Part shown: positions 1 to 64,000 of the stretch, one piece after another
How the letters are laid out: each line of letters begins with the position of its first letter
Position numbering within the stretch: the first letter of the stretch is position 1
NCBI GenBank assembly: GCA_029010715.1
Contig: JAQXKZ010000014.1
Location: forward strand, 1 to 64,000
Direction: 5' to 3'
Source of the DNA: Clostridiales bacterium
Lineage (GTDB): Bacteria; Bacillota; Clostridia; Oscillospirales; Oscillospiraceae
Length of the DNA stretch: 64,000 nt
Made by a program: the position numbers and the translations under genes
Notes under the pieces: model-generated
The model's database searches: none
What the model was told of the DNA's origin: nothing
Seen by the model: the letters and a program-made list of their open reading frames with translations, nothing else

Positions 1-158
1 CGCACCTTCATCTTCAGCATCAGCTCCGCCATCTCGTCGGTGAGGATGGCGTCCAGCATCCAGTATTCCGGGCGGCTTTCGTCCATTTTGGTCTGACCGA
101 GTTTAACGTCCATGCAGTCGGTAATGTGCTTTGCCAGTTTGACAATGATATCTCTCAT
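1..158 (-). CDS. N-terminus of a probable pyridine-nucleotide-disulfide/4Fe-4S oxidoreductase (partial)
   Basis: The gene starts with ATG at 158-156 and runs off the left edge, so only about 52 residues are visible. They begin MRDIIVKLAKHITD and contain EYWMLDAILTDEMAEL. From memory, this matches the N-terminal extension of Clostridial FAD-dependent oxidoreductases that also carry a 4Fe-4S dicluster, where a short helical/winged segment precedes the redox domains. The catalytic region is outside the window, so the assignment is tentative. A promoter with an overlapping palindrome lies just upstream. Confidence 0.4.
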   Translation of the reverse strand, partial: MRDIIVKLAKHITDCMDVKLGQTKMDESRPEYWMLDAILTDEMAELMLKMKV

Positions 159-191
159 GCGCTCAGCCCTCTCTCAAAATCATGTTTACGT

Positions 192-242
192 TTTCTGTGA
201 AGTGGTCACAGAAATTATAGCATGATAGTTCCGTATATGCAA
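192..242 (-). promoter_or_regulatory. Promoter with overlapping operator-like palindrome
   Basis: On the minus strand a -35 TTGCAT (242-237) and a -10 TATAAT (219-214) are separated by 17 bases. A perfect inverted repeat, TTTCTGTGA-N5-TCACAGAAA (192-214), covers the predicted transcription start of the left-edge gene. The half-site resembles a Crp/Fnr box (TGTGA), but the spacer is 5 rather than the usual 6 bases. Repressor binding here would block initiation (inference). Confidence 0.55.
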
Positions 243-1240
243 CAACAATTTCAATTATAAGCACCACTGAAGTGGTGGTTTGCACAGACCATAGAGGGGC
301 CATTACTGGCTTCAGACCTAAAGGGGCACTGAACAGTTTGACCCCATTACACTTACAGGCCGCCGCTAAAGCGCCTGTTTTGCTGTGCAAAAGCATAGCA
401 AAACACAAGATGCGCCTTTTTATTCTTTCCCACCGTGTCTGCATAGCAGCCACAACAGCGGAAATACCGACACCCATACTGTATTTGAGGTTTGCGTGAC
501 GGTCGGATATCATCAGCGTGCAGGAATCAAAATTGCTTTCGGGACGAGTTTGATGTCTGCAATTATATTTATGACAGGCTCTTGGATCAATGTTGGGTTA
601 CGGCAGGACAGCGGAGTTCGCTCAACCAGTTTTTTGAGCATTTGATGGGTGCTGTCAATGGGGAATATACTGCTTTCTTTCGGAACACCATGTGCTACGC
701 TGGGCAGGGCAATATCAACGGGTATGTCGTGGAACGAGGTGCGGAGGACCTAAAGGAGCAGCTGCGCCGCACCGGACATGAGGATATGATTACACACCGT
801 TATTAAGCTCTTTGGCAAATAATACAGCTTATCCTTGCTTAACCTGTTAGCCGTTGTTATCTTTGGAGTTATTAACGTAACGAAAAAGAAATAACCGCCC
901 CCAGCACGAGAACGGTTAAATCTTCAAACGCAAAATTTGAACGAGGTTAGCCGGGGAAAGAAAAAGAGCTGATTCCGCATCCCAAGCCGAACAAAAGTCC
1001 AACTCACGTGGATACCAACCAGCTCTTACAGGAGCGCCAGAAGACACTTCTGCGGAGCGCCTGCTCCGAATGTCAGCATACGCTTACATTCTCAAAATGT
1101 CAAGCTCGATCACGGAGAAGCTCCCTGAGCAATTCCTCGTGAACATTTTTCGGGACGCCATTGACCCGGAGAGGCGGCACGGGTATAATACGCATTATAT
1201 CCGGACGCGATATATATCGTATGACGTCTATGCTTTGAAG
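243..1240. other. Gene-poor stretch with broken coding remnants, possibly a decayed mobile element
   Basis: No complete recognisable gene lies here. Two stretches read like protein on the plus strand but lack an intact frame or a convincing start. One is at about 520-806, with EYTAFFRNTMCYAGQG and VVERGAEDLKEQLRR. The other is at about 958-1135, with a segment that begins KELIPHPKPNKSP and ends LLRSACSECQ. Base composition is less GC-rich than in neighbouring genes. A loose hairpin around 375-415 is followed by T-rich sequence. I read this as debris of an integrative or conjugative element. The family is not identified. Confidence 0.3.
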
Positions 1241-1251
1241 GGTGAAACGAA

Positions 1252-2001
1252 ATGGACGGCAAGTTTATCAATCTGACGGCAGAGAATATTACGGATGAGC
1301 ATCTGTGCTGCATTATCCGCTCAAAAAAGACGCACCCCGGTGTGGAAGCCAAGCGCGCATGGCTTGCGGCGCGGCTGAAGGAAGGGCATGTCTTCCGTAA
1401 GCTCGATATCAGGGGCTGCGTATTCATCGAATATGCCCCGCTCGAAACGGCATGGGTGCCGGCAGCAGGCGATAATTTTTATTACATTTACTGCCTTTGG
1501 GTGCAGGGCGCCCCCAAGGGCCACGGATACGGTCAGGCGCTTATGGAGTACTGTCTGGAGGACGCGCGGGCACACGGCAGGTCCGGCGTATGTATGCTGG
1601 GCGCAGCAAAGCAGAAGTCCTGGCTCTCCGACCAGAACTTCGCAAAGAAGTACGGCTTTCAGACGGCCGACAAAACTCCCGACGGATACGAGCTGCTGGC
1701 ACTCAGCTTTGACGGAACGCTTCCGCGCTTTACCGAGGCCGCCAAAGCTCAGAGCATTGAGAGCAGGGAGCTCACCGTCTACTACGACGATCAGTGCCCG
1801 TATATCCCGCAGCGGGTCGAGAAGCTGAGGGAATACTGTGCGGCAAACTCCGTGCCGGCACAGTTCATACACGTGGACACTCTGGAGCAGGCCAAGTCCC
1901 TCCCCTGCGTGTTCAACAACTGGGCCGTGTTCTACGGCGGCAAATTTGTGACGGTCAATCAGATCGACTGCACGGCGCTTGAAAGGATCATGAAAAAATA
2001 A
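1252..2001 (+). CDS. yoaP: GNAT N-acetyltransferase with C-terminal YoaP domain
   Basis: The first 150 or so residues form a GNAT fold. The acetyl-CoA-binding loop is visible as QGAPKGHGYGQALM near residue 85, in a Q-x-x-G-x-G/A-like arrangement. The last 90 residues (from about ELTVYYDDQCPYIPQ) form the thioredoxin-like YoaP extension, with the partial cysteine motif DDQCPY. The substrate is unknown; Bacillus YoaP is also annotated only as an acetyltransferase. ATG at 1252 follows GAAGGGTG. The gene is monocistronic and closed by a strong terminator. The GNAT plus YoaP architecture is diagnostic; the role is not. Confidence 0.85.
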   Translation: MDGKFINLTAENITDEHLCCIIRSKKTHPGVEAKRAWLAARLKEGHVFRKLDIRGCVFIEYAPLETAWVPAAGDNFYYIYCLWVQGAPKGHGYGQALMEYCLEDARAHGRSGVCMLGAAKQKSWLSDQNFAKKYGFQTADKTPDGYELLALSFDGTLPRFTEAAKAQSIESRELTVYYDDQCPYIPQRVEKLREYCAANSVPAQFIHVDTLEQAKSLPCVFNNWAVFYGGKFVTVNQIDCTALERIMKK

Positions 2002-2034
2002 AGCGGACGGTCCACGGACCGTCCGCTTTTTCTG
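2002..2034 (+). terminator. Rho-independent terminator after yoaP
   Basis: An 11-bp perfect stem (AGCGGACGGTC/GACCGTCCGCT) with a CACG loop is followed by five T residues. A-rich sequence on the other side means it may also terminate the convergent IclR gene. Confidence 0.85.
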
Positions 2035-2069
2035 CGGCTGCTTATACCCGCCGTAGCTCTCGGGCGGAG

Positions 2070-2906
2070 TCAGCCAATATTGCACACCGGGGCGCACTGT
2101 ATCGCCGGGAAAAGGTGCGCATACTGTGTAAGCGCATTGCAGGCGCGGGACAGGAGCTTGGCATATTCCCCGATATTGTCCCCGTTCACCGACAGCGTAG
2201 AGCCGGAGATGCTGAGCGCCCCGGCAACCTCGCCGCGGCTGCTGCGGACAGCCATCGCAACACAGCGGACCCCCGGCGTCTCCTCCTCATCGTCTACGGC
2301 ATAACCGAGTCTTCTGTACTCGCCGAGCTTTCCGAGCAGCACAGCCTTATCGGTTATGGTGTTTGGAGTAACAGGCGGCAGGCCGTACCTGTCTATTATC
2401 GCCTCAGCCTCCTCCGCCGGCATCTGGCTGAGCATGGCCTTGCCGCAGCCCGTGCAGTGCATCGGCAGGGTCTTGCCCGAAACGGAATAGGCGACAGAGC
2501 GGCGGCTCGGATACATGCATTCGAGATAGAACACCCGGCCGTCAAGGTAGGACGTCAGATATATGTTCTCACCGGTCGCAGCCTGCAGCTCCTCCATAAG
2601 CGGGATGGCATACTGTATGACCGGCATCGCGGCATGGGCGCAGTAACTCAGCTCCATTATTTTAAAGCCCAGACGGTATGCCTGAGTATCATGTGTTTTC
2701 ATCAGGTAGCCGCTGCTTTCCAGCGTACGCACCTGATTGAGAAGAGTGCTCTTCGGCATACCGAGCAGGCGGCTGAGCTGAGAAAGAGACAGCTCCGTCC
2801 TCTCCGGCGTAAAGCAGTCGAGTATGCGCAGCGCCTTTGTTATTGAATTTACCCTGCCATCAGCCTGAGTCCTCTCGGCCGGGACAGCCGGATCTTTACT
2901 GTTCAC
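2070..2906 (-). CDS. IclR-family transcriptional regulator of the KDG/KDPG genes
   Basis: A 278-residue protein. The N-terminal winged helix-turn-helix (about 19-75, with LSQLSRLLGMPKSTLLNQV) is followed by the IclR effector domain (about 85-265, with the conserved GCGKAMLSQMP and GVRCVAMAVR). The start is GTG at 2906, preceded by GGAG 9 bases upstream on the minus strand. It is divergent from KDPG aldolase, and a perfect palindrome lies in the shared intergenic region. IclR proteins of the KdgR type repress uronate/KDG genes, so the likely ligand is KDG or KDPG (inference). Confidence 0.88.
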   Translation of the reverse strand: MNSKDPAVPAERTQADGRVNSITKALRILDCFTPERTELSLSQLSRLLGMPKSTLLNQVRTLESSGYLMKTHDTQAYRLGFKIMELSYCAHAAMPVIQYAIPLMEELQAATGENIYLTSYLDGRVFYLECMYPSRRSVAYSVSGKTLPMHCTGCGKAMLSQMPAEEAEAIIDRYGLPPVTPNTITDKAVLLGKLGEYRRLGYAVDDEEETPGVRCVAMAVRSSRGEVAGALSISGSTLSVNGDNIGEYAKLLSRACNALTQYAHLFPAIQCAPVCNIG

Positions 2907-3010
2907 TTATATGTTCTCCATAACAAATATAAAGGCTTATTATTTCTGTCGGATTGATTATATCTGCTTTCCTCCGGCTTGTCAACGCGGCCGCTATGCG
3001 TCGAAACAGA

Positions 3011-3079
3011 TTGACATTCTGAGCAAGCCGTGCTATTATTCAATAAAGCTTCGATTATACTGAACATATGTTCAGTATA
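3011..3079 (+). promoter_or_regulatory. Promoter and 24-bp perfect palindromic operator upstream of eda-kdgK
   Basis: TTGACA (3011-3016), a 17-base spacer and TATTAT (3034-3039), with TG at 3031-3032 giving an extended -10, form a strong promoter. A perfect 24-bp palindrome at 3056-3079 (half-site TATACTGAACAT) sits just after the expected start of transcription. A bound regulator there would act as a roadblock. The divergent IclR gene is the obvious candidate to bind it. Confidence 0.75.
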
Positions 3080-3113
3080 GCTGAATACACGTTCTTGTAC
3101 AAGGAGAATGAAT

Positions 3114-4073
3114 ATGGATATACTGAAAACCATAGCTGAGTACGGCGTACTGCCGGTACTCGGCCTGAAGCATCCGGAAACGGCGCCGATGACCGCCGCG
3201 GCTCTGCGCAGAGGCGGTCTTCCGCTGCTGGAAGTGACTATGCGCGCACCGCAGGCCATGGACTGCCTGCGCTCCATCAAGTACGACTGTCCGGAAATGC
3301 TGGTCGGCGCCGGGACAATACTGAGCGAGGAACAGGCGTGCGAGGCAGCAGATGCCGGGGCCGATTTCATTGTGACGCCCGGCTTTAACCGGAAGGTTGT
3401 GAGCCGCTGCATCGAGCTGGGGATGCCGGTCGTGCCGGGTTGCGTGACGCCCACGGAGATAGAAGCAGGTATCGAACTGGGGCTCAGCACCTTCAAGTTT
3501 TTCCCCTCCGAGGCGCTCGGCGGCATGGAGACCATCAGTCAGCTCTGCGGCCCTTATAAGGGTATACGCTTTATTCCAACCTCCGGGATAAAGCTCACCA
3601 ACATGGAAAGCTATCTCTCCAGCGGTTGTGTTGCAGCTGTCGGTGGCAGCTTCATGGCCCCTGCGGCAATGGTGGAGGCATGCTGCTGGGACGGTATCAC
3701 GGCTCTGTGCCGTCAGGCGGTTGAACGGTCGCTGGGCTTCTCGCTGGCACACATCGGCATCAACGGCAGCAGCCGTGAGGAAGGCCTCGCGACGGCACGC
3801 TGGTTCGCGGAGCGCTTCGGCTTTCCGGTCAGGGAGGGCGACAGGTCAAATTTCGCCGGAACGGTCGTAGAGGCATGCAACGAGAAATTCCCCGGCACCT
3901 TCGGCCACATCGCCATCGGTACCTTATCTGTCACGCGCGCCGCAGCTTACCTCATGGCGAAAGGCATACCGCTCTGCGATGAGACGGCCACCCTGTCGCC
4001 CGAAGGCGAGATACTCGCGCTCTACCTCAGGGAAGAGATAGGCGGCTTTGCCGTACATATAGTGAAGAGATAA
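3114..4073 (+). CDS. eda: KDPG/KHG aldolase with a C-terminal VOC-like domain
   Basis: Residues 1-205 are a class I 2-keto-3-deoxy-6-phosphogluconate/4-hydroxy-2-oxoglutarate aldolase, which cleaves KDPG to pyruvate and glyceraldehyde 3-phosphate. The catalytic Glu and Arg lie in LLEVTMRAP (about 40 and 44) and the Schiff-base lysine in STFKFFPSEA (about 128). The usual enzyme has 205-215 residues. Here 319 residues include a C-terminal domain of about 115 (FSLAHIGINGSSREEG to GGFAVHIVKR) that reads like a vicinal-oxygen-chelate (glyoxalase-like) fold. I chose ATG 3114 because AAGGAG lies 7 bases before it; the in-frame ATG at 3108 is too close to that site. First gene of the eda-kdgK unit. 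Confidence 0.88.
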   Translation: MDILKTIAEYGVLPVLGLKHPETAPMTAAALRRGGLPLLEVTMRAPQAMDCLRSIKYDCPEMLVGAGTILSEEQACEAADAGADFIVTPGFNRKVVSRCIELGMPVVPGCVTPTEIEAGIELGLSTFKFFPSEALGGMETISQLCGPYKGIRFIPTSGIKLTNMESYLSSGCVAAVGGSFMAPAAMVEACCWDGITALCRQAVERSLGFSLAHIGINGSSREEGLATARWFAERFGFPVREGDRSNFAGTVVEACNEKFPGTFGHIAIGTLSVTRAAAYLMAKGIPLCDETATLSPEGEILALYLREEIGGFAVHIVKR

Positions 4074-4139
4074 AGCCCTTACCATACTGCAGTCTTTGTA
4101 CCGCAGCACGGTAAATAAATTCGGAAAGGTCGGTATCAA

Positions 4140-5162
4140 ATGAAAAAAATGGTTGGCTTCGGCGATTTCATGCTCCGCCTCAACCCGGAAGGCTATCTGC
4201 GCTTCATACAGGCAGACAGATTCCAGGTTAACTACACCGGCGCGGAGGCAAACGTCTGCGTATCACTGGCAATGATGGGAATTGAAACGGATTTTGTGAC
4301 CAGGCTGCCTGACAACGCTATAGCCGAAGCAGGCGTAGCACAGCTGCGCAAGTTCGGCGTCGGCGTCGGGCACATTGCCTACGGCGGCGAGCGCATGGGA
4401 GTGTTCTACGCGGAAAAGGGGGCGTCTCAGCGTCCGTCAAAGATAGTCTATGACCGCAAATACACCTCCATAGCCACCTGCAGCTATGACGATTTTGACT
4501 GGGACGCCATATTTGACGGCGCTTCCAATTTCCACATTACGGGGATTACGCCCGCTCTCAGCAGCACAGCACCGCAGGTATGCGCAGAGGCATGCCGGAA
4601 GGCGAAGGAAATGGGGCTCACGGTAAGCTGTGACCTCAACTACAGAAAGAATCTATGGTCCGAGGCAGAGGCGAAGGCCTGCATGACCCGGCTCATGCCG
4701 TACATAGACGTGCTGGTTGCAAACGAGGAGGACGCCGAGAAGGTACTCGGCATCAAGGCCCGTGACACCGACGTAACAAGCGGCAGGCTCAACCGCGAGA
4801 GCTATGTGGACGTTGCCGACCAGATATGCCGCATCTACGGCACGCAGACGGTTGCCGTCACGCTGCGACGCAGCATCAGCGCCTCCGACAACGAATGGAG
4901 CGCCATGCTCTACACTGGCGGCAGAGCATATTTTTCCAGAAAGTACATGATACATCTGGTCGACCGCGTCGGGGGCGGCGACTCCTTCAGCGCGGGCCTG
5001 CTCTATGGGCTGATGAACGGATACACGCCGCAGGAGACCGTGGAGTACGCGGCGGCCGCATCCTGCCTCAAGCAAACCATTGAACTCGACTTCAACCTCT
5101 CCACCCACGAAGAGGTGGAAAAGCTCGTCGCCGGGGACGGCTCGGGCAGAGTACAGCGCTGA
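4140..5162 (+). CDS. kdgK: 2-dehydro-3-deoxygluconokinase (PfkB family)
   Basis: A 340-residue ribokinase/PfkB sugar kinase that phosphorylates KDG to KDPG, the substrate of the aldolase encoded 66 bases upstream. Visible motifs are the N-terminal GFGDFMLRLNPEG, the substrate-side NYTGAEANV (about 31-39), and the anion-hole/catalytic-base motif RVGGGDSFSAG with Asp281. Together with eda it converts KDG from hexuronate breakdown into pyruvate and glyceraldehyde 3-phosphate. No uronate isomerase or dehydratase genes lie nearby. KDG specificity is inferred from the neighbour. Confidence 0.9.
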   Translation: MKKMVGFGDFMLRLNPEGYLRFIQADRFQVNYTGAEANVCVSLAMMGIETDFVTRLPDNAIAEAGVAQLRKFGVGVGHIAYGGERMGVFYAEKGASQRPSKIVYDRKYTSIATCSYDDFDWDAIFDGASNFHITGITPALSSTAPQVCAEACRKAKEMGLTVSCDLNYRKNLWSEAEAKACMTRLMPYIDVLVANEEDAEKVLGIKARDTDVTSGRLNRESYVDVADQICRIYGTQTVAVTLRRSISASDNEWSAMLYTGGRAYFSRKYMIHLVDRVGGGDSFSAGLLYGLMNGYTPQETVEYAAAASCLKQTIELDFNLSTHEEVEKLVAGDGSGRVQR

Positions 5163-5362
5163 GAAAGCGTACAAGCGCCCCTTGAGAGTCCGTCCCGAAA
5201 CACGGAGATGAAGGAGCGGACGGCAAAGGCTCAAAGCTTAACCGGCAGTTAACAATATTTTCAAGAAATATAAATTTTCTTCTCATAATCTCCTTAAAAA
5301 GTCCTGTTATTATAGGTCTCGTAGTCAGGAATGAAACACATGTGACTTGAAAGGAGTTTAAA

Positions 5363-5638
5363 ATGAAAAAACTTATTAATAAATACGAAGCGATCAAGGC
5401 CGTCATAAGCTGCACGGGACTGGACACCGACGACACATGGGTCCTGCTCATCAGAGACGACGGCGAGTACATCGAGACCGTACTCAGGACCGGATGGATG
5501 AAATACGACTGCTATGTTGACCGCAGCAGCGGAGAAGTCGTCGGCATAGACAGTGAGCCGTGCGTAGACGCCGACAACAGCGGATATGCCACCTGCGCGT
5601 CGCTCATGAAGGAGCTGAGATACCGCGCGGCTGCATAA
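5363..5638 (+). CDS. Small PepSY-like protein
   Basis: A 91-residue soluble protein preceded by AAAGGAG 7 bases before the ATG and closed by a strong terminator, so it is probably a real single gene. It has no signal peptide. The segment ETVLRTGWMKYDCYVDRSSG, followed by EVVGIDSEP, has the look of a PepSY repeat (a Y-x-x-x-V-D-x-x-(S/T)-G-E-V-x-G-I-D pattern). I cannot name a family with certainty. A free cytoplasmic PepSY-like unit would be unusual, since these are normally attached to membrane proteins or peptidases. Confidence 0.6.
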   Translation: MKKLINKYEAIKAVISCTGLDTDDTWVLLIRDDGEYIETVLRTGWMKYDCYVDRSSGEVVGIDSEPCVDADNSGYATCASLMKELRYRAAA

Positions 5639-5657
5639 GCTCTCCCGGTAAAAAACG

Positions 5658-5695
5658 AAAAGGCTGACTGCTCAAAGGCAGTCAGCCTTTTCAAT
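5658..5695. terminator. Bidirectional terminator
   Basis: A perfect 14-bp stem (AAAAGGCTGACTGC/GCAGTCAGCCTTTT) with a 6-base loop and A/T tracts on both sides. It serves the plus-strand small gene and the convergent MOSC gene. Confidence 0.85.
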
Positions 5696-5730
5696 ATTCA
5701 CCATCAACATGTCTCTCCACACATGGAGTA

Positions 5731-6192
5731 TCAGGCGTCCGGGCCGAGCACGCGGACGGCGTCGCCCGCTCCGAGCATGCCGCCGGCGAGTATCCTCACG
5801 AAAATACCCTCACGCGGCATGACACAGTCACCCGCCCTGCGGCGTATGGCGCAGTCCTGATGGCACTGCTTGCCGATCTGGGTCACTTCCGCAACCGCGC
5901 TCTCCCCCAGCGCAAGCTTTGTGCCTACAGGAAGCTCATACAGCCTTATGCCGTCGAGGAGGATGTTCTCCGCAAAATCGCCGGGACTGAGCTTATAGTC
6001 CGCGAGCTTTTCCTGCAGCCGGTCCACGCTTTCCTTACCGAGCAGCGAGACCTGGCGGTGCCAGTTTCCGGCATGAGCGTCACCGACTATGCCCCAGTCC
6101 GGCTTCAGCTCGACCGAAGCGACCGGGTGCTTCTGCTCGCCCTTATGCTCGCTGACACATACGGCAAGTACGACTGCGCTGTTTTTTTCCAT
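5731..6192 (-). CDS. MOSC-domain protein
   Basis: A 153-residue stand-alone MOSC (MoCo sulfurase C-terminal) domain. The conserved core is visible in VGDAHAGNWHRQVSLL, GDFAENILLDG and IGKQCHQDCAIRR, the last containing the Cys typical of the family, and in CVMPREGIFVRIL. Family members are tied to molybdenum cofactor or reactive sulfur chemistry; the substrate is unknown. The start was set at ATG 6192 because GGAGG lies 8 bases upstream. A longer frame to 6219 has no such site. No moa or mog genes are adjacent. Confidence 0.85.
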   Translation of the reverse strand: MEKNSAVVLAVCVSEHKGEQKHPVASVELKPDWGIVGDAHAGNWHRQVSLLGKESVDRLQEKLADYKLSPGDFAENILLDGIRLYELPVGTKLALGESAVAEVTQIGKQCHQDCAIRRRAGDCVMPREGIFVRILAGGMLGAGDAVRVLGPDA

Positions 6193-6236
6193 AATATATG
6201 CCTCCGTTCTCACCTGCATACCTTGCAGGTAGGTTT

Positions 6237-6265
6237 ATTATAGCGCATGCCGCCGCATAATTCAA
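6237..6265 (-). promoter_or_regulatory. Promoter of the MOSC gene
   Basis: On the minus strand, -35 TTGAAT (6265-6260) and -10 TATAAT (6242-6237) with a 17-base spacer, about 45 bases before the chosen start. Confidence 0.6.
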
Positions 6266-6344
6266 GCGCCGCCCGGATATATCCTTTCGTCAGTGTCGAC
6301 AAATTTTTCGCAGACCTATGCGCGAGACTGAATATCAACAACAA

Positions 6345-6373
6345 TTGACATTCAGTTGAACTTCAGTTATGAT
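6345..6373 (+). promoter_or_regulatory. Promoter of the degV gene
   Basis: Perfect -35 TTGACA (6345-6350), a 17-base spacer and -10 TATGAT (6368-6373). Confidence 0.7.
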
Positions 6374-6438
6374 TTTGCTTGTAATTTTTTAAGCAATATT
6401 GTTCTGCCAATATGCATCATAAGGAAAGGACCCGATAT

Positions 6439-7320
6439 ATGAGCGACTACATAATTGCCACTTCTTCCACTTCCGATTTGACCAGGACATATCTGGACGA
6501 GCATGGAATACCCTTCATAAGCTACACCTACACAATAGGCGACAAGCTCTACGAGGACGACTGCCGCGAGGAGACACGCGAGGCAGTATACAGGGGAATG
6601 CGCGCCGGAGATATGCTCAAGACCTCGATGATAAACGAGTATATATATTGCGACTTCTTCAACTCCCTGCTCGACAAGGGCAAGGACGTCATCTTCCTCG
6701 ACATGTCTCAGAAAATGTCAGTCTCCTATGAGAAAGCCCTGACAGGGGCAGAAATGGCGCGGCACGATCACCCGGACCGCAAGCTATACATAATGGATAC
6801 CCTGTGCATTTCCGGCGGTCTCGGCCTGCTGGTGGAAAACATGGTACAGCGCATGGAGTCCGGCATGAGCTATGACGAGGTCATCGCATGGGGCGAGGAG
6901 AACAAGCTGAAGATCGCGCACCGCTTTACGGTGGACGACCTTAAATACCTCAAGGCAGGCGGACGCGTTTCCAACGCTTCGGCTCTGGTCGGCTCTCTGC
7001 TGTCGGTCAAGCCGGTGCTCTATGTCCCCGACGCCGGCACGCTCGACGTGGCCAAAAAGATACGCGGCCGCAAGGCTGCGCTCGCTGAGATTCTGCGCGG
7101 TATAAAAGACGACCTCAGCGAGGTCGACACAGCAGGTCTGGAGATGCATATCCTCCATGCCGACTGCCGCTCCGACGCCGAATACGTGCGCGACGAGGTG
7201 AAAAAGGCATTTCCCGACATGGGCGAGATCAGCATCAGCGGACTCGGCGTCGTAATCGGCGCACACTGCGGCCCCGGACTGCTCACGGTCTTCTACATGT
7301 GCAGGGAGCGCAGGCCCTGA
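6439..7320 (+). CDS. DegV-family fatty-acid-binding protein
   Basis: About 293 residues, the normal DegV length. The N-terminal IIATSSTSDLTRTYLDE corresponds to the SDLP-type start, although the family's usual 'DS(T/S)(C/S)DL' is altered to TSSTSDL. Other family features are LKTSMINEY, the middle-domain FTVDDLKYLKAGGRVS and the C-terminal GVVIGAHCGPG. DegV proteins bind fatty acyl chains and, as FakB, deliver them to the FakA kinase; no fakA is nearby. ATG 6439 is preceded by GGAAAGGA with 8-base spacing, better than the upstream ATG at 6412. Confidence 0.9.
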   Translation: MSDYIIATSSTSDLTRTYLDEHGIPFISYTYTIGDKLYEDDCREETREAVYRGMRAGDMLKTSMINEYIYCDFFNSLLDKGKDVIFLDMSQKMSVSYEKALTGAEMARHDHPDRKLYIMDTLCISGGLGLLVENMVQRMESGMSYDEVIAWGEENKLKIAHRFTVDDLKYLKAGGRVSNASALVGSLLSVKPVLYVPDAGTLDVAKKIRGRKAALAEILRGIKDDLSEVDTAGLEMHILHADCRSDAEYVRDEVKKAFPDMGEISISGLGVVIGAHCGPGLLTVFYMCRERRP

Positions 7321-7338
7321 GATACTAGGAAAAAGACA

Positions 7339-7374
7339 AAAAGACGGACGCCTTGGGGCGTCCGTCTTTTTTCG
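7339..7374. terminator. Terminator between degV and mscS (convergent)
   Basis: Stem AAAAGACGGACGCC/GGCGTCCGTCTTTT with a TTGG loop, followed by six T residues on the plus strand and A-rich on the other side. Confidence 0.85.
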
Positions 7375-7385
7375 CGTTCCGGGAG

Positions 7386-8198
7386 CTATTTTTCAACGAT
7401 ATGTACGTTCAGATGGTCGTAGGTCATCTCCACGTTGTGTCCGGCGAAGGTATCCCTGAGATTTTCATTCAAAGCGCAGCTGGTTTCCCAGTAGTCCTCC
7501 GGCTTCGTCCAGCAGCGGACAGTATACTCGATGGAGCTTGACCCGTAATTGCTGACGAACACGTCGGGCGCAGGCTCGCCGAGCACGTTCGGCGCGGCGG
7601 ACACAGCCTCCAGACAGGCAGCCTTTACCTCCGCGGCGGGCGCATCGTACGAAGCGCTGACCCTGCAGACCACGCGCCGGCGGCCCAGGGCGGTATAGTT
7701 GACTATTTTTGAGCCGGAAACGTCGCTGTTCGGCTGCAGCACGATCTGTCCGTCAGGGGTCTCGATCCTGGTATGGTTAAGGTTTATCTCCCTGACGGTG
7801 CCGACGGTACCGCCGATCTCAACAACGTCACCGATGGAAAAGGGACGCGTGGACAGCAGCACAAGACCGCCTGCAACGTTGCCAAGGATATCCTGCGCAG
7901 CCATTGTGACGCCCAGGGTCAGCACCGACATGATTGCCGTCAGTGAAGTTGTGTTCACACCGAGCGCTCCGGCGGCAATGATGACCGTCAGCACATAGAG
8001 CAGGGCCTTGACGCTGTTGACGATGAGCTTCTGCAGACGCTCGTTTGCGTGTTTTGCACGGCTCACGATCTTCTGCACGGCTTTCATTATAAGGCGTACC
8101 GCCAGCAGGCAGATCAGCAGCGTGAGCCCGGCGGACAGTAATTTGCCAAGGCTGTATCCGCCGACGGACATGGTCATCAGATCAGAAAGATTTTCCAT
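7386..8198 (-). CDS. mscS: Small-conductance mechanosensitive channel (MscS family)
   Basis: 270 residues, the compact MscS form. Three transmembrane helices lie at about 16-40, 62-84 and 88-115. The pore-lining third helix leads into the signature DILGNVAGGLVLLSTRPFSI, followed by the beta domain (GDVVEIGGTVGTVREINLNH) and a C-terminal alpha/beta domain. The channel opens under hypo-osmotic membrane tension. GGAGG lies 8 bases before the ATG. The thioesterase gene is 20 bases upstream, so the two are probably co-transcribed. Confidence 0.93.
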   Translation of the reverse strand: MENLSDLMTMSVGGYSLGKLLSAGLTLLICLLAVRLIMKAVQKIVSRAKHANERLQKLIVNSVKALLYVLTVIIAAGALGVNTTSLTAIMSVLTLGVTMAAQDILGNVAGGLVLLSTRPFSIGDVVEIGGTVGTVREINLNHTRIETPDGQIVLQPNSDVSGSKIVNYTALGRRRVVCRVSASYDAPAAEVKAACLEAVSAAPNVLGEPAPDVFVSNYGSSSIEYTVRCWTKPEDYWETSCALNENLRDTFAGHNVEMTYDHLNVHIVEK

Positions 8199-8218
8199 AT
8201 CGGCCTCCGAATCAAATA

Positions 8219-8929
8219 TCAGTACCCAAGTTCCATGAGCGTACAGAGACGCTCTCCGTCGTATATGGCGAAGGAATAACCGGAATCGGTACGGCTGCAG
8301 CGTATCACGCCATCGCCGCCGTACTTCAGCGGGGCGTGGAAGGCGGCGCGGAAAGATGAGAAAGTTTCGTTCCGGAAGGCCTCCTCCGGCAGAGCCTCCA
8401 CGGCATAGCAGGCGTATTTGGTGTTGTGCACATGCCTGTTGAAATCGACATCACTGCGCCGGATATGCAGACGGCTCTCTGTGCCGGACACAGAGCTTTC
8501 CCGCAGGCGCGGCGCTTTGCCGGAAAACACATCCTCCGCCTCCGGGGCGTAGGACGCAGACAGCTCCGGGCTGATACGCAGAAGCCGGTTGTCCCGTAAG
8601 TCTATCTGAGCAAGCCTGGTCGAAGCCCGGATAAGGATACTGCCCTCCGTATCGCGGACGGTAAACATACGGTCGACGGAGCTGACCGAGGCTGGCGCCT
8701 TTACCCATGTGCGCACACGCAGCGGCTCGGGCCGTACCGGATAACGTTCTATCGCGACACGCCAGTCGGCCATGATCCAGCTCACATGTCCGTCCGACAC
8801 CCGGTCCTTCACCGCTTCGGTATGGTGACCTCCGGAAGTTTCCAGTATATTCAGTATCGCTTCGAGTGAGAGCCTTCCCCGGCTGTCGTAATCGCCCGGC
8901 CTGGTTTCAAAACTTTCTTCAAAAAACAT
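8219..8929 (-). CDS. Acyl-ACP thioesterase
   Basis: A 236-residue double hot-dog protein of the plant-like FatA/FatB family (PF01643) that hydrolyses acyl-ACP to free fatty acid. Typical features are LSLEAILNILETSGGHH near the start, VSWIMADWRVAIERYP (the conserved W-x-x-x-x-W/R region) and the second hot-dog motif RRSDVDFNRHVHNTKY, which carries the catalytic Asn/His. The start was set at ATG 8929 because GGAGG lies 7 bases before it. A longer frame to 9001 lacks a ribosome site. Confidence 0.88.
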   Translation of the reverse strand: MFFEESFETRPGDYDSRGRLSLEAILNILETSGGHHTEAVKDRVSDGHVSWIMADWRVAIERYPVRPEPLRVRTWVKAPASVSSVDRMFTVRDTEGSILIRASTRLAQIDLRDNRLLRISPELSASYAPEAEDVFSGKAPRLRESSVSGTESRLHIRRSDVDFNRHVHNTKYACYAVEALPEEAFRNETFSSFRAAFHAPLKYGGDGVIRCSRTDSGYSFAIYDGERLCTLMELGY

Positions 8930-9081
8930 CGTACAGCCTCCGCAATAAAGAATCATGCCGCCCGCGCTGTGAACGCCGGCATGTAATACTGTTTTTATCA
9001 CATACCGCTCCCGCCGTCAATATCTTCAGGCAGTCCCACGGAGCATCAACAGTCCCCATTCCAAGCGGACCGGAAACGGTG

Positions 9082-9114
9082 AAAAACGGCGGCGGTTTGA
9101 TACCGTCGCCGTTT
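9082..9114 (-). terminator. Terminator of the small membrane protein gene
   Basis: On the minus strand a 13-bp hairpin with one mismatch (AAACGGCGACGGT/ACCGCCGCCGTTT) is followed by a T run (9086-9082). Confidence 0.7.
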
Positions 9115-9137
9115 CGAGTATTCTGTTACAAGTAAAA

Positions 9138-9350
9138 TCAGGCTGCGGTTTTGAACTGCTCCTGATAGTGCTTCGTGAAAATAACCGGGCAGGCAGGAGC
9201 ATTTTTCGGCTCAGCGATCGCAGCGGCTGCGGCAAGCACCATGGCGCCGAAGCATACATACCACGCGGCGGTCAGGGAGCCGGCTACAATCGCGGAAACC
9301 ACAAACAGAACGATTGCAATTCTCTGGACAGCTATGCAAGTCTTTTTCAT
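9138..9350 (-). CDS. Small two-helix membrane protein
   Basis: 70 residues with a short basic N-terminus (MKKTCIAVQR), two predicted transmembrane helices (about 8-26 and 30-48, VLFVVSAIVAGSLTAAWYV then FGAMVLAAAAAIA) and a hydrophilic C-terminal tail. GGAGG lies 8 bases before ATG 9350, and a terminator follows, so it is probably a real gene. No family recognised; function unknown. Confidence 0.65.
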   Translation of the reverse strand: MKKTCIAVQRIAIVLFVVSAIVAGSLTAAWYVCFGAMVLAAAAAIAEPKNAPACPVIFTKHYQEQFKTAA

Positions 9351-9365
9351 AATAATACCCTCCAA

Positions 9366-9820
9366 ACATGTCTATTACACTGACGCCTTTACAACAGCGT
9401 TTTTCTCTTTCTGGGCTCAGTATATTCCGCGGCCTCGACTTTGTCAATATATAAACGATAAATTTATAACTATTCTGCGTTCTCCACAAAACTGAATTAC
9501 GTCAAAAATCAAACTAAGTAAATTATTTTTCAAATACTCTATATAACGTTTTAATTTAAAAGCAAATAAGGCGTACAATCACATGGTAATATGTGCAAAA
9601 CGCTGTTTATTATGTTTTTAAAGCCGATTTTGTTGTCAATATATGTTAATCAGTGCAATTATTCTGCGTTAAATAACACGTATTTCAGTTTCTTTATTTA
9701 GGTTTTGGGGGTGTTTTTTCTATTTTCAGGCACATTATATGTCATCTTTGCTGTAAAATGCGTTATATTATGTGCGAAACTTTTCTGTGTGCAGATGATA
9801 CAGCCCGGTTTCTCAGGTGC
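9366..9820. other. AT-rich intergenic region without a recognisable gene
   Basis: The stretch is much richer in A and T than its surroundings. It carries two copies of ATTCTGCGTT (about 9470 and 9660) and two near-copies of an ATATGTGCAAAAC-like motif (about 9588 and 9768). No ribosome site or conserved frame is visible. Open frames crossing it on either strand look accidental. Confidence 0.5.
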
Positions 9821-9825
9821 ACAGG

Positions 9826-9866
9826 CAAAAACGCCGCCGCCCCGGACACGGGACGGCGGCGTTAAC
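9826..9866 (-). terminator. Terminator of the rhomboid-like gene
   Basis: On the minus strand a GC-rich 14-bp stem (AACGCCGCCGTCCC/GGGGCGGCGGCGTT, one wobble) with a 6-base loop is followed by a T run. It lies about 60 bases after the stop codon. Confidence 0.75.
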
Positions 9867-9923
9867 GGAAGCATCACAAATCCTACCGGAGCTTCCAGAA
9901 AAAGCATCAAAGCATTTTCGGTA

Positions 9924-10754
9924 TCACTCGGTAAAGTGGATATGGTTATTGATATGGTCACTGCAGAAGCAGTGGTAGCCCTGGCACTTTGAGCAGTAAC
10001 GGAACTCCAGCTCCGGGTAGTCGGTATCGGTACGGCCGCAGACGGCACATTTGTGGGTGTAAAGCCTGTCCTTCTGTTCGCGCCGTATACGCGCCGCCTC
10101 ACGGCGGAAGTTCACGGTATTCCCGCTCGGACGGCGCGGCCGCATATTCCACAGCTCGCCTCCGCAGAAAATCAGGAAGTTGAGCAGCGCGACCACCGGC
10201 AGGAGATTCAGCGGGAAGCTCGTCGTAAGTACGGAGTATATGAAGAACACCGCGTTGGCGATCGCAAGATACTTGATCTTGATCGGGATCAGGTACATAA
10301 ACAGCACCTGCATGTTCGGATAGAGCACGGCGTAAGAAAAAAACATGGACAGGTAGATATACTCGGAGCTGAGCATCACCGACAGACCCGTCACAAAATA
10401 AATGACGAAGCCGTATATGACAGTCATCAGGACACCGGAGAAAAAGTATATCGTAAACTGGCCTACACCCCACTGGTTTTCAAGCGTGCTCCCTATCCAA
10501 TAGTAAAAATAGAACACAAGGAAAGCCAGCAGTCCCATCGTAGGCGGGCAGAAGATAAAGCTTACAAGCCGCCATATCTGGCCGCGCAGTATCAGGGCCG
10601 GATCAAACATCAGATAGCTTATGAAACGGCTGTTTACCGCGCCCAGTAGCCAGAAGGCAACATTCGCCGCAGTGATATACCGCATAAGGTTCGGAATACC
10701 GAAATTCGGGTGGCGGAAGCAGAACCGCTCTATACTTCTACGGGGATCTTTCAT
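9924..10754 (-). CDS. Rhomboid-like membrane protein lacking the catalytic serine, with a C-terminal zinc ribbon
   Basis: 276 residues with six or so transmembrane helices between about 24 and 198. Rhomboid-type features are ILRGQIWRLVSFIFCP (about 55-70) and YYWIGSTLENQWG (84-96). Where active rhomboids have G-x-S-G the sequence reads MLSSEYIYLSMFF, and the catalytic His on the later helix is not apparent, so it is probably not a protease. The cytoplasmic tail has a zinc-binding cluster with Cys236/Cys239, Cys254/Cys257 and His261/Cys262/Cys264/His267. Family knowledge supports a structural or chaperone role for such pseudo-rhomboids; its role here is unknown. Terminated separately from its neighbours. 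Confidence 0.72.
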   Translation of the reverse strand: MKDPRRSIERFCFRHPNFGIPNLMRYITAANVAFWLLGAVNSRFISYLMFDPALILRGQIWRLVSFIFCPPTMGLLAFLVFYFYYWIGSTLENQWGVGQFTIYFFSGVLMTVIYGFVIYFVTGLSVMLSSEYIYLSMFFSYAVLYPNMQVLFMYLIPIKIKYLAIANAVFFIYSVLTTSFPLNLLPVVALLNFLIFCGGELWNMRPRRPSGNTVNFRREAARIRREQKDRLYTHKCAVCGRTDTDYPELEFRYCSKCQGYHCFCSDHINNHIHFTE

Positions 10755-10971
10755 CTCATTTCTCCTGACTTACTTGTAATTACAGGGTATATAATACGCC
10801 GCCGACATGTCAAAGTCTATAATATTTTGTAAAATATCCGGTACTTCAGTACGTTGCCCTGCAGCGCCCGGATAAGGATTGGAAAAAATTTTTAGAAAAA
10901 ATTGCAAATTTTAAATATAGGGCTTTTAAAACAGACAAAGATATGGTAATATGTAAACCAATAAATTATGC

Positions 10972-11757
10972 ATGGAGATTATCGCGGTGGAGAGAGAGAC
11001 GCAGTTTCAGGAAAAAGAGCCTAAGAACGACATAATTGAGGGCAGAAACGCCGTTATAGAAGCCCTGCGTTCAGGCAGGGCAATAGATAAAATATTCATT
11101 GCCAGGGGCGACGTCGACAGGACGCTCGGGCACATCGCTTCCAGCGCGAGAGAAAAGGGTATAGTCGTCGTTGAGGCCGACCGCCGCAAGCTCGACTTTA
11201 TGAGTCAGACCCATGCTCATCAGGGCGTGGTCGCACTGGCCGCGGTACGCGAATACTGCGAGTTGGCAGACATTCTTGCCGCGGCACGCGGGAAGAATGA
11301 AGCGCCCTTTGTTATCGTCTGCGACGAGATCAGCGATCCGCACAACCTCGGCGCGATAATACGTTCCGCCGAATGCGCCGGGGCTCACGGCGTGGTCATC
11401 CCCAAGCGCCGCAGCGCCGGTCTGACCGCCATTGTCGACAAGGCCTCCGCCGGCGCCGCAGAGCACATGGCTATCGCCCGCGTTCCGAATATCTCCGCTG
11501 CACTCAAGGAACTCAAAAACGAGGGGCTCTGGATATACGGTACCGCTGCCGACGGTAAAAACGGGCTGTGGACTACCGATCTTACCGGGCCTGTCGCTCT
11601 CGTTATAGGCTCCGAAGGCGACGGCATGAGCCGCCTTGTAAGGGAAAACTGTGACTTTATACTCAGCCTGCCCATGAAGGGACGGATAGGTTCCCTCAAC
11701 GCCTCGACTGCCGCGGCCGTGACCATGTACGAGGTCCTCCGTCAGCGCAGCATGTGA
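10972..11757 (+). CDS. rlmB: 23S rRNA (guanosine-2'-O)-methyltransferase, RlmB/TrmH family
   Basis: 261 residues. The N-terminal substrate-binding domain (IIEGRNAVIEALRSGRAIDK, then the conserved THAHQGVVA) is followed by the knotted SPOUT catalytic domain. Its three motifs are DPHNLGAIIRSAECAGAHGV, LVIGSEGDGMSRLV and LPMKGRIGSLNASTAAAV. It methylates G2251-type residues in 23S rRNA using SAM. ATG 10972 is reported, but GTG 10987 is a serious alternative because GGAG at 10974-10977 lies 9 bases before it. It precedes the large pseudo-P-ATPase gene by 46 bases and may share its transcript. Confidence 0.92.
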   Translation: MEIIAVERETQFQEKEPKNDIIEGRNAVIEALRSGRAIDKIFIARGDVDRTLGHIASSAREKGIVVVEADRRKLDFMSQTHAHQGVVALAAVREYCELADILAAARGKNEAPFVIVCDEISDPHNLGAIIRSAECAGAHGVVIPKRRSAGLTAIVDKASAGAAEHMAIARVPNISAALKELKNEGLWIYGTAADGKNGLWTTDLTGPVALVIGSEGDGMSRLVRENCDFILSLPMKGRIGSLNASTAAAVTMYEVLRQRSM

Positions 11758-11803
11758 GCTCCGCGCCGGGAGACGGCAATCAAAACACACAGGGATTAAA
11801 GAT

Positions 11804-14800
11804 ATGAAAGATTTCAGTCAGGATCTCGGTCTGAAAACTGAATCTGAAGCCGATATATCCATAGACAATATATTGGCGGAATACAAGCTGGACGAATCCG
11901 CTTCAGGGTATTACGATGAAGCCGACAAGTCCGGCTATTCGTCGTTCAGCTATTACGGGGATGAGGACGATGACGTCCGTGTTTACACTCCGGGTTCGTC
12001 CGTTCAAGGAAGGCAGGATGCGGAGGCATATCCCGGCAATTACGCCGAAAGCGCCAAAGGCAGCTACTCTGACAACACGCCCGGTTACGGCGGCTACGAC
12101 GACGGAGCGCAGCAGTACGACTACGACGCCGGCTACGACGACGGAGCGCATCAGTACGGCAGCGACGCCGGCTACGACGACGGAGCGCAGCAGTACGGTT
12201 ACGACGCCGGCTATGACGGCGGAGCGCAGCAGTACGGCGGCGACGGCGGCTATGACGACGGAGCGCAGCAGTACGGTTACGACGGCAGCTACGACGGCGG
12301 AGCGCAGCAGTACGGCGGCGACGATGCTCAGGATTACGGCACGGACGGCTACGCCGGACCGCAGCGCAGCAGCGCAATCGGCGCGCTGAAGGATGAGGCG
12401 CGCAGGTACATAGCCCAGCTTCAGGCCGGTTCAAAGCATAAGAAGAAAAAGAAGGATATCTACGGGGACGCCGCGGCTTTGGCCGAGGAGGAGTACCGCG
12501 AGCAGGAAGAAGCAAGGCTCCGGGAAGATTATGACGGGTACTCTGGTCAGGACGTCCCGACGGAATACGGCGCGCCGACCGAGTACGATTCCGCCCCGGA
12601 CGGCAGCTATGAGCCCGATTACGGCGACGGATATGAATACACCGGCGACGCTTACGAGGACGACACATACGCCGGCGCGGACTTCGAGCCGGGTTCGGAA
12701 TACGACGACATGCCCGGCTACGACGCCGACCCGACCAGTTACTCCGCAGAGGCCGGCAAGTCCGTATATACCTCCGTATCCGGCGAAGAGCCGGAAATTG
12801 ACAGCCGCTTCAATCTCAGCGGCAAACGTCCGCAGGATCAGATGAAATACGCGGGCAGCGCGGTCGATCTCAGCGAGGACAACGGCTACACACCCACGCG
12901 GCAGACAGGCTACAGTCCCAGCCAGTGGACGCCCGACTACGACGATCCCTCGCGCGGCAGCGACGAGGAGGAGGAAGCGCCCAGGCGCAAGAGCTTCAAG
13001 TTCGGCAAAAAACGCAAAAAAAAGGCCGCGGCCGCGCAGGAAGGCCCCGCCGGGGACGGCGACGGAATATCCGGTTTTGACGACAACGAGCTTGGGCCCT
13101 CCGATTATGCCGGGGACGGCGACTATGAAAACGGCGGCAGCCGGTACGACAGCGAGGATACATACTTCCCGCCGAGCTTCGGCGAGTACGTGCTCTCGAT
13201 CTTCGCCTCGCTGTTTCTGCGTATGAAGGGCTCGGCCGGCAAGCTTACAGGCGAGACCATGAGCGACACCGAGGAGGATCTGGGAGCCGAGGTCACGCCC
13301 GCCGCGGCCGCAAAATATTACGGTTCGTTTGTAAAGCCTTTACGCCTCCGGCTGCGTATCAGCTGTGTGCTGCTGTTTATTCTCTGCTGGATATCGCTGC
13401 AGCTACCCGTGCCGGGAATGCTGAAGCATCTTCCCGTCGCGGCGGCGGCCTGCTTCGCGCTGCAGTCGGCGATAATGCTGCTGGCTCTGGACGTGGTCAC
13501 GACCGCCATACTCAACGCGGTTCGCCTGCGTATAGGCGCGGACACGCTCGCGGTATTCACCTGCCTGCTGACCGGTGCGGACGCGCTTATAGTCGCGCTG
13601 TCCGATTCGGCCGCGCTGCATATGCCGCTGTGCGCGCTGTCCAGCCTGTCCGTCGTCGGATTGCTTCTGGCCTCGTTCTTCAGCGTGAAGGGGCTGCGCA
13701 AGGCCATGCGCGTACCGACAATAGGCAGGAATTTCTACTCCGTGACCGGAGAGATCAAGACCGAAAAACGCGAGCTCACGCTGCTTAAATCCCAGCGCTC
13801 CGCAGCCGGCTTTGTCCGCAGGGCCGAGGAAGCCCCGCCCGACGAAACAGCGTCGATAAAGGCGGCGCCGGTCATAGCTCTGTTCGCGCTTATTTTCGCT
13901 GTGACAGTTGCCGCCGTCACAAACAGCTATTCGGATTTCATTTATATATACTCCGCGCTCCTCGCACCGACGGTCCCGTTCGCAGCGCTCAGTGCCTTCG
14001 CCCTTCCATATTTCCTCGGCTCGGTGCGTGTTTTCAAGGTGGGCGGCGCCATCGCCGGCTGGTCCGGCCTGTGCGATATCGGCGCGAGCAGGAATCTTAT
14101 CGTCACCGACCGCGACCTCTTCCCCGACGGCAGCGTAAGTCTCGGCGACGTCAGGATCTTCGCCGACGAGGACGCGAACAAGGTCATCTCCTACGCAGGC
14201 TCCATGGTCACGGCGATAGGCTCCTGCGCGGTCAGCTGCTTCGGGAAGCTGCTGAAGGACAACAACTGCCGGATAAAGCATGTTGAAAACTTCGAATGTC
14301 TGCCCGGAGGCGGCGCGCGCGGCACCATCGACGGCAACACCGTCCTCTGCGGCAGCACGGATCTGATGCGTCTGATGAACGTGCGCATCCCTTACCGGCT
14401 CACCGACAAAACCTCAGTCCTGCTCGCGATCAACGGCACGCTCTACGGTATATTCTCCGTCAACTACGAGCCCTTGCCCCAGGTGCGCGCCGCGCTGCAG
14501 GCCCTGGTCCGTTCCAACCGTCACCCCGTATTTGCCATACGGGACTTCAACGTCAATCCCGAGATGCTGCACAACACCTTCGATCTCGCGACCGACGGCT
14601 ATGATTTTCCGCCATATGTCGAACGCTTCGGCCTCTCCGAGCCAAGCACTGGCAAAGACAGCCGCATAGCGGCCGTCATCTGCAACGAGGGGCTCGGCCC
14701 TCTCACCGAGGTGACAGACGCCGGACGCAGGATATACATGGCGGCGCGGATCAATCTGCTTGTGAACGCGCTCTCCTCCGTGATCGGCCTGATGAGCGTA

Positions 14801-14911
14801 TTCATCCGCTTCCTCTCCCAGGGCTGCGTCAGTCTGGGCTTCATCCTGCTGTATATGCTGCTGTGGGCTCTGCCCGTCGGCATAGTGAGCATGTATGTAA
14901 ACACAAAATAA
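11804..14911 (+). CDS. Large membrane protein: acidic Tyr/Gly/Asp repeat region plus degenerate P-type-ATPase-like core
   Basis: 1035 residues in two halves. Residues 1-455 are low-complexity, acidic and Tyr/Gly-rich, with a short start motif (ISIDNILAEYKLDE), six 13-residue tandem repeats at 97-174 and basic patches near 211-217 and 394-408. Residues 510-1035 carry about eight membrane helices (approx. 515-533, 545-570, 577-600, 605-627, 688-706, 711-737, 983-1004, 1008-1030), arranged as in P-type ATPases. VTDRDLFPDGSVSLGDV (767-783) sits where DKTGT should be. A nucleotide-domain-like segment follows (ENFECLPGGGARGTIDGN, VLCGSTDLM). TGDN and GDGxND motifs are absent. It therefore probably does not pump ions. 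Function unknown; a strong terminator follows. Confidence 0.75.
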   Translation: MKDFSQDLGLKTESEADISIDNILAEYKLDESASGYYDEADKSGYSSFSYYGDEDDDVRVYTPGSSVQGRQDAEAYPGNYAESAKGSYSDNTPGYGGYDDGAQQYDYDAGYDDGAHQYGSDAGYDDGAQQYGYDAGYDGGAQQYGGDGGYDDGAQQYGYDGSYDGGAQQYGGDDAQDYGTDGYAGPQRSSAIGALKDEARRYIAQLQAGSKHKKKKKDIYGDAAALAEEEYREQEEARLREDYDGYSGQDVPTEYGAPTEYDSAPDGSYEPDYGDGYEYTGDAYEDDTYAGADFEPGSEYDDMPGYDADPTSYSAEAGKSVYTSVSGEEPEIDSRFNLSGKRPQDQMKYAGSAVDLSEDNGYTPTRQTGYSPSQWTPDYDDPSRGSDEEEEAPRRKSFKFGKKRKKKAAAAQEGPAGDGDGISGFDDNELGPSDYAGDGDYENGGSRYDSEDTYFPPSFGEYVLSIFASLFLRMKGSAGKLTGETMSDTEEDLGAEVTPAAAAKYYGSFVKPLRLRLRISCVLLFILCWISLQLPVPGMLKHLPVAAAACFALQSAIMLLALDVVTTAILNAVRLRIGADTLAVFTCLLTGADALIVALSDSAALHMPLCALSSLSVVGLLLASFFSVKGLRKAMRVPTIGRNFYSVTGEIKTEKRELTLLKSQRSAAGFVRRAEEAPPDETASIKAAPVIALFALIFAVTVAAVTNSYSDFIYIYSALLAPTVPFAALSAFALPYFLGSVRVFKVGGAIAGWSGLCDIGASRNLIVTDRDLFPDGSVSLGDVRIFADEDANKVISYAGSMVTAIGSCAVSCFGKLLKDNNCRIKHVENFECLPGGGARGTIDGNTVLCGSTDLMRLMNVRIPYRLTDKTSVLLAINGTLYGIFSVNYEPLPQVRAALQALVRSNRHPVFAIRDFNVNPEMLHNTFDLATDGYDFPPYVERFGLSEPSTGKDSRIAAVICNEGLGPLTEVTDAGRRIYMAARINLLVNALSSVIGLMSVFIRFLSQGCVSLGFILLYMLLWALPVGIVSMYVNTK
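12092..12325 (+). repeat. Six in-frame 39-bp tandem repeats (13-residue units)
   Basis: Six consecutive units with consensus G-Y-D-(D/G)-G-A-Q-Q-Y-G-x-D-(A/G) encode residues 97-174. The copies differ at a few positions, including His for Gln in unit two and Ser for Gly at the start of unit six. The pattern is coding and in register; it is not an array of spacers. Confidence 0.9.
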
Positions 14912-14923
14912 GCGATAAGCCTC

Positions 14924-14977
14924 CCGGCGCGCGGCAGTCACTACCCTGCCGCGCGCCGGCTTTTGATTTTTTTCTTG
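14924..14977 (+). terminator. Strong terminator after the pseudo-P-ATPase gene
   Basis: A perfect 14-bp stem (CCGGCGCGCGGCAG/CTGCCGCGCGCCGG) with an 8-base loop is followed by CTTTTGATTTTTTT. Confidence 0.85.
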
Positions 14978-14988
14978 CAATTTTATTG

Positions 14989-15017
14989 TTGCCAAGCCAA
15001 TTTACATAGTGTATAAT
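14989..15017 (+). promoter_or_regulatory. Promoter of the EF-G-like gene
   Basis: -35 TTGCCA (14989-14994), a 17-base spacer and -10 TATAAT (15012-15017), in an AT-rich gap. Confidence 0.65.
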
Positions 15018-15080
15018 AAGTTGATTGCTGATAACTAACTGATTATACAGGCACATAAACCAACAGAGAGGAAGCAACAC

Positions 15081-17099
15081 ATGAGCTACGAAACCAAAAA
15101 CATTCGCAACGTCTGCCTGCTGGGCCACGGCAACAGCGGCAAAACCAGTCTGGCCGAGAGCATGCTGTTCACTACCGGCGCTATCGACCGTCAGGGCAAG
15201 GTCAGCGACGGCAACACCGTCTGCGACTATGATCCCGAAGAGATCAAGCGTCAGATCACCATCGCCGCATCTGTGGCTCCCGTCGAGTTTGGCGGCTGCA
15301 AGATCAACGTCCTTGACTGCCCCGGCTACTTTGACTTTGTCGGCGAAGCTCTGGCAGCTATCCGCGCCGTCGAGGCAGGCATAATCGTCTGCTCGGCAAA
15401 GGACGGCATCTCAGTCGGCGCAGAGCGCTCCTGGAAGTACCTCAAGGCAGGAAACGTCCCCACCGCTTTCTGCATCTCCAAGTGCGACGAAGAGCACGGC
15501 GACTACTACGCAGTGCTTGACGCCCTCAAGGCAAAGTACGGCAGCATCGTCTGCGCCGTCACCGTCCCCATGTCCGACGGCACCGGCGTCATTGACATCG
15601 TACACAACACCGCATACCAGACCAAGGGCGGTAAGACCGCCAAGGTCGCCGTCCCCGCCGCCGACGCAGCCAAGGTCGAAGAGCTCCGCGAGGCTCTGAT
15701 GGAGACCGCCGCCGGCGCGACCGAGGAGCTCATGGAGAAGTTCTTCGAGAACATGGAGCTGAGCGAGGCTGACACCGTCGAGGGCCTGCGCATCGGTCTG
15801 AGAGAGCGCAGCGTCGTTCCCGTGTTCGCAAGCTCCGCAATGAGCAATATCGGCACCGAGGCACTGCTGCAGGGTATCGTCGACTACGTTTCCAACCCCG
15901 CCGAGATGGACGGCATCGACCCCGCCGCTCCCACTGTCGGCTTCGTATTCAAGACCATATCCGACCAGTTCGGCAAGTACAGCTTCGTCAAGGTCATGAG
16001 CGGCAAAATCACCTCCGACATGTCCCTGCGCAACGTCCGTGCCTCCAGCACAGACAAGCTCGGCCGTCTCTACACCGTCTGCGGCAAGAAGACCACCGAG
16101 GTCAAGGAAGCCTGCTGCGGCGACATCGTTGCCGTCGGCAAGATGGACTGGAGAACCGGCGACACCGTATGCGACCCCAAAAACGAGGTCGAGCTGCCCG
16201 CTATCGAGCTGCCCGAACCCTGCTACTCCATGGCTATCTCTCCCAAGACCAAGGGACAGGACGACAAGGTCGCTGCCGGTCTTGCAAGACTCAACGAGGA
16301 AGATATCTCCTTCACTCTCGTCAACAACGCCGAGACCCACCAGATGGTCATTTCCGGCGAGGGCGACATTCAGGTCGACGTCCTCTGCTCCAAGCTCAAG
16401 AGCCGCTTCGGCGTTGAGACCGAGCTCAAGCCCGCCCGCGTCGCCTACCGTGAGAAGATCAAGAGCAAGGTTGAAGCACACGGCCGCCACAAGAAGCAGT
16501 CCGGCGGTTCCGGCCAGTTCGGTGACGTTTGGATCCGCTTCGAGCCGCAGGACGAGCAGGACGACATGATCTTCGCGGAGGAAGTCTTCGGCGGCTCCGT
16601 TCCCAAGAACTACTTCCCCTCCGTCGAAAAGGGCCTGCGCAACGCGGTCGTCAAGGGCGTTCTCGCCGGCTATCCCCTGGTCGGCCTCAAGGCCACTCTG
16701 TACGACGGCTCCTACCACCCCGTCGACTCCAACGATATGGCTTTCCAGACCGCCGCACGTCTGGCATATCAGGACGGTATTCCCAAGGCAAAGCCCACCA
16801 TTCTCGAGCCTATCGGCCTTCTTCAGGTCACCATCCCCGACGCGAACCTCGGCGACATCATGAGCGACATCAGCTCAAAGCGCCGCGGCACCGTGCTCGG
16901 CATGACCGCCGAGGACGGTATGCAGACCGTCGAGGCCGAGGTGCCCATGGCAGAGATGAGCTCCTACACCATTGATCTGCGCTCCATGACTCAGGGCCGC
17001 GGCTCCTTCACCTGCAAGTTCATCCGCTACGAAGAGGCCCCCGGCAACGTCCAGCAGAAGGTCATCGAGGAAGCAAAGGCTCTGGAAGAGAAAGAATAA
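15081..17099 (+). CDS. Elongation factor G paralogue (EF-G2-like translational GTPase)
   Basis: 672 residues with the EF-G layout: G domain, domain II, and the III-V region (KPTILEPIGLLQVTIPD, then SDISSKRRGTVLGM). The P-loop is GHGNSGKT (15-22). The G3 motif reads DCPGY (79-83) instead of DTPGH, so the catalytic His is Tyr. G4 is SKCD (133-136) instead of NKxD. These changes mark the EF-G2/FusA2-type group, which in other bacteria does not replace canonical EF-G. Codon choice is strongly biased (GAC, AAG, CTC, GTC), implying high expression. RBS GAGAGGAAG precedes the ATG. Not the housekeeping fusA, and no rpsL/rpsG/tuf neighbours. Confidence 0.85.
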   Translation: MSYETKNIRNVCLLGHGNSGKTSLAESMLFTTGAIDRQGKVSDGNTVCDYDPEEIKRQITIAASVAPVEFGGCKINVLDCPGYFDFVGEALAAIRAVEAGIIVCSAKDGISVGAERSWKYLKAGNVPTAFCISKCDEEHGDYYAVLDALKAKYGSIVCAVTVPMSDGTGVIDIVHNTAYQTKGGKTAKVAVPAADAAKVEELREALMETAAGATEELMEKFFENMELSEADTVEGLRIGLRERSVVPVFASSAMSNIGTEALLQGIVDYVSNPAEMDGIDPAAPTVGFVFKTISDQFGKYSFVKVMSGKITSDMSLRNVRASSTDKLGRLYTVCGKKTTEVKEACCGDIVAVGKMDWRTGDTVCDPKNEVELPAIELPEPCYSMAISPKTKGQDDKVAAGLARLNEEDISFTLVNNAETHQMVISGEGDIQVDVLCSKLKSRFGVETELKPARVAYREKIKSKVEAHGRHKKQSGGSGQFGDVWIRFEPQDEQDDMIFAEEVFGGSVPKNYFPSVEKGLRNAVVKGVLAGYPLVGLKATLYDGSYHPVDSNDMAFQTAARLAYQDGIPKAKPTILEPIGLLQVTIPDANLGDIMSDISSKRRGTVLGMTAEDGMQTVEAEVPMAEMSSYTIDLRSMTQGRGSFTCKFIRYEEAPGNVQQKVIEEAKALEEKE

Positions 17100-17330
17100 G
17101 GTCATTACAACGCTGTACGTCCGACGCCGCCAGCCAAAGGCTGCATCGAACGCCGAGCTTGTCCCTTCCCGCCGAAACGCGGCGCGTGCTTGTGTTTCCC
17201 GTCACGAAGGATTAAGCAGTAATATATGGGCGGCCGTCAAGGCCGTCCATAGTTATAAGGCCGCAAATGACGGCGGGCCGCGGCTTCAGCGGCGGTCTGC
17301 CGTCCTTACGCACACTGGATAGGAGAGCTT

Positions 17331-18176
17331 ATGAACAACGGTCTGTCCGGAATAAAAAACGTAATATGGGCTCTGGCCATTGTCGCGGCGCTCATCGCGC
17401 TGCTCATAGGCCTGATCTTCACTTTCTCCGTGAGATATTACGGAGACAAGCAGGACGGGACCATGCTCCTCGGCAGCGGCACACAGGTCGCAGCCGGCAA
17501 CGGCAAACTCTCTCCGGACGACGGCTCCTATTCCGCGCAGGGCTCCACGTCCGCTCAGCTCAACGAGCTGCCCAGCACTCAGGACGCCGGGCTTGAATAC
17601 GTGTTCGGTCTCACGTTCCTCTGCGACAAAACATTCACCGGCATAAACAGCTACAGTGAGATATACGGCGGCAGCGCCGCGGCGCAGATATGGACTGACG
17701 ACGGCACCGGGCTCCCTGCGGCGAGCGCAGCAAGCACCAGCATTGTTCTGGACGACGGCACCCGTATCACACCGGCGAATGCCGCGGCGATATACCAGCC
17801 CAAGCGTCTGGTCATCTATATCGGCAGCGACTACCTCTCTTCCGCTACGCAGGAGAGCTTTGTGTCCGGCTATGAGCAGCTAATCAACAGTATTCGCAGC
17901 GCCAGCAGTGAAACGACCATAATCTGCTGCTCCATCGCCTCTGTCGGCAGCTCTTACCCGGGCGCGGACGGTCTTACGCCGTCGCTGATCTCCGAAGCCA
18001 ACGAGTGGATAAAGCAGGTCTGCAGCGATACCGGCGTGTACTACGCCGACCTCGCCTCGCTGCTGAATGACTCCAACGGCTGCATGGCGGACGAATATGT
18101 CTCACCCAACGGAAGAAGCATAGGCTCATCCGGCATCGCGAAGGTCGTCGAATACTTCCGCATGCACGGCGTATAA
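17331..18176 (+). CDS. Membrane-anchored SGNH-like protein, probable pseudoenzyme
   Basis: 281 residues with an N-terminal membrane anchor (about 10-32, VIWALAIVAALIALLIGLIF), then an extracytoplasmic SGNH/GDSL-type domain. In active relatives block I is GDS; here it is FLCDKTFTG (98-101), so the serine nucleophile is missing. The block III position reads YIGSDY (165-168). The C-terminal D-x-x-H position reads DEYVSPN (254-260), without His. Catalysis by the usual triad looks unlikely. AGGAG lies 5 bases before ATG. The 231-base gap after the EF-G gene holds a GC-rich hairpin (about 17225-17250) but no U-tract. Confidence 0.7.
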   Translation: MNNGLSGIKNVIWALAIVAALIALLIGLIFTFSVRYYGDKQDGTMLLGSGTQVAAGNGKLSPDDGSYSAQGSTSAQLNELPSTQDAGLEYVFGLTFLCDKTFTGINSYSEIYGGSAAAQIWTDDGTGLPAASAASTSIVLDDGTRITPANAAAIYQPKRLVIYIGSDYLSSATQESFVSGYEQLINSIRSASSETTIICCSIASVGSSYPGADGLTPSLISEANEWIKQVCSDTGVYYADLASLLNDSNGCMADEYVSPNGRSIGSSGIAKVVEYFRMHGV

Positions 18177-18205
18177 TACGTAAAGCCCCTCCGTACGGAG
18201 CACGG

Positions 18206-18247
18206 AAAAAAAGACTGAGTTTTCAGATGGAAAACTCAGTCTTTTTT
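18206..18247. terminator. Bidirectional terminator between SGNH-like gene and guaB
   Basis: A perfect stem (AAGACTGAGTTTTC/GAAAACTCAGTCTT) flanked by A and T runs, ending both the plus-strand gene and convergent guaB. Confidence 0.88.
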
Positions 18248-18261
18248 ACATATATGCCCCG

Positions 18262-19746
<1,485 letters not shown>

Positions 19747-19781
19747 TTACCCCTTTCTCGTTATAAAATGCAGAAGTACAG

Positions 19782-19801
19782 AATACATCCACAAATGTAT
19801 T
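19782..19801. promoter_or_regulatory. Inverted repeat upstream of guaB
   Basis: AATACAT-N6-ATGTATT lies about 40-60 bases before the guaB start, in the expected promoter zone. It does not resemble the Bacillus PurR box. It could be an operator or a chance palindrome in AT-rich DNA. Confidence 0.35.
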
Positions 19802-19838
19802 TCAGCTATTCTAGCAGATTCAGCGCCGATGTCAACAG

Positions 19839-20660
19839 CTATTTTGCTCCGTCGGAAAGATTTCTCGCATAATAGAATATGTACTGCTGGGCAAGGCCCG
19901 CATACTCACCGAGGCTGGCAGGGTCAAAGTCCTTCGGAAAGTGCTCCTTCAGCGCACGTTTTATCCAGACATCTATCGGAAAAGCCTCCATGTGATGCAG
20001 CCCGAACAGCACAACGCAGTTGGCCACCTTCGGGCCTATGCCCTGCAGCTTCATGAGCTCGGCGCGGGCCGCCACGCAGTCGCAGAGTATAAGCTCTCCG
20101 AGGTCCAGGCTTCCGTCCGCGACAGCCTTTGCGGCAGTCATTATATACGGCGCGCGGTAGCCGCAGCGCAAAACGTCCAGCGCGCCGGGGGCAAGCGAGG
20201 CTATACGTACGGCAGAGGGGAAAGCATGATACTCCTCCCCATCCAGAGCGACAGTATCGCCGAAGCTGTCACACAGGCGCTCAACTATGCCCTTGATGCG
20301 GCTTATATTGTTGCACTGCGAGATGATGAACGAGCACAGCGCCTCCCACGGCTCCTGCCGCAGTATGCGTATGCCGCGTCCGCAGTCTATGCAGGCGTCG
20401 AGATATTCTCCGCCGTTAAAGCCGCGGCTTATCCCGGCGTAGTCCCGGTCAAGGTCAAAATACTCACGCCAGAAGCTCTCCGGACCATCGGAGCGCAGGT
20501 ACACCACGCCGTCCTCAGTCCAGACTTTTGCCGGGTATCCGCCGGCTACCCCGCGGTAGACACCGTTTTCATCCGCGTTCCATCTGAAGCACTGGCCGCA
20601 CTCAAAGGTCTTTTCTATATCGAGTTCGTCCGCCGCGGCGAGTCTTATTGTCTGAGTCAT
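19839..20660 (-). CDS. ogg: 8-oxoguanine DNA glycosylase/AP lyase (OGG1 type)
   Basis: A 273-residue HhH-GPD superfamily enzyme that removes oxidised guanine from DNA and nicks the abasic site. The N-terminal OGG domain begins IEKTFECGQCFRW, which matches the family's F-x-x-x-Q-x-F-R-W. The hairpin-helix-hairpin reads LMKLQGIGPKVANCVVLFG, with catalytic Lys211, followed by the essential Asp230 in FPIDVWIK. DNA contacts are expected around SQCNNISRI. The short gap to guaB and the 37-base gap to the ArsR-AraC gene leave the transcript unit unclear. Confidence 0.9.
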   Translation of the reverse strand: MTQTIRLAAADELDIEKTFECGQCFRWNADENGVYRGVAGGYPAKVWTEDGVVYLRSDGPESFWREYFDLDRDYAGISRGFNGGEYLDACIDCGRGIRILRQEPWEALCSFIISQCNNISRIKGIVERLCDSFGDTVALDGEEYHAFPSAVRIASLAPGALDVLRCGYRAPYIMTAAKAVADGSLDLGELILCDCVAARAELMKLQGIGPKVANCVVLFGLHHMEAFPIDVWIKRALKEHFPKDFDPASLGEYAGLAQQYIFYYARNLSDGAK

Positions 20661-20697
20661 ATATCCGCGCTCCCCTTTGTATGTTTATTCATACGCT

Positions 20698-21432
20698 TTA
20701 TTTCCCGGCCTTTCTGTACTCGGACGGCAGCATGTGGTAGCGTTCCCTGAACGCGGCCGAAAACTTGCTCGGACTGTCATAACCGACGGACGCGGCAATG
20801 TCCGCTACGCTCCTGTCCGTCTCGCGCAGCAGTTCAGAGGCTCTTTCCATCCGGTGCTCCTTCATATGCGAGGCCAGAGACTCACCGTAGACTGCCTTGA
20901 AAACCTCCTTCAGTGTGGTCGGATTCATGAGATATCTGCGGGCAAGCTCCTCAATCGTGGAGCGGCGCTCGGGGTGCTGCAGCAGCTCGTCGTGCATCCT
21001 TCGCACGGTCTCTACCTGCTCGGCAGAAAAGCCATCCACGCTCTGCCCGACAGCCTCGCCCTCCCCGCCCCTGGGGCAGGATATCTCCATGACCTTCTCC
21101 GTAACTCTGTGCAGCAGCTGCGCCTCCACGGTATCCGCGGCGCGGTAGTATACCTCGCGCCCGTCGCGGCGGCTCGTGATGAGTCCGGAATCCTTCAGCT
21201 GGCGCAGATGGTGAGACACCGCCGGACTCGACATGTCCACCAGCGCGGATATATTCGCCACACACTCCTCACAGTGGCACAGCAGCCAGAATATCCGCAA
21301 GCGGCTGCTGTCGTCGAGCAGCTTGAAAACATCGGCAACTGCGTCAAAATCACGCTCGCGCATGAGCTGTTTCTTCAGCGACTCTGTCTTCCTGCGGTTT
21401 CCGTGATCATGCGGCGTAAGCTTTCCGTTCAT
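20698..21432 (-). CDS. ArsR/SmtB-AraC fusion regulator of the metal-efflux genes
   Basis: 244 residues joining two DNA-binding modules. Residues 28-110 are an ArsR/SmtB winged helix (VANISALVDMSSPAVSHHLRQ) with a metal-site-like cysteine cluster, CHCEEC (Cys52, Cys54, Cys57), at the position used by CadC/CmtR-type sensors. Residues 150-244 are a complete AraC DNA-binding domain with two helix-turn-helices (IEELARRYLMNPTTLKEVF and VADIAASVGYDSPSKFSAAF). It is divergent from a free HMA protein and a P1B ATPase, so it probably senses Zn, Cd or Pb and controls them (inference). A TTAAACA/TGTTTAA palindrome lies between. Start ATG 21432 with GGAGG nearby. Confidence 0.85.
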   Translation of the reverse strand: MNGKLTPHDHGNRRKTESLKKQLMRERDFDAVADVFKLLDDSSRLRIFWLLCHCEECVANISALVDMSSPAVSHHLRQLKDSGLITSRRDGREVYYRAADTVEAQLLHRVTEKVMEISCPRGGEGEAVGQSVDGFSAEQVETVRRMHDELLQHPERRSTIEELARRYLMNPTTLKEVFKAVYGESLASHMKEHRMERASELLRETDRSVADIAASVGYDSPSKFSAAFRERYHMLPSEYRKAGK

Positions 21433-21513
21433 ATTTCTCCTCCCTTGCAGCGCGGCTGCATAGTCCTTTTGGAAATCGTTCTGTCCCTTTTGGCAGAGTA
21501 AGCTCCGGAGGCA

Positions 21514-21571
21514 TTGACTTTCCTCCGTACCGATATTATACTCCAGTCGTAAAGATTAAACAAGTGTTTAA
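21514..21571 (+). promoter_or_regulatory. Promoter and ArsR-type operator of the metal-efflux operon
   Basis: -35 TTGACT (21514-21519), a 17-base spacer and -10 TATACT (21537-21542). The palindrome TTAAACA-AG-TGTTTAA (21556-21571) follows at the expected transcription start. Its core resembles the 12-2-12 operators of SmtB/CadC-type regulators. Confidence 0.65.
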
Positions 21572-21602
21572 CTGTATTTCAATGAACGGGAGAAAACATA
21601 CT

Positions 21603-21821
21603 ATGAAAAAGAGCTACAGGATCGAAGTTGACTGTGCCAACTGCGCAAACCTCATGGAGAAAGCCGCCAGGGACACCGCCGGCGTTAAGGACGCAAGCGT
21701 AAACTACATGGCCCTGAAGATGTTCGTTGAGTTCCAGGAGGGCGCAGAGCCGGAGAAGGTCATGAAGGACGTGCTGAAGGCCTGCCGCAAGGTCGAGCCA
21801 GACTGTGAGATCTTATTTTAA
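21603..21821 (+). CDS. Stand-alone heavy-metal-associated (HMA) protein
   Basis: A 72-residue HMA fold of the CopZ/MerP type. The metal motif is VDCANCANLMEKA, a C-x-x-C in the usual first loop, followed by VKDASVNYMALKMFVEF as the second strand-helix unit. The adjacent ATPase lacks any N-terminal HMA domain, so this protein probably acts as the separate metal-binding module or chaperone for it. ATG 21603 follows GGGAG by 10 bases; in-frame ATGs at 21564 and 21582 are possible but less well placed. Confidence 0.85.
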   Translation: MKKSYRIEVDCANCANLMEKAARDTAGVKDASVNYMALKMFVEFQEGAEPEKVMKDVLKACRKVEPDCEILF

Positions 21822-21830
21822 GTCCGCGAC

Positions 21831-21854
21831 GCCCCGCCCTGCAAGGGGCGGGGC
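21831..21854 (+). other. Intercistronic hairpin between HMA gene and ATPase
   Basis: A perfect 9-bp GC stem (GCCCCGCCC/GGGCGGGGC) with a 6-base loop and no U-tract. It is more likely a processing or stability element that uncouples levels of the small HMA protein from the ATPase than a terminator. Confidence 0.5.
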
Positions 21855-21895
21855 ATTCAAATCCCGTGGCATAACATGAGAGTAAGGAGCACAGC

Positions 21896-23779
21896 ATGAA
21901 CAGAAAGCAGAAGAAATCTCTTATACGTATAATTATCGCGGCGGTACTGCTGATTCTGCTCAAGACCGCCCCCATGCCGGGGCGGCTCAGTATAATACTG
22001 TATCTGGCCGCTTATCTGGTAATAGGCTACGACATACTGCGCAAGGCATTCAGGGGCATACTCAACAGGCAGGTCTTTGACGAGAACTTCCTGATGGCCG
22101 TAGCAACGCTCGGAGCGATCGCCCTGGCCGTGTACGAGCGCAGCAGCGACCTCAGCGAGGCCGTCGCGGTCATGCTCTTCTACCAGACAGGAGAGCTGTT
22201 TGAAAGCTACGCCGTCGGCAAAAGCCGCCGAAACATCAGCGCGCTGATGGACATCCGTCCCGACTACGCCAACATCGAGAAGGACGGTAAGCTCGAACGC
22301 GTCGACCCGTATGAGGTTGCCGTCGGCACCGTCATAGTGGTGCAGCCGGGCGAAAAGGTCCCCATAGACGGAGTGGTCCTTGAAGGCACATCCAGTCTCA
22401 ACACCAGCGCCCTGACCGGGGAGAGCCTGCCGCGGGACGTCGCTTCCGGCGACGAGGTCATCAGCGGCTGCATAAACATGACAGGCGTGCTGAAGATAAG
22501 GACCTCGAAGGAATTCGGCGAGTCCACCGTATCCAGGATACTCGAGCTGGTCGAAAGCTCCGGCGCGCGCAAGTCCAGAGCCGAAAGCTTTATCTCCCGC
22601 TTTGCGCGCATATACACCCCGGCCGTCTGCTGCGGCGCGCTGGCGCTGGCAGTAGTGCCGCCGCTCATACGGCTCATAATGGGGCTTGGCGGAGACTGGA
22701 GCATCTGGGTCTACCGCGCACTGACCTTCCTCGTCATCAGCTGCCCCTGCGCGCTTGTCATCAGCATACCGCTCAGCTTCTTTGCCGGCATCGGCGGAGC
22801 AAGCCACGAGGGTATACTCATAAAGGGTTCGAACTATCTTGAGACCCTGTCACATGTAAAGACCGTCGTATTTGACAAAACCGGAACTCTGACCCGGGGC
22901 GTGTTTGAGGTCAGCGGCATACACCACAACAGGCTTGAAAATGAGAAGCTGCTCGAGTACGCGGCGCTTGCCGAGTGCGCATCTTCACATCCGATCAGTC
23001 TGAGCCTCCGGCGCGCCTGCGGTAAAGAGCTTGACCGGGAGCGCGTAAGGAACATTAAGGAGCTGCCCGGTAAGGGCGTTGTCGCCGAGGTTGACGGAGT
23101 GAGCGTCGCAGCAGGAAACGAAAAGCTTATGGCCGGGCTGGGTATAGAGACTATCCCCTGCCGCAGCGTCGGCACCGTCATACACATTGCGCTCGACGGC
23201 AGCTACGCCGGTCACATTCTTATCTCCGACATTGAAAAGCCGCACTCAAAAGAGGCCATTGCGGCATTGAAGCGTGCCGGCGTGAGCCGGACCGTTATGC
23301 TGACCGGAGACGCAGACAGGGTTGCCCGGCACACGGCAGAAACGCTCGGCATCGACGAGGTATACAGCGAGCTGCTCCCGGGAGACAAGGTTGACAAGGT
23401 CGAGCAGCTGCTCTCGAAGCTCAGCGGCAAGGCCAGGCTCGCCTTCGTGGGCGACGGCATAAACGACGCGCCGGTGCTCTCACGCGCCGATATCGGTATA
23501 GCGATGGGCGCGATGGGCTCTGACGCGGCGATAGAGGCCGCGGACATAGTGCTGATGGACGACGACCCGCTGAAGATCGCCAAGGCGATAAAGATATCAC
23601 GCAAGTGCATCAGAATAGTACACGAGAACATCGTGTTCGCGCTGGCTGTCAAATTTGCCTGCCTGCTGCTCGGCGCATTCGGTATCGCAGACATGTGGGC
23701 CGCGATCTTCGCCGACGTAGGCGTAATGGTTCTCGCCGTGCTCAACGCTATACGCGCGCTCAGTGCCGGCAGACTGTAG
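21896..23779 (+). CDS. P1B-type Zn2+/Cd2+/Pb2+ exporting ATPase without HMA domain
   Basis: 627 residues. Actuator TGES lies at 174-177, transmembrane CPC at 283-285 (ISCPCALV), the phosphorylated Asp327 in DKTGTLT, the nucleotide-domain SSHPIS (about 363-368), TGD at 470-472 and GDGIND at 519-524. Lys586 (FALAVKF) and the DVG at 607-609 in the last two helices fit the P1B-2 class, which exports divalent Zn, Cd or Pb. The protein starts directly at the first helix pair, so the metal-binding domain is supplied in trans by the upstream gene. Closed by a strong terminator. Confidence 0.93.
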   Translation: MNRKQKKSLIRIIIAAVLLILLKTAPMPGRLSIILYLAAYLVIGYDILRKAFRGILNRQVFDENFLMAVATLGAIALAVYERSSDLSEAVAVMLFYQTGELFESYAVGKSRRNISALMDIRPDYANIEKDGKLERVDPYEVAVGTVIVVQPGEKVPIDGVVLEGTSSLNTSALTGESLPRDVASGDEVISGCINMTGVLKIRTSKEFGESTVSRILELVESSGARKSRAESFISRFARIYTPAVCCGALALAVVPPLIRLIMGLGGDWSIWVYRALTFLVISCPCALVISIPLSFFAGIGGASHEGILIKGSNYLETLSHVKTVVFDKTGTLTRGVFEVSGIHHNRLENEKLLEYAALAECASSHPISLSLRRACGKELDRERVRNIKELPGKGVVAEVDGVSVAAGNEKLMAGLGIETIPCRSVGTVIHIALDGSYAGHILISDIEKPHSKEAIAALKRAGVSRTVMLTGDADRVARHTAETLGIDEVYSELLPGDKVDKVEQLLSKLSGKARLAFVGDGINDAPVLSRADIGIAMGAMGSDAAIEAADIVLMDDDPLKIAKAIKISRKCIRIVHENIVFALAVKFACLLLGAFGIADMWAAIFADVGVMVLAVLNAIRALSAGRL

Positions 23780-23810
23780 ACCGTACCCATATAAAACACA
23801 CTTATAGACG

Positions 23811-23843
23811 AAAAATCTCCGGTCTGTGACCGGAGATTTTTCG
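23811..23843. terminator. Bidirectional terminator after the P1B ATPase
   Basis: A perfect 14-bp stem (AAAAATCTCCGGTC/GACCGGAGATTTTT) with a TGT loop; U-tracts on both strands. Confidence 0.85.
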
Positions 23844-23920
23844 CGCAGTTCCATGGCAATAACGCTCAGCCGCGCAGGGGCGGATGCCGAGGGCAGACGC
23901 GCGGCGCCGCCCTGGATATT

Positions 23921-24403
23921 TCAGCTTACAACGTGTATCACGCCGAAGGTGACGGCCGTCATGATCGCCGCAGCCAGAAGCACACCGATGAAAATGCACG
24001 GGATCGCGGACCTGGGCTTGAGCTCAAGCAGCGCCGCAATAAGGGAGCCTGTCCACGCGCCGGTTCCCGGCAGAGGAATACCGACAAAGAGAAGCAGGGC
24101 GACCGGTCCGTACTTCTGCACCTTTTCGCCTTTGAGATGCGCCTTGTTTTCGAGTCTGCTGATCCAGTTGTCAAGCTTGGGATAGTGCTTTCTGAGCCAG
24201 GCAAAAACACGCTGGATAAATATTATGATAAACGGCACGGGGATCATGTTGCCGATCACCGCCGCAGTGAGCGCCAGCGGATAATCAAGTCCGAGAGCAA
24301 TACCGTAAGGCAGGCCCAGACGCAGCTCCACTATGGGGAGCATTGAAATGAGCAGGGTGGTAATAAACTTCCCGGCTGTCGTGCCGGCTATCCATTCAAA
24401 CAT
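23921..24403 (-). CDS. Small multidrug-export family membrane protein (COG2426)
   Basis: 160 residues with four or so membrane helices (about 12-30, 38-66, 100-122, 132-155). Family signatures are SMLPIVELRLGLPYGI near the start, AVIGNMIPVPFIIIF, and FVGIPLPGTGAWTGSLIAALLEL in the second half, with the conserved G-x-P-L-P-G-T-G-A-W-T-G. This is PF06695 (Sm_multidrug_ex). The family name comes from indirect evidence; the true substrate is unknown. It has its own promoter. Confidence 0.88.
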   Translation of the reverse strand: MFEWIAGTTAGKFITTLLISMLPIVELRLGLPYGIALGLDYPLALTAAVIGNMIPVPFIIIFIQRVFAWLRKHYPKLDNWISRLENKAHLKGEKVQKYGPVALLLFVGIPLPGTGAWTGSLIAALLELKPRSAIPCIFIGVLLAAAIMTAVTFGVIHVVS

Positions 24404-24437
24404 CGGCGTTCTCCGTAGCGTTTAATTTCTGGGGGCA

Positions 24438-24466
24438 ATTATAGCAGGATATGTTAAACAGTGCAA
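24438..24466 (-). promoter_or_regulatory. Promoter of the COG2426 gene
   Basis: On the minus strand, -35 TTGCAC (24466-24461), a 17-base spacer and -10 TATAAT (24443-24438). Confidence 0.65.
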
Positions 24467-24513
24467 GAAAGCTAAACAAATCTTAACAATCAGTTAATCG
24501 TATTACAGCGCTT

Positions 24514-25791
24514 TCACGAGTTGAGCAGCACCGCGGCAGCGGAGCCGGGCAGCGTAGTCTCCTCGCCCACGCGCAGCTCGAAGCATACGCCGTTTTCTCT
24601 GCCGTAAACACCGAGCAGTCTCTCGAGTTCCGGCCTGTAAAAGCGGCTCTTCTGTACAAGCGAGCCCTCGGCCAGTATGCACAGAGGCTTTTCGGCATCG
24701 CGTCCGGCCCCGGTCAGCATTGCCAGCGCCAGCAGATCGGCGCACATGCAGCGCGCCGAGCGCACAAACAGCGCGCGGCTGAGCTCACCGGCAAAGGCCA
24801 GGTCATCCGCGTCCCCGCCGAGCATATCGCCGTTTTCTCCGGCGGCCCACGCGTCGATAACAGAGGAATCCACGGAGCCGAGGCCCCGCGCTCCGGCAGC
24901 GCCGGACGGGCTCAGCAGGCCCTCATCGGCAGCAGCGCGGAGCATGAGCCGGCAGAGCTCACCGAGGTACACGCCCGCGGTCAGCTTCTCGAATTTTTTT
25001 GAGCCGAGGTTATTGCTCCGCTCATCAAGGATTCTGTCAAAGTCACCGCCCTGTATGCCGGCATACAGGCCGGATTCCATGTTGACGATCATGCCGCGCC
25101 CGCCGCCGCGTCCAAGTTTTTCGATGGCGCGCTCCGGCAGCGACACGCAGGTATTCGTACCCGTACCGCTCACCTGACCGATAAAGCCGCTGTAAGCGGT
25201 CTTGTCCAAAGCCGCCGCGCCGCCGAGCAGTACGGCCGCGGTGTCATTAAGAACGACGACATGCTTGCCGCCGATACCGCGGCGGGCAAGCTCCGCCTTA
25301 AGCGACGCGCCTATCATCTGTCCCTCAGAGCCGGTGACGACAACCTCCTTGTCGATACGGTCTACCCGGCCGTCCATATCCGGAGTTATCCGCGCGGAGT
25401 AGGAGAAGCAGAAGCCGATGCAATCGGTCCTGTCCATCAGCGGCTCGATGCTGTCGGCGACAAAAGCGATAAACCCGTCCCAGGTGCAGGGGCTTTCGAC
25501 GCCGGGCATCCTGCGTTTTTTCAGCTCCGACACATGGCAGCCGTCCTTTTCAAAGCGTACGAGCGCGCTCCGGAAATTCGTGCCGCCCGCGTCGATAACC
25601 GCGGCGCAGCGTCCGAGCGGCAGGAGCTCGTCATTGCTGAGATATGTAGGGATCATGGGCATATCGCTTTTCTCCCCGGCGAGGCCGCGCCTCATATCCG
25701 CGAGCATGGCTTCGGCGCAGGACTGCACGTCGACGCTCTCCGGGTCCATCCCGTGTCTGTTCAAAAACTCCCGAACTCTGCTGTTTCCCAT
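24514..25791 (-). CDS. Hexokinase (eukaryotic-type fold)
   Basis: 425 residues of the hexokinase PF00349/PF03727 family rather than ROK or bacterial glucokinase. The first phosphate loop is AAVIDAGGTNFRSALVRF. The catalytic region has the conserved VVVLNDTAAVLLGG, with the base Asp, followed by GQVSGTGTNTCVSLPE and VNMESGLYAGIQGGDFD, where the Glu contacts sugar. It phosphorylates glucose or a related hexose with ATP. GGAGG lies 8 bases before the ATG. Sugar specificity cannot be read from the sequence. Confidence 0.85.
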   Translation of the reverse strand: MGNSRVREFLNRHGMDPESVDVQSCAEAMLADMRRGLAGEKSDMPMIPTYLSNDELLPLGRCAAVIDAGGTNFRSALVRFEKDGCHVSELKKRRMPGVESPCTWDGFIAFVADSIEPLMDRTDCIGFCFSYSARITPDMDGRVDRIDKEVVVTGSEGQMIGASLKAELARRGIGGKHVVVLNDTAAVLLGGAAALDKTAYSGFIGQVSGTGTNTCVSLPERAIEKLGRGGGRGMIVNMESGLYAGIQGGDFDRILDERSNNLGSKKFEKLTAGVYLGELCRLMLRAAADEGLLSPSGAAGARGLGSVDSSVIDAWAAGENGDMLGGDADDLAFAGELSRALFVRSARCMCADLLALAMLTGAGRDAEKPLCILAEGSLVQKSRFYRPELERLLGVYGRENGVCFELRVGEETTLPGSAAAVLLNS

Positions 25792-25817
25792 AATAGATGC
25801 CTCCCGGACAGCCGCGG

Positions 25818-25854
25818 ACCGGCGCAGCCGGCGCCGGTCCGTATGGTTTTTTTA
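25818..25854 (+). terminator. Hairpin with U-tract on the plus strand, upstream of the hexokinase gene
   Basis: GGACCGGCGC/GCGCCGGTCC with a 5-base loop is followed by GTATGGTTTTTTTAT on the plus strand. No plus-strand gene ends here, so it may stop antisense transcription or simply be a 5' UTR hairpin of the hexokinase mRNA. Confidence 0.4.
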
Positions 25855-25969
25855 TATCAAGCTCCAATCAAAAACAGACACTGTCTGTCCTTAACAGCGC
25901 CGCAGGCGCGCCGGAGTCTGCGTGAGACGGCCTTCGACCTTTCAGTGCAAAGGCGCGGCGCCGAATGCA

Positions 25970-26878
25970 TTATTTTTCGGCTTTGATATCGTTTTTCACA
26001 GCTTCAACCAGCCCGCTGGCAAGTCCTGCCACGCTCTGTATCTCGCTGGGTATAATAATCTTGGTGGCCTTGCCGTCAGCCGCAGCGCTGAAGGCGTCCA
26101 TCGCTTTGAGCTTGATGACGGCGTCGGAGGGTTTCGCCTCGTTGATGAGTCTGATACCCTCGGCAGTTGCTCTCTGCACCTTCAGTATTGCCTCGGCCTC
26201 GCCTTCGGCCTCCAGTATCTGCTGCTGCTTCTTTGCGTCGGCGCGGAGTATTGCGGACTCTTTCTCGCCTTCCGCCTCCAGTATGGCCGCACGCTTCTCG
26301 CCTTCCGCACGCAGAATGGCTTCGCGGCGTTCGCGCTCGGCCTTCATCTGCTTTTCCATCGCGTTCTGGATCTCCTTTGGAGGCAGGATGTTCTTAAGCT
26401 CAACACGGTTGACCTTGATACCCCAAGGGTCGGTCGCCTCGTCGAGTATGGTGCGCATCTTGGTGTTGATAATATCGCGGCTGGTGAGGCACTGGTCGAG
26501 CTCCAGGTCGCCGATAATATTACGCAGAGTCGTCGCCGACAGGTTCTCAATGGCCACCATGGGCTGCTCGATGCCATAGGTGTAAAGCTTCGGGTCGGTT
26601 ATCTGGAAGTAGACGACGGTGTCTATCTGCATAGTCACGTTATCCTTGGTGATAACAGGCTGGGGCGGGAAGTCAGCGACCTGCTCCTTGAGTGTGACGA
26701 TCTTCGCGACGCGCTCAACAAAGGGGAGCTTGAAGTGCAGTCCGACATTCCAGGTGGTCTTATACGCACCGAGAAACTCGATAACATAGGCCCTTGCCTG
26801 CTGAACTATACGGATGCAGCGGACAAGTATGATAACCACAATGAGAAGAAGAATAATTGGAACAATTGATACAGGCAT
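25970..26878 (-). CDS. SPFH/stomatin-like (paraslipin, QmcA type) membrane scaffold protein
   Basis: 302 residues with an N-terminal membrane helix (about 3-24), an SPFH/band-7 domain (about 25-190, with YVIEFLGAYKTTWNVGLHFKL and the conserved GIKVNRVELKNILPP) and a long charged coiled-coil tail rich in Glu, Ala and Arg, with AEGEKRAAILEAEGEKES-type repeats. It forms membrane microdomain scaffolds. It follows an NfeD gene by 36 bases, the classical NfeD-SPFH pair. Confidence 0.93.
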   Translation of the reverse strand: MPVSIVPIILLLIVVIILVRCIRIVQQARAYVIEFLGAYKTTWNVGLHFKLPFVERVAKIVTLKEQVADFPPQPVITKDNVTMQIDTVVYFQITDPKLYTYGIEQPMVAIENLSATTLRNIIGDLELDQCLTSRDIINTKMRTILDEATDPWGIKVNRVELKNILPPKEIQNAMEKQMKAERERREAILRAEGEKRAAILEAEGEKESAILRADAKKQQQILEAEGEAEAILKVQRATAEGIRLINEAKPSDAVIKLKAMDAFSAAADGKATKIIIPSEIQSVAGLASGLVEAVKNDIKAEK

Positions 26879-26914
26879 ATTTCCCTCCTAAATAATCTGT
26901 TGATTTTGAATTGC

Positions 26915-27358
26915 TTACCTTATTATGAGCTTGACGCCCTCTATACGCACGACGGTCACAACGGAGCCGGCTTCGGCCTTACCGTCGGGCTCCTCGGTGC
27001 GTGCTGACCAGATTTTACCGCCGACCGAAACCGCGCCGGTGCCGAGCACGTTGTCAATGGCCTCGGTCACGATGCATTCCCTGCCGATGAGCATATCGGC
27101 GTTGGTGGGCGTGGCTCTCGAATTGACATACTTCTTCGCCAGAGGCCTTGTAAGCCACAGGCTTATAAGAGACACGGCAAAAAACCAGACGAGCTGGAGC
27201 CACAGCGGCGCATCGAGTATGGCCGAGATGAGCGCAGCCAGCGCGCCCAGCGCAAACCATATGGAAACCAGCCCCGGCACAACCGCCTCTACTATCAGCA
27301 GGACGACCATCGCTATGAGCCACACAGCCGCCATCCCGGCAGCCGGAAACAGAAACAT
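26915..27358 (-). CDS. nfeD: NfeD-family membrane protein
   Basis: 147 residues. The N-terminal two or three membrane helices (about 7-70) begin FPAAGMAAVWLIAMVVLLIV. A C-terminal OB-fold domain (about 80-147) includes DMLIGRECIVTEAIDN, GKIWSARTEE and GSVVTVVRIEGVKLII. This is the short NfeD form without the ClpP-like protease domain. Its partner is the SPFH protein encoded just downstream. ATG 27358 was chosen because GGAGG lies 5 bases before it; the upstream frame to 27388 lacks a site. Confidence 0.9.
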   Translation of the reverse strand: MFLFPAAGMAAVWLIAMVVLLIVEAVVPGLVSIWFALGALAALISAILDAPLWLQLVWFFAVSLISLWLTRPLAKKYVNSRATPTNADMLIGRECIVTEAIDNVLGTGAVSVGGKIWSARTEEPDGKAEAGSVVTVVRIEGVKLIIR

Positions 27359-27630
27359 ATATTCCTCCAATCCTCCGCCCGAAAACAAAAACTCCGTCGG
27401 TCAGCCGTCAGGCGGCAGCGGCAGACCTGCATATGATTTCTTTAATTATATAATGGACAGCCATTTTCCGCAAGGGTCATTAATACGCAGATGTTAAATT
27501 TTCTGTAAAAGCCTTTTTACTATTTACTTTTCCTCTTTAATATTGTACAGTATATATAAATAAATCCGATTAAAACAATCAAATTTTTTTAATATATGAA
27601 TACTTATGAAAAAATATAACGGAGGCAGCC

Positions 27631-27927
27631 ATGAACAAACTCCCTAAAAAACCGCGCAATGAGAATATGTACAAGGCCATTCTTTCCCTTCAGAACGTGG
27701 ACGAATGCATGCGTTTCTTTGACGATCTGTGCACCGTGACCGAGCTGATGGCCATGGAACAGCGCTATCAGGTCGCCACATGCCTCAATGACGGAATGAT
27801 ATACAACGACATTCTTGCCGAGACAGGCGCGTCCAGCGCAACGATCAGCCGCGTTAACCGCTCCCTGCAGTACGGCGCCGGCGGGTATTCCATCGTTTTT
27901 GACAGGCTCAAGGAGGACAAGGAGTGA
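27631..27927 (+). CDS. YerC/YecD-family TrpR-related DNA-binding protein
   Basis: 98 residues of the TrpR superfamily, all-helical. Recognisable segments are LCTVTELMAMEQRYQVA and the HTH ILAETGASSATISRVNRSL. Related proteins are single-domain repressors whose ligand is often unknown. GGAGG lies 8 bases before the ATG at 27631. The stop overlaps the next gene's GTG by 4 bases (GTGA), so the two are translationally coupled. Confidence 0.9.
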   Translation: MNKLPKKPRNENMYKAILSLQNVDECMRFFDDLCTVTELMAMEQRYQVATCLNDGMIYNDILAETGASSATISRVNRSLQYGAGGYSIVFDRLKEDKE

Positions 27928-28655
27928 GCTGCTACAGCTTTCTTGCCCCATGGTACGACAAGCTCACGGGAGATGTGCCGTACGGACAGTTCGCAGACTT
28001 CTACGAGGCGGAGTTCGCTGCCGACGGCGGCGAGTTCCGCCTTCTGCTGGATCTATGCTGCGGCACCGGAACGCTCACATGGGAGCTGGCGCGCCGCGGC
28101 TATGAGATGATCGCCGCAGACCGCTCGGTTGAGATGCTCATGGAGGCTCAGTCCAAGTCCGTGCCGGTCGGTGTACCGCCGCTGTTTCTGTGTCAGGAGG
28201 CGTCTGGGCTGGATCTCTACGGCACGGTAGACGCCGCGCTGTGCTCGCTTGACGGGATGAACTATATTCCGGCTGACGAGCTTCCGGAGGTCTTTCGCCG
28301 GCTGCATCTGTTCATCCGTCCCGGCGGGCTGTTTATCTTCGACATCCGCAGCCCGGAGTTCCTGCGTTCGCTCGACGGCGACATCTTTGTCGACGAGAAG
28401 GAAGGCCTGCTGTGCCTCTGGCGTGCGGACTTTGACGAAGAGCTTTCCGCCGTAATATACGGCATGGATATCTTTTCCCATGAGAGCAAAAATATGTGGT
28501 CGCGGGAGAGCGAGGAGCATATAGAATACGCCCACTGCCCCGAAACGCTCTCTTCACTGCTCTCGGCGGCAGGCTTCACGGACATAGCCGTGCGGCACGA
28601 CTGTCCGCAGGGCGACGCCGGACGTATGTTCGTCACGGCAAGGCGCGAGACTTAA
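27924..28655 (+). CDS. Class I SAM-dependent methyltransferase
   Basis: 243 residues with a Rossmann-like methyltransferase fold. Motif I is LLLDLCCGTGTLTWELARRGYE (split here as LLLDLCCGTGTLTW and ELARRGYE), followed by the acidic residue of motif II (MIAADRSVEML) and the motif IV region VDAALCSLDGMNYI. The start is GTG at 27924, with AGGAGG 7 bases upstream. The substrate is unknown; related proteins are often called ubiE-like. It sits between yerC and hslO. Confidence 0.88.
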   Translation: MSCYSFLAPWYDKLTGDVPYGQFADFYEAEFAADGGEFRLLLDLCCGTGTLTWELARRGYEMIAADRSVEMLMEAQSKSVPVGVPPLFLCQEASGLDLYGTVDAALCSLDGMNYIPADELPEVFRRLHLFIRPGGLFIFDIRSPEFLRSLDGDIFVDEKEGLLCLWRADFDEELSAVIYGMDIFSHESKNMWSRESEEHIEYAHCPETLSSLLSAAGFTDIAVRHDCPQGDAGRMFVTARRET

Positions 28656-28682
28656 ACTATACACTGTAATACGGAGAGCATT

Positions 28683-29585
28683 ATGGACAGGATCATAAGA
28701 GCAACAGCCGGCGACGGCTATATAAAAATGGCGGTCATCACCGCGAGAGACACCGTTGAACGTGCGCGGGCCATACACTCCTGCGCCCCGACGGCCTGCG
28801 CCGCGCTCGGGCGCACGCTCTGCGCCGCGTCACTGATGGGGCAGGCCATGAAAGAGGAGAACGCAACGCTTACCATACGCATTAACGGCGGAGGCCCGCT
28901 GGGCAGCGTTGTCGCGGTATCCGACTGCAACGGCAATGTCCGCGGCTATGTGGACAATCCCGCTCTCGATCTCCCCCTTCGCAGCGACGGCAAGCTCAAC
29001 GTCGGCGCCGCAGTCGGCCGGGACGGTATGATAACCGTCAGCCGGGACATCGGCCTAAGAGAGCCTTATATAGGCTCCGTAGAGCTCACCAGCGGCGAGA
29101 TCGCCGAGGATCTGACCGCATACCTGCTTGAAAGCGAGCAGGTACCCTCGGCCTGCGCTCTGGGCGTTCTGGTGGACACCGACCGCTCGGTCAGGGCTGC
29201 CGGAGGCTTCATCGTACAGCTTATGCCCGGCGCAGACGAGGAGATGATAAGCAGGCTCGAGGAGAACATCTTCATGATGGACCAGCTTACCACCGTGCTC
29301 GACGAGGACGGCGCGGAGGAGCTGTTCCGTCAGGTGCTGAAAGGCTTTGATTACCATACGGTCGGAGAATACCCGGTGGATTACCGCTGCTACTGCAGCC
29401 GTGAGCGCGTCGAGGAGGCGCTTACCTGCATAGACAGGAGCGAGCTCGACGAGATAGCCGCCGAGGGCAGGGACATCTCGGTCAGCTGCCAGTTCTGTGA
29501 CAGCGTCTACAGTTTCTCCCCCGCAGAGATCGGCGATATCATAGCAAAGTCCGAGAGGACGAAAAGCGGTCCGGAAAATTATTGA
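28683..29585 (+). CDS. hslO: Redox-regulated chaperone Hsp33
   Basis: 300 residues. The N-terminal chaperone core has the conserved GGGPLGSVVAVSD, while the C-terminal redox switch has C-x-C (YRCYCSRERV) and C-x-x-C (SCQFCDSVYSF), which together bind zinc. Oxidation releases zinc and activates holdase activity. The gene begins 27 bases after the methyltransferase, with GGAG before the ATG, and ends 64 bases before the tRNA cluster. Confidence 0.95.
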   Translation: MDRIIRATAGDGYIKMAVITARDTVERARAIHSCAPTACAALGRTLCAASLMGQAMKEENATLTIRINGGGPLGSVVAVSDCNGNVRGYVDNPALDLPLRSDGKLNVGAAVGRDGMITVSRDIGLREPYIGSVELTSGEIAEDLTAYLLESEQVPSACALGVLVDTDRSVRAAGGFIVQLMPGADEEMISRLEENIFMMDQLTTVLDEDGAEELFRQVLKGFDYHTVGEYPVDYRCYCSRERVEEALTCIDRSELDEIAAEGRDISVSCQFCDSVYSFSPAEIGDIIAKSERTKSGPENY

Positions 29586-29649
29586 ACAAATTTGAAATAA
29601 GATATTGACAATCTCAGTTTTTTTTAGTATTATAACGGAGCTGTCGCGC

Positions 29650-29726
29650 GGGAGCATAGCTCAGCTGGTTAGAGCACCTGCCTTACAAGCAGGGGGTCAC
29701 TGGTTCGAGTCCAGTTGTTCCCACCA
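29650..29726 (+). tRNA. tRNA-Val (TAC)
   Basis: Complete cloverleaf: acceptor GGGAGCA/TGTTCCC (one G-T), D arm GCTCAGCTGGTTAGAGC, anticodon stem CCTGC/GCAGG with loop CTTACAA (anticodon TAC), TPsiC GGTTCGAGTCC, encoded CCA end. Confidence 0.95.
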
Positions 29727-29739
29727 TCTTATTTCGTAC

Positions 29740-29815
<76 letters not shown>

Positions 29816-29816
29816 C

Positions 29817-29835
29817 CCATCCGTTTGGATGGGTC
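29817..29835 (+). other. Hairpin between tRNA-Phe and tRNA-Gly
   Basis: A 7-8 bp stem (CCCATCC/GGATGGG) with a GTTT loop and no U-tract; likely a processing spacer of the polycistronic tRNA transcript. Confidence 0.45.
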
Positions 29836-29838
29836 TCT

Positions 29839-29914
29839 GCGGGCATAGCTCATCCGGTAGAGCGCCACCTTGCCAAGGTGGAGGTAGCGAGTTCGAGCCT
29901 CGTTGCCCGCTCCA
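29839..29914 (+). tRNA. tRNA-Gly (GCC)
   Basis: Acceptor GCGGGCA/TGCCCGC, anticodon stem CCACC/GGTGG with loop TTGCCAA (anticodon GCC), T loop GTTCGAGCC, encoded CCA end. Confidence 0.95.
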
Positions 29915-29919
29915 ACAAA

Positions 29920-29950
29920 AGGATTTGCGGACATTTAGTCCGCAAATCCT
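29920..29950 (+). other. Hairpin between tRNA-Gly and tRNA-Cys
   Basis: A perfect 13-bp stem (AGGATTTGCGGAC/GTCCGCAAATCCT) with an ATTTA loop and no following U-tract; probably an RNA-processing element. Confidence 0.5.
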
Positions 29951-29956
29951 GTATAT

Positions 29957-30031
29957 GGCGCCATAGCCAAGTGGTAAGGCAGCGGACTGCAAATCCGCGA
30001 TTCCCCAGTTCAAGTCTGGGTGGCGCCTCCA
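29957..30031 (+). tRNA. tRNA-Cys (GCA)
   Basis: Acceptor GGCGCCA/TGGCGCC, D arm GCCAAGTGGTAAGGC, anticodon stem GCGGA/TCCGC with loop CTGCAAA (anticodon GCA), T arm CAGTTCAAGTCTG, encoded CCA end. Confidence 0.95.
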
Positions 30032-30034
30032 TGT

Positions 30035-30078
30035 CGCTGCGGACTACATATTGTTCGCAGCGGCTTTTCTTTTTTCTG
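30035..30078 (+). terminator. Terminator of the tRNA operon
   Basis: CGCTGCG/CGCAGCG with a 14-base loop, followed by GCTTTTCTTTTTTC. Confidence 0.75.
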
Positions 30079-30359
30079 AACAAAGGCCGCTTCTCATTCA
30101 TTCCGCTGCAGACTCTTTCGGAATCGCGTACACCTGCGCTGTGCTGCGGCTTTATTGACTGCAGTCCTCAAAATTTGTTGGGGCTTCCACTGTCGCTGCA
30201 AGCTGTGTTTCGCTTGCGGCGAGTTTTTATGCTCCGAATCAAAGCAGCCCTGCGCCCGCTGTGCGGGGCTTCGCAATACCGCCGGGGCCGTTAAACGCCC
30301 GGCGAAAATCCACGCTGCCCTATAGCGGGAGGCTGCTGTAAACGCACAATATTTCTCTC
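30079..30359. other. Gene-free stretch containing a second tRNA-tail-like terminator
   Basis: No coding sequence is visible. At about 30180-30232 the text GGGGCTTCCACTGTCGCTGC resembles the end of tRNA-Cys plus its terminator. It continues into a hairpin CGCTGCAAGC/GCTTGCGGCG and a T run. This may be a decayed duplicate of a tRNA 3' end. A second GC-rich hairpin lies near 30253-30300. Confidence 0.4.
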
Positions 30360-30364
30360 TTGAC

Positions 30365-30393
30365 TTTACAATAGTTGCAGAGTTTATTATAAT
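30365..30393 (+). promoter_or_regulatory. Promoter of the MATE-MerR operon
   Basis: -35 TTTACA (30365-30370), a 17-base spacer and -10 TATAAT (30388-30393), 30 bases before the start codon. Confidence 0.6.
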
Positions 30394-30423
30394 TGACATT
30401 GACCACAGAGGAGAGAGCTCACC

Positions 30424-31773
30424 ATGGAAAAGAATCTCACAAGCGGCAGTGTATTCAGGAATATCATGCTGTTTTCGCTGCCATACCTGCTGTCATACTT
30501 TCTGCAGACGCTCTACGGCATGGCGGATCTGTTCATCATCGGCCAGTTTGAGGGCGTGGCAGGCACAACGGCGGTGTCGATCGGTTCTCAGGTGATGCAT
30601 GTGCTCACGGTCGTGCTCGTCGGTCTTGCGATGGGCTCCACCGTCAGTGTCGGTCAGTCTGTCGGCGCCGGTGACAAACGTCAGTCCTCACTGAATATAG
30701 GCAATACTGTGACACTGTTCATGTCGCTCTCGCTCGTCCTCACGGCAGTTCTGCTTCTGCTGGTACGGCAGATCATATCCGTGATGTCGACACCTCCGGA
30801 GGCCGTCGCCGGGACCGCAGACTACCTGACGATCTGCTTTATAGGAATACCCTTTGTCACCGCGTACAATATAATCAGTTCCATTTTCCGCGGGCTCGGC
30901 GATTCAAAGAGCCCCATGTACTTTATTGCCGTGGCCTGCGCGGCGAACATAGTTCTGGACTATCTGTTCATCGGTGCTCTGAAGATGGGCCCCTCCGGCG
31001 CGGCGCTCGGCACTACGCTTTCTCAGGCGATCAGCGTCGCAGTGGCGCTCGCCGTTATACGGCGGCACGGAAAGAACGGCATATCGCTTCGCGGAAGCGA
31101 TATGCGGCCGCAGAAAGCCGTGATGGGGCAGCTGCTTAAGATCGGCGTACCGGTAGCCCTGCAGGACGGCATTATACAGGTCTCCTTCATTGTAATCACG
31201 ATAATAGCCAACCGGAGAGGACTGACAGACGCCGCAGCGGTCGGCATAGTGGAGAAGATAATAAGCTTTCTGTTTCTCGTTCCGTCCTCCATGCTCTCCA
31301 CGGTCTCCGCGCTCGGAGCGCAGAACATCGGGGCCGGAAAGCCGGGGCGCGCCGTGCTCACTCTGCGCTATGCCATATTCATCGCCTCCGGCTTCGGTCT
31401 GATTATCTCGATACTTATACAGTTTGTTTCCGAACCGGTGGTCGGGCTGTTTACCGACGACCTCGCGGTCATGGTTTCAGGCGGAAAATACCTGCGCGGA
31501 TATATCTGGGACAGCCTGTTTGCCGGAGTGCAGTTCTGCTTCAGCGGATACTTCTGCGCCTGCGGGAGATCCGGCCTTTCGTTCATGCACAACTTTCTTT
31601 CCACCGTATTCGTGCGCATTCCCGGCGCGTATATGACCTCCATGCTGTTCCCGCACACGCTGTTCCCTATGGGTCTGGCTTCTTCCGCCGGTTCGCTCGT
31701 TTCGGTAATCATATGCGTAATCGCTTTTTCGGTATTGACGCACCGCGACAGGGCGCTTTTGCAGGGAGGATAA
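30424..31773 (+). CDS. MATE-family multidrug/Na+ antiporter
   Basis: 449 residues with twelve predicted membrane helices in two six-helix halves. Family features include LPYLLSYFLQTLYGMADLFIIGQ in the first helices and the mirrored LLKIGVPVALQDGIIQVSF at the start of the second half. MATE pumps export cationic drugs or metabolites using Na+ or H+. The closest subgroup is the NorM/DinF-like Clostridial branch. Its stop is one base before the MerR gene, which shares its RBS region, so regulator and pump are coupled. Confidence 0.93.
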   Translation: MEKNLTSGSVFRNIMLFSLPYLLSYFLQTLYGMADLFIIGQFEGVAGTTAVSIGSQVMHVLTVVLVGLAMGSTVSVGQSVGAGDKRQSSLNIGNTVTLFMSLSLVLTAVLLLLVRQIISVMSTPPEAVAGTADYLTICFIGIPFVTAYNIISSIFRGLGDSKSPMYFIAVACAANIVLDYLFIGALKMGPSGAALGTTLSQAISVAVALAVIRRHGKNGISLRGSDMRPQKAVMGQLLKIGVPVALQDGIIQVSFIVITIIANRRGLTDAAAVGIVEKIISFLFLVPSSMLSTVSALGAQNIGAGKPGRAVLTLRYAIFIASGFGLIISILIQFVSEPVVGLFTDDLAVMVSGGKYLRGYIWDSLFAGVQFCFSGYFCACGRSGLSFMHNFLSTVFVRIPGAYMTSMLFPHTLFPMGLASSAGSLVSVIICVIAFSVLTHRDRALLQGG

Positions 31774-31774
31774 A

Positions 31775-32614
31775 ATGGAACTGCCCAAACTATTTCAGAT
31801 AGGAGAAGTGTCAAAGCTGTTCCATCTGAGCGCGAGCAGCATACGGCATTACGAGGAACTGGGGCTGCTGACGCCGGAATATATCGACCCCTCTTCCGGC
31901 TACCGCTATTACAGCCCACGGCAGTTCGAGGCCTTCAACACCATACGCTACCTGCGCGCATTGGATATGCCGCTCATGGAAATAGCAGACTATCTGCGTG
32001 ACCGTGACGTGGACAAAACAGAGGCCAAGCTGCGGCAGCAGAAGCAGGCAGTCGTACTTAAACAGCAGGAGCTGCAACGCATCGAGCGCAAGATAGACAA
32101 GCGTCTGGAGCAGCTGCACGACGCGCGGACCTCAGAGCTTGACCAGATCGGACTCGTCTGCACTCCGGCCTGCCGGATGTTTCTGATGGGCGGTTCACTC
32201 AAGATCACAAACTACCACGACATGGAGCTGCCCACGATAAAGCTGGCGCAGTCACAGGCGGAGGCGGTGATATTTCTCGGCAAGGTCGGCCTCAGTATAT
32301 CTCCGGAGCACCTGTACGACGGGAGCTTCGGTCAGTACGACGGAATATTCCTCGTGCTCGATGAGGAGGACAGATTCAGCGGCAGCGTGATGGACATACC
32401 GGAAATGCTCTGTGCGCGCATACGTTTCCGGGGCAGCCACACGGAGGCTCCGGAGCAGTACAGAAAGCTCATGGACTTCATATGCGGAAACGGCCTTGCT
32501 GTGAGCGGCTTTTCACGCGAGATCACCATGATCGACTACGGCATCACAAACGACCCGGAAAAATTCGTGACCGAGATATGCATACCGGTCACGCCCGGCC
32601 CCGCGGAGCCGTGA
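31775..32614 (+). CDS. MerR-family regulator with GyrI-like effector domain
   Basis: 279 residues. The MerR winged HTH and wing (about 6-75: IGEVSKLFHLSASSIRHYEE, then GLLTPEYIDPSSGYRYYSPRQ) is followed by a dimerisation coiled coil (about 85-115) and a C-terminal ligand domain of the GyrI/BltR type (about 120-275). These regulators sense cationic compounds and activate an efflux gene. The upstream MATE gene is the expected target. ATG 31775, with GGAGG in the MATE end. Confidence 0.9.
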   Translation: MELPKLFQIGEVSKLFHLSASSIRHYEELGLLTPEYIDPSSGYRYYSPRQFEAFNTIRYLRALDMPLMEIADYLRDRDVDKTEAKLRQQKQAVVLKQQELQRIERKIDKRLEQLHDARTSELDQIGLVCTPACRMFLMGGSLKITNYHDMELPTIKLAQSQAEAVIFLGKVGLSISPEHLYDGSFGQYDGIFLVLDEEDRFSGSVMDIPEMLCARIRFRGSHTEAPEQYRKLMDFICGNGLAVSGFSREITMIDYGITNDPEKFVTEICIPVTPGPAEP

Positions 32615-32798
32615 CCGCAGGCAGGCCGCGCCGGATCTGCGCGGGAAATTTCAGCAATTGCTGACCCGGTATTCGCCCCCGGTTCACGCCGGACAGACAA
32701 GACGCGGCATATCCGAATTGCAGTCTTGTCCGTGTAAAGATGTACGGGCGGAAATTCCGCGCTCTCCCGCCGCATTTATGGTTTTGAAAACACCCATG

Positions 32799-32843
32799 AA
32801 AAAGCTGCCGAAAATGCTTTTACGCATTTTCGGCAGCTTTTCG
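32799..32843. terminator. Bidirectional terminator
   Basis: A perfect 18-bp stem (AAAAGCTGCCGAAAATGC/GCATTTTCGGCAGCTTTT) with a 6-base loop, between the convergent MerR and UPF0340 genes. Confidence 0.85.
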
Positions 32844-32856
32844 TTTTCCGGCAGAT

Positions 32857-33408
32857 TTATTTAAGCTCTTCCTGATATCTCGCACGCTCACCGCCGATGA
32901 AGCGCGGACGGGTGCGGGCGCATACAAGCGTCGCCTCACCGATACGGTTCAGACTGAGACGCACAGGCACAGCCACCTCTTTCAGGTGCATACCGATGAG
33001 CGTCGCGCCGATATCCATACCGGCCTTTGCCCTTATATGCTCCACCGCCGCAGGATGCTCCAGATTCTCCCAGACCGCAGTGGCAAAGGAGCCGCCTGCA
33101 TGGGCCCAGGGGCGCACATTGACGATCTCATATCCGAATTTCCCCGCCGCCTCTGCTTCGAGGATAAGAGCGCGGTTAAGATGCTCGCAGCACTGGGCCG
33201 CGATATATATGCCGCGTTCCTTCAGCACGGGGTATATGCCCTTAAACACGGCCTGCGCCGCCTCCATGCTGGATCCTTTGCCGATACGCTGTCCGACGAC
33301 CTCGCTAGACGAGCAGCCGACCACGAACAGGTCGCCCGCCTTCAGTCCGGATACCTCAAGCAGTTCGCCGGCGGCCCGCCCGGCCTGCAGGCTTATTTCT
33401 TCATACAT
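32857..33408 (-). CDS. UPF0340/TIGR01440 family protein (YwlG-like)
   Basis: 183 residues, full length for the family. Conserved text includes DLFVVGCSSSEVVGQRIGKG, GIYIAAQCCEHLNRALI, NVRPWAHAGGSFATA and GMDIGATLIGMHL. The structure is known as an alpha/beta fold with a possible active-site Cys/Ser cluster, but no function is established. It lies 18 bases after the ECF S component in the same direction. Confidence 0.93.
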   Translation of the reverse strand: MYEEISLQAGRAAGELLEVSGLKAGDLFVVGCSSSEVVGQRIGKGSSMEAAQAVFKGIYPVLKERGIYIAAQCCEHLNRALILEAEAAGKFGYEIVNVRPWAHAGGSFATAVWENLEHPAAVEHIRAKAGMDIGATLIGMHLKEVAVPVRLSLNRIGEATLVCARTRPRFIGGERARYQEELK

Positions 33409-33426
33409 GTCTAAACCCTTTCCTTT

Positions 33427-33939
33427 TCAATAGCTCAGCCGGCGGATAGACGGAACGGCATACAGCACCTTGTACGCAAGCACGCTGACGACCATCCCGG
33501 CCGCGCCCTGTATGGCGTTGCCCGGAATGCTGGCAGCCGCAGCCATACCGTATGAGAGCACAAGCCCTTCATAGGCGAAGTAGCCGAGCACCATAACTAT
33601 CTCTCCCGCCGCGGCACCGGCGACCAGACCCGCTGTTTTTCCGTGCAGCGCGCGCAGTATCAGCGCTGCGCTCAGAGCCATCAGGCCCTTTATCACAAGC
33701 GTGCCCGGAGCATAAGCGGCATATCCGAGCAATACGTCCGCGAGCATCGAGCCGAAGCCGCCCGCAGCCATACCCCAGACGGGGCCGAGCAGAAACGCCC
33801 CAAGCAGCACCATGCCGTCGCCGAGGTTAATATATCCGTTTGTGGCGGGCATGGGGATGTGTATAAGCATCGTCGCCACACAGGTCAGCGCGGCAAAAAG
33901 CGACGCAAGCACGAGCCTTATAAGTTTATCATGTTTCAT
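33427..33939 (-). CDS. ECF transporter S component (substrate-binding membrane subunit)
   Basis: 170 residues, about six membrane helices. After the N-terminal helix (LIRLVLASLFAALTCVATML) comes the ECF S signature INLGDGMVLLGAFLLGPVWG, followed by AYAPGTLVIKGLMALSAAL. It matches PF07155. These subunits bind a vitamin or micronutrient and use the general EcfA/A'/T module, which is not encoded here. ATG 33939 is preceded by AGGAGG with 8-base spacing. I see no confident riboswitch in the 200-base upstream region, so the ligand is unknown. Confidence 0.85.
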   Translation of the reverse strand: MKHDKLIRLVLASLFAALTCVATMLIHIPMPATNGYINLGDGMVLLGAFLLGPVWGMAAGGFGSMLADVLLGYAAYAPGTLVIKGLMALSAALILRALHGKTAGLVAGAAAGEIVMVLGYFAYEGLVLSYGMAAAASIPGNAIQGAAGMVVSVLAYKVLYAVPSIRRLSY

Positions 33940-33970
33940 ATTCTGCACCTCCTCGGTTTGCTGTAGTGTA

Positions 33971-33997
33971 ATACTTGATCTGAACATATTCAAGTAT
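33971..33997. other. Inverted repeat upstream of the ECF S gene
   Basis: ATACTTGA/TCAAGTAT arms separated by 11 bases, 32-58 bases before the start. Possible operator or leader hairpin; not a known riboswitch fold that I can recognise. Confidence 0.35.
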
Positions 33998-34158
33998 CAA
34001 TTCTGTGCAGAAAAATAAGACCAGATGCGTTCTTTCGCCTCTGCCGCCGGGTTTTCATACTACCCCGGCGTTTATGACAGCAAGCTCATAACGATACGTG
34101 ATTACGCACAAATCCGCACGGTATGGAGCGCACAGCTCCGCAAAACCGCTTAAAGCTC

Positions 34159-35361
34159 TTATTCGGTCTTTGATACAAGGCCGTATTCTTCGGCCAGCGC
34201 TCTGAAGGCGGGTATGGAGCTGTGCAGGCGCTCCGGCGTGACGCAGTAGGCAAGGCGCGCATAGCCGCCGCGGCCGAACTCATCGCCCGGGATAAGCAGT
34301 ATATTATGCTCCATGGCGCGCCTGCAGAAGTCCCGAGAATCGCCGCCGGGCGCTTTGACGAAGAGATAGAACGCGCCGTCCGGCCGCACACAGCTGAAGC
34401 CGAGCTCCGTCAGCGCGCCGTAAATGAAATCCCTGTTGTATTCATAACGGGAAATATCCACGGTCTCGCCGATGCATTCGGCGACCATCAGCTGGAAGAT
34501 GGACGAGGCATTGATATAGCCCAGCGCGCGTCCCGCTCCGCACACAGCGGCGTAGACGCTGGCGTAGTCATCAAGTTCGGGATGCAGCGCGATAAAGCCT
34601 ATGCGCTCACCCGGCAGCGACAGGGTCTTGCTGAAGGAATAGCAGTACACGGTATTCCGGTATATGGCCGGTATGAACGGCACCTCCATATCGCCGTAGA
34701 CCAGCTCACGGTACGGCTCATCGGCAATGATATAGATCGTGTGGCCGTACTCGGCGGACTTTCTCTCCAGCAGCTCAGCGAGCTGTTCAAGCTTTTCACG
34801 GCGGAAAATCACGCCGGAGGGATTGTTCGGGGAGTTCACAAGCACGGCGGCCGAGCGCGGAGTCAGCGCCTTTTCCAGGGCTCCGACGTCGAGCTGGAAG
34901 CTGTCCTCATCCGTCGGCACCTCGACGAGCCTGCCGCCGGCGGCCTCCGTATACAGACGGTATTCCGAAAAGCACGGGGTAAAGGTGAGCATTTCGTCGC
35001 CCGGGCTGAGCAGGGCATACGCGAGGATCGCAAGCGCGGAGCTTGCGCCCGACGTCATATAGACGTCCTTCGCCCGATAGCCTACGCCGAAGCTGCGCTG
35101 CAGATAATCCGCCATGCTCTGTCTGACGCTTTCCAGCCCCGGAGCCGGCGTATATGAGTGAAGCTTTTCCGGAGGCAGCTCCTTCAGCATGCGCTCCAGA
35201 CTCTCGTGCACGCAGTCCGGCGGCTCTACGCTCGGATTGCCGATGGTAAAATTAAAAACCTTGTCCGCGCCTATCTCGGCGGCACGCTTTTCGCCGTAGG
35301 CGCTGATCTCACGTATGGCGCAGTCCTGGCTGCCCCAGCCGATCATCCTTCTTGAAATCAT
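34159..35361 (-). CDS. Class I/II PLP-dependent aminotransferase, likely aromatic
   Basis: 400 residues, fold type I aminotransferase. The conserved NSPNNPSGVIF, IIADEPYRELVY and SFSKTLSLPGERIGF (Schiff-base Lys) are present. It is the last gene of the aromatic operon, so it probably transaminates phenylpyruvate and 4-hydroxyphenylpyruvate to Phe and Tyr. Sequence alone would allow aspartate or other substrates. GGAGG precedes ATG 35361; the gap to aroQ is 22 bases. Confidence 0.85.
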   Translation of the reverse strand: MISRRMIGWGSQDCAIREISAYGEKRAAEIGADKVFNFTIGNPSVEPPDCVHESLERMLKELPPEKLHSYTPAPGLESVRQSMADYLQRSFGVGYRAKDVYMTSGASSALAILAYALLSPGDEMLTFTPCFSEYRLYTEAAGGRLVEVPTDEDSFQLDVGALEKALTPRSAAVLVNSPNNPSGVIFRREKLEQLAELLERKSAEYGHTIYIIADEPYRELVYGDMEVPFIPAIYRNTVYCYSFSKTLSLPGERIGFIALHPELDDYASVYAAVCGAGRALGYINASSIFQLMVAECIGETVDISRYEYNRDFIYGALTELGFSCVRPDGAFYLFVKAPGGDSRDFCRRAMEHNILLIPGDEFGRGGYARLAYCVTPERLHSSIPAFRALAEEYGLVSKTE

Positions 35362-35383
35362 AAGAGCCTCCGTTCTACCGCAG

Positions 35384-35827
35384 TCAGTTTTTCTTTTCGT
35401 TCAGGTACTTTTCCAGATAACGTACGGCCTGCACATATCCGTCAAAGCCCAGCCCGGCGTAGGTCTTTATACAGGCCATGCCGGCATACGATATCTGCCG
35501 GAACGGCTCGCGGGAGGATACGTCTGAAATATGCACCTCAACGGCCGGTATCGCAACGGCCTTGAGCGCGTCGAGTATCGCGACGCTCGTATGCGTATAG
35601 GCGGCCGGGTTTATAACGATGCCGTCACAGACTCCGTAAGCTTTTTGTATCTCGTCGACAATGTCTCCCTCATGGTTTGACTGAAATATGCTGAGCTCTA
35701 TACCATCCTGCTGCGCTGTACGCCTCAGCAGGCCGCAGAGAGCCGCATAGTCCTGCGAACCGTATATATCCGGCTCACGCAGGCCGAGCAGGTTCAGGTT
35801 GGGGCCGTTTATGACAAGTATCCTCAT
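35384..35827 (-). CDS. aroQ: Type II 3-dehydroquinate dehydratase
   Basis: 147 residues, the normal type II length. It forms 3-dehydroshikimate, step 3 of the shikimate route. Features are ILVINGPNLNLLGLREPDIY with the lid Arg and catalytic Tyr, FQSNHEGDIVDEIQ, VINPAAYTHTSVA, and VEVHISDVSSREPFR with the catalytic His. ATG 35827 overlaps the aroE-aroK stop (ATGA); a longer frame to 35842 would overlap more and has no advantage. Confidence 0.95.
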   Translation of the reverse strand: MRILVINGPNLNLLGLREPDIYGSQDYAALCGLLRRTAQQDGIELSIFQSNHEGDIVDEIQKAYGVCDGIVINPAAYTHTSVAILDALKAVAIPAVEVHISDVSSREPFRQISYAGMACIKTYAGLGFDGYVQAVRYLEKYLNEKKN

Positions 35828-37047
35828 GCGAGCTGTCTCCAAATACTGTCCGCGCAGGCCTCGGGAGTGCCGTTGTTATCGGCGGTAATGTCCGCGAAAG
35901 CTTCATACAGCGGTACCCTGCGGCGGTACATCTCATGCAGATCCGCCGTCGCGGACAGAGGCCGTCCATCGCGCGGGAGGCTGTCCGTGTTCCTCTGAAG
36001 CCAGACTATCACGCCGTTCTGGTGCAGCAGCGCGTAATTTCTGTCGACGGTGACGCACCCGCCGCCTGTCGCGATTATCGCACCGGAGCCCTTGCCGGCA
36101 TCAGATATCAGCTCGGTCTCCAGCTTCCGGAAACCTGCCTCGCCGCCTTGGGCGAATATCTCGGGTATGGACATTCCGGCACGCTCGACAATCATCTCGT
36201 CGATATCCAGCACCCTGCGTCCGGTCTTTTCGCTCAGCAGACGCGCGACCGTAGTTTTTCCGGAGCCCGGCATACCTATGAGCACTATGTTCTCCATATC
36301 GCGTGCGAGTACGCGCTCGATACGGTCGATCTCACTGTCGTCGACCGACGCGCCGGTAAACAGCTCGCTGCTGCGCTTCGCCTGAGCAACAAGCATGTAC
36401 AGGCCGTTGCCGAATTTGATATCCAGCTCTTCCGCCTGTAGCAGCAGCGCTGTACGCGCCGGGTTATACACGACGTCCAGCACCGCGCGGCAGTTCGGAA
36501 AGACCCGGAGGTCTAGCGCACTTTTGCCGGTGTTAGGATACATGCCGAGCGGCGTAGTGTTGACAATGAGCTCCGCGTCTTCATGCAGGGAGAGATTGCC
36601 GTAGTTGTTCTCTCCGCTGCGGCTGATGATCACGGTGTGCGCGCCAAGCCGTTCAAGCACGGCGTGCACCGAAGCGCACGCGCCGCCGTTGCCGAGTATG
36701 AGCGCTTTTTTCCCCGACACGTCTATGCCGTTTTTCATAACAAGCCGCTCAAAGCCGAACATGTCGGTGTTATCGCCGTATATGCTCCCGTCGCCTCTGC
36801 GGACAAGGGTGTTCACGCTGCCCGACAGGCGCGCGTTCTCACCGAGCTCCGCACAGAAGGGCACGACTGCCTTCTTATACGGTATGGTCACGTTCAGGCC
36901 GTCCCAGTCGCCGTTTTCGATAAAGTCCCCTAGCCGGTCCGGAGCCACCTCAAAGAGCCTGTAGCCGTAATCGGCGAGCATCCCGTGTATGGCCGGAGAA
37001 TAGCTGTGGCCCAGCTTTTCGCCGAGCAGTCCGCATTTAAGCATCAT
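35824..37047 (-). CDS. aroE-aroK: Bifunctional shikimate dehydrogenase / shikimate kinase
   Basis: 407 residues fusing two successive enzymes. Residues 1-245 are AroE: substrate loop SYSPAIHG, NVTIPYKKA (Lys58) and GDNTD (91-95), with the NADP loop LILGNGGACASV. Residues 252-407 are AroK: P-loop LIGMPGSGKTTVA (Lys264), DIDEMI, and GGG at 328-330, with the lid RPLSA. It reduces dehydroshikimate and phosphorylates shikimate. The start overlaps the pheA stop. Separate genes are the usual arrangement; the fused order E-K is less common. Confidence 0.93.
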   Translation of the reverse strand: MMLKCGLLGEKLGHSYSPAIHGMLADYGYRLFEVAPDRLGDFIENGDWDGLNVTIPYKKAVVPFCAELGENARLSGSVNTLVRRGDGSIYGDNTDMFGFERLVMKNGIDVSGKKALILGNGGACASVHAVLERLGAHTVIISRSGENNYGNLSLHEDAELIVNTTPLGMYPNTGKSALDLRVFPNCRAVLDVVYNPARTALLLQAEELDIKFGNGLYMLVAQAKRSSELFTGASVDDSEIDRIERVLARDMENIVLIGMPGSGKTTVARLLSEKTGRRVLDIDEMIVERAGMSIPEIFAQGGEAGFRKLETELISDAGKGSGAIIATGGGCVTVDRNYALLHQNGVIVWLQRNTDSLPRDGRPLSATADLHEMYRRRVPLYEAFADITADNNGTPEACADSIWRQLA

Positions 37048-38186
37048 ATCACCTCACTGTAGCTGCCAAGATAGGTAAAGCTCTCACAAATGCTGTCCAG
37101 CTCTCCCATAAGCTGTATGAATTTCGGAGAATAGACAGGTACATCCAGATCGAAGTAGAACATAAACTCAAAGTCGCGGTCAGGTATCGGGCGGCTTTCG
37201 AGCTTGTTGAGGTTGATGTCCAGGGCATAAAAGCGGGACAGCAGCTTATACAGCGTGCCCGGCCTGTGCGCCAGCGTAACCATAAGGCTAGTGCGGTTCG
37301 CGCCCGGATATATCTCCAGGTCTTTCGATATGCAGATGAAGCGGGTATAGTTGTTGCTGCGGTCCTGCACGTTTTCTCTGATGCAGTCGAGGCCGTAGAG
37401 CCTTGCACAGTCGCGCGAGGAGAGCGCGGCGATATCGTCTCTGCCGGACTCCGCGACCAGCTTTGCGGCCATCGCGGTGTTGTCGCAGGCAGTCACTTTC
37501 ACTCCGGGCATGGTCTGCAGAAAGCCGCGGCACTGTGCTATTGCCTGCTCGTGGGAATATATCTCCTTTATATTTTCAACCTTCACGCCCGGCTTTGCTA
37601 GCAGGCTGTGATCTATCTTCAGGCGCACGCTGCGCACGATGCTGAAACGGTGGCGCATCATGAGATCGTAGACCGTATTCACCGAACCGGCCGTGCTGTT
37701 TTCCAGCGGGATAACGCCGTAGCGGCACAGTCCCTTCTCTATCGCGGAGAACACCGCGTCAAAGCTGGAGAAGTACAGGGTGTTCGCGCTGCGCATGAGC
37801 TTGCTGCAGGCGATCTGGGAATAAGCTCCCTCGATGCCCTGACAGGCGACCGCTGCGCGCTCCGGAAACAGAGGCGGAGTGTTTTTCACGGCGTCCTCTA
37901 TGCGCGCCGTGACTTCCGTACCGGTACCTATCAGACGGTTCTGATAGCTGCGGCTGAGCTCGAATATGAGCGAGTACAGCAGCTCCGTATAATCGCGAAG
38001 CTCCGCCGGACTCTGTTCCGAGACGCTGTGAAGCTTCTCACGCTCCCTCCTGACGTCAAGCACCGGCAGACTGTTTTCCTTTTTATACTCCGCCAGCCTT
38101 CCGGCGACCTCCATACGCTCGGCAAAGAGCTTTACAAGCTGTTCGTCGATGCGGTCTATCTGCTTTCTGTAATCGCTTCTGTCCAT
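37044..38186 (-). CDS. pheA: Bifunctional chorismate mutase / prephenate dehydratase
   Basis: 380 residues. The N-terminal AroQ-type chorismate mutase (about 1-85, YRKQIDRIDEQLVKLFAER) is followed by prephenate dehydratase (about 105-285, AACQGIEGAYSQIA and the catalytic TRF in NNYTRFICIS) and a C-terminal ACT domain (about 295-375, PGTLYKLLSRF and LESRP) that binds Phe for feedback inhibition. It makes phenylpyruvate from chorismate. The gap to aroC is 6 bases. Confidence 0.95.
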   Translation of the reverse strand: MDRSDYRKQIDRIDEQLVKLFAERMEVAGRLAEYKKENSLPVLDVRREREKLHSVSEQSPAELRDYTELLYSLIFELSRSYQNRLIGTGTEVTARIEDAVKNTPPLFPERAAVACQGIEGAYSQIACSKLMRSANTLYFSSFDAVFSAIEKGLCRYGVIPLENSTAGSVNTVYDLMMRHRFSIVRSVRLKIDHSLLAKPGVKVENIKEIYSHEQAIAQCRGFLQTMPGVKVTACDNTAMAAKLVAESGRDDIAALSSRDCARLYGLDCIRENVQDRSNNYTRFICISKDLEIYPGANRTSLMVTLAHRPGTLYKLLSRFYALDINLNKLESRPIPDRDFEFMFYFDLDVPVYSPKFIQLMGELDSICESFTYLGSYSEVI

Positions 38187-38192
38187 TTCTCT

Positions 38193-39263
38193 TTACCTCG
38201 CTTCCTTTTTTCTGCCGAGCAGAGCGTCATACACGGCGAGCGCCGCAGCGGCCTCCACGCAGGGAAGAGCACGCGGTACTATGCACGGGTCATGCCGGCC
38301 GCGTATCTCCAGTGTCTGTTCCTCCAGTGTCTCCATATTCACGCTGCGCTGCGCCCGCGCTATCGAGGGCGTCGGCTTGAAAGCCACGCGGAACGTGAGC
38401 GGCATACCGTCGGTGATGCCTCCGAGGATACCGCCGCAGTTATTCGTCAGGGTCTCTATACGCCCGTCCCGGACGCAGAAGGGGTCGTTGTTCACGCTGC
38501 CGCGCATACGCGCCGCGGAAAAGCCCGCGCCGAACTCCACGCCCTTGACGGCCGGAATACCGAAAACTATCGCGGCGATACGGTTTTCCATGCCGCCGAA
38601 CATCGGATCGCCGAGTCCGGCAGGCAGGCCGAGCACCCTGCACTCGACTACGCCGCCTACGGAATCGCCCCCGGCCCTTGCCGCCGCGATGCGCTCACGC
38701 ATCAGTGCGCCGCGCTTGTCGGAAACCGTCGGAAAGCTCTTTTCCGCGAGGCTTTCGCTCAATTCGCCCTCGTCGTCCACATCGGCCACAGAGGCTATCC
38801 TTGCAATGACGCTTATCCCCTCCCCGGCAAGAAGCTGCAGGCATATACCTCCGGCAAGGCAGAGCGGGGCGGTCAGGCGGCCGGAGAAGTGCCCTCCGCC
38901 CGCGTAGTCCTGTGCGCCGCCATACTTCATCTGAGCGGTGAAATCCGCATGTCCGGGGCGCGGAAGAACTCTCAGCCCGCTGTAATCCTGCGAGCGGGTG
39001 TCTGTGTTGCGTATGATCGCCGTAAGCGGAGCGCCGCACACGGTGTCGCCGACGAGGCCGGATATGAACTCCGGCATATCCTTTTCGCGTCTGGCAGTGG
39101 AATACTCGTTTTTTCCGGGCGCCCTGCGCTCCATGAAACGGTAAAGCCTGTCAAAATCTATCCTGCTGCCGGCAGGTATGCCCTCCAGCGTCATGCCTAT
39201 CGCCGGGGAGTGTGACTGGCCGAATATGCTCAGGCGTATGTTTTCTCCGTAGGTGCTGCTCAT
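38193..39263 (-). CDS. aroC: Chorismate synthase
   Basis: 356 residues, FMN-dependent. Signatures are IFGQSHSPAIGMTLEGIPAG, TARREKDMPEFISG, RPGHADFTAQMKYG, GGGHFSGRLTAPL and RHDPCIVPRALP. It eliminates phosphate from EPSP to give chorismate. The start codon overlaps the aroA stop (ATGA). Confidence 0.96.
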   Translation of the reverse strand: MSSTYGENIRLSIFGQSHSPAIGMTLEGIPAGSRIDFDRLYRFMERRAPGKNEYSTARREKDMPEFISGLVGDTVCGAPLTAIIRNTDTRSQDYSGLRVLPRPGHADFTAQMKYGGAQDYAGGGHFSGRLTAPLCLAGGICLQLLAGEGISVIARIASVADVDDEGELSESLAEKSFPTVSDKRGALMRERIAAARAGGDSVGGVVECRVLGLPAGLGDPMFGGMENRIAAIVFGIPAVKGVEFGAGFSAARMRGSVNNDPFCVRDGRIETLTNNCGGILGGITDGMPLTFRVAFKPTPSIARAQRSVNMETLEEQTLEIRGRHDPCIVPRALPCVEAAAALAVYDALLGRKKEAR

Positions 39264-40513
39264 CTCACGACCTCCAGTGATGAAAAGTCATCCCAGAACC
39301 GGGGATATGATTTCTGTACGCATTGCGGGGCGAGCACGCTCACCGGTCCGCGGCAGACACAGGCCGCGACAGCCGCCGCCATCGCTATGCGGTGGTCGCC
39401 GCAGGAGTCGACGGTGCCTCCGTCAAGCGCCGGCCGGCCGTTTATCACAAGGCCGTCGTCAGTCACGCTCACGTCCGCCCCCAGTCCGGTTAGCATCCCG
39501 GCAGTGCTTTCCAGCCTGTCGGACTCCTTAAGGCGCAGGCGGCCGGCGTTGACAAATCGAGTCACGCCCTCAGCCGCCGCGGCTACTACGCTCAGAGCCG
39601 GGACAAGATCCGGTATCATCGAAGCGTCGACGGTCTGTCCGCGCAGTTTTCCGCGCCGGACTGTAATTTCTGTCTCCCCGGCCGACACCTCCGCGCCGAA
39701 GCCGGCGAGTATTTCGGCGATCCGGCGGTCTCCCTGCACGGAGTTTCCGCGCAGTCGGGTGACGGTGACGCCTCGGTCGGACAGCGCGCCGGCACAGAGG
39801 AAGAAGGCCGCGTTCGAATAGTCCCCCTCCACCGTAAGGGCCGCAGGCATACGGAATGTCTGTCCGCCGGGGATAAGGTAGCACCCGGCGCTTCCGTCCA
39901 TGCGCACGCCCGCGCGCTGCAGCGCTTCAAGCGTCATGGAGACATAGCCGGCCGATTCAAGCGGCCCCTCGATATGAAGCGCACTGTCCCCCGAAAGCAG
40001 GGGCAGAGCCATAAGCAGGCCCGAAACATACTGCGACGAGACGTTTCCGGGAAGCGTATACTCCCCCGCCCTCAGCCTGCCGGAGAAGCGCAGTCTGTCG
40101 CCATCGCGGCATATATTCATACCGTGGGACATGAGCTCCGAATCGTAGGGGTGAAGCGGGCGCTCCGGGAGGCGTCCCTCCATGACGAAGCAGCCCTCCG
40201 CGCCGAGAGCTCCCGCAACAGGGAGCAGGAAGCGGAGCGTCGAGCCGCTCTCTCCGCAGCGCAGGGTACAGCCGCTCTTATCCCAGCAGCGGACCGGCTC
40301 CACATGTATAATGCTTCCGGTTACGCTTATGCCGGCGCCGAGCGCGTTGAGACAATCCGCTGTCGCCAGTATATCCTTCGACATTCCGTCGCAGTAAATA
40401 TCCGACGACCGCTCCGAGAGGGCGGCGCATATAAGATAACGGTGTGCCTGTGATTTTGAGGCCGGGATCTTAACGCTGCCGCGGCGCATACCGGGCAATA
40501 CAGTCCGGGTCAT
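39260..40513 (-). CDS. aroA: EPSP synthase (3-phosphoshikimate 1-carboxyvinyltransferase)
   Basis: 417 residues, two inverse barrel domains. The PEP/shikimate-phosphate site is seen in KIPASKSQAHRYLICAA and CGESGSTLRFLLPV. The second half has VEGDYSNAAFFLCAG, then VKESDRL-type text (LRLKESDRLESTAGM) and DHRIAMAAAV. The G-x-x-x-x-T motif of glyphosate-sensitive class I enzymes is not clear; the overall pattern looks class II/intermediate. ATG 40513 overlaps the aroB stop. A frame to 40537 lies inside aroB. Confidence 0.95.
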   Translation of the reverse strand: MTRTVLPGMRRGSVKIPASKSQAHRYLICAALSERSSDIYCDGMSKDILATADCLNALGAGISVTGSIIHVEPVRCWDKSGCTLRCGESGSTLRFLLPVAGALGAEGCFVMEGRLPERPLHPYDSELMSHGMNICRDGDRLRFSGRLRAGEYTLPGNVSSQYVSGLLMALPLLSGDSALHIEGPLESAGYVSMTLEALQRAGVRMDGSAGCYLIPGGQTFRMPAALTVEGDYSNAAFFLCAGALSDRGVTVTRLRGNSVQGDRRIAEILAGFGAEVSAGETEITVRRGKLRGQTVDASMIPDLVPALSVVAAAAEGVTRFVNAGRLRLKESDRLESTAGMLTGLGADVSVTDDGLVINGRPALDGGTVDSCGDHRIAMAAAVAACVCRGPVSVLAPQCVQKSYPRFWDDFSSLEVVR

Positions 40514-41568
40514 TTCACTCCACCCGCCTTCATCCACTCACGCAGCTGCGCGGGCGTCACCGGCTCGATACGGCAGCGGCCTATCCGCTCCGGAACTATG
40601 AGCCGCACCGTGCTGCCGTCTGACTTCTTGTCAGACAGGGCCGCCTCCAGCATGTCATCCAGCGGGTAGTCCGTCTCCGTTGGCAGGCCGTACTGAGTGA
40701 GTATGGTCTCCACGGCTTTGGCCGTCCCTTTCTCACACACGCCCATTTTCTCCGCCGCGCGGCTTACAGCCGCCATACCCATCGCCACGGCCTGACCGTG
40801 CAGGACGGTATAGCCGCTGCAGGCCTCGACGGCGTGACCGAAGGTATGCCCGAGATTCAGAAGCATTCTGTCACCGCGGTCAAACTCGTCGCGCGCGACC
40901 AGATCGCGCTTCATAGCGACGCACTTTTCAATAACATACTCCGTCTGTTCGCGTATCGGCTGCAGGAGCAGCGAATCAAAAAAAACGGAGTCGCCTATAA
41001 CGGCATATTTTATTACCTCTGCGCTCCCGCAGCGGTACTCCTCCTCAGGAAGAGTGTTCAGAAAATCCGTGTCGCACAGCACGGCCAGCGGCTGGTGAAA
41101 GCACCCGGCCTGATTTTTGCCGTGCTCAAGATTGACCGCGGTCTTGCCGCCGACCGAGGAATCGACCGCCGCCAGAAGCGAGGTGGGAATCTGGATATAG
41201 CCGATCCCGCGCTGATAGGTCGCCGCGGCGAAACCCGTCAGGTCACCGACAACGCCGCCGCCGAGCGCAGCCATGACATCGCTGCGGCTTATATGGTTTA
41301 CACACATGAATTCGAGCAGTCGCTCATACTCCGCGATACACTTGGAGTGTTCGCCGTGCGGCACGGTGTAGCTCAGTACCCGCGCGCCGGCCTGTTCCAG
41401 TCTCTCCCGCACAGCCTCTCCGTACAGAGGGGCCACATTGTCGTCCGAGACGAGCACCACGCTGCGACCCGCGCAGAACGGCCGGGCCAGTCGGTCAATG
41501 CTGCCAAGCAGTCCGGAGCCGACCAGTATGTTATAGCTTCTCGATGCGTTTACACGTATGGTCCTCAT
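40510..41568 (-). CDS. aroB: 3-dehydroquinate synthase
   Basis: 352 residues. It cyclises DAHP to 3-dehydroquinate with NAD+ and a divalent metal. Features include VPHGEHSKCIAEYERLLE, ALGGGVVGDLTGFAA and the conserved IQIPTSLLAAVDSSVGGKTA, with metal ligands in LNLGHTFGHAVE. The stop of tyrA overlaps its start by one base. Confidence 0.95.
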   Translation of the reverse strand: MRTIRVNASRSYNILVGSGLLGSIDRLARPFCAGRSVVLVSDDNVAPLYGEAVRERLEQAGARVLSYTVPHGEHSKCIAEYERLLEFMCVNHISRSDVMAALGGGVVGDLTGFAAATYQRGIGYIQIPTSLLAAVDSSVGGKTAVNLEHGKNQAGCFHQPLAVLCDTDFLNTLPEEEYRCGSAEVIKYAVIGDSVFFDSLLLQPIREQTEYVIEKCVAMKRDLVARDEFDRGDRMLLNLGHTFGHAVEACSGYTVLHGQAVAMGMAAVSRAAEKMGVCEKGTAKAVETILTQYGLPTETDYPLDDMLEAALSDKKSDGSTVRLIVPERIGRCRIEPVTPAQLREWMKAGGVK

Positions 41569-42398
41569 CAGCCGTCCACCAGTTCCTTCCGTTCCTTGCC
41601 CTCTCTGAGAAGCCTCACAAGCTCCTCCTCGTCCCCTGCGGCAATAGCCGTTCTGTATTCCTGCAGGTTGGCTATAAGCAGATCCAGCTCGCGCACCAGA
41701 TTGTCTCCGTTGTCAAGAAACAGCTCCGCCCACATGCCCGGGCTGAGCCATGCAACGCGGGTCATATCCTTATAGCTGCCGGCAGAGAAGCCCTTATGCT
41801 CCAGCGCGGTCGGGCTCTTTATATAGGCGCTGGACACGACGTGGGCAAGCTGCGAAGTGAAGGCTATCATCTCGTCGTGCTTCTCCGCAGTCGTCACGGA
41901 TATGCTGGCAAAGCCGGCCGGAGTCAGCAGCTCCTTTACGCGGCTGAGCAGAGCTATGTCGTCAAAGCCCGGCGGAACGATCACCATAGGCGCCCCGCGA
42001 AACAGGTCCGCCGTTGAATATTTAAAGCCGGAATACTGTTTGCCGGCCATCGGGTGGCCTCCGAGATAGGTAAAGCCGTATTCTTTTGCTATCGGAAACG
42101 CCGCGGCCGTGACCTCGCGCTTGGTGCCGCAGCAATCTATGACTACCGGATGCGGTCCGAAGTGAGGTCCCATACGGCGCAGATAATCCACCGCCGCCTG
42201 CGGATATACGCAGATCAGCACGAGGTCGCATTCGGAGACGTTCTGCTCGGTCAGCTCGTCGTTGATAACGCCGCTGATGCCTGCGAAGCTCAGGATGGAG
42301 CGGCTTCTGTTCGTGGCAAGGACCCTGTGTCCCGCCGCCTTATATGCCTTTGCAAAGGAACCTCCTATGAGTCCCAATCCTACTATGCCGACCGTCAT
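41568..42398 (-). CDS. tyrA: Prephenate dehydrogenase
   Basis: 276 residues. The N-terminal NAD site is [16 protein letters not shown]. The family's active-site segment reads [15 protein letters not shown], with the conserved His of G-H-P-M-A-G, and a helical dimer domain follows. It makes 4-hydroxyphenylpyruvate. There is no ACT domain, so feedback by Tyr would need another site or control at DAHP synthase or transcription. Its start overlaps the aroF stop (ATGA). Confidence 0.94.
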
Positions 42399-43396
42399 CT
42401 GACCGCCTCCCTGACCGCGCGTATCCGTCCTGCCAGCACGTCATATTCCTCGGGACGCAGCGACTGCGCTCCGTCACAGAGGGCGTGCAGCGGGTCGTTG
42501 TGGACCTCGATGATAAGACCGTCGGCACCGCCGGCCGCGGCGGCCAGAGCCATGGGCGGCACAAGACGGGCAATGCCGGTGGCATGGCTCGGGTCTACAA
42601 TGACAGGCAGATGCGTCAGCTCGTGGAGCATGGGCACCGCCGCAAGGTCCAGAGTATTGCGGGTGTAATCGTCAAAGGTGCGAATACCGCGCTCACAGAG
42701 AATGATCTGCTCGTTGCCGTTGGCCATGATGTATTCAGCGCTCATAAGCAGCTCCTTGAGCGTATTGGCAAGGCCGCGCTTGAGGAGTATGGGCTTATGC
42801 AGGCGGCCCAGCTCCTGCAGCAGGTCAAAGTTCTGCATGTTGCGAGCGCCCACCTGAAGCACGTCCACATCGTCGAAAAGCGGCAGATCCGTGACGCTCA
42901 TGATCTCGGTCACGATAGGCAGGCCGGTCTCTCTTCTAGCGATCTTCAGCAGCTCCAGGCCCGTAGCCTTCAGGCCCTGGAAGTCATAGGGCGAGGTGCG
43001 CGGCTTGAACGCCCCGCCGCGCAGCATGTTTGCGCCCGAGGCTTTGACCGCTTTGGCAATACCGACGATCTGCTCCTCGGACTCGACCGAGCAGGGACCG
43101 GCGATCATGCAGAAATGGCCCGAGCCTATTTTCACATCCCCGATCTCAACGACGGTATCCTCCGGATGAAATTTTCTGTTGCAGCACTTAAAGGGTTCGC
43201 TGACGCGCTTGACGGTATCCACGATGTCGAGACTCGCAACGAGATCCATATCCACCTTATTGGTGTCGCCGACCAGACCGAGGACGGTCTGATACATACC
43301 TTCGGATACATGTACGGTCAGCCCCATGCTCTCCAGCCATTCAATGAGCTGATGCTTACGCTCTTTGCTTACATTCGCCTTCAGTGCAACAATCAT
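42395..43396 (-). CDS. aroF: 3-deoxy-7-phosphoheptulonate (DAHP) synthase
   Basis: 333 residues, type I-beta DAHP synthase, first enzyme of the pathway. The N-terminal ferredoxin-like regulatory domain (about 1-70, [20 protein letters not shown]) precedes the barrel ([38 protein letters not shown], and [12 protein letters not shown] with a metal ligand). The N-terminal domain is the feedback site for aromatic amino acids in relatives. ATG 43396 was chosen because GGAG lies 9 bases upstream. It is the first structural gene after the attenuator. Confidence 0.96.
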
Positions 43397-43451
43397 GATA
43401 ATTATCTCCTGTTCTGTGGATTGGTTTCCCGCCGCCATTGCGCGGCGGAAT

Positions 43452-43484
43452 AAAAAACGCGGCACAGGCGTAACCTGTGCCGCG
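43452..43484 (-). terminator. Attenuator hairpin of the aromatic operon
   Basis: On the minus strand a perfect 11-bp stem (CGCGGCACAGG/CCTGTGCCGCG) with a 5-base loop is followed by six T residues. It lies 33 bases after the leader peptide stop and 56 bases before the aroF start, so it can only act as a regulated terminator for the aro operon. Confidence 0.85.
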
Positions 43485-43516
43485 TAATAAGCAAAAATTA
43501 TAGCCCTATCAACGCA

Positions 43517-43591
43517 TCACAAATTACCCCTACCGAAAAAGCCGGTAAAGTATACGTAAGCGTAATAGGTAAAGCTGAAACGAGCGTCCAT
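43517..43591 (-). CDS. Phe/Tyr-rich leader peptide of the aromatic operon
   Basis: A 24-residue ORF on the minus strand, beginning MDARFSFTYYAYVYF and ending in GRGNL. Nine residues are aromatic: Phe 5, 7, 15, 18, 19 and Tyr 9, 10, 12, 14; there is no Trp. AGGAG (43602-43598) lies 6 bases before the ATG. It sits between a near-consensus promoter and the attenuator hairpin. Ribosome stalling at Phe/Tyr codons when charged tRNA is scarce would let transcription pass the hairpin into aroF. I could not identify the alternative antiterminator stem by eye. The peptide itself is probably not functional once made. Confidence 0.85.
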   Translation of the reverse strand: MDARFSFTYYAYVYFTGFFGRGNL

Positions 43592-43649
43592 TGTGTTCTC
43601 CTGAAATAAGACCGGCATATACTCCCGGCCATTTTCATTTACGCAAGCG

Positions 43650-43678
43650 ATTATAGCAGTTTCCAAACCCGAAGTCAA
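43650..43678 (-). promoter_or_regulatory. Promoter of the aromatic operon
   Basis: On the minus strand, -35 TTGACT (43678-43673), a 17-base spacer and a consensus -10 TATAAT (43655-43650). It lies about 60 bases before the leader peptide start. Confidence 0.8.
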
Positions 43679-43806
43679 GACGACAAGTTCAATATAACTC
43701 ACTATTTTTGCGATTCTGTTGACTTTTGCCTGTTTCCCGATTCTGTCCGGCGCCTGTTTTCGCCGATACGCACAAAGGCGTGCACACGCGCCTGAGCATG
43801 CGCGAG

Positions 43807-43837
43807 ACGAGCCGCTGCGCCCTGCGCAGCGGCTCGT
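43807..43837. other. Perfect hairpin in the intergenic gap upstream of the aro promoter
   Basis: A 14-bp stem (ACGAGCCGCTGCGC/GCGCAGCGGCTCGT) with a CCT centre. Neither strand has a U-tract after it, so it is not a typical terminator. It lies after the zinc-ribbon gene and before the aro promoter. Confidence 0.4.
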
Positions 43838-43892
43838 AAAACCTGTCATGTAATTGAACAGCTCCGCGGCCGTATACGCAGCGGTTAAAGCT

Positions 43893-44132
43893 TCATTGAT
43901 CTTTCGTTGTCTCCCGGTCGTAGTATTCCCAGCTGAGCCTCTGTCCGCAGCGGTCGCAGAAGGAAACATATTCTCTGTCAATCGTAACAGCGCAGCGTGG
44001 ACAGACCGCATAATATGAACCGGACAGCTCCCTCTTTTCCATTACAGGTCTCGGCTCTCTGAATCCGGATAGCGTAATAAGCTGTCTGAACATAATGGCA
44101 AAGGTATTCCCGTGAGCATACAGCTTATGCAT
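43893..44132 (-). CDS. Small zinc-ribbon protein
   Basis: 79 residues with two C-x-x-C knuckles, VCPRCAVTIDREYVSFC and DRCGQRLSWEYYDRE (split here), forming a rubredoxin-like zinc ribbon in the C-terminal half. The N-terminal part is basic and unassigned. It overlaps the upstream HTH gene by 8 bases. Such pairs occur on mobile elements, but none is visible here. Function unknown. Confidence 0.65.
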   Translation of the reverse strand: MHKLYAHGNTFAIMFRQLITLSGFREPRPVMEKRELSGSYYAVCPRCAVTIDREYVSFCDRCGQRLSWEYYDRETTKDQ

Positions 44133-44496
44133 TATTATCAGACTCCTCTTTTTCTGAATTCACTTTTCTTTCGAGTTTGTAAAGGGCATCAGATACGTTG
44201 AGGATCGTTTCTCTCAGCTTTCCGAAATCATCTGCTATCGGGTAAAGCAGCGGATGAACCATATCTTCAGAAAGACCTTCCGGGAGGACCGGTCCGGACA
44301 CCAGCTGCGCCGGTGTTATACCCAGCTTTTCGGACACGAGCTCTATCGTATCCGCCCGCATGTTGCAGTCTTCATTGAGATAGTCCTGCAGCGAGGTTTT
44401 TCCTATACCAAGCTCCTTGGAAAATTCGACCACGCTTAGGTTTCTTTCTTCCATCGCCGATTTAATCGCGGCCGCAATATTCTTCTGTATTTTCAA
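44125..44496 (-). CDS. XRE-family helix-turn-helix regulator
   Basis: 123 residues. The Cro/CI-type HTH occupies about 5-60: IAAAIKSAMEERNLSVVEFS, then KELGIGKTSLQDYLNED. A C-terminal helical/dimerisation segment follows. I prefer the TTG start at 44496, preceded by GAGGTG with 6-base spacing, over GTG at 44505. The TTG overlaps the stop of a short upstream frame (TTGA), which suggests a three-gene unit with the zinc-ribbon gene downstream. Codon use is less biased than in neighbours. Confidence 0.8.
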   Translation of the reverse strand: MKIQKNIAAAIKSAMEERNLSVVEFSKELGIGKTSLQDYLNEDCNMRADTIELVSEKLGITPAQLVSGPVLPEGLSEDMVHPLLYPIADDFGKLRETILNVSDALYKLERKVNSEKEESDNNA

Positions 44497-44642
44497 GCGG
44501 TACACCTCTTTGTTTCAAGTATAGAAAAGAGATATGCCGCAGTAAATGCCGTTTTTCCGGAATACGTACCATCATAACGGTCTTCTATGGCCTTTATAAT
44601 CTTCTCAGTATATCTTAAAGATTTATCAGATTTGGTCGTCAC
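44493..44642 (-). CDS. Possible small helical protein upstream of the XRE gene
   Basis: If it starts at GTG 44642 it gives about 49 residues, with KSLRYTEKIIKAIEDRYDG and KTAFTAAYLFSILETKR. The TTGA overlap with the XRE gene supports translation, but the nearest GGAGG is 15 bases from the GTG, so the start is uncertain. A longer open frame to 44849 continues upstream without a credible start. May be a remnant. Confidence 0.35.
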   Translation of the reverse strand: MTTKSDKSLRYTEKIIKAIEDRYDGTYSGKTAFTAAYLFSILETKRCTA

Positions 44643-44866
44643 TCGGTTTTGTTTGTTCCTCCGGTCATGCGTCCATACCGTACCATTCCGTATCCGACGG
44701 CTTCCCTGAAATGGCCGGTATACCCTTCCTGCTTTCTTCATGTGCAGCCGCACAGCAATCGCGGAAGCATGCACTCCTTTTGTATCAGGAAAACATTGTC
44801 GAACATTATAGTATATTTTGTATCCTCTTTCAAGCCGGAGCTGTACCAAAGCATGCTATCTGTCTC

Positions 44867-44895
44867 TTGACATTACATATTTCATGTTGTAAAAT
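44867..44895 (+). promoter_or_regulatory. Promoter of the oxoamine synthase-SDR operon
   Basis: Consensus -35 TTGACA (44867-44872), a 17-base spacer and -10 TAAAAT (44890-44895). Confidence 0.7.
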
Positions 44896-44957
44896 AACTT
44901 TAGATGCTTCAATTATTTTAATCAAAAATTTTTAAATGTTTGGGCGGATAGATAAAT

Positions 44958-46136
44958 ATGGACATCTTTGAAAAATGCTTTAATTACACTCTGGCCAACA
45001 CCTACAGGGAGCAGGGCATATACCCTTATTTTCACGCGTTGGAGTCCAGGCAGGATGTAGAGGTCATCATGGAGGGTAAGCGCCGCATAATGCTCGGCTC
45101 CAATAACTACCTCGGTCTGACTACCCAGCCGGAGATAGTAGAGGCGGGTATAAAGGCTTTTGAGAAATTCGGCACCGGCTGCTCCGGCTCGCGTTTTCTC
45201 AACGGCACGCTTGAAATGCATCTCGAGCTTGAAAGTGAGCTGGCCAGCTTTGTAAACAAGACCGGAGCCGTGACCTTCTCCACCGGCTTTCAGTCCAACC
45301 TCGGCATAATCAGCGCCGTCGTCGGCAGAAACGACTATGTCATCTGCGACCGGGAAAATCACGCGAGCATATACGACGGCTGCCGCCTGTCCTACGGCAA
45401 GATGCTGCGCTATAAGCACGTCGACATGGAGGATCTCGAAAAGCAGCTGCAGCGCGTGCCGGAGGAAAACGGAGCGCTGATCGTTACAGACGGCGTATTT
45501 TCCATGGGAGGCGACATCGCGCCGCTTCCCGAAATAGTAAAGCTCGCACGCAAATACGGTGCGCGTGTCATGGTCGACGACGCGCACGGTCTTGGCGTCA
45601 TCGGCAACGGCGGCCGCGGCACAGCCAATTATTTCGGTCTTGACGACGAGGTGGACATTATAATGGGCACCTTCTCAAAGTCTCTGGCAAGCCTCGGCGG
45701 CTACATGGCCGCAAGCGAGGAAGTCTGCGACTACGTCCGTCACAACTCCCGTCCGTTTATTTTCTCGGCTTCCATCCCGCCCAGTGCCTGTGCGGTCGCG
45801 CTGGCATCGCTGAGACACCTCGAGGCCCATCCCGAGCTGCCGCAGCGGCTCATGGCCCTGTCGCAGTACGCAAGGGCCGGACTCAAGGCCCGCGGCCTGC
45901 ACATCCGGGAGTCTCTCACGCCGATCATCCCCATATATACATATCAGGCGGAAAATACCCTCATCAAGGCCAAGGAGCTCTACGAAGCAGGAGTATATGT
46001 CAATCCCGTCCTTCCGCCAGCCACAGAGCCGACGGCCTGCCTGCTCCGTACGAGCTATATGGCGAGTCACACCGAGCCCCTGCTCGACGAAGCCATGGAT
46101 ATAATACAGAAAGTGCTGGGTGATACGGATGAATAA
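44958..46136 (+). CDS. Alpha-oxoamine synthase (serine palmitoyltransferase / KBL / BioF family)
   Basis: 392 residues. PLP fold type I of the alpha-oxoamine synthase group, which condenses an amino acid with an acyl thioester and releases CO2. Key positions: MLGSNNYLGL (45-54), GTGCSGSRFLNGT, stacking His135 in RENHASIYDG, DDAHGLGV (Asp208, His210) and the lysine Lys241 in TFSKSLASLGGYMA. That last motif resembles serine palmitoyltransferase more than biotin synthesis. No bioA, bioD or tdh lies nearby. Followed at an 8-base overlap by a short-chain dehydrogenase. Confidence 0.83.
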   Translation: MDIFEKCFNYTLANTYREQGIYPYFHALESRQDVEVIMEGKRRIMLGSNNYLGLTTQPEIVEAGIKAFEKFGTGCSGSRFLNGTLEMHLELESELASFVNKTGAVTFSTGFQSNLGIISAVVGRNDYVICDRENHASIYDGCRLSYGKMLRYKHVDMEDLEKQLQRVPEENGALIVTDGVFSMGGDIAPLPEIVKLARKYGARVMVDDAHGLGVIGNGGRGTANYFGLDDEVDIIMGTFSKSLASLGGYMAASEEVCDYVRHNSRPFIFSASIPPSACAVALASLRHLEAHPELPQRLMALSQYARAGLKARGLHIRESLTPIIPIYTYQAENTLIKAKELYEAGVYVNPVLPPATEPTACLLRTSYMASHTEPLLDEAMDIIQKVLGDTDE

Positions 46137-46920
46137 AGTGGCGATAGTTACCGGCGGCAGCGGTGGGATAGGCCGCTGCACCGCGGCGGCACTGAATGCC
46201 GCGGGCTGCACGGTATATGAGTTTTCCCGCCGTCGCATCCCGGCGGAGGGAATAAACCACATAGATGCGGACGTGACAAAGGAAGAACAGGTACGCTCCG
46301 CAGTCGCCGAAGTCGTCGCGCGTGAAGGTCGTATAGACATACTCGTCAACAACGCCGGCTTTGGCATTTCCGGCGCCGCCGAGCTCACGGACTCACGCGA
46401 CTCCCACGCTCAGCTGGAGCTAAACCTCTTCGGCACTGATAATATGACCAGGGCAGTGCTCCCGACCATGCGCGCCCAGGGCTCCGGCCGCATCGTTTGC
46501 ATGAGCTCCATCGCCGGCATACTGCCCATCCCCTTCCAGCTCTGGTATTCGGTCAGCAAGGCCTCGATAATTGCCTATGTCCTCGCGCTTCAGAATGAGG
46601 TGCGGCCGTTCGGCATCACTGTCTGCGCAGTCATGCCCGGCGACATAGCCTCCGGCTTCACCGACGCCCGCAGGAAGTCTGCCGCTGGTGACGATGTCTA
46701 CTCCGGGCGAATCGAACGCTCGGTCGCGGTGATGGAGCACGACGAGCGCACCGGTATGACGCCCGAGTTTGCCGGAGGATTTGTTGCGAAAGTCGCGCTG
46801 AAGAACAAATCCCGGCCCCTGATAGCAATGGGCGCGGCGTATAAGGGCGCCGCAGTCCTCGCAAAGCTTCTTCCCCGCCGCACATCCAATTGGATAGTCG
46901 GCAGGATGTATGCAAAATAA
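46129..46920 (+). CDS. Short-chain dehydrogenase/reductase, possible 3-ketosphinganine-type reductase
   Basis: 263 residues from ATG 46129 (GTG at 46120 is also possible). The classical SDR signatures are IVTGGSGGIGR for NAD(P) binding, LVNNAGFGIS, the active-site Ser in CMSSIAGI, and Tyr-x-x-x-Lys in WYSVSKAS. The first helix continues with a basic SRRRIPAEG, suggesting NADPH. The overlap with the oxoamine synthase suggests it reduces the keto product of that enzyme. 3-Ketosphinganine reductase is one analogy; the specificity is not proved. A strong terminator follows. Confidence 0.85.
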   Translation: MNKVAIVTGGSGGIGRCTAAALNAAGCTVYEFSRRRIPAEGINHIDADVTKEEQVRSAVAEVVAREGRIDILVNNAGFGISGAAELTDSRDSHAQLELNLFGTDNMTRAVLPTMRAQGSGRIVCMSSIAGILPIPFQLWYSVSKASIIAYVLALQNEVRPFGITVCAVMPGDIASGFTDARRKSAAGDDVYSGRIERSVAVMEHDERTGMTPEFAGGFVAKVALKNKSRPLIAMGAAYKGAAVLAKLLPRRTSNWIVGRMYAK

Positions 46921-46969
46921 AGGACCGTCCAAATATAAAACAGCCCCTTTTGCCGGCGGCTTTCTCCGT

Positions 46970-47008
46970 CAAAAAAGGCTCCTGATCTTACGATCAGGAG
47001 CCTTTTTG
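46970..47008. terminator. Bidirectional terminator
   Basis: A perfect 16-bp stem (AAAAAGGCTCCTGATC/GATCAGGAGCCTTTTT) with a TTAC loop, between the SDR gene and the convergent GGGtGRT gene. Confidence 0.88.
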
Positions 47009-47038
47009 CAATGGCAAGTAATATTCCGGCTTACCGGC

Positions 47039-48040
47039 TTACTTTTTGAGCGACTCTTCGACCGCGACGGCGACAGCGACGGTTGCGCCGACCATGGGGT
47101 TGTTGCCCATGCCGAGGAAGCCCATCATCTCAACGTGCGCGGGCACGGAGGAGGAACCGGCAAACTGAGCGTCGGAGTGCATACGGCCCATGGTATCGGT
47201 CATACCGTAGGAAGCAGGACCGGCTGCCATGTTGTCCGGGTGCAGAGTGCGGCCGGTGCCGCCGCCGGAAGCGACGGAGAAGTACTTCTTGCCCTGCTCG
47301 ATGCATTCCTTCTTGTAGGTACCGGCGACAGGATGCTGGAAACGGGTCGGGTTGGTGGAGTTACCGGTGATGGAGACATCAACGCCCTCGAAGTGCATTA
47401 TTGCGACGCCCTCGCGCACATCGTCACAGCCGTAGCAGCGGACGTCGGCACGCTCGGTCTCGGAGTAGCGGATCTCACGGACTATCTTCAGTTCGCCGGT
47501 ATAGTAGTCAAACTGGGTCTGGACATAGGTAAAGCCGTTGATGCGGGAAATGATCTGGGCGGCGTCCTTGCCGAGACCGTTGAGGATAACGCGCAGGGGC
47601 TGCTTACGGGCCTTGTTGGCGTTCTTGACGATACCGATAGCGCCTTCTGCGGCAGCAAAGGACTCATGTCCGGCCAGAAATGCGAAGCACCTGGTCTCAT
47701 CGCTCAGGAGCATCGCGCCGAGGTTGCCGTGGCCGAGACCGACTTTGCGGTCGTCCGCGACGGAGCCGTCCAGGCAGAAGCTCTGAAGACCGACGCCGAT
47801 CAGCTTTGCCGCCTCGGCGGCGTTCTTTGCGCCGGCTTTGAGGGCGATGGCGGCACCGACACAGTAGGCCCAGCGCACGTTCTCAAAGCAGATAGGCTGG
47901 ATGCCGGCGGTGATCTCGTAGGGGTCGAAGCCCCTGGCCTTGCAGATTTCTCTGCACTCTTCGATGGAACCGATGCCGTACTGAGCGAGGACACCGTTTA
48001 TCTTGTCTATTCTTCTCTCATAATTCTCAAACAGAGCCAT
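47039..48040 (-). CDS. GGGtGRT-family protein
   Basis: 333 residues, named in databases for its motif, here SVASGGGTGRTLHPDN (259-265 for GGGTGRT). Other conserved blocks are KVGLGHGNLGAMLLSDET, CFAFLAGHESFAAAEGAI and FLGMGNNPMVGATVAVAVAV. It has scattered cysteines (29, 33, 51, 60, 118, 202, 205, 246). No function is known to me. It lies 18 bases after an IscU-like gene and follows highly biased codon use, so it is likely abundant. Probably acts with that scaffold in an iron-sulfur or metal process (inference). Confidence 0.85.
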   Translation of the reverse strand: MALFENYERRIDKINGVLAQYGIGSIEECREICKARGFDPYEITAGIQPICFENVRWAYCVGAAIALKAGAKNAAEAAKLIGVGLQSFCLDGSVADDRKVGLGHGNLGAMLLSDETRCFAFLAGHESFAAAEGAIGIVKNANKARKQPLRVILNGLGKDAAQIISRINGFTYVQTQFDYYTGELKIVREIRYSETERADVRCYGCDDVREGVAIMHFEGVDVSITGNSTNPTRFQHPVAGTYKKECIEQGKKYFSVASGGGTGRTLHPDNMAAGPASYGMTDTMGRMHSDAQFAGSSSVPAHVEMMGFLGMGNNPMVGATVAVAVAVEESLKK

Positions 48041-48058
48041 TAGATCGTCCTCCTTCTC

Positions 48059-48751
48059 TTATTCCTGACGCGGGTCAATGTACTTGACGGCGTTGTCCCA
48101 CTGGCCGTAGTGGCCTCTGGCCTTCTCGAGAGCCTCGTTCGCGTCGACGCCCTTCTTGATGAAGTCCATCATCTTGCCGAGGGAAACGAACTCGTAGCCG
48201 ATGATCTCATCGTCCTTGTTCAGCGCGATGCGGGTAACATAGCCTTCGGTGAGTTCCATATAGCGCGGTCCCTTTTCTCTGGTGGCAAACATGGTGCCGA
48301 CCTGGGAACGCAGGCCCTTGCCGAGGTCCTCCAGAGATGCGCCGACTGCCAGACCGTCCTCGGAGAAGGCGGACTGGGAGCGTCCGTATACGATCTGCAG
48401 GAACAGCTCGCGCATGGCGGTATTGATGGCATCGCAGACGAGGTCGGTGTTGAGAGCTTCAAGAATGGTCTTGCCGATGAGGATCTCGGAGGCCATGGCG
48501 GCGGAATGGGTCATACCGGAGCAGCCGATGGTCTCAACAAGGGCTTCCTCAATGACGCCCTTCTTGATGTTCAGGGTCAGCTTGCATGCGCCCTGCTGAG
48601 GTGCGCACCAGCCGATGCCGTGGGTAAAACCGGAGATATCCGAGATCTCCTTTGCCTGGACCCACTTCCCCTCTTCAGGGATGGGTGCGGGACCGTGATA
48701 CGCGCCCTTTGCGACCGGGCACATATTCTTAACTTCTGCGGTGTAGATCAT
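48059..48751 (-). CDS. IscU/NifU-like iron-sulfur scaffold protein, partner of GGGtGRT
   Basis: 230 residues, longer than IscU (about 130) and with a different end. The IscU-like core (about 40-110) has GIGWCAPQQGACKLTLNI and VETIGCSGMTHSAAMASEIL; Cys49, Cys56, Cys77 and Cys106 are possible cluster ligands. It differs from housekeeping IscU, which has three Cys with D and H. The C-terminal half (LEKARGHYGQWDNAVKYID) is family-specific. It is found next to GGGtGRT in related anaerobes (from memory). Codon use indicates high expression. Confidence 0.8.
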   Translation of the reverse strand: MIYTAEVKNMCPVAKGAYHGPAPIPEEGKWVQAKEISDISGFTHGIGWCAPQQGACKLTLNIKKGVIEEALVETIGCSGMTHSAAMASEILIGKTILEALNTDLVCDAINTAMRELFLQIVYGRSQSAFSEDGLAVGASLEDLGKGLRSQVGTMFATREKGPRYMELTEGYVTRIALNKDDEIIGYEFVSLGKMMDFIKKGVDANEALEKARGHYGQWDNAVKYIDPRQE

Positions 48752-48837
48752 ATCTATTTCCCTTCCATAAATATAAGAATAAACTGGTTAAAGCGGATAA
48801 AACGTATTATGTACCGGGCCATTCCGGGCCCGACGCT

Positions 48838-50352
48838 TTACTTTATGAGGCACTCGCCGGTCATTTCTTCGGGCTGGCTGAGCCCCATAATCTTCAGAAT
48901 GGTGGGGGCGATATCCGCAAGCTTGCCGTCCTTCAGTTCGACGCCCTCCATGCAAACGGCGAAGGGGACGCGGTTGGTGGTATGCGCAGTATTGACGCGG
49001 CCGCTCTCATCGAACATGCACTCGGCGTTGCCGTGGTCGGCAGTGACAAGCAGCACGGTGTCGTGATGCCTGGAGACCTCAGCCATGATGCGGCCCATGC
49101 AGGCGTCGACCGTCTCTACAGCCTTGACGGCGGCTTCCATGACGCCGGTGTGGCCGACCATATCGCAGTTGGCAAAATTGCAGACGATCAGGGCGTACTC
49201 ATCGGAGGCAATTGCCTCGATGCATTTGTCGGCGACCTTTTCGGCACTCATCTGAGGCACCAGGTCATAAGTGGCAAATTCCTTCGGAGACGGGACAAGG
49301 CATCTGTCCTCGCCCTCGCTCTGCTTCTCCACGCCGCCGTTGAAAAAGAAAGTGACGTGGGCGTACTTCTCGGTCTCCGCGACGCGGAACTGCTTCAAGC
49401 CCTGCGCGCTGATATAATCGCCGAGAGTATTCCTGATTGTCTCGGGCGGATACGCGATGGGCAGGGGCAGGGTCTCGTCGTACTGCGCGGTGCAGACATA
49501 GCTCAGAGGATACACGGTCTTTTTTCTCATGAAGCCGTCAAAGTCCGCGAGGTTCAGCGCCCAGGTCATCTCTCTTGCGCGGTCGGGGCGGAAGTTCATA
49601 AAGATGACGCTGTCGCCCTGATTGATAACGCCCTCGCCGCAGACGACGACAGGCTCGACGAACTCGTCGGTCACGCCGTTTGCATAGCTTGCCTCGACGG
49701 CGTGCACGGGATCGGCATCCATGACGCCCTCGCCGCAGACTATAGCGTTATAGCCCTTCTCTACGCGGTCCCAGCGCTTGTCTCGGTCCATACCCCAGAA
49801 GCGGCCCTGTATAGTCGCGATTTTTGCGTTGCCGAGAGAATTGCACTTGTCATTGAGCCGGCGGATGAACTCCGCGCCGCTTTTGGGCGCGACGTCGCGG
49901 CCGTCAAGGAAGCAGTGGACGAAGACCTTCCCTATCCCGCGCTGCTTTGCCATGTCAAGTATGGCAAAGACGTGGGTCAGGTGGCTGTGAACGCCGCCGG
50001 TCGACATCAGGCCAAGGATATGCAGGGCTTTGCCGTTTTCCTTCGCATCGTCCATCGCCTTGATATAGGCGGCGTTTTGGAAGAACCTGCCGTTCTCGAT
50101 CTCCTGAGTCATCTTGGGCAGGATCTGGAACACGACGCGGCCCGCGCCTATATTGGTATGGCCGACCTCGGAGTTGCCCATCTGACCGGCGGGGAGGCCG
50201 ACATCAAGACCCGAGGCGGAGAGGGTAGAATACGGATTGGTCGAAAAGAGCTTATCCAGATTGGGCTTTTTTGCCTGCGCAACGGCATTACCGGCGGAAG
50301 GCGCCGCATTGCCGTAGCCGTCAAGGATTATAAGAACTGCTTTTTTACTCAT
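48838..50352 (-). CDS. gpmI: 2,3-bisphosphoglycerate-independent phosphoglycerate mutase
   Basis: 504 residues, full length. The alkaline-phosphatase-like metalloenzyme interconverts 3- and 2-phosphoglycerate. The N-terminal metal site is VLIILDGYGN, the phosphoserine is in GQMGNSEVGHTNIGAG, the phosphotransferase-domain insertion spans about 75-310, and the second metal site lies in NCDMVGHTG and VTADHGNAE. Last gene of the trmL-pgk-tpiA-gpmI unit. Confidence 0.96.
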   Translation of the reverse strand: MSKKAVLIILDGYGNAAPSAGNAVAQAKKPNLDKLFSTNPYSTLSASGLDVGLPAGQMGNSEVGHTNIGAGRVVFQILPKMTQEIENGRFFQNAAYIKAMDDAKENGKALHILGLMSTGGVHSHLTHVFAILDMAKQRGIGKVFVHCFLDGRDVAPKSGAEFIRRLNDKCNSLGNAKIATIQGRFWGMDRDKRWDRVEKGYNAIVCGEGVMDADPVHAVEASYANGVTDEFVEPVVVCGEGVINQGDSVIFMNFRPDRAREMTWALNLADFDGFMRKKTVYPLSYVCTAQYDETLPLPIAYPPETIRNTLGDYISAQGLKQFRVAETEKYAHVTFFFNGGVEKQSEGEDRCLVPSPKEFATYDLVPQMSAEKVADKCIEAIASDEYALIVCNFANCDMVGHTGVMEAAVKAVETVDACMGRIMAEVSRHHDTVLLVTADHGNAECMFDESGRVNTAHTTNRVPFAVCMEGVELKDGKLADIAPTILKIMGLSQPEEMTGECLIK

Positions 50353-50381
50353 CTGAAATTCCTTCTTATCTTACGCGGAGC

Positions 50382-51155
50382 TTATTCCTGATTTGTTGCC
50401 TTGATGATTTCGGAGAAGTCGACAGGCTTCAGGGATGCGCCGCCGATAAGACCGCCGTCGATATCGGGCTGGGCAAGCAGCTCATAGGCGTTCCTGGCGT
50501 TCATGCTGCCGCCGTAAAGGATACTGACGGCACGCGCGGGACGTGCGCCGTAGATGCCCCGGATGACGGCGCGGATGCCCTGGCAGACCTCCTGAGCCTG
50601 CCCGGCGGTAGCGGTCTTGCCGGTGCCGATGGCCCAGATGGGCTCATAAGCTATGATGCAGCGGCGGAGCTGGCTCGCGTCGACGCCGCTGAGCGCCGCC
50701 TTGACCTGATATGCGACATACTCCATGGTCAGATTCATCTCACGCTGCTCAAGACTCTCGCCGACGCAGATGATGGGCATGATGCCCTTTCCGAGCAGGG
50801 CCTTCACCTTGGCGTTGATGAGCATGTCATCCTCGCCGTGGTACTGGCGGCGCTCGGAGTGGCCGACGATGCAGTACTTCGCCCCGATATCGGCGAGCTG
50901 GGACGCGGAGACCTCACCGGTGTAGGCGCCCTTTTCGTACCTGGAAACATCCTGTCCGCCGGCGGCGACCTTGCAGTCCTTGCCGGCCTTTATCATTGCG
51001 GGGAGCATTACTGCCGGTGTGCACAGCACCATTTCACAGGTGCGGACCTTGGGAAGGTTCTCCTTGAGCTGCTCCATAAAGGGTTTGATCTCGGAGGCAA
51101 GCATGTTCATCTTCCAGTTACCGGCGATAACCGTTTTACGATACTTTCTGTTCAT
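50382..51155 (-). CDS. tpiA: Triosephosphate isomerase
   Basis: 257 residues. The barrel has KTVIAGNWKMN with the substrate Lys, YCIVGHSERR with the electrophilic His, IIAYEPIWAIGTGKTA with the catalytic Glu and mobile loop, and SILYGGSMNARN at the phosphate site. ATG 51155 follows AGGAG by 7 bases; the longer frame to 51200 is not translated by this site. It is 29 bases before gpmI. Confidence 0.96.
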   Translation of the reverse strand: MNRKYRKTVIAGNWKMNMLASEIKPFMEQLKENLPKVRTCEMVLCTPAVMLPAMIKAGKDCKVAAGGQDVSRYEKGAYTGEVSASQLADIGAKYCIVGHSERRQYHGEDDMLINAKVKALLGKGIMPIICVGESLEQREMNLTMEYVAYQVKAALSGVDASQLRRCIIAYEPIWAIGTGKTATAGQAQEVCQGIRAVIRGIYGARPARAVSILYGGSMNARNAYELLAQPDIDGGLIGGASLKPVDFSEIIKATNQE

Positions 51156-51211
51156 TTCATATCTCCTAAAATCAATATTGCCCGCCGGTCTCAGCGGCAA
51201 GGCGACAGCGG

Positions 51212-51243
51212 CCTTACAGCTGCCGTTTGAGGCAGCTGTAAGG
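51212..51243. other. Intercistronic hairpin between pgk and tpiA
   Basis: A perfect 13-bp stem (CCTTACAGCTGCC/GGCAGCTGTAAGG) with a 6-base loop and no U-tract, in the 107-base gap. Likely an mRNA processing or stability element separating pgk from tpiA-gpmI levels. Confidence 0.5.
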
Positions 51244-51262
51244 TGCGGATCTTTTTATATTC

Positions 51263-52453
51263 TTACTTGTCCAGCAGGCACGCCACGCCGGGCAGCTCCC
51301 TGCCCTCGAGGAACTCGAGGGATGCGCCGCCGCCGGTGGAGATGTGGGTGATCCTGTCGGCAAAACCGAGCTTCTCGACAGCAGCCGCGCTGTCGCCGCC
51401 GCCGACGATGGTGATCGCGCCGCTCTCAGCCAGAGCCTTGGCCATGGCCTTGGTACCGCCGGCGAACTTGTCAAACTCGAACACGCCCATAGGTCCGTTC
51501 CAGACGATGGTGCCTGCGCCCTTGACGGCCTCGGAGAACAGCTCGACGGTCCTGGGTCCGATGTCCATGCCCATGAGGTCATCGGGGATGTCATTCCCGC
51601 AGAGGACGGGCTCGGCGTCTGCGGAGAACTCAGCCGCGCAATAGTTGTCGACGGGGAGCAGGAATTTCACGCCCCTGGCCTCCGCCTTGGCGATCATTTC
51701 CTTTGCGTAATCAATACGCTCGGCCTCGAGCAGGCTCTTTCCTATCTCGCAGCCCTGAGCCTTTTTGAAGGTGTACGCCATGCCGCCGCCGATGATGACG
51801 GTGTCGGCCTTCTCAAGGAGGTTGTTGATGACGTTTATCTTATCGGAGACCTTGGCGCCGCCGAGGACCGCCACGAAGGGACGCCTGGGATCGTCAAGAG
51901 CCTTGCCCATGATGGACAGCTCCTTGTCGACGAGCAGGCCGGAGTAGGCGGGCAGGTAGGCCGCGACGCCGGCGGTGGAGGCGTGCGCTCTGTGCACGGT
52001 GCCGAACGCGTCGGAGACAAAAATGTCGGCCATGTCAGCCAGCGCCTTTGCAAAGTCCGCGCCGTTCTTCTCTTCGCGGATGTCGAAGCGGAGGTTCTCA
52101 AGCAGCATGATCTGACCGGGCTTCAGAGCGGCGGCCATAGCCTGCGCGTCCTCGCCGATAATGTCCTTTGCGAAGATGACTTCCTGACCGAGCAGCTCGC
52201 TGAGGCGCTTTGCAACAGGGGCGAGGGTCAGCTTTTCCTTCCACTCCCCCTTGGGCTTGCCGAGGTGAGAGCAGGCGATAACGGCTGCGCCCTGACCGAG
52301 CAGGTACTTTATTGTGGGGATAGCGGCGACGATACGCTTGTCGCTGGTGATCTCGCCGGTCTCTTTGTTCTGAGGTACGTTGAAGTCGCAGCGGAGCAGG
52401 ACCTTCTTGCCCTTGACGTCAACGTCATAGACGGTTTTCTTGTTGTAGTTCAT
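51263..52453 (-). CDS. pgk: Phosphoglycerate kinase
   Basis: 396 residues. Signatures are [20 protein letters not shown] (the substrate Arg and Asp/Asn), [28 protein letters not shown] and the nucleotide-domain GGGMAYTF, then [13 protein letters not shown] near the end. It transfers phosphate from 1,3-bisphosphoglycerate to ADP. ATG 52453 follows GGAGG by 7 bases; the longer frame to 52558 overlaps trmL and is not credible. gapA is not in the window. Confidence 0.96.
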
Positions 52454-52481
52454 GGTATGTCCTCCTAAAATAATAATCTGT

Positions 52482-52964
52482 TCAGTACGCCATTGATCCC
52501 GTGCCCAGCAGTCCGGGAAATCCCTGCTGGCGAAGGGCCTCATAGGCAAGTATAGCAACGGAGTTGGAAAGGTTCAGACTCCGGGCTTCACTGATCATGG
52601 GGATACGTATGCATCTGTCCCGATATTTCTCTCTCAGCCATTCCGGCAGGCCCGCCGTCTCCTTGCCGAACATCAGCGCAACATCACCGCTCATGTCCGC
52701 ATCGGTATAGGAGCGCGGCGCCTTGGTCGTGGCCAGGTATATGTTATTATCACCGTTTTTTTCGAAGAACTCATCAAGGTCCTCATAAACGCTGATATCA
52801 ACCAGAAACCAGTAATCCAGTCCGCAGCGCTTCATCCTTTTATCGGATATGTCAAAGCCCAGCGGTTTTATCAAATGAAGTCTCGCGCCGGTCGCGGCGC
52901 AGGTGCGGGCGATCGCGCCGGTATTATGCGGTATCTCCGGCTCTACCAGAACAATATCCAGCAT
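52482..52964 (-). CDS. trmL: tRNA (cytidine/uridine-34-2'-O)-methyltransferase TrmL
   Basis: 160 residues, the compact SPOUT family. The three SPOUT motifs are [35 protein letters not shown] and [20 protein letters not shown]. It modifies the wobble position of tRNA-Leu isoacceptors in relatives. ATG 52964 follows GGAGGG by 7 bases. It is 28 bases before pgk, so translation and glycolysis genes share a transcript. Confidence 0.93.
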
Positions 52965-53083
52965 TTGCTTTCCCTCCAACGCAGCGCAAAGGCAGAAAAT
53001 ACGTTACCTCTTCCCTTATTTCGAAAACATTTTAGCACAAAACTTTAAAAAATCATGTACTTTTTGCCATTTTTCGATTATTC

Positions 53084-53112
53084 TTGCATAATACACAAAT
53101 CTGCTCTATAAT
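53084..53112 (+). promoter_or_regulatory. Promoter of the radical SAM gene
   Basis: -35 TTGCAT (53084-53089), a 17-base spacer and consensus -10 TATAAT (53107-53112). Confidence 0.65.
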
Positions 53113-53188
53113 CAGTCCGGTTAAGAGCCGTTTTATTGTCATTTTGCATATGATAGTTTTTTGTCAATTGTCTGCCGACAGAGGTTAA

Positions 53189-54079
53189 ATGCTTATGGAA
53201 ACTGTATGCGATATCTGCCCGCGTCACTGCGGCGCGCTGCGCGGTGACACGAAGCCCGGCGGGGTGTGCGCCAGTCCCCTCCTGCCCCGGGTCGCCAGAG
53301 CCGCGGCGCACTTCGGCGAGGAGCCGTGCATCGGCGGCAAAAACGGGGCCGGAGCCATTTTCTTCACCGGCTGCAATCTCAGATGCGTATTCTGCCAGAA
53401 CCGCAGGATAAGCCGCGGGCAGGGCGGGCAGAGCGTCAGCGTGCAGCGGCTGCGCGAAATAATTCTCCGGCTGCGTGACGAGGGGGTGTCGTGTATTGAT
53501 CTCGTCACCGGAGCCCATTTCACCCCGGCGATCGCCGAGGCTCTGTCCGGGCTTGATCTTGACATACCTGTAGTATGGAACAGCTCCGGTTATGAGAGCG
53601 TTGAAGCTCTTCGGATGCTTGAGGGGCTGGTGCAGGTATACATGCCTGATTTCAAATACTTCGACAGTGCCGCGGCCGGGCGCTACAGCGCTGCGGCCGA
53701 CTACCCTGAGGTCGCCGCCGCGGCGATAAAGGAGATGTACCGCCAGACCGGGCCCTATGTCATGGACGGCGACGGCCTGCTCCGCTCCGGCGTTCTGATA
53801 CGTCACCTCATACTGCCCGGCAGAGGCGAGGACGCGATGAACGTCATGGACTTCGCCGCGGACGAATTTCCGCAGGGCGCCGTGCTTTTCTCTCTGATGA
53901 GCCAATACACGCCCATGCCCGGGCTTACTGGCTTTCCGGAGCTCTCGGCGCGCATAGACGCGGAGCTCAACGGGCGGCTCATACATTATATGTCCGTGCG
54001 CCATCTCAGCGGCTACTGGCAGGATACCGCCTCCGCCACGGCGGATATGATCCCGGACTTTGACGGAACCGGAACATAA
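53189..54079 (+). CDS. Radical SAM protein (PflA-like, COG1313 family)
   Basis: 296 residues. The radical SAM cluster motif is TGCNLRCVFCQN (C-x-x-x-C-x-x-C). An N-terminal cysteine-rich segment CDICPRHCGALRGDTKPGGV-type text (shown in part) has additional C-x-x-C-x-x-x-C cysteines, as in COG1313 members. The fold is that of pyruvate-formate-lyase activase relatives, but it lacks a partner glycyl radical enzyme here. The target is unknown. The start ATG 53189 follows AGAGG; ATG 53195 is possible. Confidence 0.87.
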   Translation: MLMETVCDICPRHCGALRGDTKPGGVCASPLLPRVARAAAHFGEEPCIGGKNGAGAIFFTGCNLRCVFCQNRRISRGQGGQSVSVQRLREIILRLRDEGVSCIDLVTGAHFTPAIAEALSGLDLDIPVVWNSSGYESVEALRMLEGLVQVYMPDFKYFDSAAAGRYSAAADYPEVAAAAIKEMYRQTGPYVMDGDGLLRSGVLIRHLILPGRGEDAMNVMDFAADEFPQGAVLFSLMSQYTPMPGLTGFPELSARIDAELNGRLIHYMSVRHLSGYWQDTASATADMIPDFDGTGT

Positions 54080-54080
54080 A

Positions 54081-54115
54081 ATCGCCGGAAAAGCCATAAC
54101 GGCTTTTCCGGCGAT
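54081..54115. terminator. Hairpin after the radical SAM gene
   Basis: A perfect 15-bp stem (ATCGCCGGAAAAGCC/GGCTTTTCCGGCGAT) with an ATAAC loop. The following U-tract is weak (ACTGTTTATC), so termination is likely but not certain. Confidence 0.65.
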
Positions 54116-54239
54116 ACTGTTTATCAGACATAATGCGGGCCTCCTGCCCTTTCAGGCTCTCACGGCGGCTCACCTGTCACACTGCTGAGCGGCGCTTCTC
54201 AGACAGTCCGAATCGTCGCTTTTACATTGAAATGTGCCT

Positions 54240-55115
54240 CTACCACTGGCCCTGGAATATCTGCGCTATCGGCGAGTCAGAGGAGACGACCAGCGTTTTG
54301 TTTCCGTTCTTCAGGGCATTCTGCGCCATGTCGAGCGCGCGCATGTACTCGTAGAAATCCGCCTCGGCCGGGGTATCGTAGATCTCGGAAAGGATGCGCA
54401 TATACTCGGCCTCGCCCTCAGCCTTCAGCTTCTCCGCCCTGGCGTTTGCCTCGGAGAGCGTGATCTGCACGGACTTGTCCGCCTCGTTGCGGATCTGCTT
54501 TGCCTCGGCCTCGCCTTCGGCGGCGAAGGACGCGGCAATGTTGCCGCGCTCGGAGATCATGCGCTCATATACCGCGGCCTTGTTCTCATCAGGCAGGTCG
54601 AGCCGCTTTGTCTCTATGGCGAGCACGGTAATGCCGTAGGCGTCGAAGGTATTGCCGACATTGTCCATGATCTTCTGAGCAAGCAGGCCGTCACGCCCGG
54701 ATATGATCGTCTCCTGCTTCATGGAGCTGATGACGGTTTTCAGGCTGTTGTAGACCACGGTGTCAATACGGTATTCGGCGTTGGAAATATTACCGGAAAG
54801 GGTCTGGATGAATTTCAGCGGGTCGTCTATGCGCCAGAGCACAAAGCTGTCGGCAACCATGGATTTCTTGTCGCTGGTGATGACGTCGCTAACTGCAAGG
54901 TCGTAGATCATCTCGGTCTTGGGCAGGGTGCTTGTGGACTGGATAAACGGCAGCTTCATATTCAGGCCCGGCTCGTCCACGATCCTGACCACCGCGCCGA
55001 ACTGACGCACGACGGTGTATTCGTTTGGATAGGTCGTATAGAAGCAACCGCCGAGCACTATTATCACAAGCAGCAGGGCTGCTGCGGAAAGACCTATTTT
55101 CATTCCTTTTTTCAT
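54240..55115 (-). CDS. hflC: HflC-type SPFH protease modulator
   Basis: 291 residues. A membrane helix at about 7-28 (SAAALLLVIIVLGGCFYTTY) precedes the SPFH domain (EYTVVRQFGAVVRIVDEPGL and AEYRIDTVVYNSLKTVIS) and a charged coiled coil (RGNIAASFAAEGEAEAKQIR). With HflK it forms a large cage that modulates FtsH. ATG 55115 follows GGGAGG by 8 bases; the frame to 55154 overlaps hflK. Follows hflK by 4 bases. Confidence 0.88.
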   Translation of the reverse strand: MKKGMKIGLSAAALLLVIIVLGGCFYTTYPNEYTVVRQFGAVVRIVDEPGLNMKLPFIQSTSTLPKTEMIYDLAVSDVITSDKKSMVADSFVLWRIDDPLKFIQTLSGNISNAEYRIDTVVYNSLKTVISSMKQETIISGRDGLLAQKIMDNVGNTFDAYGITVLAIETKRLDLPDENKAAVYERMISERGNIAASFAAEGEAEAKQIRNEADKSVQITLSEANARAEKLKAEGEAEYMRILSEIYDTPAEADFYEYMRALDMAQNALKNGNKTLVVSSDSPIAQIFQGQW

Positions 55116-55119
55116 GTTT

Positions 55120-56094
55120 TCAGCCTCCCATGTTGACGGTCGCAAACTGCTCAAGCGGCAAAGCGGTCTGCACCCCGGAGTTCTTGTCGATTATATAAAG
55201 CTTCATATCGGGGAGTATATTCTCCATCGCCTCGTAGAACAGTCTCTGCTTGGTGATGAGAGGATATTTTTCATACTCATTGAACAGCTCCTGGAAGCGC
55301 GCGGCCTGTCCGTTGGCCTCGTTGATCTTGCTCTCCTTATAGCCCTCCGCGCTCTTTATGATCTGGTCGGCGTCGGCGTTTGCCGCGGGAATGACCTCGT
55401 TGGCGTACTTGCGGGCATTGTTGACCGCAGTATCCGCAGACTGCTTTGCGGTCTCAACGGCGGTGAATGCCTGCTGTACCTCCTCCGTGGGCGGCTCGGC
55501 GTCCTGAATGGTTATGTTTGTCAGCTGCAGGCCGATGTCCTCGCCCTCAAGTCTGGTCACGACCTTCTGTTTTATGGCCGCCTGTATCTCGCTCTTGCCT
55601 GTGGTGATGACGCTGTCGACATCGTACAGGCCGATGGTGTCGCGTATGTAGCTCTGGCAGAGCATACGCAGGATATCCAGCGGCTGCTCGGAATTGTAGA
55701 GATACTTTACAGGATCGGTAATCCTGTACTCCACGTAGAAGTCCACATTGACAAAATTATAGTCGTAGGTTATCATCAGCGACTCGTCCTCCGCTCCAGA
55801 ACCGTCGTTCCGGTAGCCGAGAGGGAAGCCCTGAATAGTCTTGGATACCTTGGTCACATCCTGGATATAAGGTATCTTCAGCTTCAGGCCAGAGGTCGTG
55901 ACCATGCTCGGCTTTCCGAATGTGGTTATAACCCCGTACTGGTCCTCCTTCAGCGTATAAAAGGAGTCCAGCGCCGTCACGATCAGCAGTATCACGACCA
56001 CTATCGTCAGCACCGTTTTCATCACTGGGCGTTTCAGCGGCTTGGGTCCCGGCGCAGCGCCGCTGCTGTAGCTGCCGTCTTTGTAAAAAATCAT
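55120..56094 (-). CDS. hflK: HflK-type SPFH protease modulator
   Basis: 324 residues. A cytoplasmic N-terminus (IFYKDGSYSSGAAPG) is followed by one membrane helix (about 24-44, VLTIVVVILLIVTALDSFYT), the SPFH domain with the HflK-typical YGVITTFGKPSMVTTSGL and TYDYNFVNVDFYVEYRI, and a helical tail with ALNARKYANE-like repeats. It pairs with HflC downstream. This is the second SPFH system in the window, distinct from NfeD/paraslipin. Confidence 0.9.
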   Translation of the reverse strand: MIFYKDGSYSSGAAPGPKPLKRPVMKTVLTIVVVILLIVTALDSFYTLKEDQYGVITTFGKPSMVTTSGLKLKIPYIQDVTKVSKTIQGFPLGYRNDGSGAEDESLMITYDYNFVNVDFYVEYRITDPVKYLYNSEQPLDILRMLCQSYIRDTIGLYDVDSVITTGKSEIQAAIKQKVVTRLEGEDIGLQLTNITIQDAEPPTEEVQQAFTAVETAKQSADTAVNNARKYANEVIPAANADADQIIKSAEGYKESKINEANGQAARFQELFNEYEKYPLITKQRLFYEAMENILPDMKLYIIDKNSGVQTALPLEQFATVNMGG

Positions 56095-56315
56095 GTGTGT
56101 CCCCTTTCTTTCTCATCGTTAAGACATCTTATGTGCAGTATTATACAGGAAACGCCGCTCCATGCAAAGGGGGTATACACAGTGCAGATTTAATTGTTTA
56201 CAGAATGTTTCTTTTTATTTTAGGTTCATTTAAGAATTACAGCCTACAATCTTGACGCCTGAAGGCGTTCCGGAGCCATTTTACGGCTCCGTCTATTCAA
56301 AGGAGGAGATGCTGG

Positions 56316-57272
56316 TTGATTGAAGTAAAGCATCTGACGAAGCGCTATGGGGAACATCTCGCCGTGGACGACCTGTCCTTTACTATAGAGGACGGGCAGA
56401 TCTACGGCTTTCTCGGTCCCAACGGCGCGGGCAAATCCACTACCATGAACATTATGACCGGCTGTCTCGCCGCCACATCCGGCGACGTGACGATAGACGG
56501 TCTCGACATTTTTGAGGACGCCGCGCAGGCCAAGCGTCTGATCGGCTATCTGCCGGAGCAGCCGCCGCTGTATCCCGACAGGACGCCGCGCGAATACCTG
56601 CGCTTCGTGGCCGAGGCCAAACGCGTCCCGCCGTCTGAGATACGCGGGCAGATTGACCGCGTGCTTGACATCACGCAGACCGCCGGCGTGGCCGACAGGC
56701 TGATAAAAAATCTCTCCAAGGGCTACAGGCAGCGCGTCGGTATAGCGCAGGCTCTGCTCGGCAGCCCCAGGGTCATAATTCTCGACGAACCGACGGTCGG
56801 CCTCGACCCAAAGCAGATTGTTGAGATACGCGATCTGATAAAGGACCTGGGCCGCGAGCACACCGTCATACTCTCCAGTCACATTCTCTCTGAGGTGCAG
56901 GCGATATGCACCACGATACTGATAATCTCAGAAGGACGGCTGGTCGCCTGCGACACGGCGGAGAACCTTGAAAAGCTGTTTGCAGGCTCCGTCTCGGTTG
57001 AGCTGGACGTCGACGCGGACGAGGAGGAGGCCGGACGCATCGTCTCCTCGCTCCCGGCCGTATCAAAGTCTGAAATCAGTAAAAGGCCGGACGGTGGCAG
57101 CCATCTGAGACTGGAGGCCGGAAGTGAGTATTCAGACTCCGTCTGCCGTGAGCTGTCGCTGGCCTTTGCCGGCTCCGGCCATGCCGTATTGCAGATGACA
57201 ACCTCGAAGGCAAGCCTTGAGGATATCTTCATAGAGCTTACCGGCAGCGAAAAGGAGGCCGACAAAACATGA
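56316..57272 (+). CDS. ABC transporter ATP-binding protein (GldA-like)
   Basis: 318 residues. Walker A GPNGAGKST, Q-loop near GYLPEQPPLYPD, signature LSKGYRQRVGIAQAL, Walker B VIILDEPTVGLD and switch His in SSHILSEV. A C-terminal extension of about 85 residues follows the NBD. It pairs with the permease (4-bp overlap) and the GldG- and DUF4340-type genes. Start TTG 56316 after AGGAGGAG, 9 bases away. Two short GC hairpins lie in the leader (about 56253-56294). Confidence 0.93.
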   Translation: MIEVKHLTKRYGEHLAVDDLSFTIEDGQIYGFLGPNGAGKSTTMNIMTGCLAATSGDVTIDGLDIFEDAAQAKRLIGYLPEQPPLYPDRTPREYLRFVAEAKRVPPSEIRGQIDRVLDITQTAGVADRLIKNLSKGYRQRVGIAQALLGSPRVIILDEPTVGLDPKQIVEIRDLIKDLGREHTVILSSHILSEVQAICTTILIISEGRLVACDTAENLEKLFAGSVSVELDVDADEEEAGRIVSSLPAVSKSEISKRPDGGSHLRLEAGSEYSDSVCRELSLAFAGSGHAVLQMTTSKASLEDIFIELTGSEKEADKT

Positions 57273-58132
57273 GAGCCGTATTCCGTCACGAGCTGTCCTC
57301 GTACTTCACGGGTCTTTCCGGCTATGTATTCGGTGCGTTCCTGCTGCTTTTCGCGGGAATATACACCATGGCCTACAACATCAAAAACGCCCTGAGCAAC
57401 TTCGAATATGTGCTCAGCGGCATGTCCTTCATCTTCCTTATAATCGTACCCATACTCACGATGCGCGTGCTGGCAGAGGAAAAGCGCCAGAAAACGGATC
57501 AGCTGCTCTATTCCCTGCCCCTTACAATGACACAGGTTGTGATGGGTAAATACGCCGCCATGCTGGTGATGCTCCTTGTCCCTTTGGCCATCATCAGCAT
57601 TTACCCGCTCATTCTCTCGGTCTACGGCAATGTCAATCTCGCCGCCGCCTACGGGGCGCTCACGGGCTTTTTCTTCCTCGGCGCGGCACTGCTCGCCGTC
57701 GGGACCTTCGTCTCCTCTCTCACCGAAAGCCAGGCCGTGGCGGCCGGCCTGTGCTTTGTGGTGCTTCTGGTCAATTATTTTCTCTCCAGTCTCGCGAGCT
57801 TCCTGTCGACGACGGCTTTCGCCTCTTTTGCGGCCTTTGCCGTGTGCATCGCCCTGCTGGCACTGATATTCTGGCGTATGACGAAAAGCGGCTTCGGAGC
57901 GTCCGTGATCTTTATCGCGCTCGAGGCCGTGCTATTCGCGCTGTACACCTTCAGAAAAGACAGCTTCGGGGGCCTGTTCCCGACGCTGCTGCAGAGGCTC
58001 TCGCTCTTCGCCCGCTTCGAGCAGTTCGTAAACGGAGTCTTTGACATCACCGCGATAGTGTTCTACATCTCCGTCATAGGCGTGTTTCTGTTTATCAGCG
58101 TTCAGTCTATGGAGAAGAGGAGGTGGAGCTGA
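57269..58132 (+). CDS. ABC transporter permease (GldF-like, ABC-2 type)
   Basis: 287 residues with six predicted helices: about 17-35, 48-72, 100-125, 132-155, 165-200 and 240-280. The N-terminal motif FRHELSSYFTGLSGYVFGA fits GldF/NosY-type ABC-2 permeases. ATG 57269 overlaps the ATPase stop. The next gene's start overlaps its stop (TGATG). Confidence 0.88.
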   Translation: MRAVFRHELSSYFTGLSGYVFGAFLLLFAGIYTMAYNIKNALSNFEYVLSGMSFIFLIIVPILTMRVLAEEKRQKTDQLLYSLPLTMTQVVMGKYAAMLVMLLVPLAIISIYPLILSVYGNVNLAAAYGALTGFFFLGAALLAVGTFVSSLTESQAVAAGLCFVVLLVNYFLSSLASFLSTTAFASFAAFAVCIALLALIFWRMTKSGFGASVIFIALEAVLFALYTFRKDSFGGLFPTLLQRLSLFARFEQFVNGVFDITAIVFYISVIGVFLFISVQSMEKRRWS

Positions 58133-59580
58133 TGAAAAACAGGAAAAACATCTTCAGCTCAATCGGCACGCGCAGTTTCCGCGTCGGCGGCTACAGCGTG
58201 GCCGCGGTCGTGATAGTACTCGCCATCGCTGTCGCGCTGAACGCCTTTGCCGCCGCTCTCCCCTCAAAGTACACCAAGCTGGACACCACGGCGAGCGGCC
58301 TGTATACCCTGTCCGACCAGACGGAAACGCAGCTTGCCGTTCTCGACGGAGAGGTCGAAATATACTGGATAGTTCAGTCCGGCCGTGAGGACAGCACCCT
58401 TGCCTCCCTGCTCGACCGCTACAGCGGTATGAGCAGATATGTTAAGGTCATCAAAAAAGACCCGGATGTCTATCCGGGCTTTGCGCAGCAGTACACCAAC
58501 GGCCGGGTATACAACAACTCCCTCGTTGTCTGCCGCGGCGACCGCTACCGCTATATCGACTACAACGAGCTGTACGAGTACGACTACTCCGACTATTACA
58601 CTACCGGCTCGTACAGTCAGAGCTTTGCCGCTGAAGGAGCGATCACCGGCGCCATAGGCTTCGTCACGAACGATGAGCTGCCGGTAATGTACACGCTCAT
58701 GGGGCACGGCGAGGCGGAGCTAAGCACCGCTTTCCGGAGCTCCGTCGAAAAGCAGAATATTGAGCTTAAGGAGCTGTCCCTGCTGACGGCCGAGGATGTG
58801 CCCTCCGACGCGGACGTGCTGCTCATCGCCATACCGCAGAGCGACATTTCCTCCGGCGAAGCGGACAAGATAGCCGCCTACCTCAAAAAGGGCGGCCGTA
58901 TGCTGCTCGTCACCGACCCGCCCAAGGACGGGCCCTTCACAAATCTCTGGGCGCTCATGTCCTCCTACGGAGTCGCCGCCAACGACGGCATAGTCGTCGA
59001 GGCAGATCAGAACAATTACGCCTGGGGCACGCCGTACTATCTGCTGCCGGACATCGGCAGCCACAGCATAACCGCTCCTCTTGCCGACGGCGGCTACTAC
59101 GTGCTGCTGTCTGTGGCGCAGGGGCTCAGCGTCAGCGACACCCTCCCCGAAGGGGTCTCGGCAACTCAATTGCTGACTACCTCTTCCTCCGCCTACTCCA
59201 AGACCGCCGGCTACGGCATCACGACCTATGAAAAGGAAGAGGGCGACATTGACGGCCCCTTTGCCCTGGGCGTCGCAATCACCGCGTCAAATTCCGGTAT
59301 GGACGATACCCGGATAGTATGGATATCCTCCGGAGCCCTGCTGGACGACGAGAGCAGCGCCATGGTATCCGGCGGCAATCAGGACCTTTTCCTGAACGCC
59401 CTGAGCTGGATGTGCGAGCAGGAGGAAAGCATATCCATACACTCCAAGAATTTGAGCTACGAGTATCTTACGATGAGCAGCTCTGCGGCGTCGGCTATGA
59501 CCGCCGTTACAGTGTGGCTTCTGCCGGCGCTGTTCCTCGGTATCGGAGTCTGTGTACACCTCAGGAGGAAACACACATGA
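58132..59580 (+). CDS. GldG-family membrane-anchored ABC-associated protein
   Basis: 482 residues from ATG 58132, which follows AGGAGG by 8 bases. A membrane helix near the N-terminus (YSVAAVVIVLAIAVALNAFA), a long extracytoplasmic region and a final helix (TAVTVWLLPALFLGIGVCV) match GldG/ABC-type uncharacterised transport proteins. Conserved text includes TTASGLYTLSDQTETQLAVL, VMYTLMGHGEAEL and GGRMLLVTDPPKDG. Its role in Firmicutes is unknown; in Bacteroidetes the Gld ABC is linked to gliding. Overlaps the next start by 4 bases. Confidence 0.87.
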   Translation: MKNRKNIFSSIGTRSFRVGGYSVAAVVIVLAIAVALNAFAAALPSKYTKLDTTASGLYTLSDQTETQLAVLDGEVEIYWIVQSGREDSTLASLLDRYSGMSRYVKVIKKDPDVYPGFAQQYTNGRVYNNSLVVCRGDRYRYIDYNELYEYDYSDYYTTGSYSQSFAAEGAITGAIGFVTNDELPVMYTLMGHGEAELSTAFRSSVEKQNIELKELSLLTAEDVPSDADVLLIAIPQSDISSGEADKIAAYLKKGGRMLLVTDPPKDGPFTNLWALMSSYGVAANDGIVVEADQNNYAWGTPYYLLPDIGSHSITAPLADGGYYVLLSVAQGLSVSDTLPEGVSATQLLTTSSSAYSKTAGYGITTYEKEEGDIDGPFALGVAITASNSGMDDTRIVWISSGALLDDESSAMVSGGNQDLFLNALSWMCEQEESISIHSKNLSYEYLTMSSSAASAMTAVTVWLLPALFLGIGVCVHLRRKHT

Positions 59581-61004
59581 AAAGAACGAAAAAGCTTCTT
59601 ATACTGCTGTGTATCCTCGCCGCGGTATGTGCGGCCGCCTTCGGCGCCGCGAGGCTCAACCCGGAGCCTGACACGGACGCGGAGCAGGACGGCAGCGACG
59701 TCATATTCTCCGTTGATCCGGACTCAGTCACGCTGCTGAGCTTTGATTACACGGACAGTATCAGCTTCGACCGGGATGGTGATGGCTGGATATATTCCGC
59801 CGACCAGAGCTTTCCCGTGAACACCGCGCGCATAGACAAAATGCTCGGCGCGGTCAGCGGCATAGAGGCGCTGAAAACCATAGATGATCCGGAGCCGCTC
59901 TCGCAGTACGGGCTGGACGACCCCGTATGCAGTGTGTCGCTCACGGCGGACGGGAGCGAATACAGCTTCAGCATCGGCAATGAGTCCGCTATGGGCGGCG
60001 GGCGCTATTTCTCGAACGGCGACGGCAGGGTATACCTCGTCGACGGCAGTCTGCTCGACAGCTTCGGTTACGGCCTGTATGATATGGTAAAGAAAGAATT
60101 GCTGCCTAACATGGACGATACCATAAGCTTTACAGTCAATGCCGGCGACAAGCACTATGAGCTTGACCGTATCGAAAACAGCGGCCTCGCCTACAGCGAC
60201 GATTACGTTTGGTTCTACAAGGACGGCGAGGATTATCTGACGCTCGATACCGCGCTGGCAAAAAGCTTTGTCTCCAAAATCACCGGGCTGAGCTGGGGCG
60301 AGTGCGTGAACTACAAGGCCAGCGAAGCCGATCTCAAATCCTACGGTCTTGTCAGCCCGGGCGTCACCGTAAACGTCGTCTACGCCAATACCGTCGAGGT
60401 GGAAACCAACATGACAGACAGCGGCGGAGAGCCGATATACGATAAACAGAAGTCCGAGCGCAGCTTTACTCTGGAGATCGGCAGCTACTGCGACGACAAG
60501 TGCTACGCGCGTATATCAGGCTCCCAGATGGTCTATCTCATCGACGGCACGGTACGCGACGGTCTGCTGCACGTGACCTACGAGTCGCTGCAGCCGGACG
60601 AGGTGCTGAGCATGGACTGGGACACTGTGGATTCCGTTGACATCCATATCGGCGGCGGTGATTATACCTTTACCAAAAGCGGCGGTAGCCTCAGTTCCGG
60701 GGACGGCGGCAGCGAAGCACAGAACACATGGCTGCTTGACGGCGAGGAGAAGGAGCTTCAGCCCATACTGGACAGGCTAAACGGCATGATACCCAGCGAC
60801 AGCGGCAGCGAGAAAGAGCCGGAGCTCGGCCTTCAGGTACGCTTTACCTTCCACCGCAGCACAGAGAGCTTCCGCACCGTCACACTGGAATTTTATGACT
60901 ACGACAGCGGAAACTGTCTGGTGAGCCTTGACGGGGTGAGCAGGCTGCTCGTCTCCCGCTCCGATCTGAGCTATTTACTCAATGATTTAAACGCCCTGCT
61001 CTGA
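59577..61004 (+). CDS. DUF4340-domain protein of the Gld-type ABC unit
   Basis: 475 residues. ATG 59577 follows AGGAGG by 8 bases and overlaps the GldG stop (ATGA). A signal-anchor (KKLLILLCILAAVCAAAFGA) leads to an extracytoplasmic region with beta-rich DUF4340-type repeats (VTLLSFDYTDSISFDRDGDG, then YGLDDPVCSVSLTADGSEYS). Related DUF4340 proteins sit beside GldG homologues. The ligand is unknown. A longer open frame reaching back to 59319 is an artefact within the GldG gene. Confidence 0.85.
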   Translation: MKRTKKLLILLCILAAVCAAAFGAARLNPEPDTDAEQDGSDVIFSVDPDSVTLLSFDYTDSISFDRDGDGWIYSADQSFPVNTARIDKMLGAVSGIEALKTIDDPEPLSQYGLDDPVCSVSLTADGSEYSFSIGNESAMGGGRYFSNGDGRVYLVDGSLLDSFGYGLYDMVKKELLPNMDDTISFTVNAGDKHYELDRIENSGLAYSDDYVWFYKDGEDYLTLDTALAKSFVSKITGLSWGECVNYKASEADLKSYGLVSPGVTVNVVYANTVEVETNMTDSGGEPIYDKQKSERSFTLEIGSYCDDKCYARISGSQMVYLIDGTVRDGLLHVTYESLQPDEVLSMDWDTVDSVDIHIGGGDYTFTKSGGSLSSGDGGSEAQNTWLLDGEEKELQPILDRLNGMIPSDSGSEKEPELGLQVRFTFHRSTESFRTVTLEFYDYDSGNCLVSLDGVSRLLVSRSDLSYLLNDLNALL

Positions 61005-61008
61005 AAAC

Positions 61009-61047
61009 AGCAAGAAGCAGGCCCCGTACGGGGTCTGCTTCTTGCTT
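61009..61047. terminator. Terminator of the Gld-type ABC operon and of the convergent P-loop gene
   Basis: A stem of about 16 bp (AGCAAGAAGCAGGCCCC/GGGGTCTGCTTCTTGCT, one mismatch) with a GTAC loop. T-rich on the plus side (TTTAT). Confidence 0.7.
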
Positions 61048-62042
61048 TATGCGTCCTTTTGTACACCGACCTTATTGTAGTTTGCGTACATGGTGTCAGT
61101 CGCCCTGCGGATGGCGGCGGTCACGTCCGCGACCTTGGCTGCGTCCCACTCGTCCGGCTCGGCGCGCAGGAAGGATGTCTTGTCCACGCGGTTGTCAAAT
61201 ATGCCGATGGGGACATTGTAGGTCCTTCCGTGAGCCCTGACGGTGACGGTGTCCCTGACCTCGGCAGTGTTGACGAGATACTCCATATCGTCGCAGCCGT
61301 AGTCCCCGAGCATAACTGCCATCGGCACACCGTGGTGCAGATTGGAGCCCGGGTCGTTCGGGTCGGCGCGGTCGGCGTTCTTGCGGCGGGACTCCTCGGG
61401 TGTGACCCAGATATAGAGTATGACAGCGTTTTCGAGTATTTCGGGGCAGAACATCGGCAGCGAGTACTGATATCCGAAGGTTCCGGTCAGCGGCATGGAC
61501 GCGCCGTCCGGTCCGCCGCGGGCGCACTCAATGATTATGGTCTTGTTCTCAAAGGATTCGGGGTAAGCCGCATGCTTGCCGTCGAGCATGGCGCGGGCCT
61601 CTCTTTCGAGGATGGAGGCGAGCCTTGTGCGCACTCCCCCGTCGAGCAGGCCGAGACGCGGCGCAATGCCCGCGATCTCACCGGCGCGGTCGATACGGTC
61701 GAACAGCAGCTGCGCGGCGGAGTCTGTTTTAACAACATTGCGGTTCATGAGATCGTGGTAGTCCTCGTTGAGCATGGCGCAGAGCGTGCCCCAGTCGCGG
61801 CCGTCAATGAAGGGCTCCTCGCCGGGATAGAATATGCGCGGCCGGCCCATTGCCTCGAGCTCGTTATCTATGCGGCGCATCATATGCACATAGGGAAAAT
61901 CGTCAAGCTGGAGGTTTTCACCGATGTGAAACTCGTTCTGAAGCCGCTCGGGCTCGACGTTCGCCATGAAGTTTCTGACTTCGGATTTGCCGGAGGCCGG
62001 CAGGGCCTGCAGCAGCACAACCTTGAACACTTTGTTTTCCAT
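61047..62042 (-). CDS. P-loop protein of unknown function
   Basis: 331 residues. The N-terminus VFKVVLLQALPASGKSEVRN contains a Walker A-like loop, A-L-P-A-S-G-K-S, in which the first Gly is Ala. Acidic and polar motifs follow (FIDGRDWGTLCAMLNEDYHD, IIIECARGGPDGAS, GDYGCDDMEYLVN). No signal peptide. It resembles nucleotide kinases by the first loop only; I cannot name a family. AGGAGG lies before the ATG. Encoded 44 bases after a 5'-nucleotidase and probably in the same transcript, which suggests a nucleotide or phosphonate-related role (inference). Confidence 0.7.
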   Translation of the reverse strand: MENKVFKVVLLQALPASGKSEVRNFMANVEPERLQNEFHIGENLQLDDFPYVHMMRRIDNELEAMGRPRIFYPGEEPFIDGRDWGTLCAMLNEDYHDLMNRNVVKTDSAAQLLFDRIDRAGEIAGIAPRLGLLDGGVRTRLASILEREARAMLDGKHAAYPESFENKTIIIECARGGPDGASMPLTGTFGYQYSLPMFCPEILENAVILYIWVTPEESRRKNADRADPNDPGSNLHHGVPMAVMLGDYGCDDMEYLVNTAEVRDTVTVRAHGRTYNVPIGIFDNRVDKTSFLRAEPDEWDAAKVADVTAAIRRATDTMYANYNKVGVQKDA

Positions 62043-62086
62043 TTTATCCTCCTTTTATCTGTCTGTCATCACATATACAGGCCGGC

Positions 62087-63640
62087 TCAGTATATGACTC
62101 TGAGCCATTTTGTCTTGTCCACGCTTATGTCTCTGTGCCGCAGCACGTAGTCGATAATCAGTTCGGAGATTTCCGTCGGCTGCTCGCGCACGACCCTGCA
62201 CCCGGCATATACGCCGTAGCCGCCGGCGCCCGATGCGCGGTAGTTGTTCATGCAGACCGTCAGTTTTCTGTCTCCGCTCAGTTCCTCGCCGCGGTACAGT
62301 ATCGACGTCACCCTGTCGCCGGGCGGGCGGCGAAGGTCAAACGTGACATTTACTCCCGCGACGTAGTCGAAATTGAAATGCTGTACCGTCGGTCTTAGAA
62401 AGCCGCTGCTTATACGGAGTCTGCCGCCGGCGTCGAAGTCAAAGTACTCCGCGCTGCGCTCAAGCGCCTGTTTAAGCTGTGTGCGGTCCAGCTCCAGAGT
62501 GACGAGCGTGTTCGGGAATATATAGGTGGAGACGATATCGCGGATCGTGACCTCCTTCGCAAAGCCTCTCACCGTATTGGCAAGGCTCGTCACCGAGACG
62601 TCCGCGCCAGAGGCCTCGAGCTGCACCTGATTGAAAAAGTTGGCGATAAGGGAACCGTTAAGCGCCATATCGAGCGGTTCTGCCGGGGTCAGCGGCACAT
62701 CGAGATGCCCGACCGGAGTATCGAGCCATTTTCCGGTCTCCTCCTCTACGGGACGGATATAATCCATCGCCTCAGGCAGCGGGGTCTCCCCCGGCTTGCA
62801 TAGGCGGCTGCGCGCCGTGACGCGTCCCGCAGCGACGCCGTTCCGCCCCGCCTGTGCCGGGACAAAGCTGTCCACTCCGACATCCATACGTATATACGCC
62901 GCGGCCTTATCTGGCGGCTGGCAGGTATAGGTATTGTTTATGCGCAGGTTTTCAGCGGCCATGTGCTGGTGTCCCGTGAGCAGGATGTCGAAATCCAGCT
63001 CATTGCATATGCGGCAGCCCTGATTCTCCCCGCTCACCGACAGCGGCTCTCCGGTTTCAGGGTCATTCTCATACCCGCCGTGGTATATGCAGACCGTAAG
63101 GTCAACGTCCTGCGCTTTCAGCTCCTCCAGTGCAGCGCGTGCCGCGGAAAAGGCGTCGGTCACACCTATGCCCTCCAGATTCTCAGGCTTCTCCCAGTGC
63201 GTCACATACTGGGTCGTGACCCCGGTCAGCCCGACGCGCAGTCCGTTCTCCATTCTGACGACGGCGGTTTTTCTCACTCCCGCGATGCCGTCTGTATTCG
63301 CGCACAGGCAGACAGCGTCGAGCGCGCCGAGATAGCGTTCTATCTCGGTTTTGCCGTAATTGAAGTCGTGATTGCCGAGCGTGACAAAGTCATAGCCGCC
63401 TGTATTCATGAGCCGCGCAGGGACGCAGCTTCCGCCGCGGCGCTGACTGTAGAGATAATATGTCATGGGGCTGCCCTGCAGGATGTCGCCGCCGTCGATG
63501 ATAAGAGTATTCCCGTCGCCGGCAAAATTGTTCATGCAGTTTATGAGCCCGGAAGCGGTCTCCCCGCCGCCGGCATAGTCAGTCGGCGAAAAGCAGCCGT
63601 GCACATCGCTGGTATAGAATATTGTCAGTTTTCGCTGCAT
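62087..63640 (-). CDS. 5'-nucleotidase / 2',3'-cyclic phosphodiesterase family metallophosphatase
   Basis: 517 residues. The N-terminal calcineurin-like metal site is read as IFYTSDVHGCF (Asp12, His14), LIIDGGDILQGSP, LGNHDFNYGKTEI and LTGHQHMAAEN. The C-terminal 5'-nucleotidase domain (about 330-517) includes DVSVTSLANTVRGF and NNYRASGAGGYGVYAG. There is no signal peptide, so unlike UshA it is probably cytoplasmic. ATG 63640 was chosen because GAAAGGA precedes it; the open frame to 63985 is not supported. It hydrolyses nucleotides or related phosphoesters. Confidence 0.88.
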   Translation of the reverse strand: MQRKLTIFYTSDVHGCFSPTDYAGGGETASGLINCMNNFAGDGNTLIIDGGDILQGSPMTYYLYSQRRGGSCVPARLMNTGGYDFVTLGNHDFNYGKTEIERYLGALDAVCLCANTDGIAGVRKTAVVRMENGLRVGLTGVTTQYVTHWEKPENLEGIGVTDAFSAARAALEELKAQDVDLTVCIYHGGYENDPETGEPLSVSGENQGCRICNELDFDILLTGHQHMAAENLRINNTYTCQPPDKAAAYIRMDVGVDSFVPAQAGRNGVAAGRVTARSRLCKPGETPLPEAMDYIRPVEEETGKWLDTPVGHLDVPLTPAEPLDMALNGSLIANFFNQVQLEASGADVSVTSLANTVRGFAKEVTIRDIVSTYIFPNTLVTLELDRTQLKQALERSAEYFDFDAGGRLRISSGFLRPTVQHFNFDYVAGVNVTFDLRRPPGDRVTSILYRGEELSGDRKLTVCMNNYRASGAGGYGVYAGCRVVREQPTEISELIIDYVLRHRDISVDKTKWLRVIY

Positions 63641-63815
63641 GGTGTTTCCTTTCGCCCGCAGAAAAGCTTTTCGGACGCCCGGAGCGCGCGCAAACATTTG
63701 ACGCCGTCCGCCGGGTACGGCATTGAATCGGCGAAGCTGCTGCCACGGCGCGTCATGGTCTTCTGATCCGGATACTGCCGCACACGGAGTCCGGGGTTTC
63801 TCGGTGTCCGGTATG

Positions 63816-63845
63816 ACATGCCCCTGCGTTGAAGCAGGGGCATGT
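63816..63845. other. Intercistronic hairpin between permease and 5'-nucleotidase
   Basis: A perfect 12-bp stem (ACATGCCCCTGC/GCAGGGGCATGT) with a 6-base loop and no U-tract on either side. Likely an RNA-processing or stability element. Confidence 0.4.
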
Positions 63846-63906
63846 GCATTAAACATGTGCGGTTTTATACCGAAAACCGGCCAGAGCTTTCTATTGGGCC
63901 CCGTTA

Positions 63907-64000
63907 TCATGCGCCGTGGGCAAGCTTTCTGCGGATCCTGGTGGAGATGAGCTCGATAATCAGCACGAGCAGCATAAGGCCCCATACAAAGGCGCCGACC
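63907..64000 (-). CDS. C-terminus of a membrane protein resembling PhnE (partial)
   Basis: Only the last 30 residues are visible, ending in a stop at 63909-63907. They read VGAFVWGLMLLVLIIELIST and then RIRRKLAHGA, i.e. a final membrane helix and a basic tail. This is the usual ending of phosphonate/phosphite ABC permeases of the PhnE type, but the evidence is thin. The neighbouring 5'-nucleotidase and P-loop genes fit a phosphonate or nucleotide salvage setting. Confidence 0.35.
   Translation of the reverse strand, partial: VGAFVWGLMLLVLIIELISTRIRRKLAHGA

Follow-up and report, generated by a model that had tools for sequence, protein, structure and literature searches.

A predicted Phe/Tyr leader-peptide attenuator before the shikimate operon of an Oscillospiraceae bacterium, and similar RNAs before other aromatic amino-acid genes

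Introduction

The pheL-pheA system of E. coli combines a leader peptide containing Phe codons with a terminator/antiterminator switch. That attenuator (treated in a section of PMC11802643) differs from the locus described here in that it concerns Phe only and controls pheA rather than a whole shikimate operon. The closest known case is the aroR leader of Corynebacterium glutamicum, which precedes the aroF operon of this actinobacterium (Neshat et al. 2014, via PMC11802643; as a prediction in PMC4046766). Like our locus, it has a leader peptide with Phe and Tyr before a DAHP-synthase gene and is assigned to ribosome-mediated attenuation, a likeness drawn from published descriptions; it differs in its Phe-Tyr-Phe stretch and in that the passages on it in PMC11802643 report a response to limitation for Phe, but not for Tyr. 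Attenuation has also been proposed for the uORFC-13-1 motif before aroF, with 24 representatives from Acholeplasma and environmental DNA (PMC8632094). Here too the likeness is drawn from the description, and consists of an upstream ORF with Phe codon(s), a terminator, and aroF downstream, whereas the part of that source on the motif specifies at least one Phe residue and makes no mention of Tyr. Within the Firmicutes, His leader attenuators from 17 genomes in all, some of them Clostridia, appear in the relevant part of PMC9413887; these share the control-codon leader peptides and alternative hairpins, but read histidine and occur in few genomes. Finally, the trpB motif RF04312 (SRC-39-1) has been published as a strong riboswitch candidate, for which the authors could not rule out an attenuator; in the section of PMC11109978 that describes it, it resembles the RNA studied here in its terminator, in the antiterminator region within the preceding hairpin, and in having an amino-acid ABC transporter gene or trpB downstream.

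In the open-licence PMC literature, we found no description of a Phe/Tyr leader of aroF in Clostridia, which is no proof of novelty. An earlier reading of the DNA, made from the sequence alone, had called peptide-based attenuation of such operons in Clostridia little described. For aroF in this class the statement agrees with our search, but the kind of system is known from C. glutamicum aroR and the Acholeplasma aroF upstream ORF. The switch itself is classical ribosome-mediated attenuation, and what appears to go beyond the Corynebacterium and Acholeplasma cases is a conserved RNA core with exchangeable control codons.

Here, we analyze a leader region in a 64,000-nucleotide stretch of DNA (the window) from a Clostridiales bacterium of the Oscillospiraceae (contig JAQXKZ010000014.1, positions 1 to 64,000). 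Its anatomy and predicted folding indicate that it is very probably a ribosome-mediated transcription attenuator, which would sense charged tRNA-Phe and tRNA-Tyr and control the operon leading from shikimate to Phe and Tyr.

Results

Leader region and operon

The sequence-only reading had proposed a 24-residue ORF with nine aromatic residues, a ribosome-binding site, and a near-consensus promoter, followed by a U-tract hairpin and aroF. All of these are present on the minus strand at 43678-43396, and the coordinates given for the leader and terminator, 43452-43591, are correct. A pattern scan places a sigma-70-type promoter at 43650..43678 (TTGACT-17-TATAAT with TG before the second hexamer; 11 of 12 consensus matches plus the TG). 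The ribosome-binding site AGGAGA (43597..43602, read from the sequence) is followed 5 nt downstream by the ATG (43591) of the leader ORF (43517..43591), which translates as MDARFSFTYYAYVYFTGFFGRGNL and a stop. Its 24 codons include five for Phe and four for Tyr (F5, F7, Y9, Y10, Y12, Y14, F15, F18, and F19), the final three control codons being Phe. The intrinsic terminator with its U-run occupies 43452..43485, as found by scanning and by covariation, and consists of a 13-pair hairpin (43485-43457) followed by a T-run. The 1.2 kb scanned held two promoter-like matches versus 1.3 in shuffled sequences and three terminator-like matches versus 1.4; these counts barely exceed the shuffles and are therefore little proof alone, and the promoter by itself is suggestive.

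In the minimum-energy fold of the control region, the Tyr codons are held in a hairpin with the following strand, and the terminator stands behind it. Strand 1 (43555..43569), which covers the Tyr codons, forms the 5' arm of this protector hairpin, and an inner hairpin (43528..43550) lies inside codons F15 to G22. According to the folds and an alignment, strand 2 (43505..43527; core GGUAAUUUGUGAUGC) has two alternative partners, strand 1 and strand 3. The latter (43470..43491) is the 3' side of the predicted antiterminator, overlaps the 5' arm of the terminator, and covaries with strand 2. The fold of 43575-43448 has a z-score of -7.5, unequalled in 200 shuffles, to which the terminator contributes much.

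The first gene of the operon is aroF, encoding 3-deoxy-7-phosphoheptulonate synthase (42395..43396, minus strand; NCBIfam PRK08673 and DAHP_synth_Bsub over their cut-offs), whose start codon, read from the sequence, is the ATG at 43396. Behind it, tyrA, aroB, and aroA follow almost end to end on the same strand (39260..42398), as seen from their ORFs and NCBIfam matches; aroB and aroA exceed the cut-offs, and tyrA matches prephenate dehydrogenase models below cut-off. The ORFs at 33427..39263 (minus strand) were named by eye from their translations, not from family models, as aroC, a chorismate mutase-prephenate dehydratase, an aroE-aroK fusion, a type II dehydroquinase, an aminotransferase, and a small membrane protein resembling an ECF S component.

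Predicted dependence on ribosome position

From this anatomy we infer translation, stalling, termination, and a physiological response as follows. With Phe and Tyr plentiful, the ribosome would reach the leader stop and cover strand 2, strand 3 would pair with strand 4, and transcription would stop before aroF. With either amino acid short, the ribosome would stall at one of the nine codons and leave strand 2 free to pair with the emerging strand 3, by which the terminator would be blocked and the operon transcribed. When the leader is not translated, the protector formed by strands 1 and 2 would favor termination.

We simulated the ribosome by masking the RNA to 9 nt past each A-site codon and folding the free part as it would be just before the 3' arm of the terminator exists. 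With the ribosome at codons 1 to 19 of the window leader, the predicted antiterminator pairs 12 of the 13 nt of the terminator 5' arm. The energy of this hairpin is about -20 kcal/mol through F18 and -16.9 at F19, and then falls off to -14.2, -9.0, and -8.7 kcal/mol at codons 20-22. At codon 23 and beyond, as far as the stop, the prediction changes to another, weak structure (-5.1 kcal/mol) in which 8 nt of the arm remain paired. The computed permissive zone thus takes in every one of the nine aromatic codons (5-19). A competing antiterminator, on which the earlier reading had made its proposal depend, is therefore possible according to the folding, and it depends on ribosome position as attenuation requires.

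We also examined 78 terminator-bearing leaders of the family. A ribosome placed on the final aromatic codon of the run leaves 6 nt or more of the terminator arm paired upstream in every one of them. Once it reaches the stop, 26 leaders lose this pairing, 38 keep part of it (among them the window, which goes from 12 nt to 8), and 14 show no change, counts obtained with no shuffle control; in 65 of the 78, the free energy is then higher by 5 kcal/mol or more. When strands 2 and 3 were scored as a duplex over 78 leaders, they beat shuffles overall (p 3e-7) and barely beat partners swapped between genomes (p 0.02); taken one by one, only 11 leaders exceeded 95% of their shuffles and 8 exceeded 95% of their swaps. 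This energy test has little power because terminator arms are alike between genomes and differ in length, and we therefore rely on alignment counts instead.

Covariation and conservation

The alignment comprises the window and 27 near relatives (28 sequences) from the control region to the terminator, leaving out two loci identical to others (L099 and L107; labels with L are our locus numbers) and three with no usable terminator or leader (L100, L101, and L108). For the antiterminator, 93.7% of cells are paired and four pairs changed on both sides; its covariation score is 0.202 versus 0.154 in shuffles, with none of 500 as good, and on two further measures 36 and 38 shuffles out of 500 reached the observed value. 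The terminator has 93.2% of cells paired, six pairs changed on both sides, and a score of 0.294 versus 0.135 (0 of 500), and lies beyond all shuffles in every measure. Sliding the partners by 1-3 columns gave scores of at most 0.082 and 0.106 for antiterminator and terminator, respectively. These shuffle counts are not probabilities, because the sequences are kin and were selected for having a leader and a terminator. As for the protector, the strand 2 core pairs with the coding region at 68% of positions versus 48% in shuffles across the 28 sequences (Wilcoxon 4e-7), and the window alone does no better than its shuffles by this core-pairing measure (0.54 versus 0.50).

Strand 2 is also conserved in primary sequence (AAUUUGUGNUGC), but is read in different frames, as GNL and a stop in the window, SLCCK in L331, and KAICAA in L309. 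This difference between loci speaks for a constraint on the RNA rather than on the peptide.

The decisive test that the leader is real is, in our view, its conservation. A search for aroF at E up to 1e-60 found the gene in 159 of 200 same-family genomes, from which we took 90 upstream regions. These belong to the window, to 29 other loci, and to 60 more taken down the ranking, with G123 (a partial match), G159, and G163 skipped along the way. Within 350 nt before aroF, 80 of the 90, window included, have an ORF with six or more aromatics in 10 residues; the reverse strand gave one, and shuffles predict 1.6. With at least five aromatics, the count is 85 of 90 (reverse strand 7; expected 9.3). 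The family genes without a leader thus number 10 at the stricter and five at the looser criterion, the latter being L025, L030, L061, L071, and L092. Outside the family, 209 of 291 class genomes matched aroF, and 89 regions were chosen down the ranking, two of which were dropped as shorter than 300 nt; the strict criterion holds for 52 of the remaining 87 (reverse strand 1; expected 1.6). In a sample of named GTDB records, which shares some contigs with the first set, it holds for 64 of 80 (reverse 3; expected 1.5). The leader is therefore conserved in related species, as the earlier reading had asked of it. In the 86 family regions whose best ORF has at least five aromatics (L061 and L076 among them being dubious), we counted 417 Phe, 311 Tyr, and eight Trp residues, and every leader has both Phe and Tyr.

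This kind of aroF also turned up in records labelled Thermoguttaceae, Treponema or Treponemataceae, Bacteroidaceae, and Lentisphaerae, which may be mislabelled bins or cases of transfer; an aromatic ORF precedes the gene in L113, L125, L126, and L171, and L133 and L155 are without one.

The RNA at other genes

An initial covariance model, R1, matched 14 of 196 class genomes. Its weak matches L275, L276, L278, L280, L284, and L285 have no aromatic leader (L277, L279, and L281 were left out of the follow-up) and were therefore treated as chance; E up to 1e-4 was used later. The model R2, built from 73 sequences, gave 73 matches at this threshold in 63 of the 200 family genomes. By coordinates, 49 adjoin the aroF places already listed; of the other 24, one is again aroF (L316), two at contig ends were left out, and 21 were examined.

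All 21 of these sites precede genes for aromatic enzymes or for transporters with inferred substrates. The downstream genes are TrpX-like ABC transporters at six sites (L315, L317, L318, L322, L330, and L331), TrpB2 at five (L307, L308, L311, L319, and L328), sodium:solute symporters at three (L325, L327, and L329), aroB-first operons at three (L323, L324, and L320, the last of which ends in trpB2 in L344), pheA at two (L291, where only the first codons are seen, and L326), and phenylacetate-CoA ligases at two (L309 and L321), with another ligase, L332, from a different family. Family models were run on L319, L325, L326, and L331 of the 21, and on L332, the remaining sites being assigned by eye from sequence likeness. 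At the modelled sites, Pfam domains are over cut-off, as is TrpB2 in NCBIfam, and the best NCBIfam matches fall short of their cut-offs for the ligases, the symporter, pheA, and the TrpX-like protein.

The codons of the leaders vary with the gene behind them. Trp occurs in the leaders of all five trpB2-containing operons counted (L307, L311, L319, L328, and L344) versus eight of 86 aroF leaders; the Fisher value of 2.8e-5 overstates independence, because the five operons come from four genera and relatedness is uncorrected. The leader of the TrpB2 site L308 carries Trp as well. The ratio of Phe to Tyr is 21:5 before the three ligases and 21:25 before the six ABC transporters. An ACT_8 protein follows the phenylacetate-CoA ligase genes behind aromatic leaders in L332, L319, and L337, and in L319 and L337, which are the same place, the ligase comes after trpB2; this arrangement suggests a role for the ligase in aromatic amino-acid synthesis.

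In the class as a whole, the R2 core was found in 11 of 391 genomes, the window's own included, and at 10 of 89 aroF loci, far less often than aromatic ORFs. Beyond the family, therefore, either the core may have diverged or the leaders may have arisen independently.

One of the six transporter sites lies in the window's own genome. This second copy (G000:C11:10255-10352, minus strand; loci L282 and L331) has the leader MKFVFAVAFGFYYYFFGMSNRSLCCK and the same computed codon dependence, with -24 at the Tyr/Phe run and -0.6 at the stop. Behind it are genes for a TrpX-like binding protein (212 bits; model cut-off 390), a permease, and an ATPase. The genome also has seven T-box matches, two of them over cut-off, before valS, another TrpX-like binding protein gene, alaS, tyrS, thrS, asnB, and pheS. 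In the specifier loop of the T-box at the other TrpX-like gene (L033), the conserved GAA is followed by a triplet that we read as UGG. The two TrpX-like paralogues hence appear to have different sensors, a T-box read as UGG (Trp) at L033 and a Phe/Tyr leader peptide at L331. With T-boxes at several synthetases, and with the aroF operon and one transporter appearing to use leader peptides, the sensors in this genome seem to be split.

Known RNA families and the trpB motif

No Rfam family, the T-box included, reached its threshold in a scan of the aroF leader locus. Weak matches (ncS54, E 0.005, 22.7 of 43 bits; DapZ, L20_leader, and others) were judged to reflect resemblance to terminator hairpins. 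The window leader gave a weak full-length match to RF04312 (23.3 bits, E 0.41), well under the cut-off of 59. A search of 16 loci, made up of regulon sites and near relatives, found none that matched this family at E up to 0.01; we therefore reject membership of the window leader in it.

RF04312 itself had matches in 11 of 245 class genomes, none over cut-off, and in four of 299 phylum genomes, one over cut-off. We examined all 31 over-cut-off members found in the genomes of one order (L356, L359-L369, L385, L386, L388-L400, and L402-L405), which come from seven families, 14 of them from one. In 28 of the 31, an ORF preceded by a ribosome-binding site and with at least two Trp codons has its end 9 to 21 nt upstream of the motif (e.g. 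MRQLSLTTNEQRQSWQSWRR), and the other three have a one-Trp ORF in a similar context (WQSR); in shuffles, the rate is 0.6%. Family models identified TrpX or trpB behind four members (L356, L360, L389, and L390), and the remaining downstream genes were read by eye as TrpX/trpB, except for L359 and L369, where no ORF was found, and L388, where the first ORF is something else. On the strength of the Trp-bearing ORF just upstream, we consider that the trpB motif is probably a leader-peptide attenuator too.

Sub-threshold RF04312 matches, whose membership in the family may be doubted, include His runs before hisZ (L346 and L348) and YFSYYR endings before aroE (L377 and L383). Runs of His codons (HHHHH or HHH) before hisZ-like genes also occur in the same class at L347, L349, L352, and L353; the gene behind L346 matches hisZ models, and the others were recognized by eye.

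Discussion

The window leader has the parts by which an attenuator is recognized: an ORF with clustered codons behind a ribosome-binding site, a terminator, and an antiterminator that excludes it. A protector over the control codons is seen in the window fold and, jointly above shuffles, in the 28 sequences, the window alone not exceeding them. In the folding calculations, stalling frees the antiterminator and the ribosome at the stop blocks it, both in the window and in the second copy, the block being variable over the 78 leaders. The proposal of ribosome-mediated attenuation made in the earlier reading is thus borne out as far as sequence can go, through the antiterminator, the conserved leader, and the covariation of both helices.

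Any other account has to explain the aromatic ORF. If a T-box read uncharged tRNA directly at this locus, the ORF would be incidental, and since tyrS and pheS are among the genes with T-box matches, these two amino acids are read by T-boxes elsewhere in the host. None of the seven matches is at this locus, however, where no T-box appears at the Rfam gathering score or among matches up to E 10, and an incidental ORF would hardly be conserved before 80 of 90 family aroF genes. At the sensitivity of the Rfam model a T-box here is refuted, and we regard this explanation as scarcely credible. Nor does the T-box emerge as the usual alternative that the earlier reading took it to be: among 28 class loci without a leader by our criterion, 20 were scanned and one had a T-box over the Rfam threshold. 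The conserved primary sequence of strand 2 and the weak RF04312 match could instead point to a riboswitch that binds a metabolite or to a leader that binds a protein, the ORF being of secondary importance. Yet the frame through strand 2 varies by locus while the aromatic codons upstream persist, Trp codons appear where the operon holds trpB2, and RF04312 itself resembles a leader-peptide attenuator, all of which makes such a regulator very improbable.

A nearer variant keeps the leader peptide and supposes that it senses only Phe (or only Tyr), or that the terminated leader RNA also acts in trans. The response reported for C. glutamicum aroR in PMC11802643 is a precedent for Phe sensing, and for that reason dual sensing is put forward here as a prediction; in keeping with the precedent, the control codons of the window leader end in three for Phe. 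On the other hand, Phe and Tyr are found together in all 86 family leaders, and the computed permissive zone includes codons for both alike. We hold this variant to be rather unlikely, and dual sensing of Phe and Tyr by the ribosome to be the better description of the window leader.

As for the wider picture, we lean towards the view that one conserved RNA switch with exchangeable codons constitutes an aromatic amino-acid regulon in this Clostridia family. It would carry Phe and Tyr codons before aroF operons and the TrpX-like transporter, mostly Phe before pheA and phenylacetate-CoA ligase, Trp together with Phe/Tyr before trpB2 operons, and Tyr-rich or Trp-bearing runs before sodium symporters. 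The trpB motif would then be a device of this kind from a different order of the phylum, and its Trp leader would have been overlooked because it sits immediately 5' of the motif.

The results point to a leader peptide as the sensor of Phe and Tyr before aroF in a large share of the Clostridia sampled, where T-boxes had been expected. If RF04312 is an attenuator, recognizing it as such spares the hunt for a ligand that may not exist. If the regulon is real, it would assign substrates to orphan transporters and imply that the phenylacetate-CoA ligase serves aromatic amino-acid synthesis here; and if codon content predicts the substrate of the gene downstream, the leaders would provide testable substrates for uncharacterized transporters of these bacteria.
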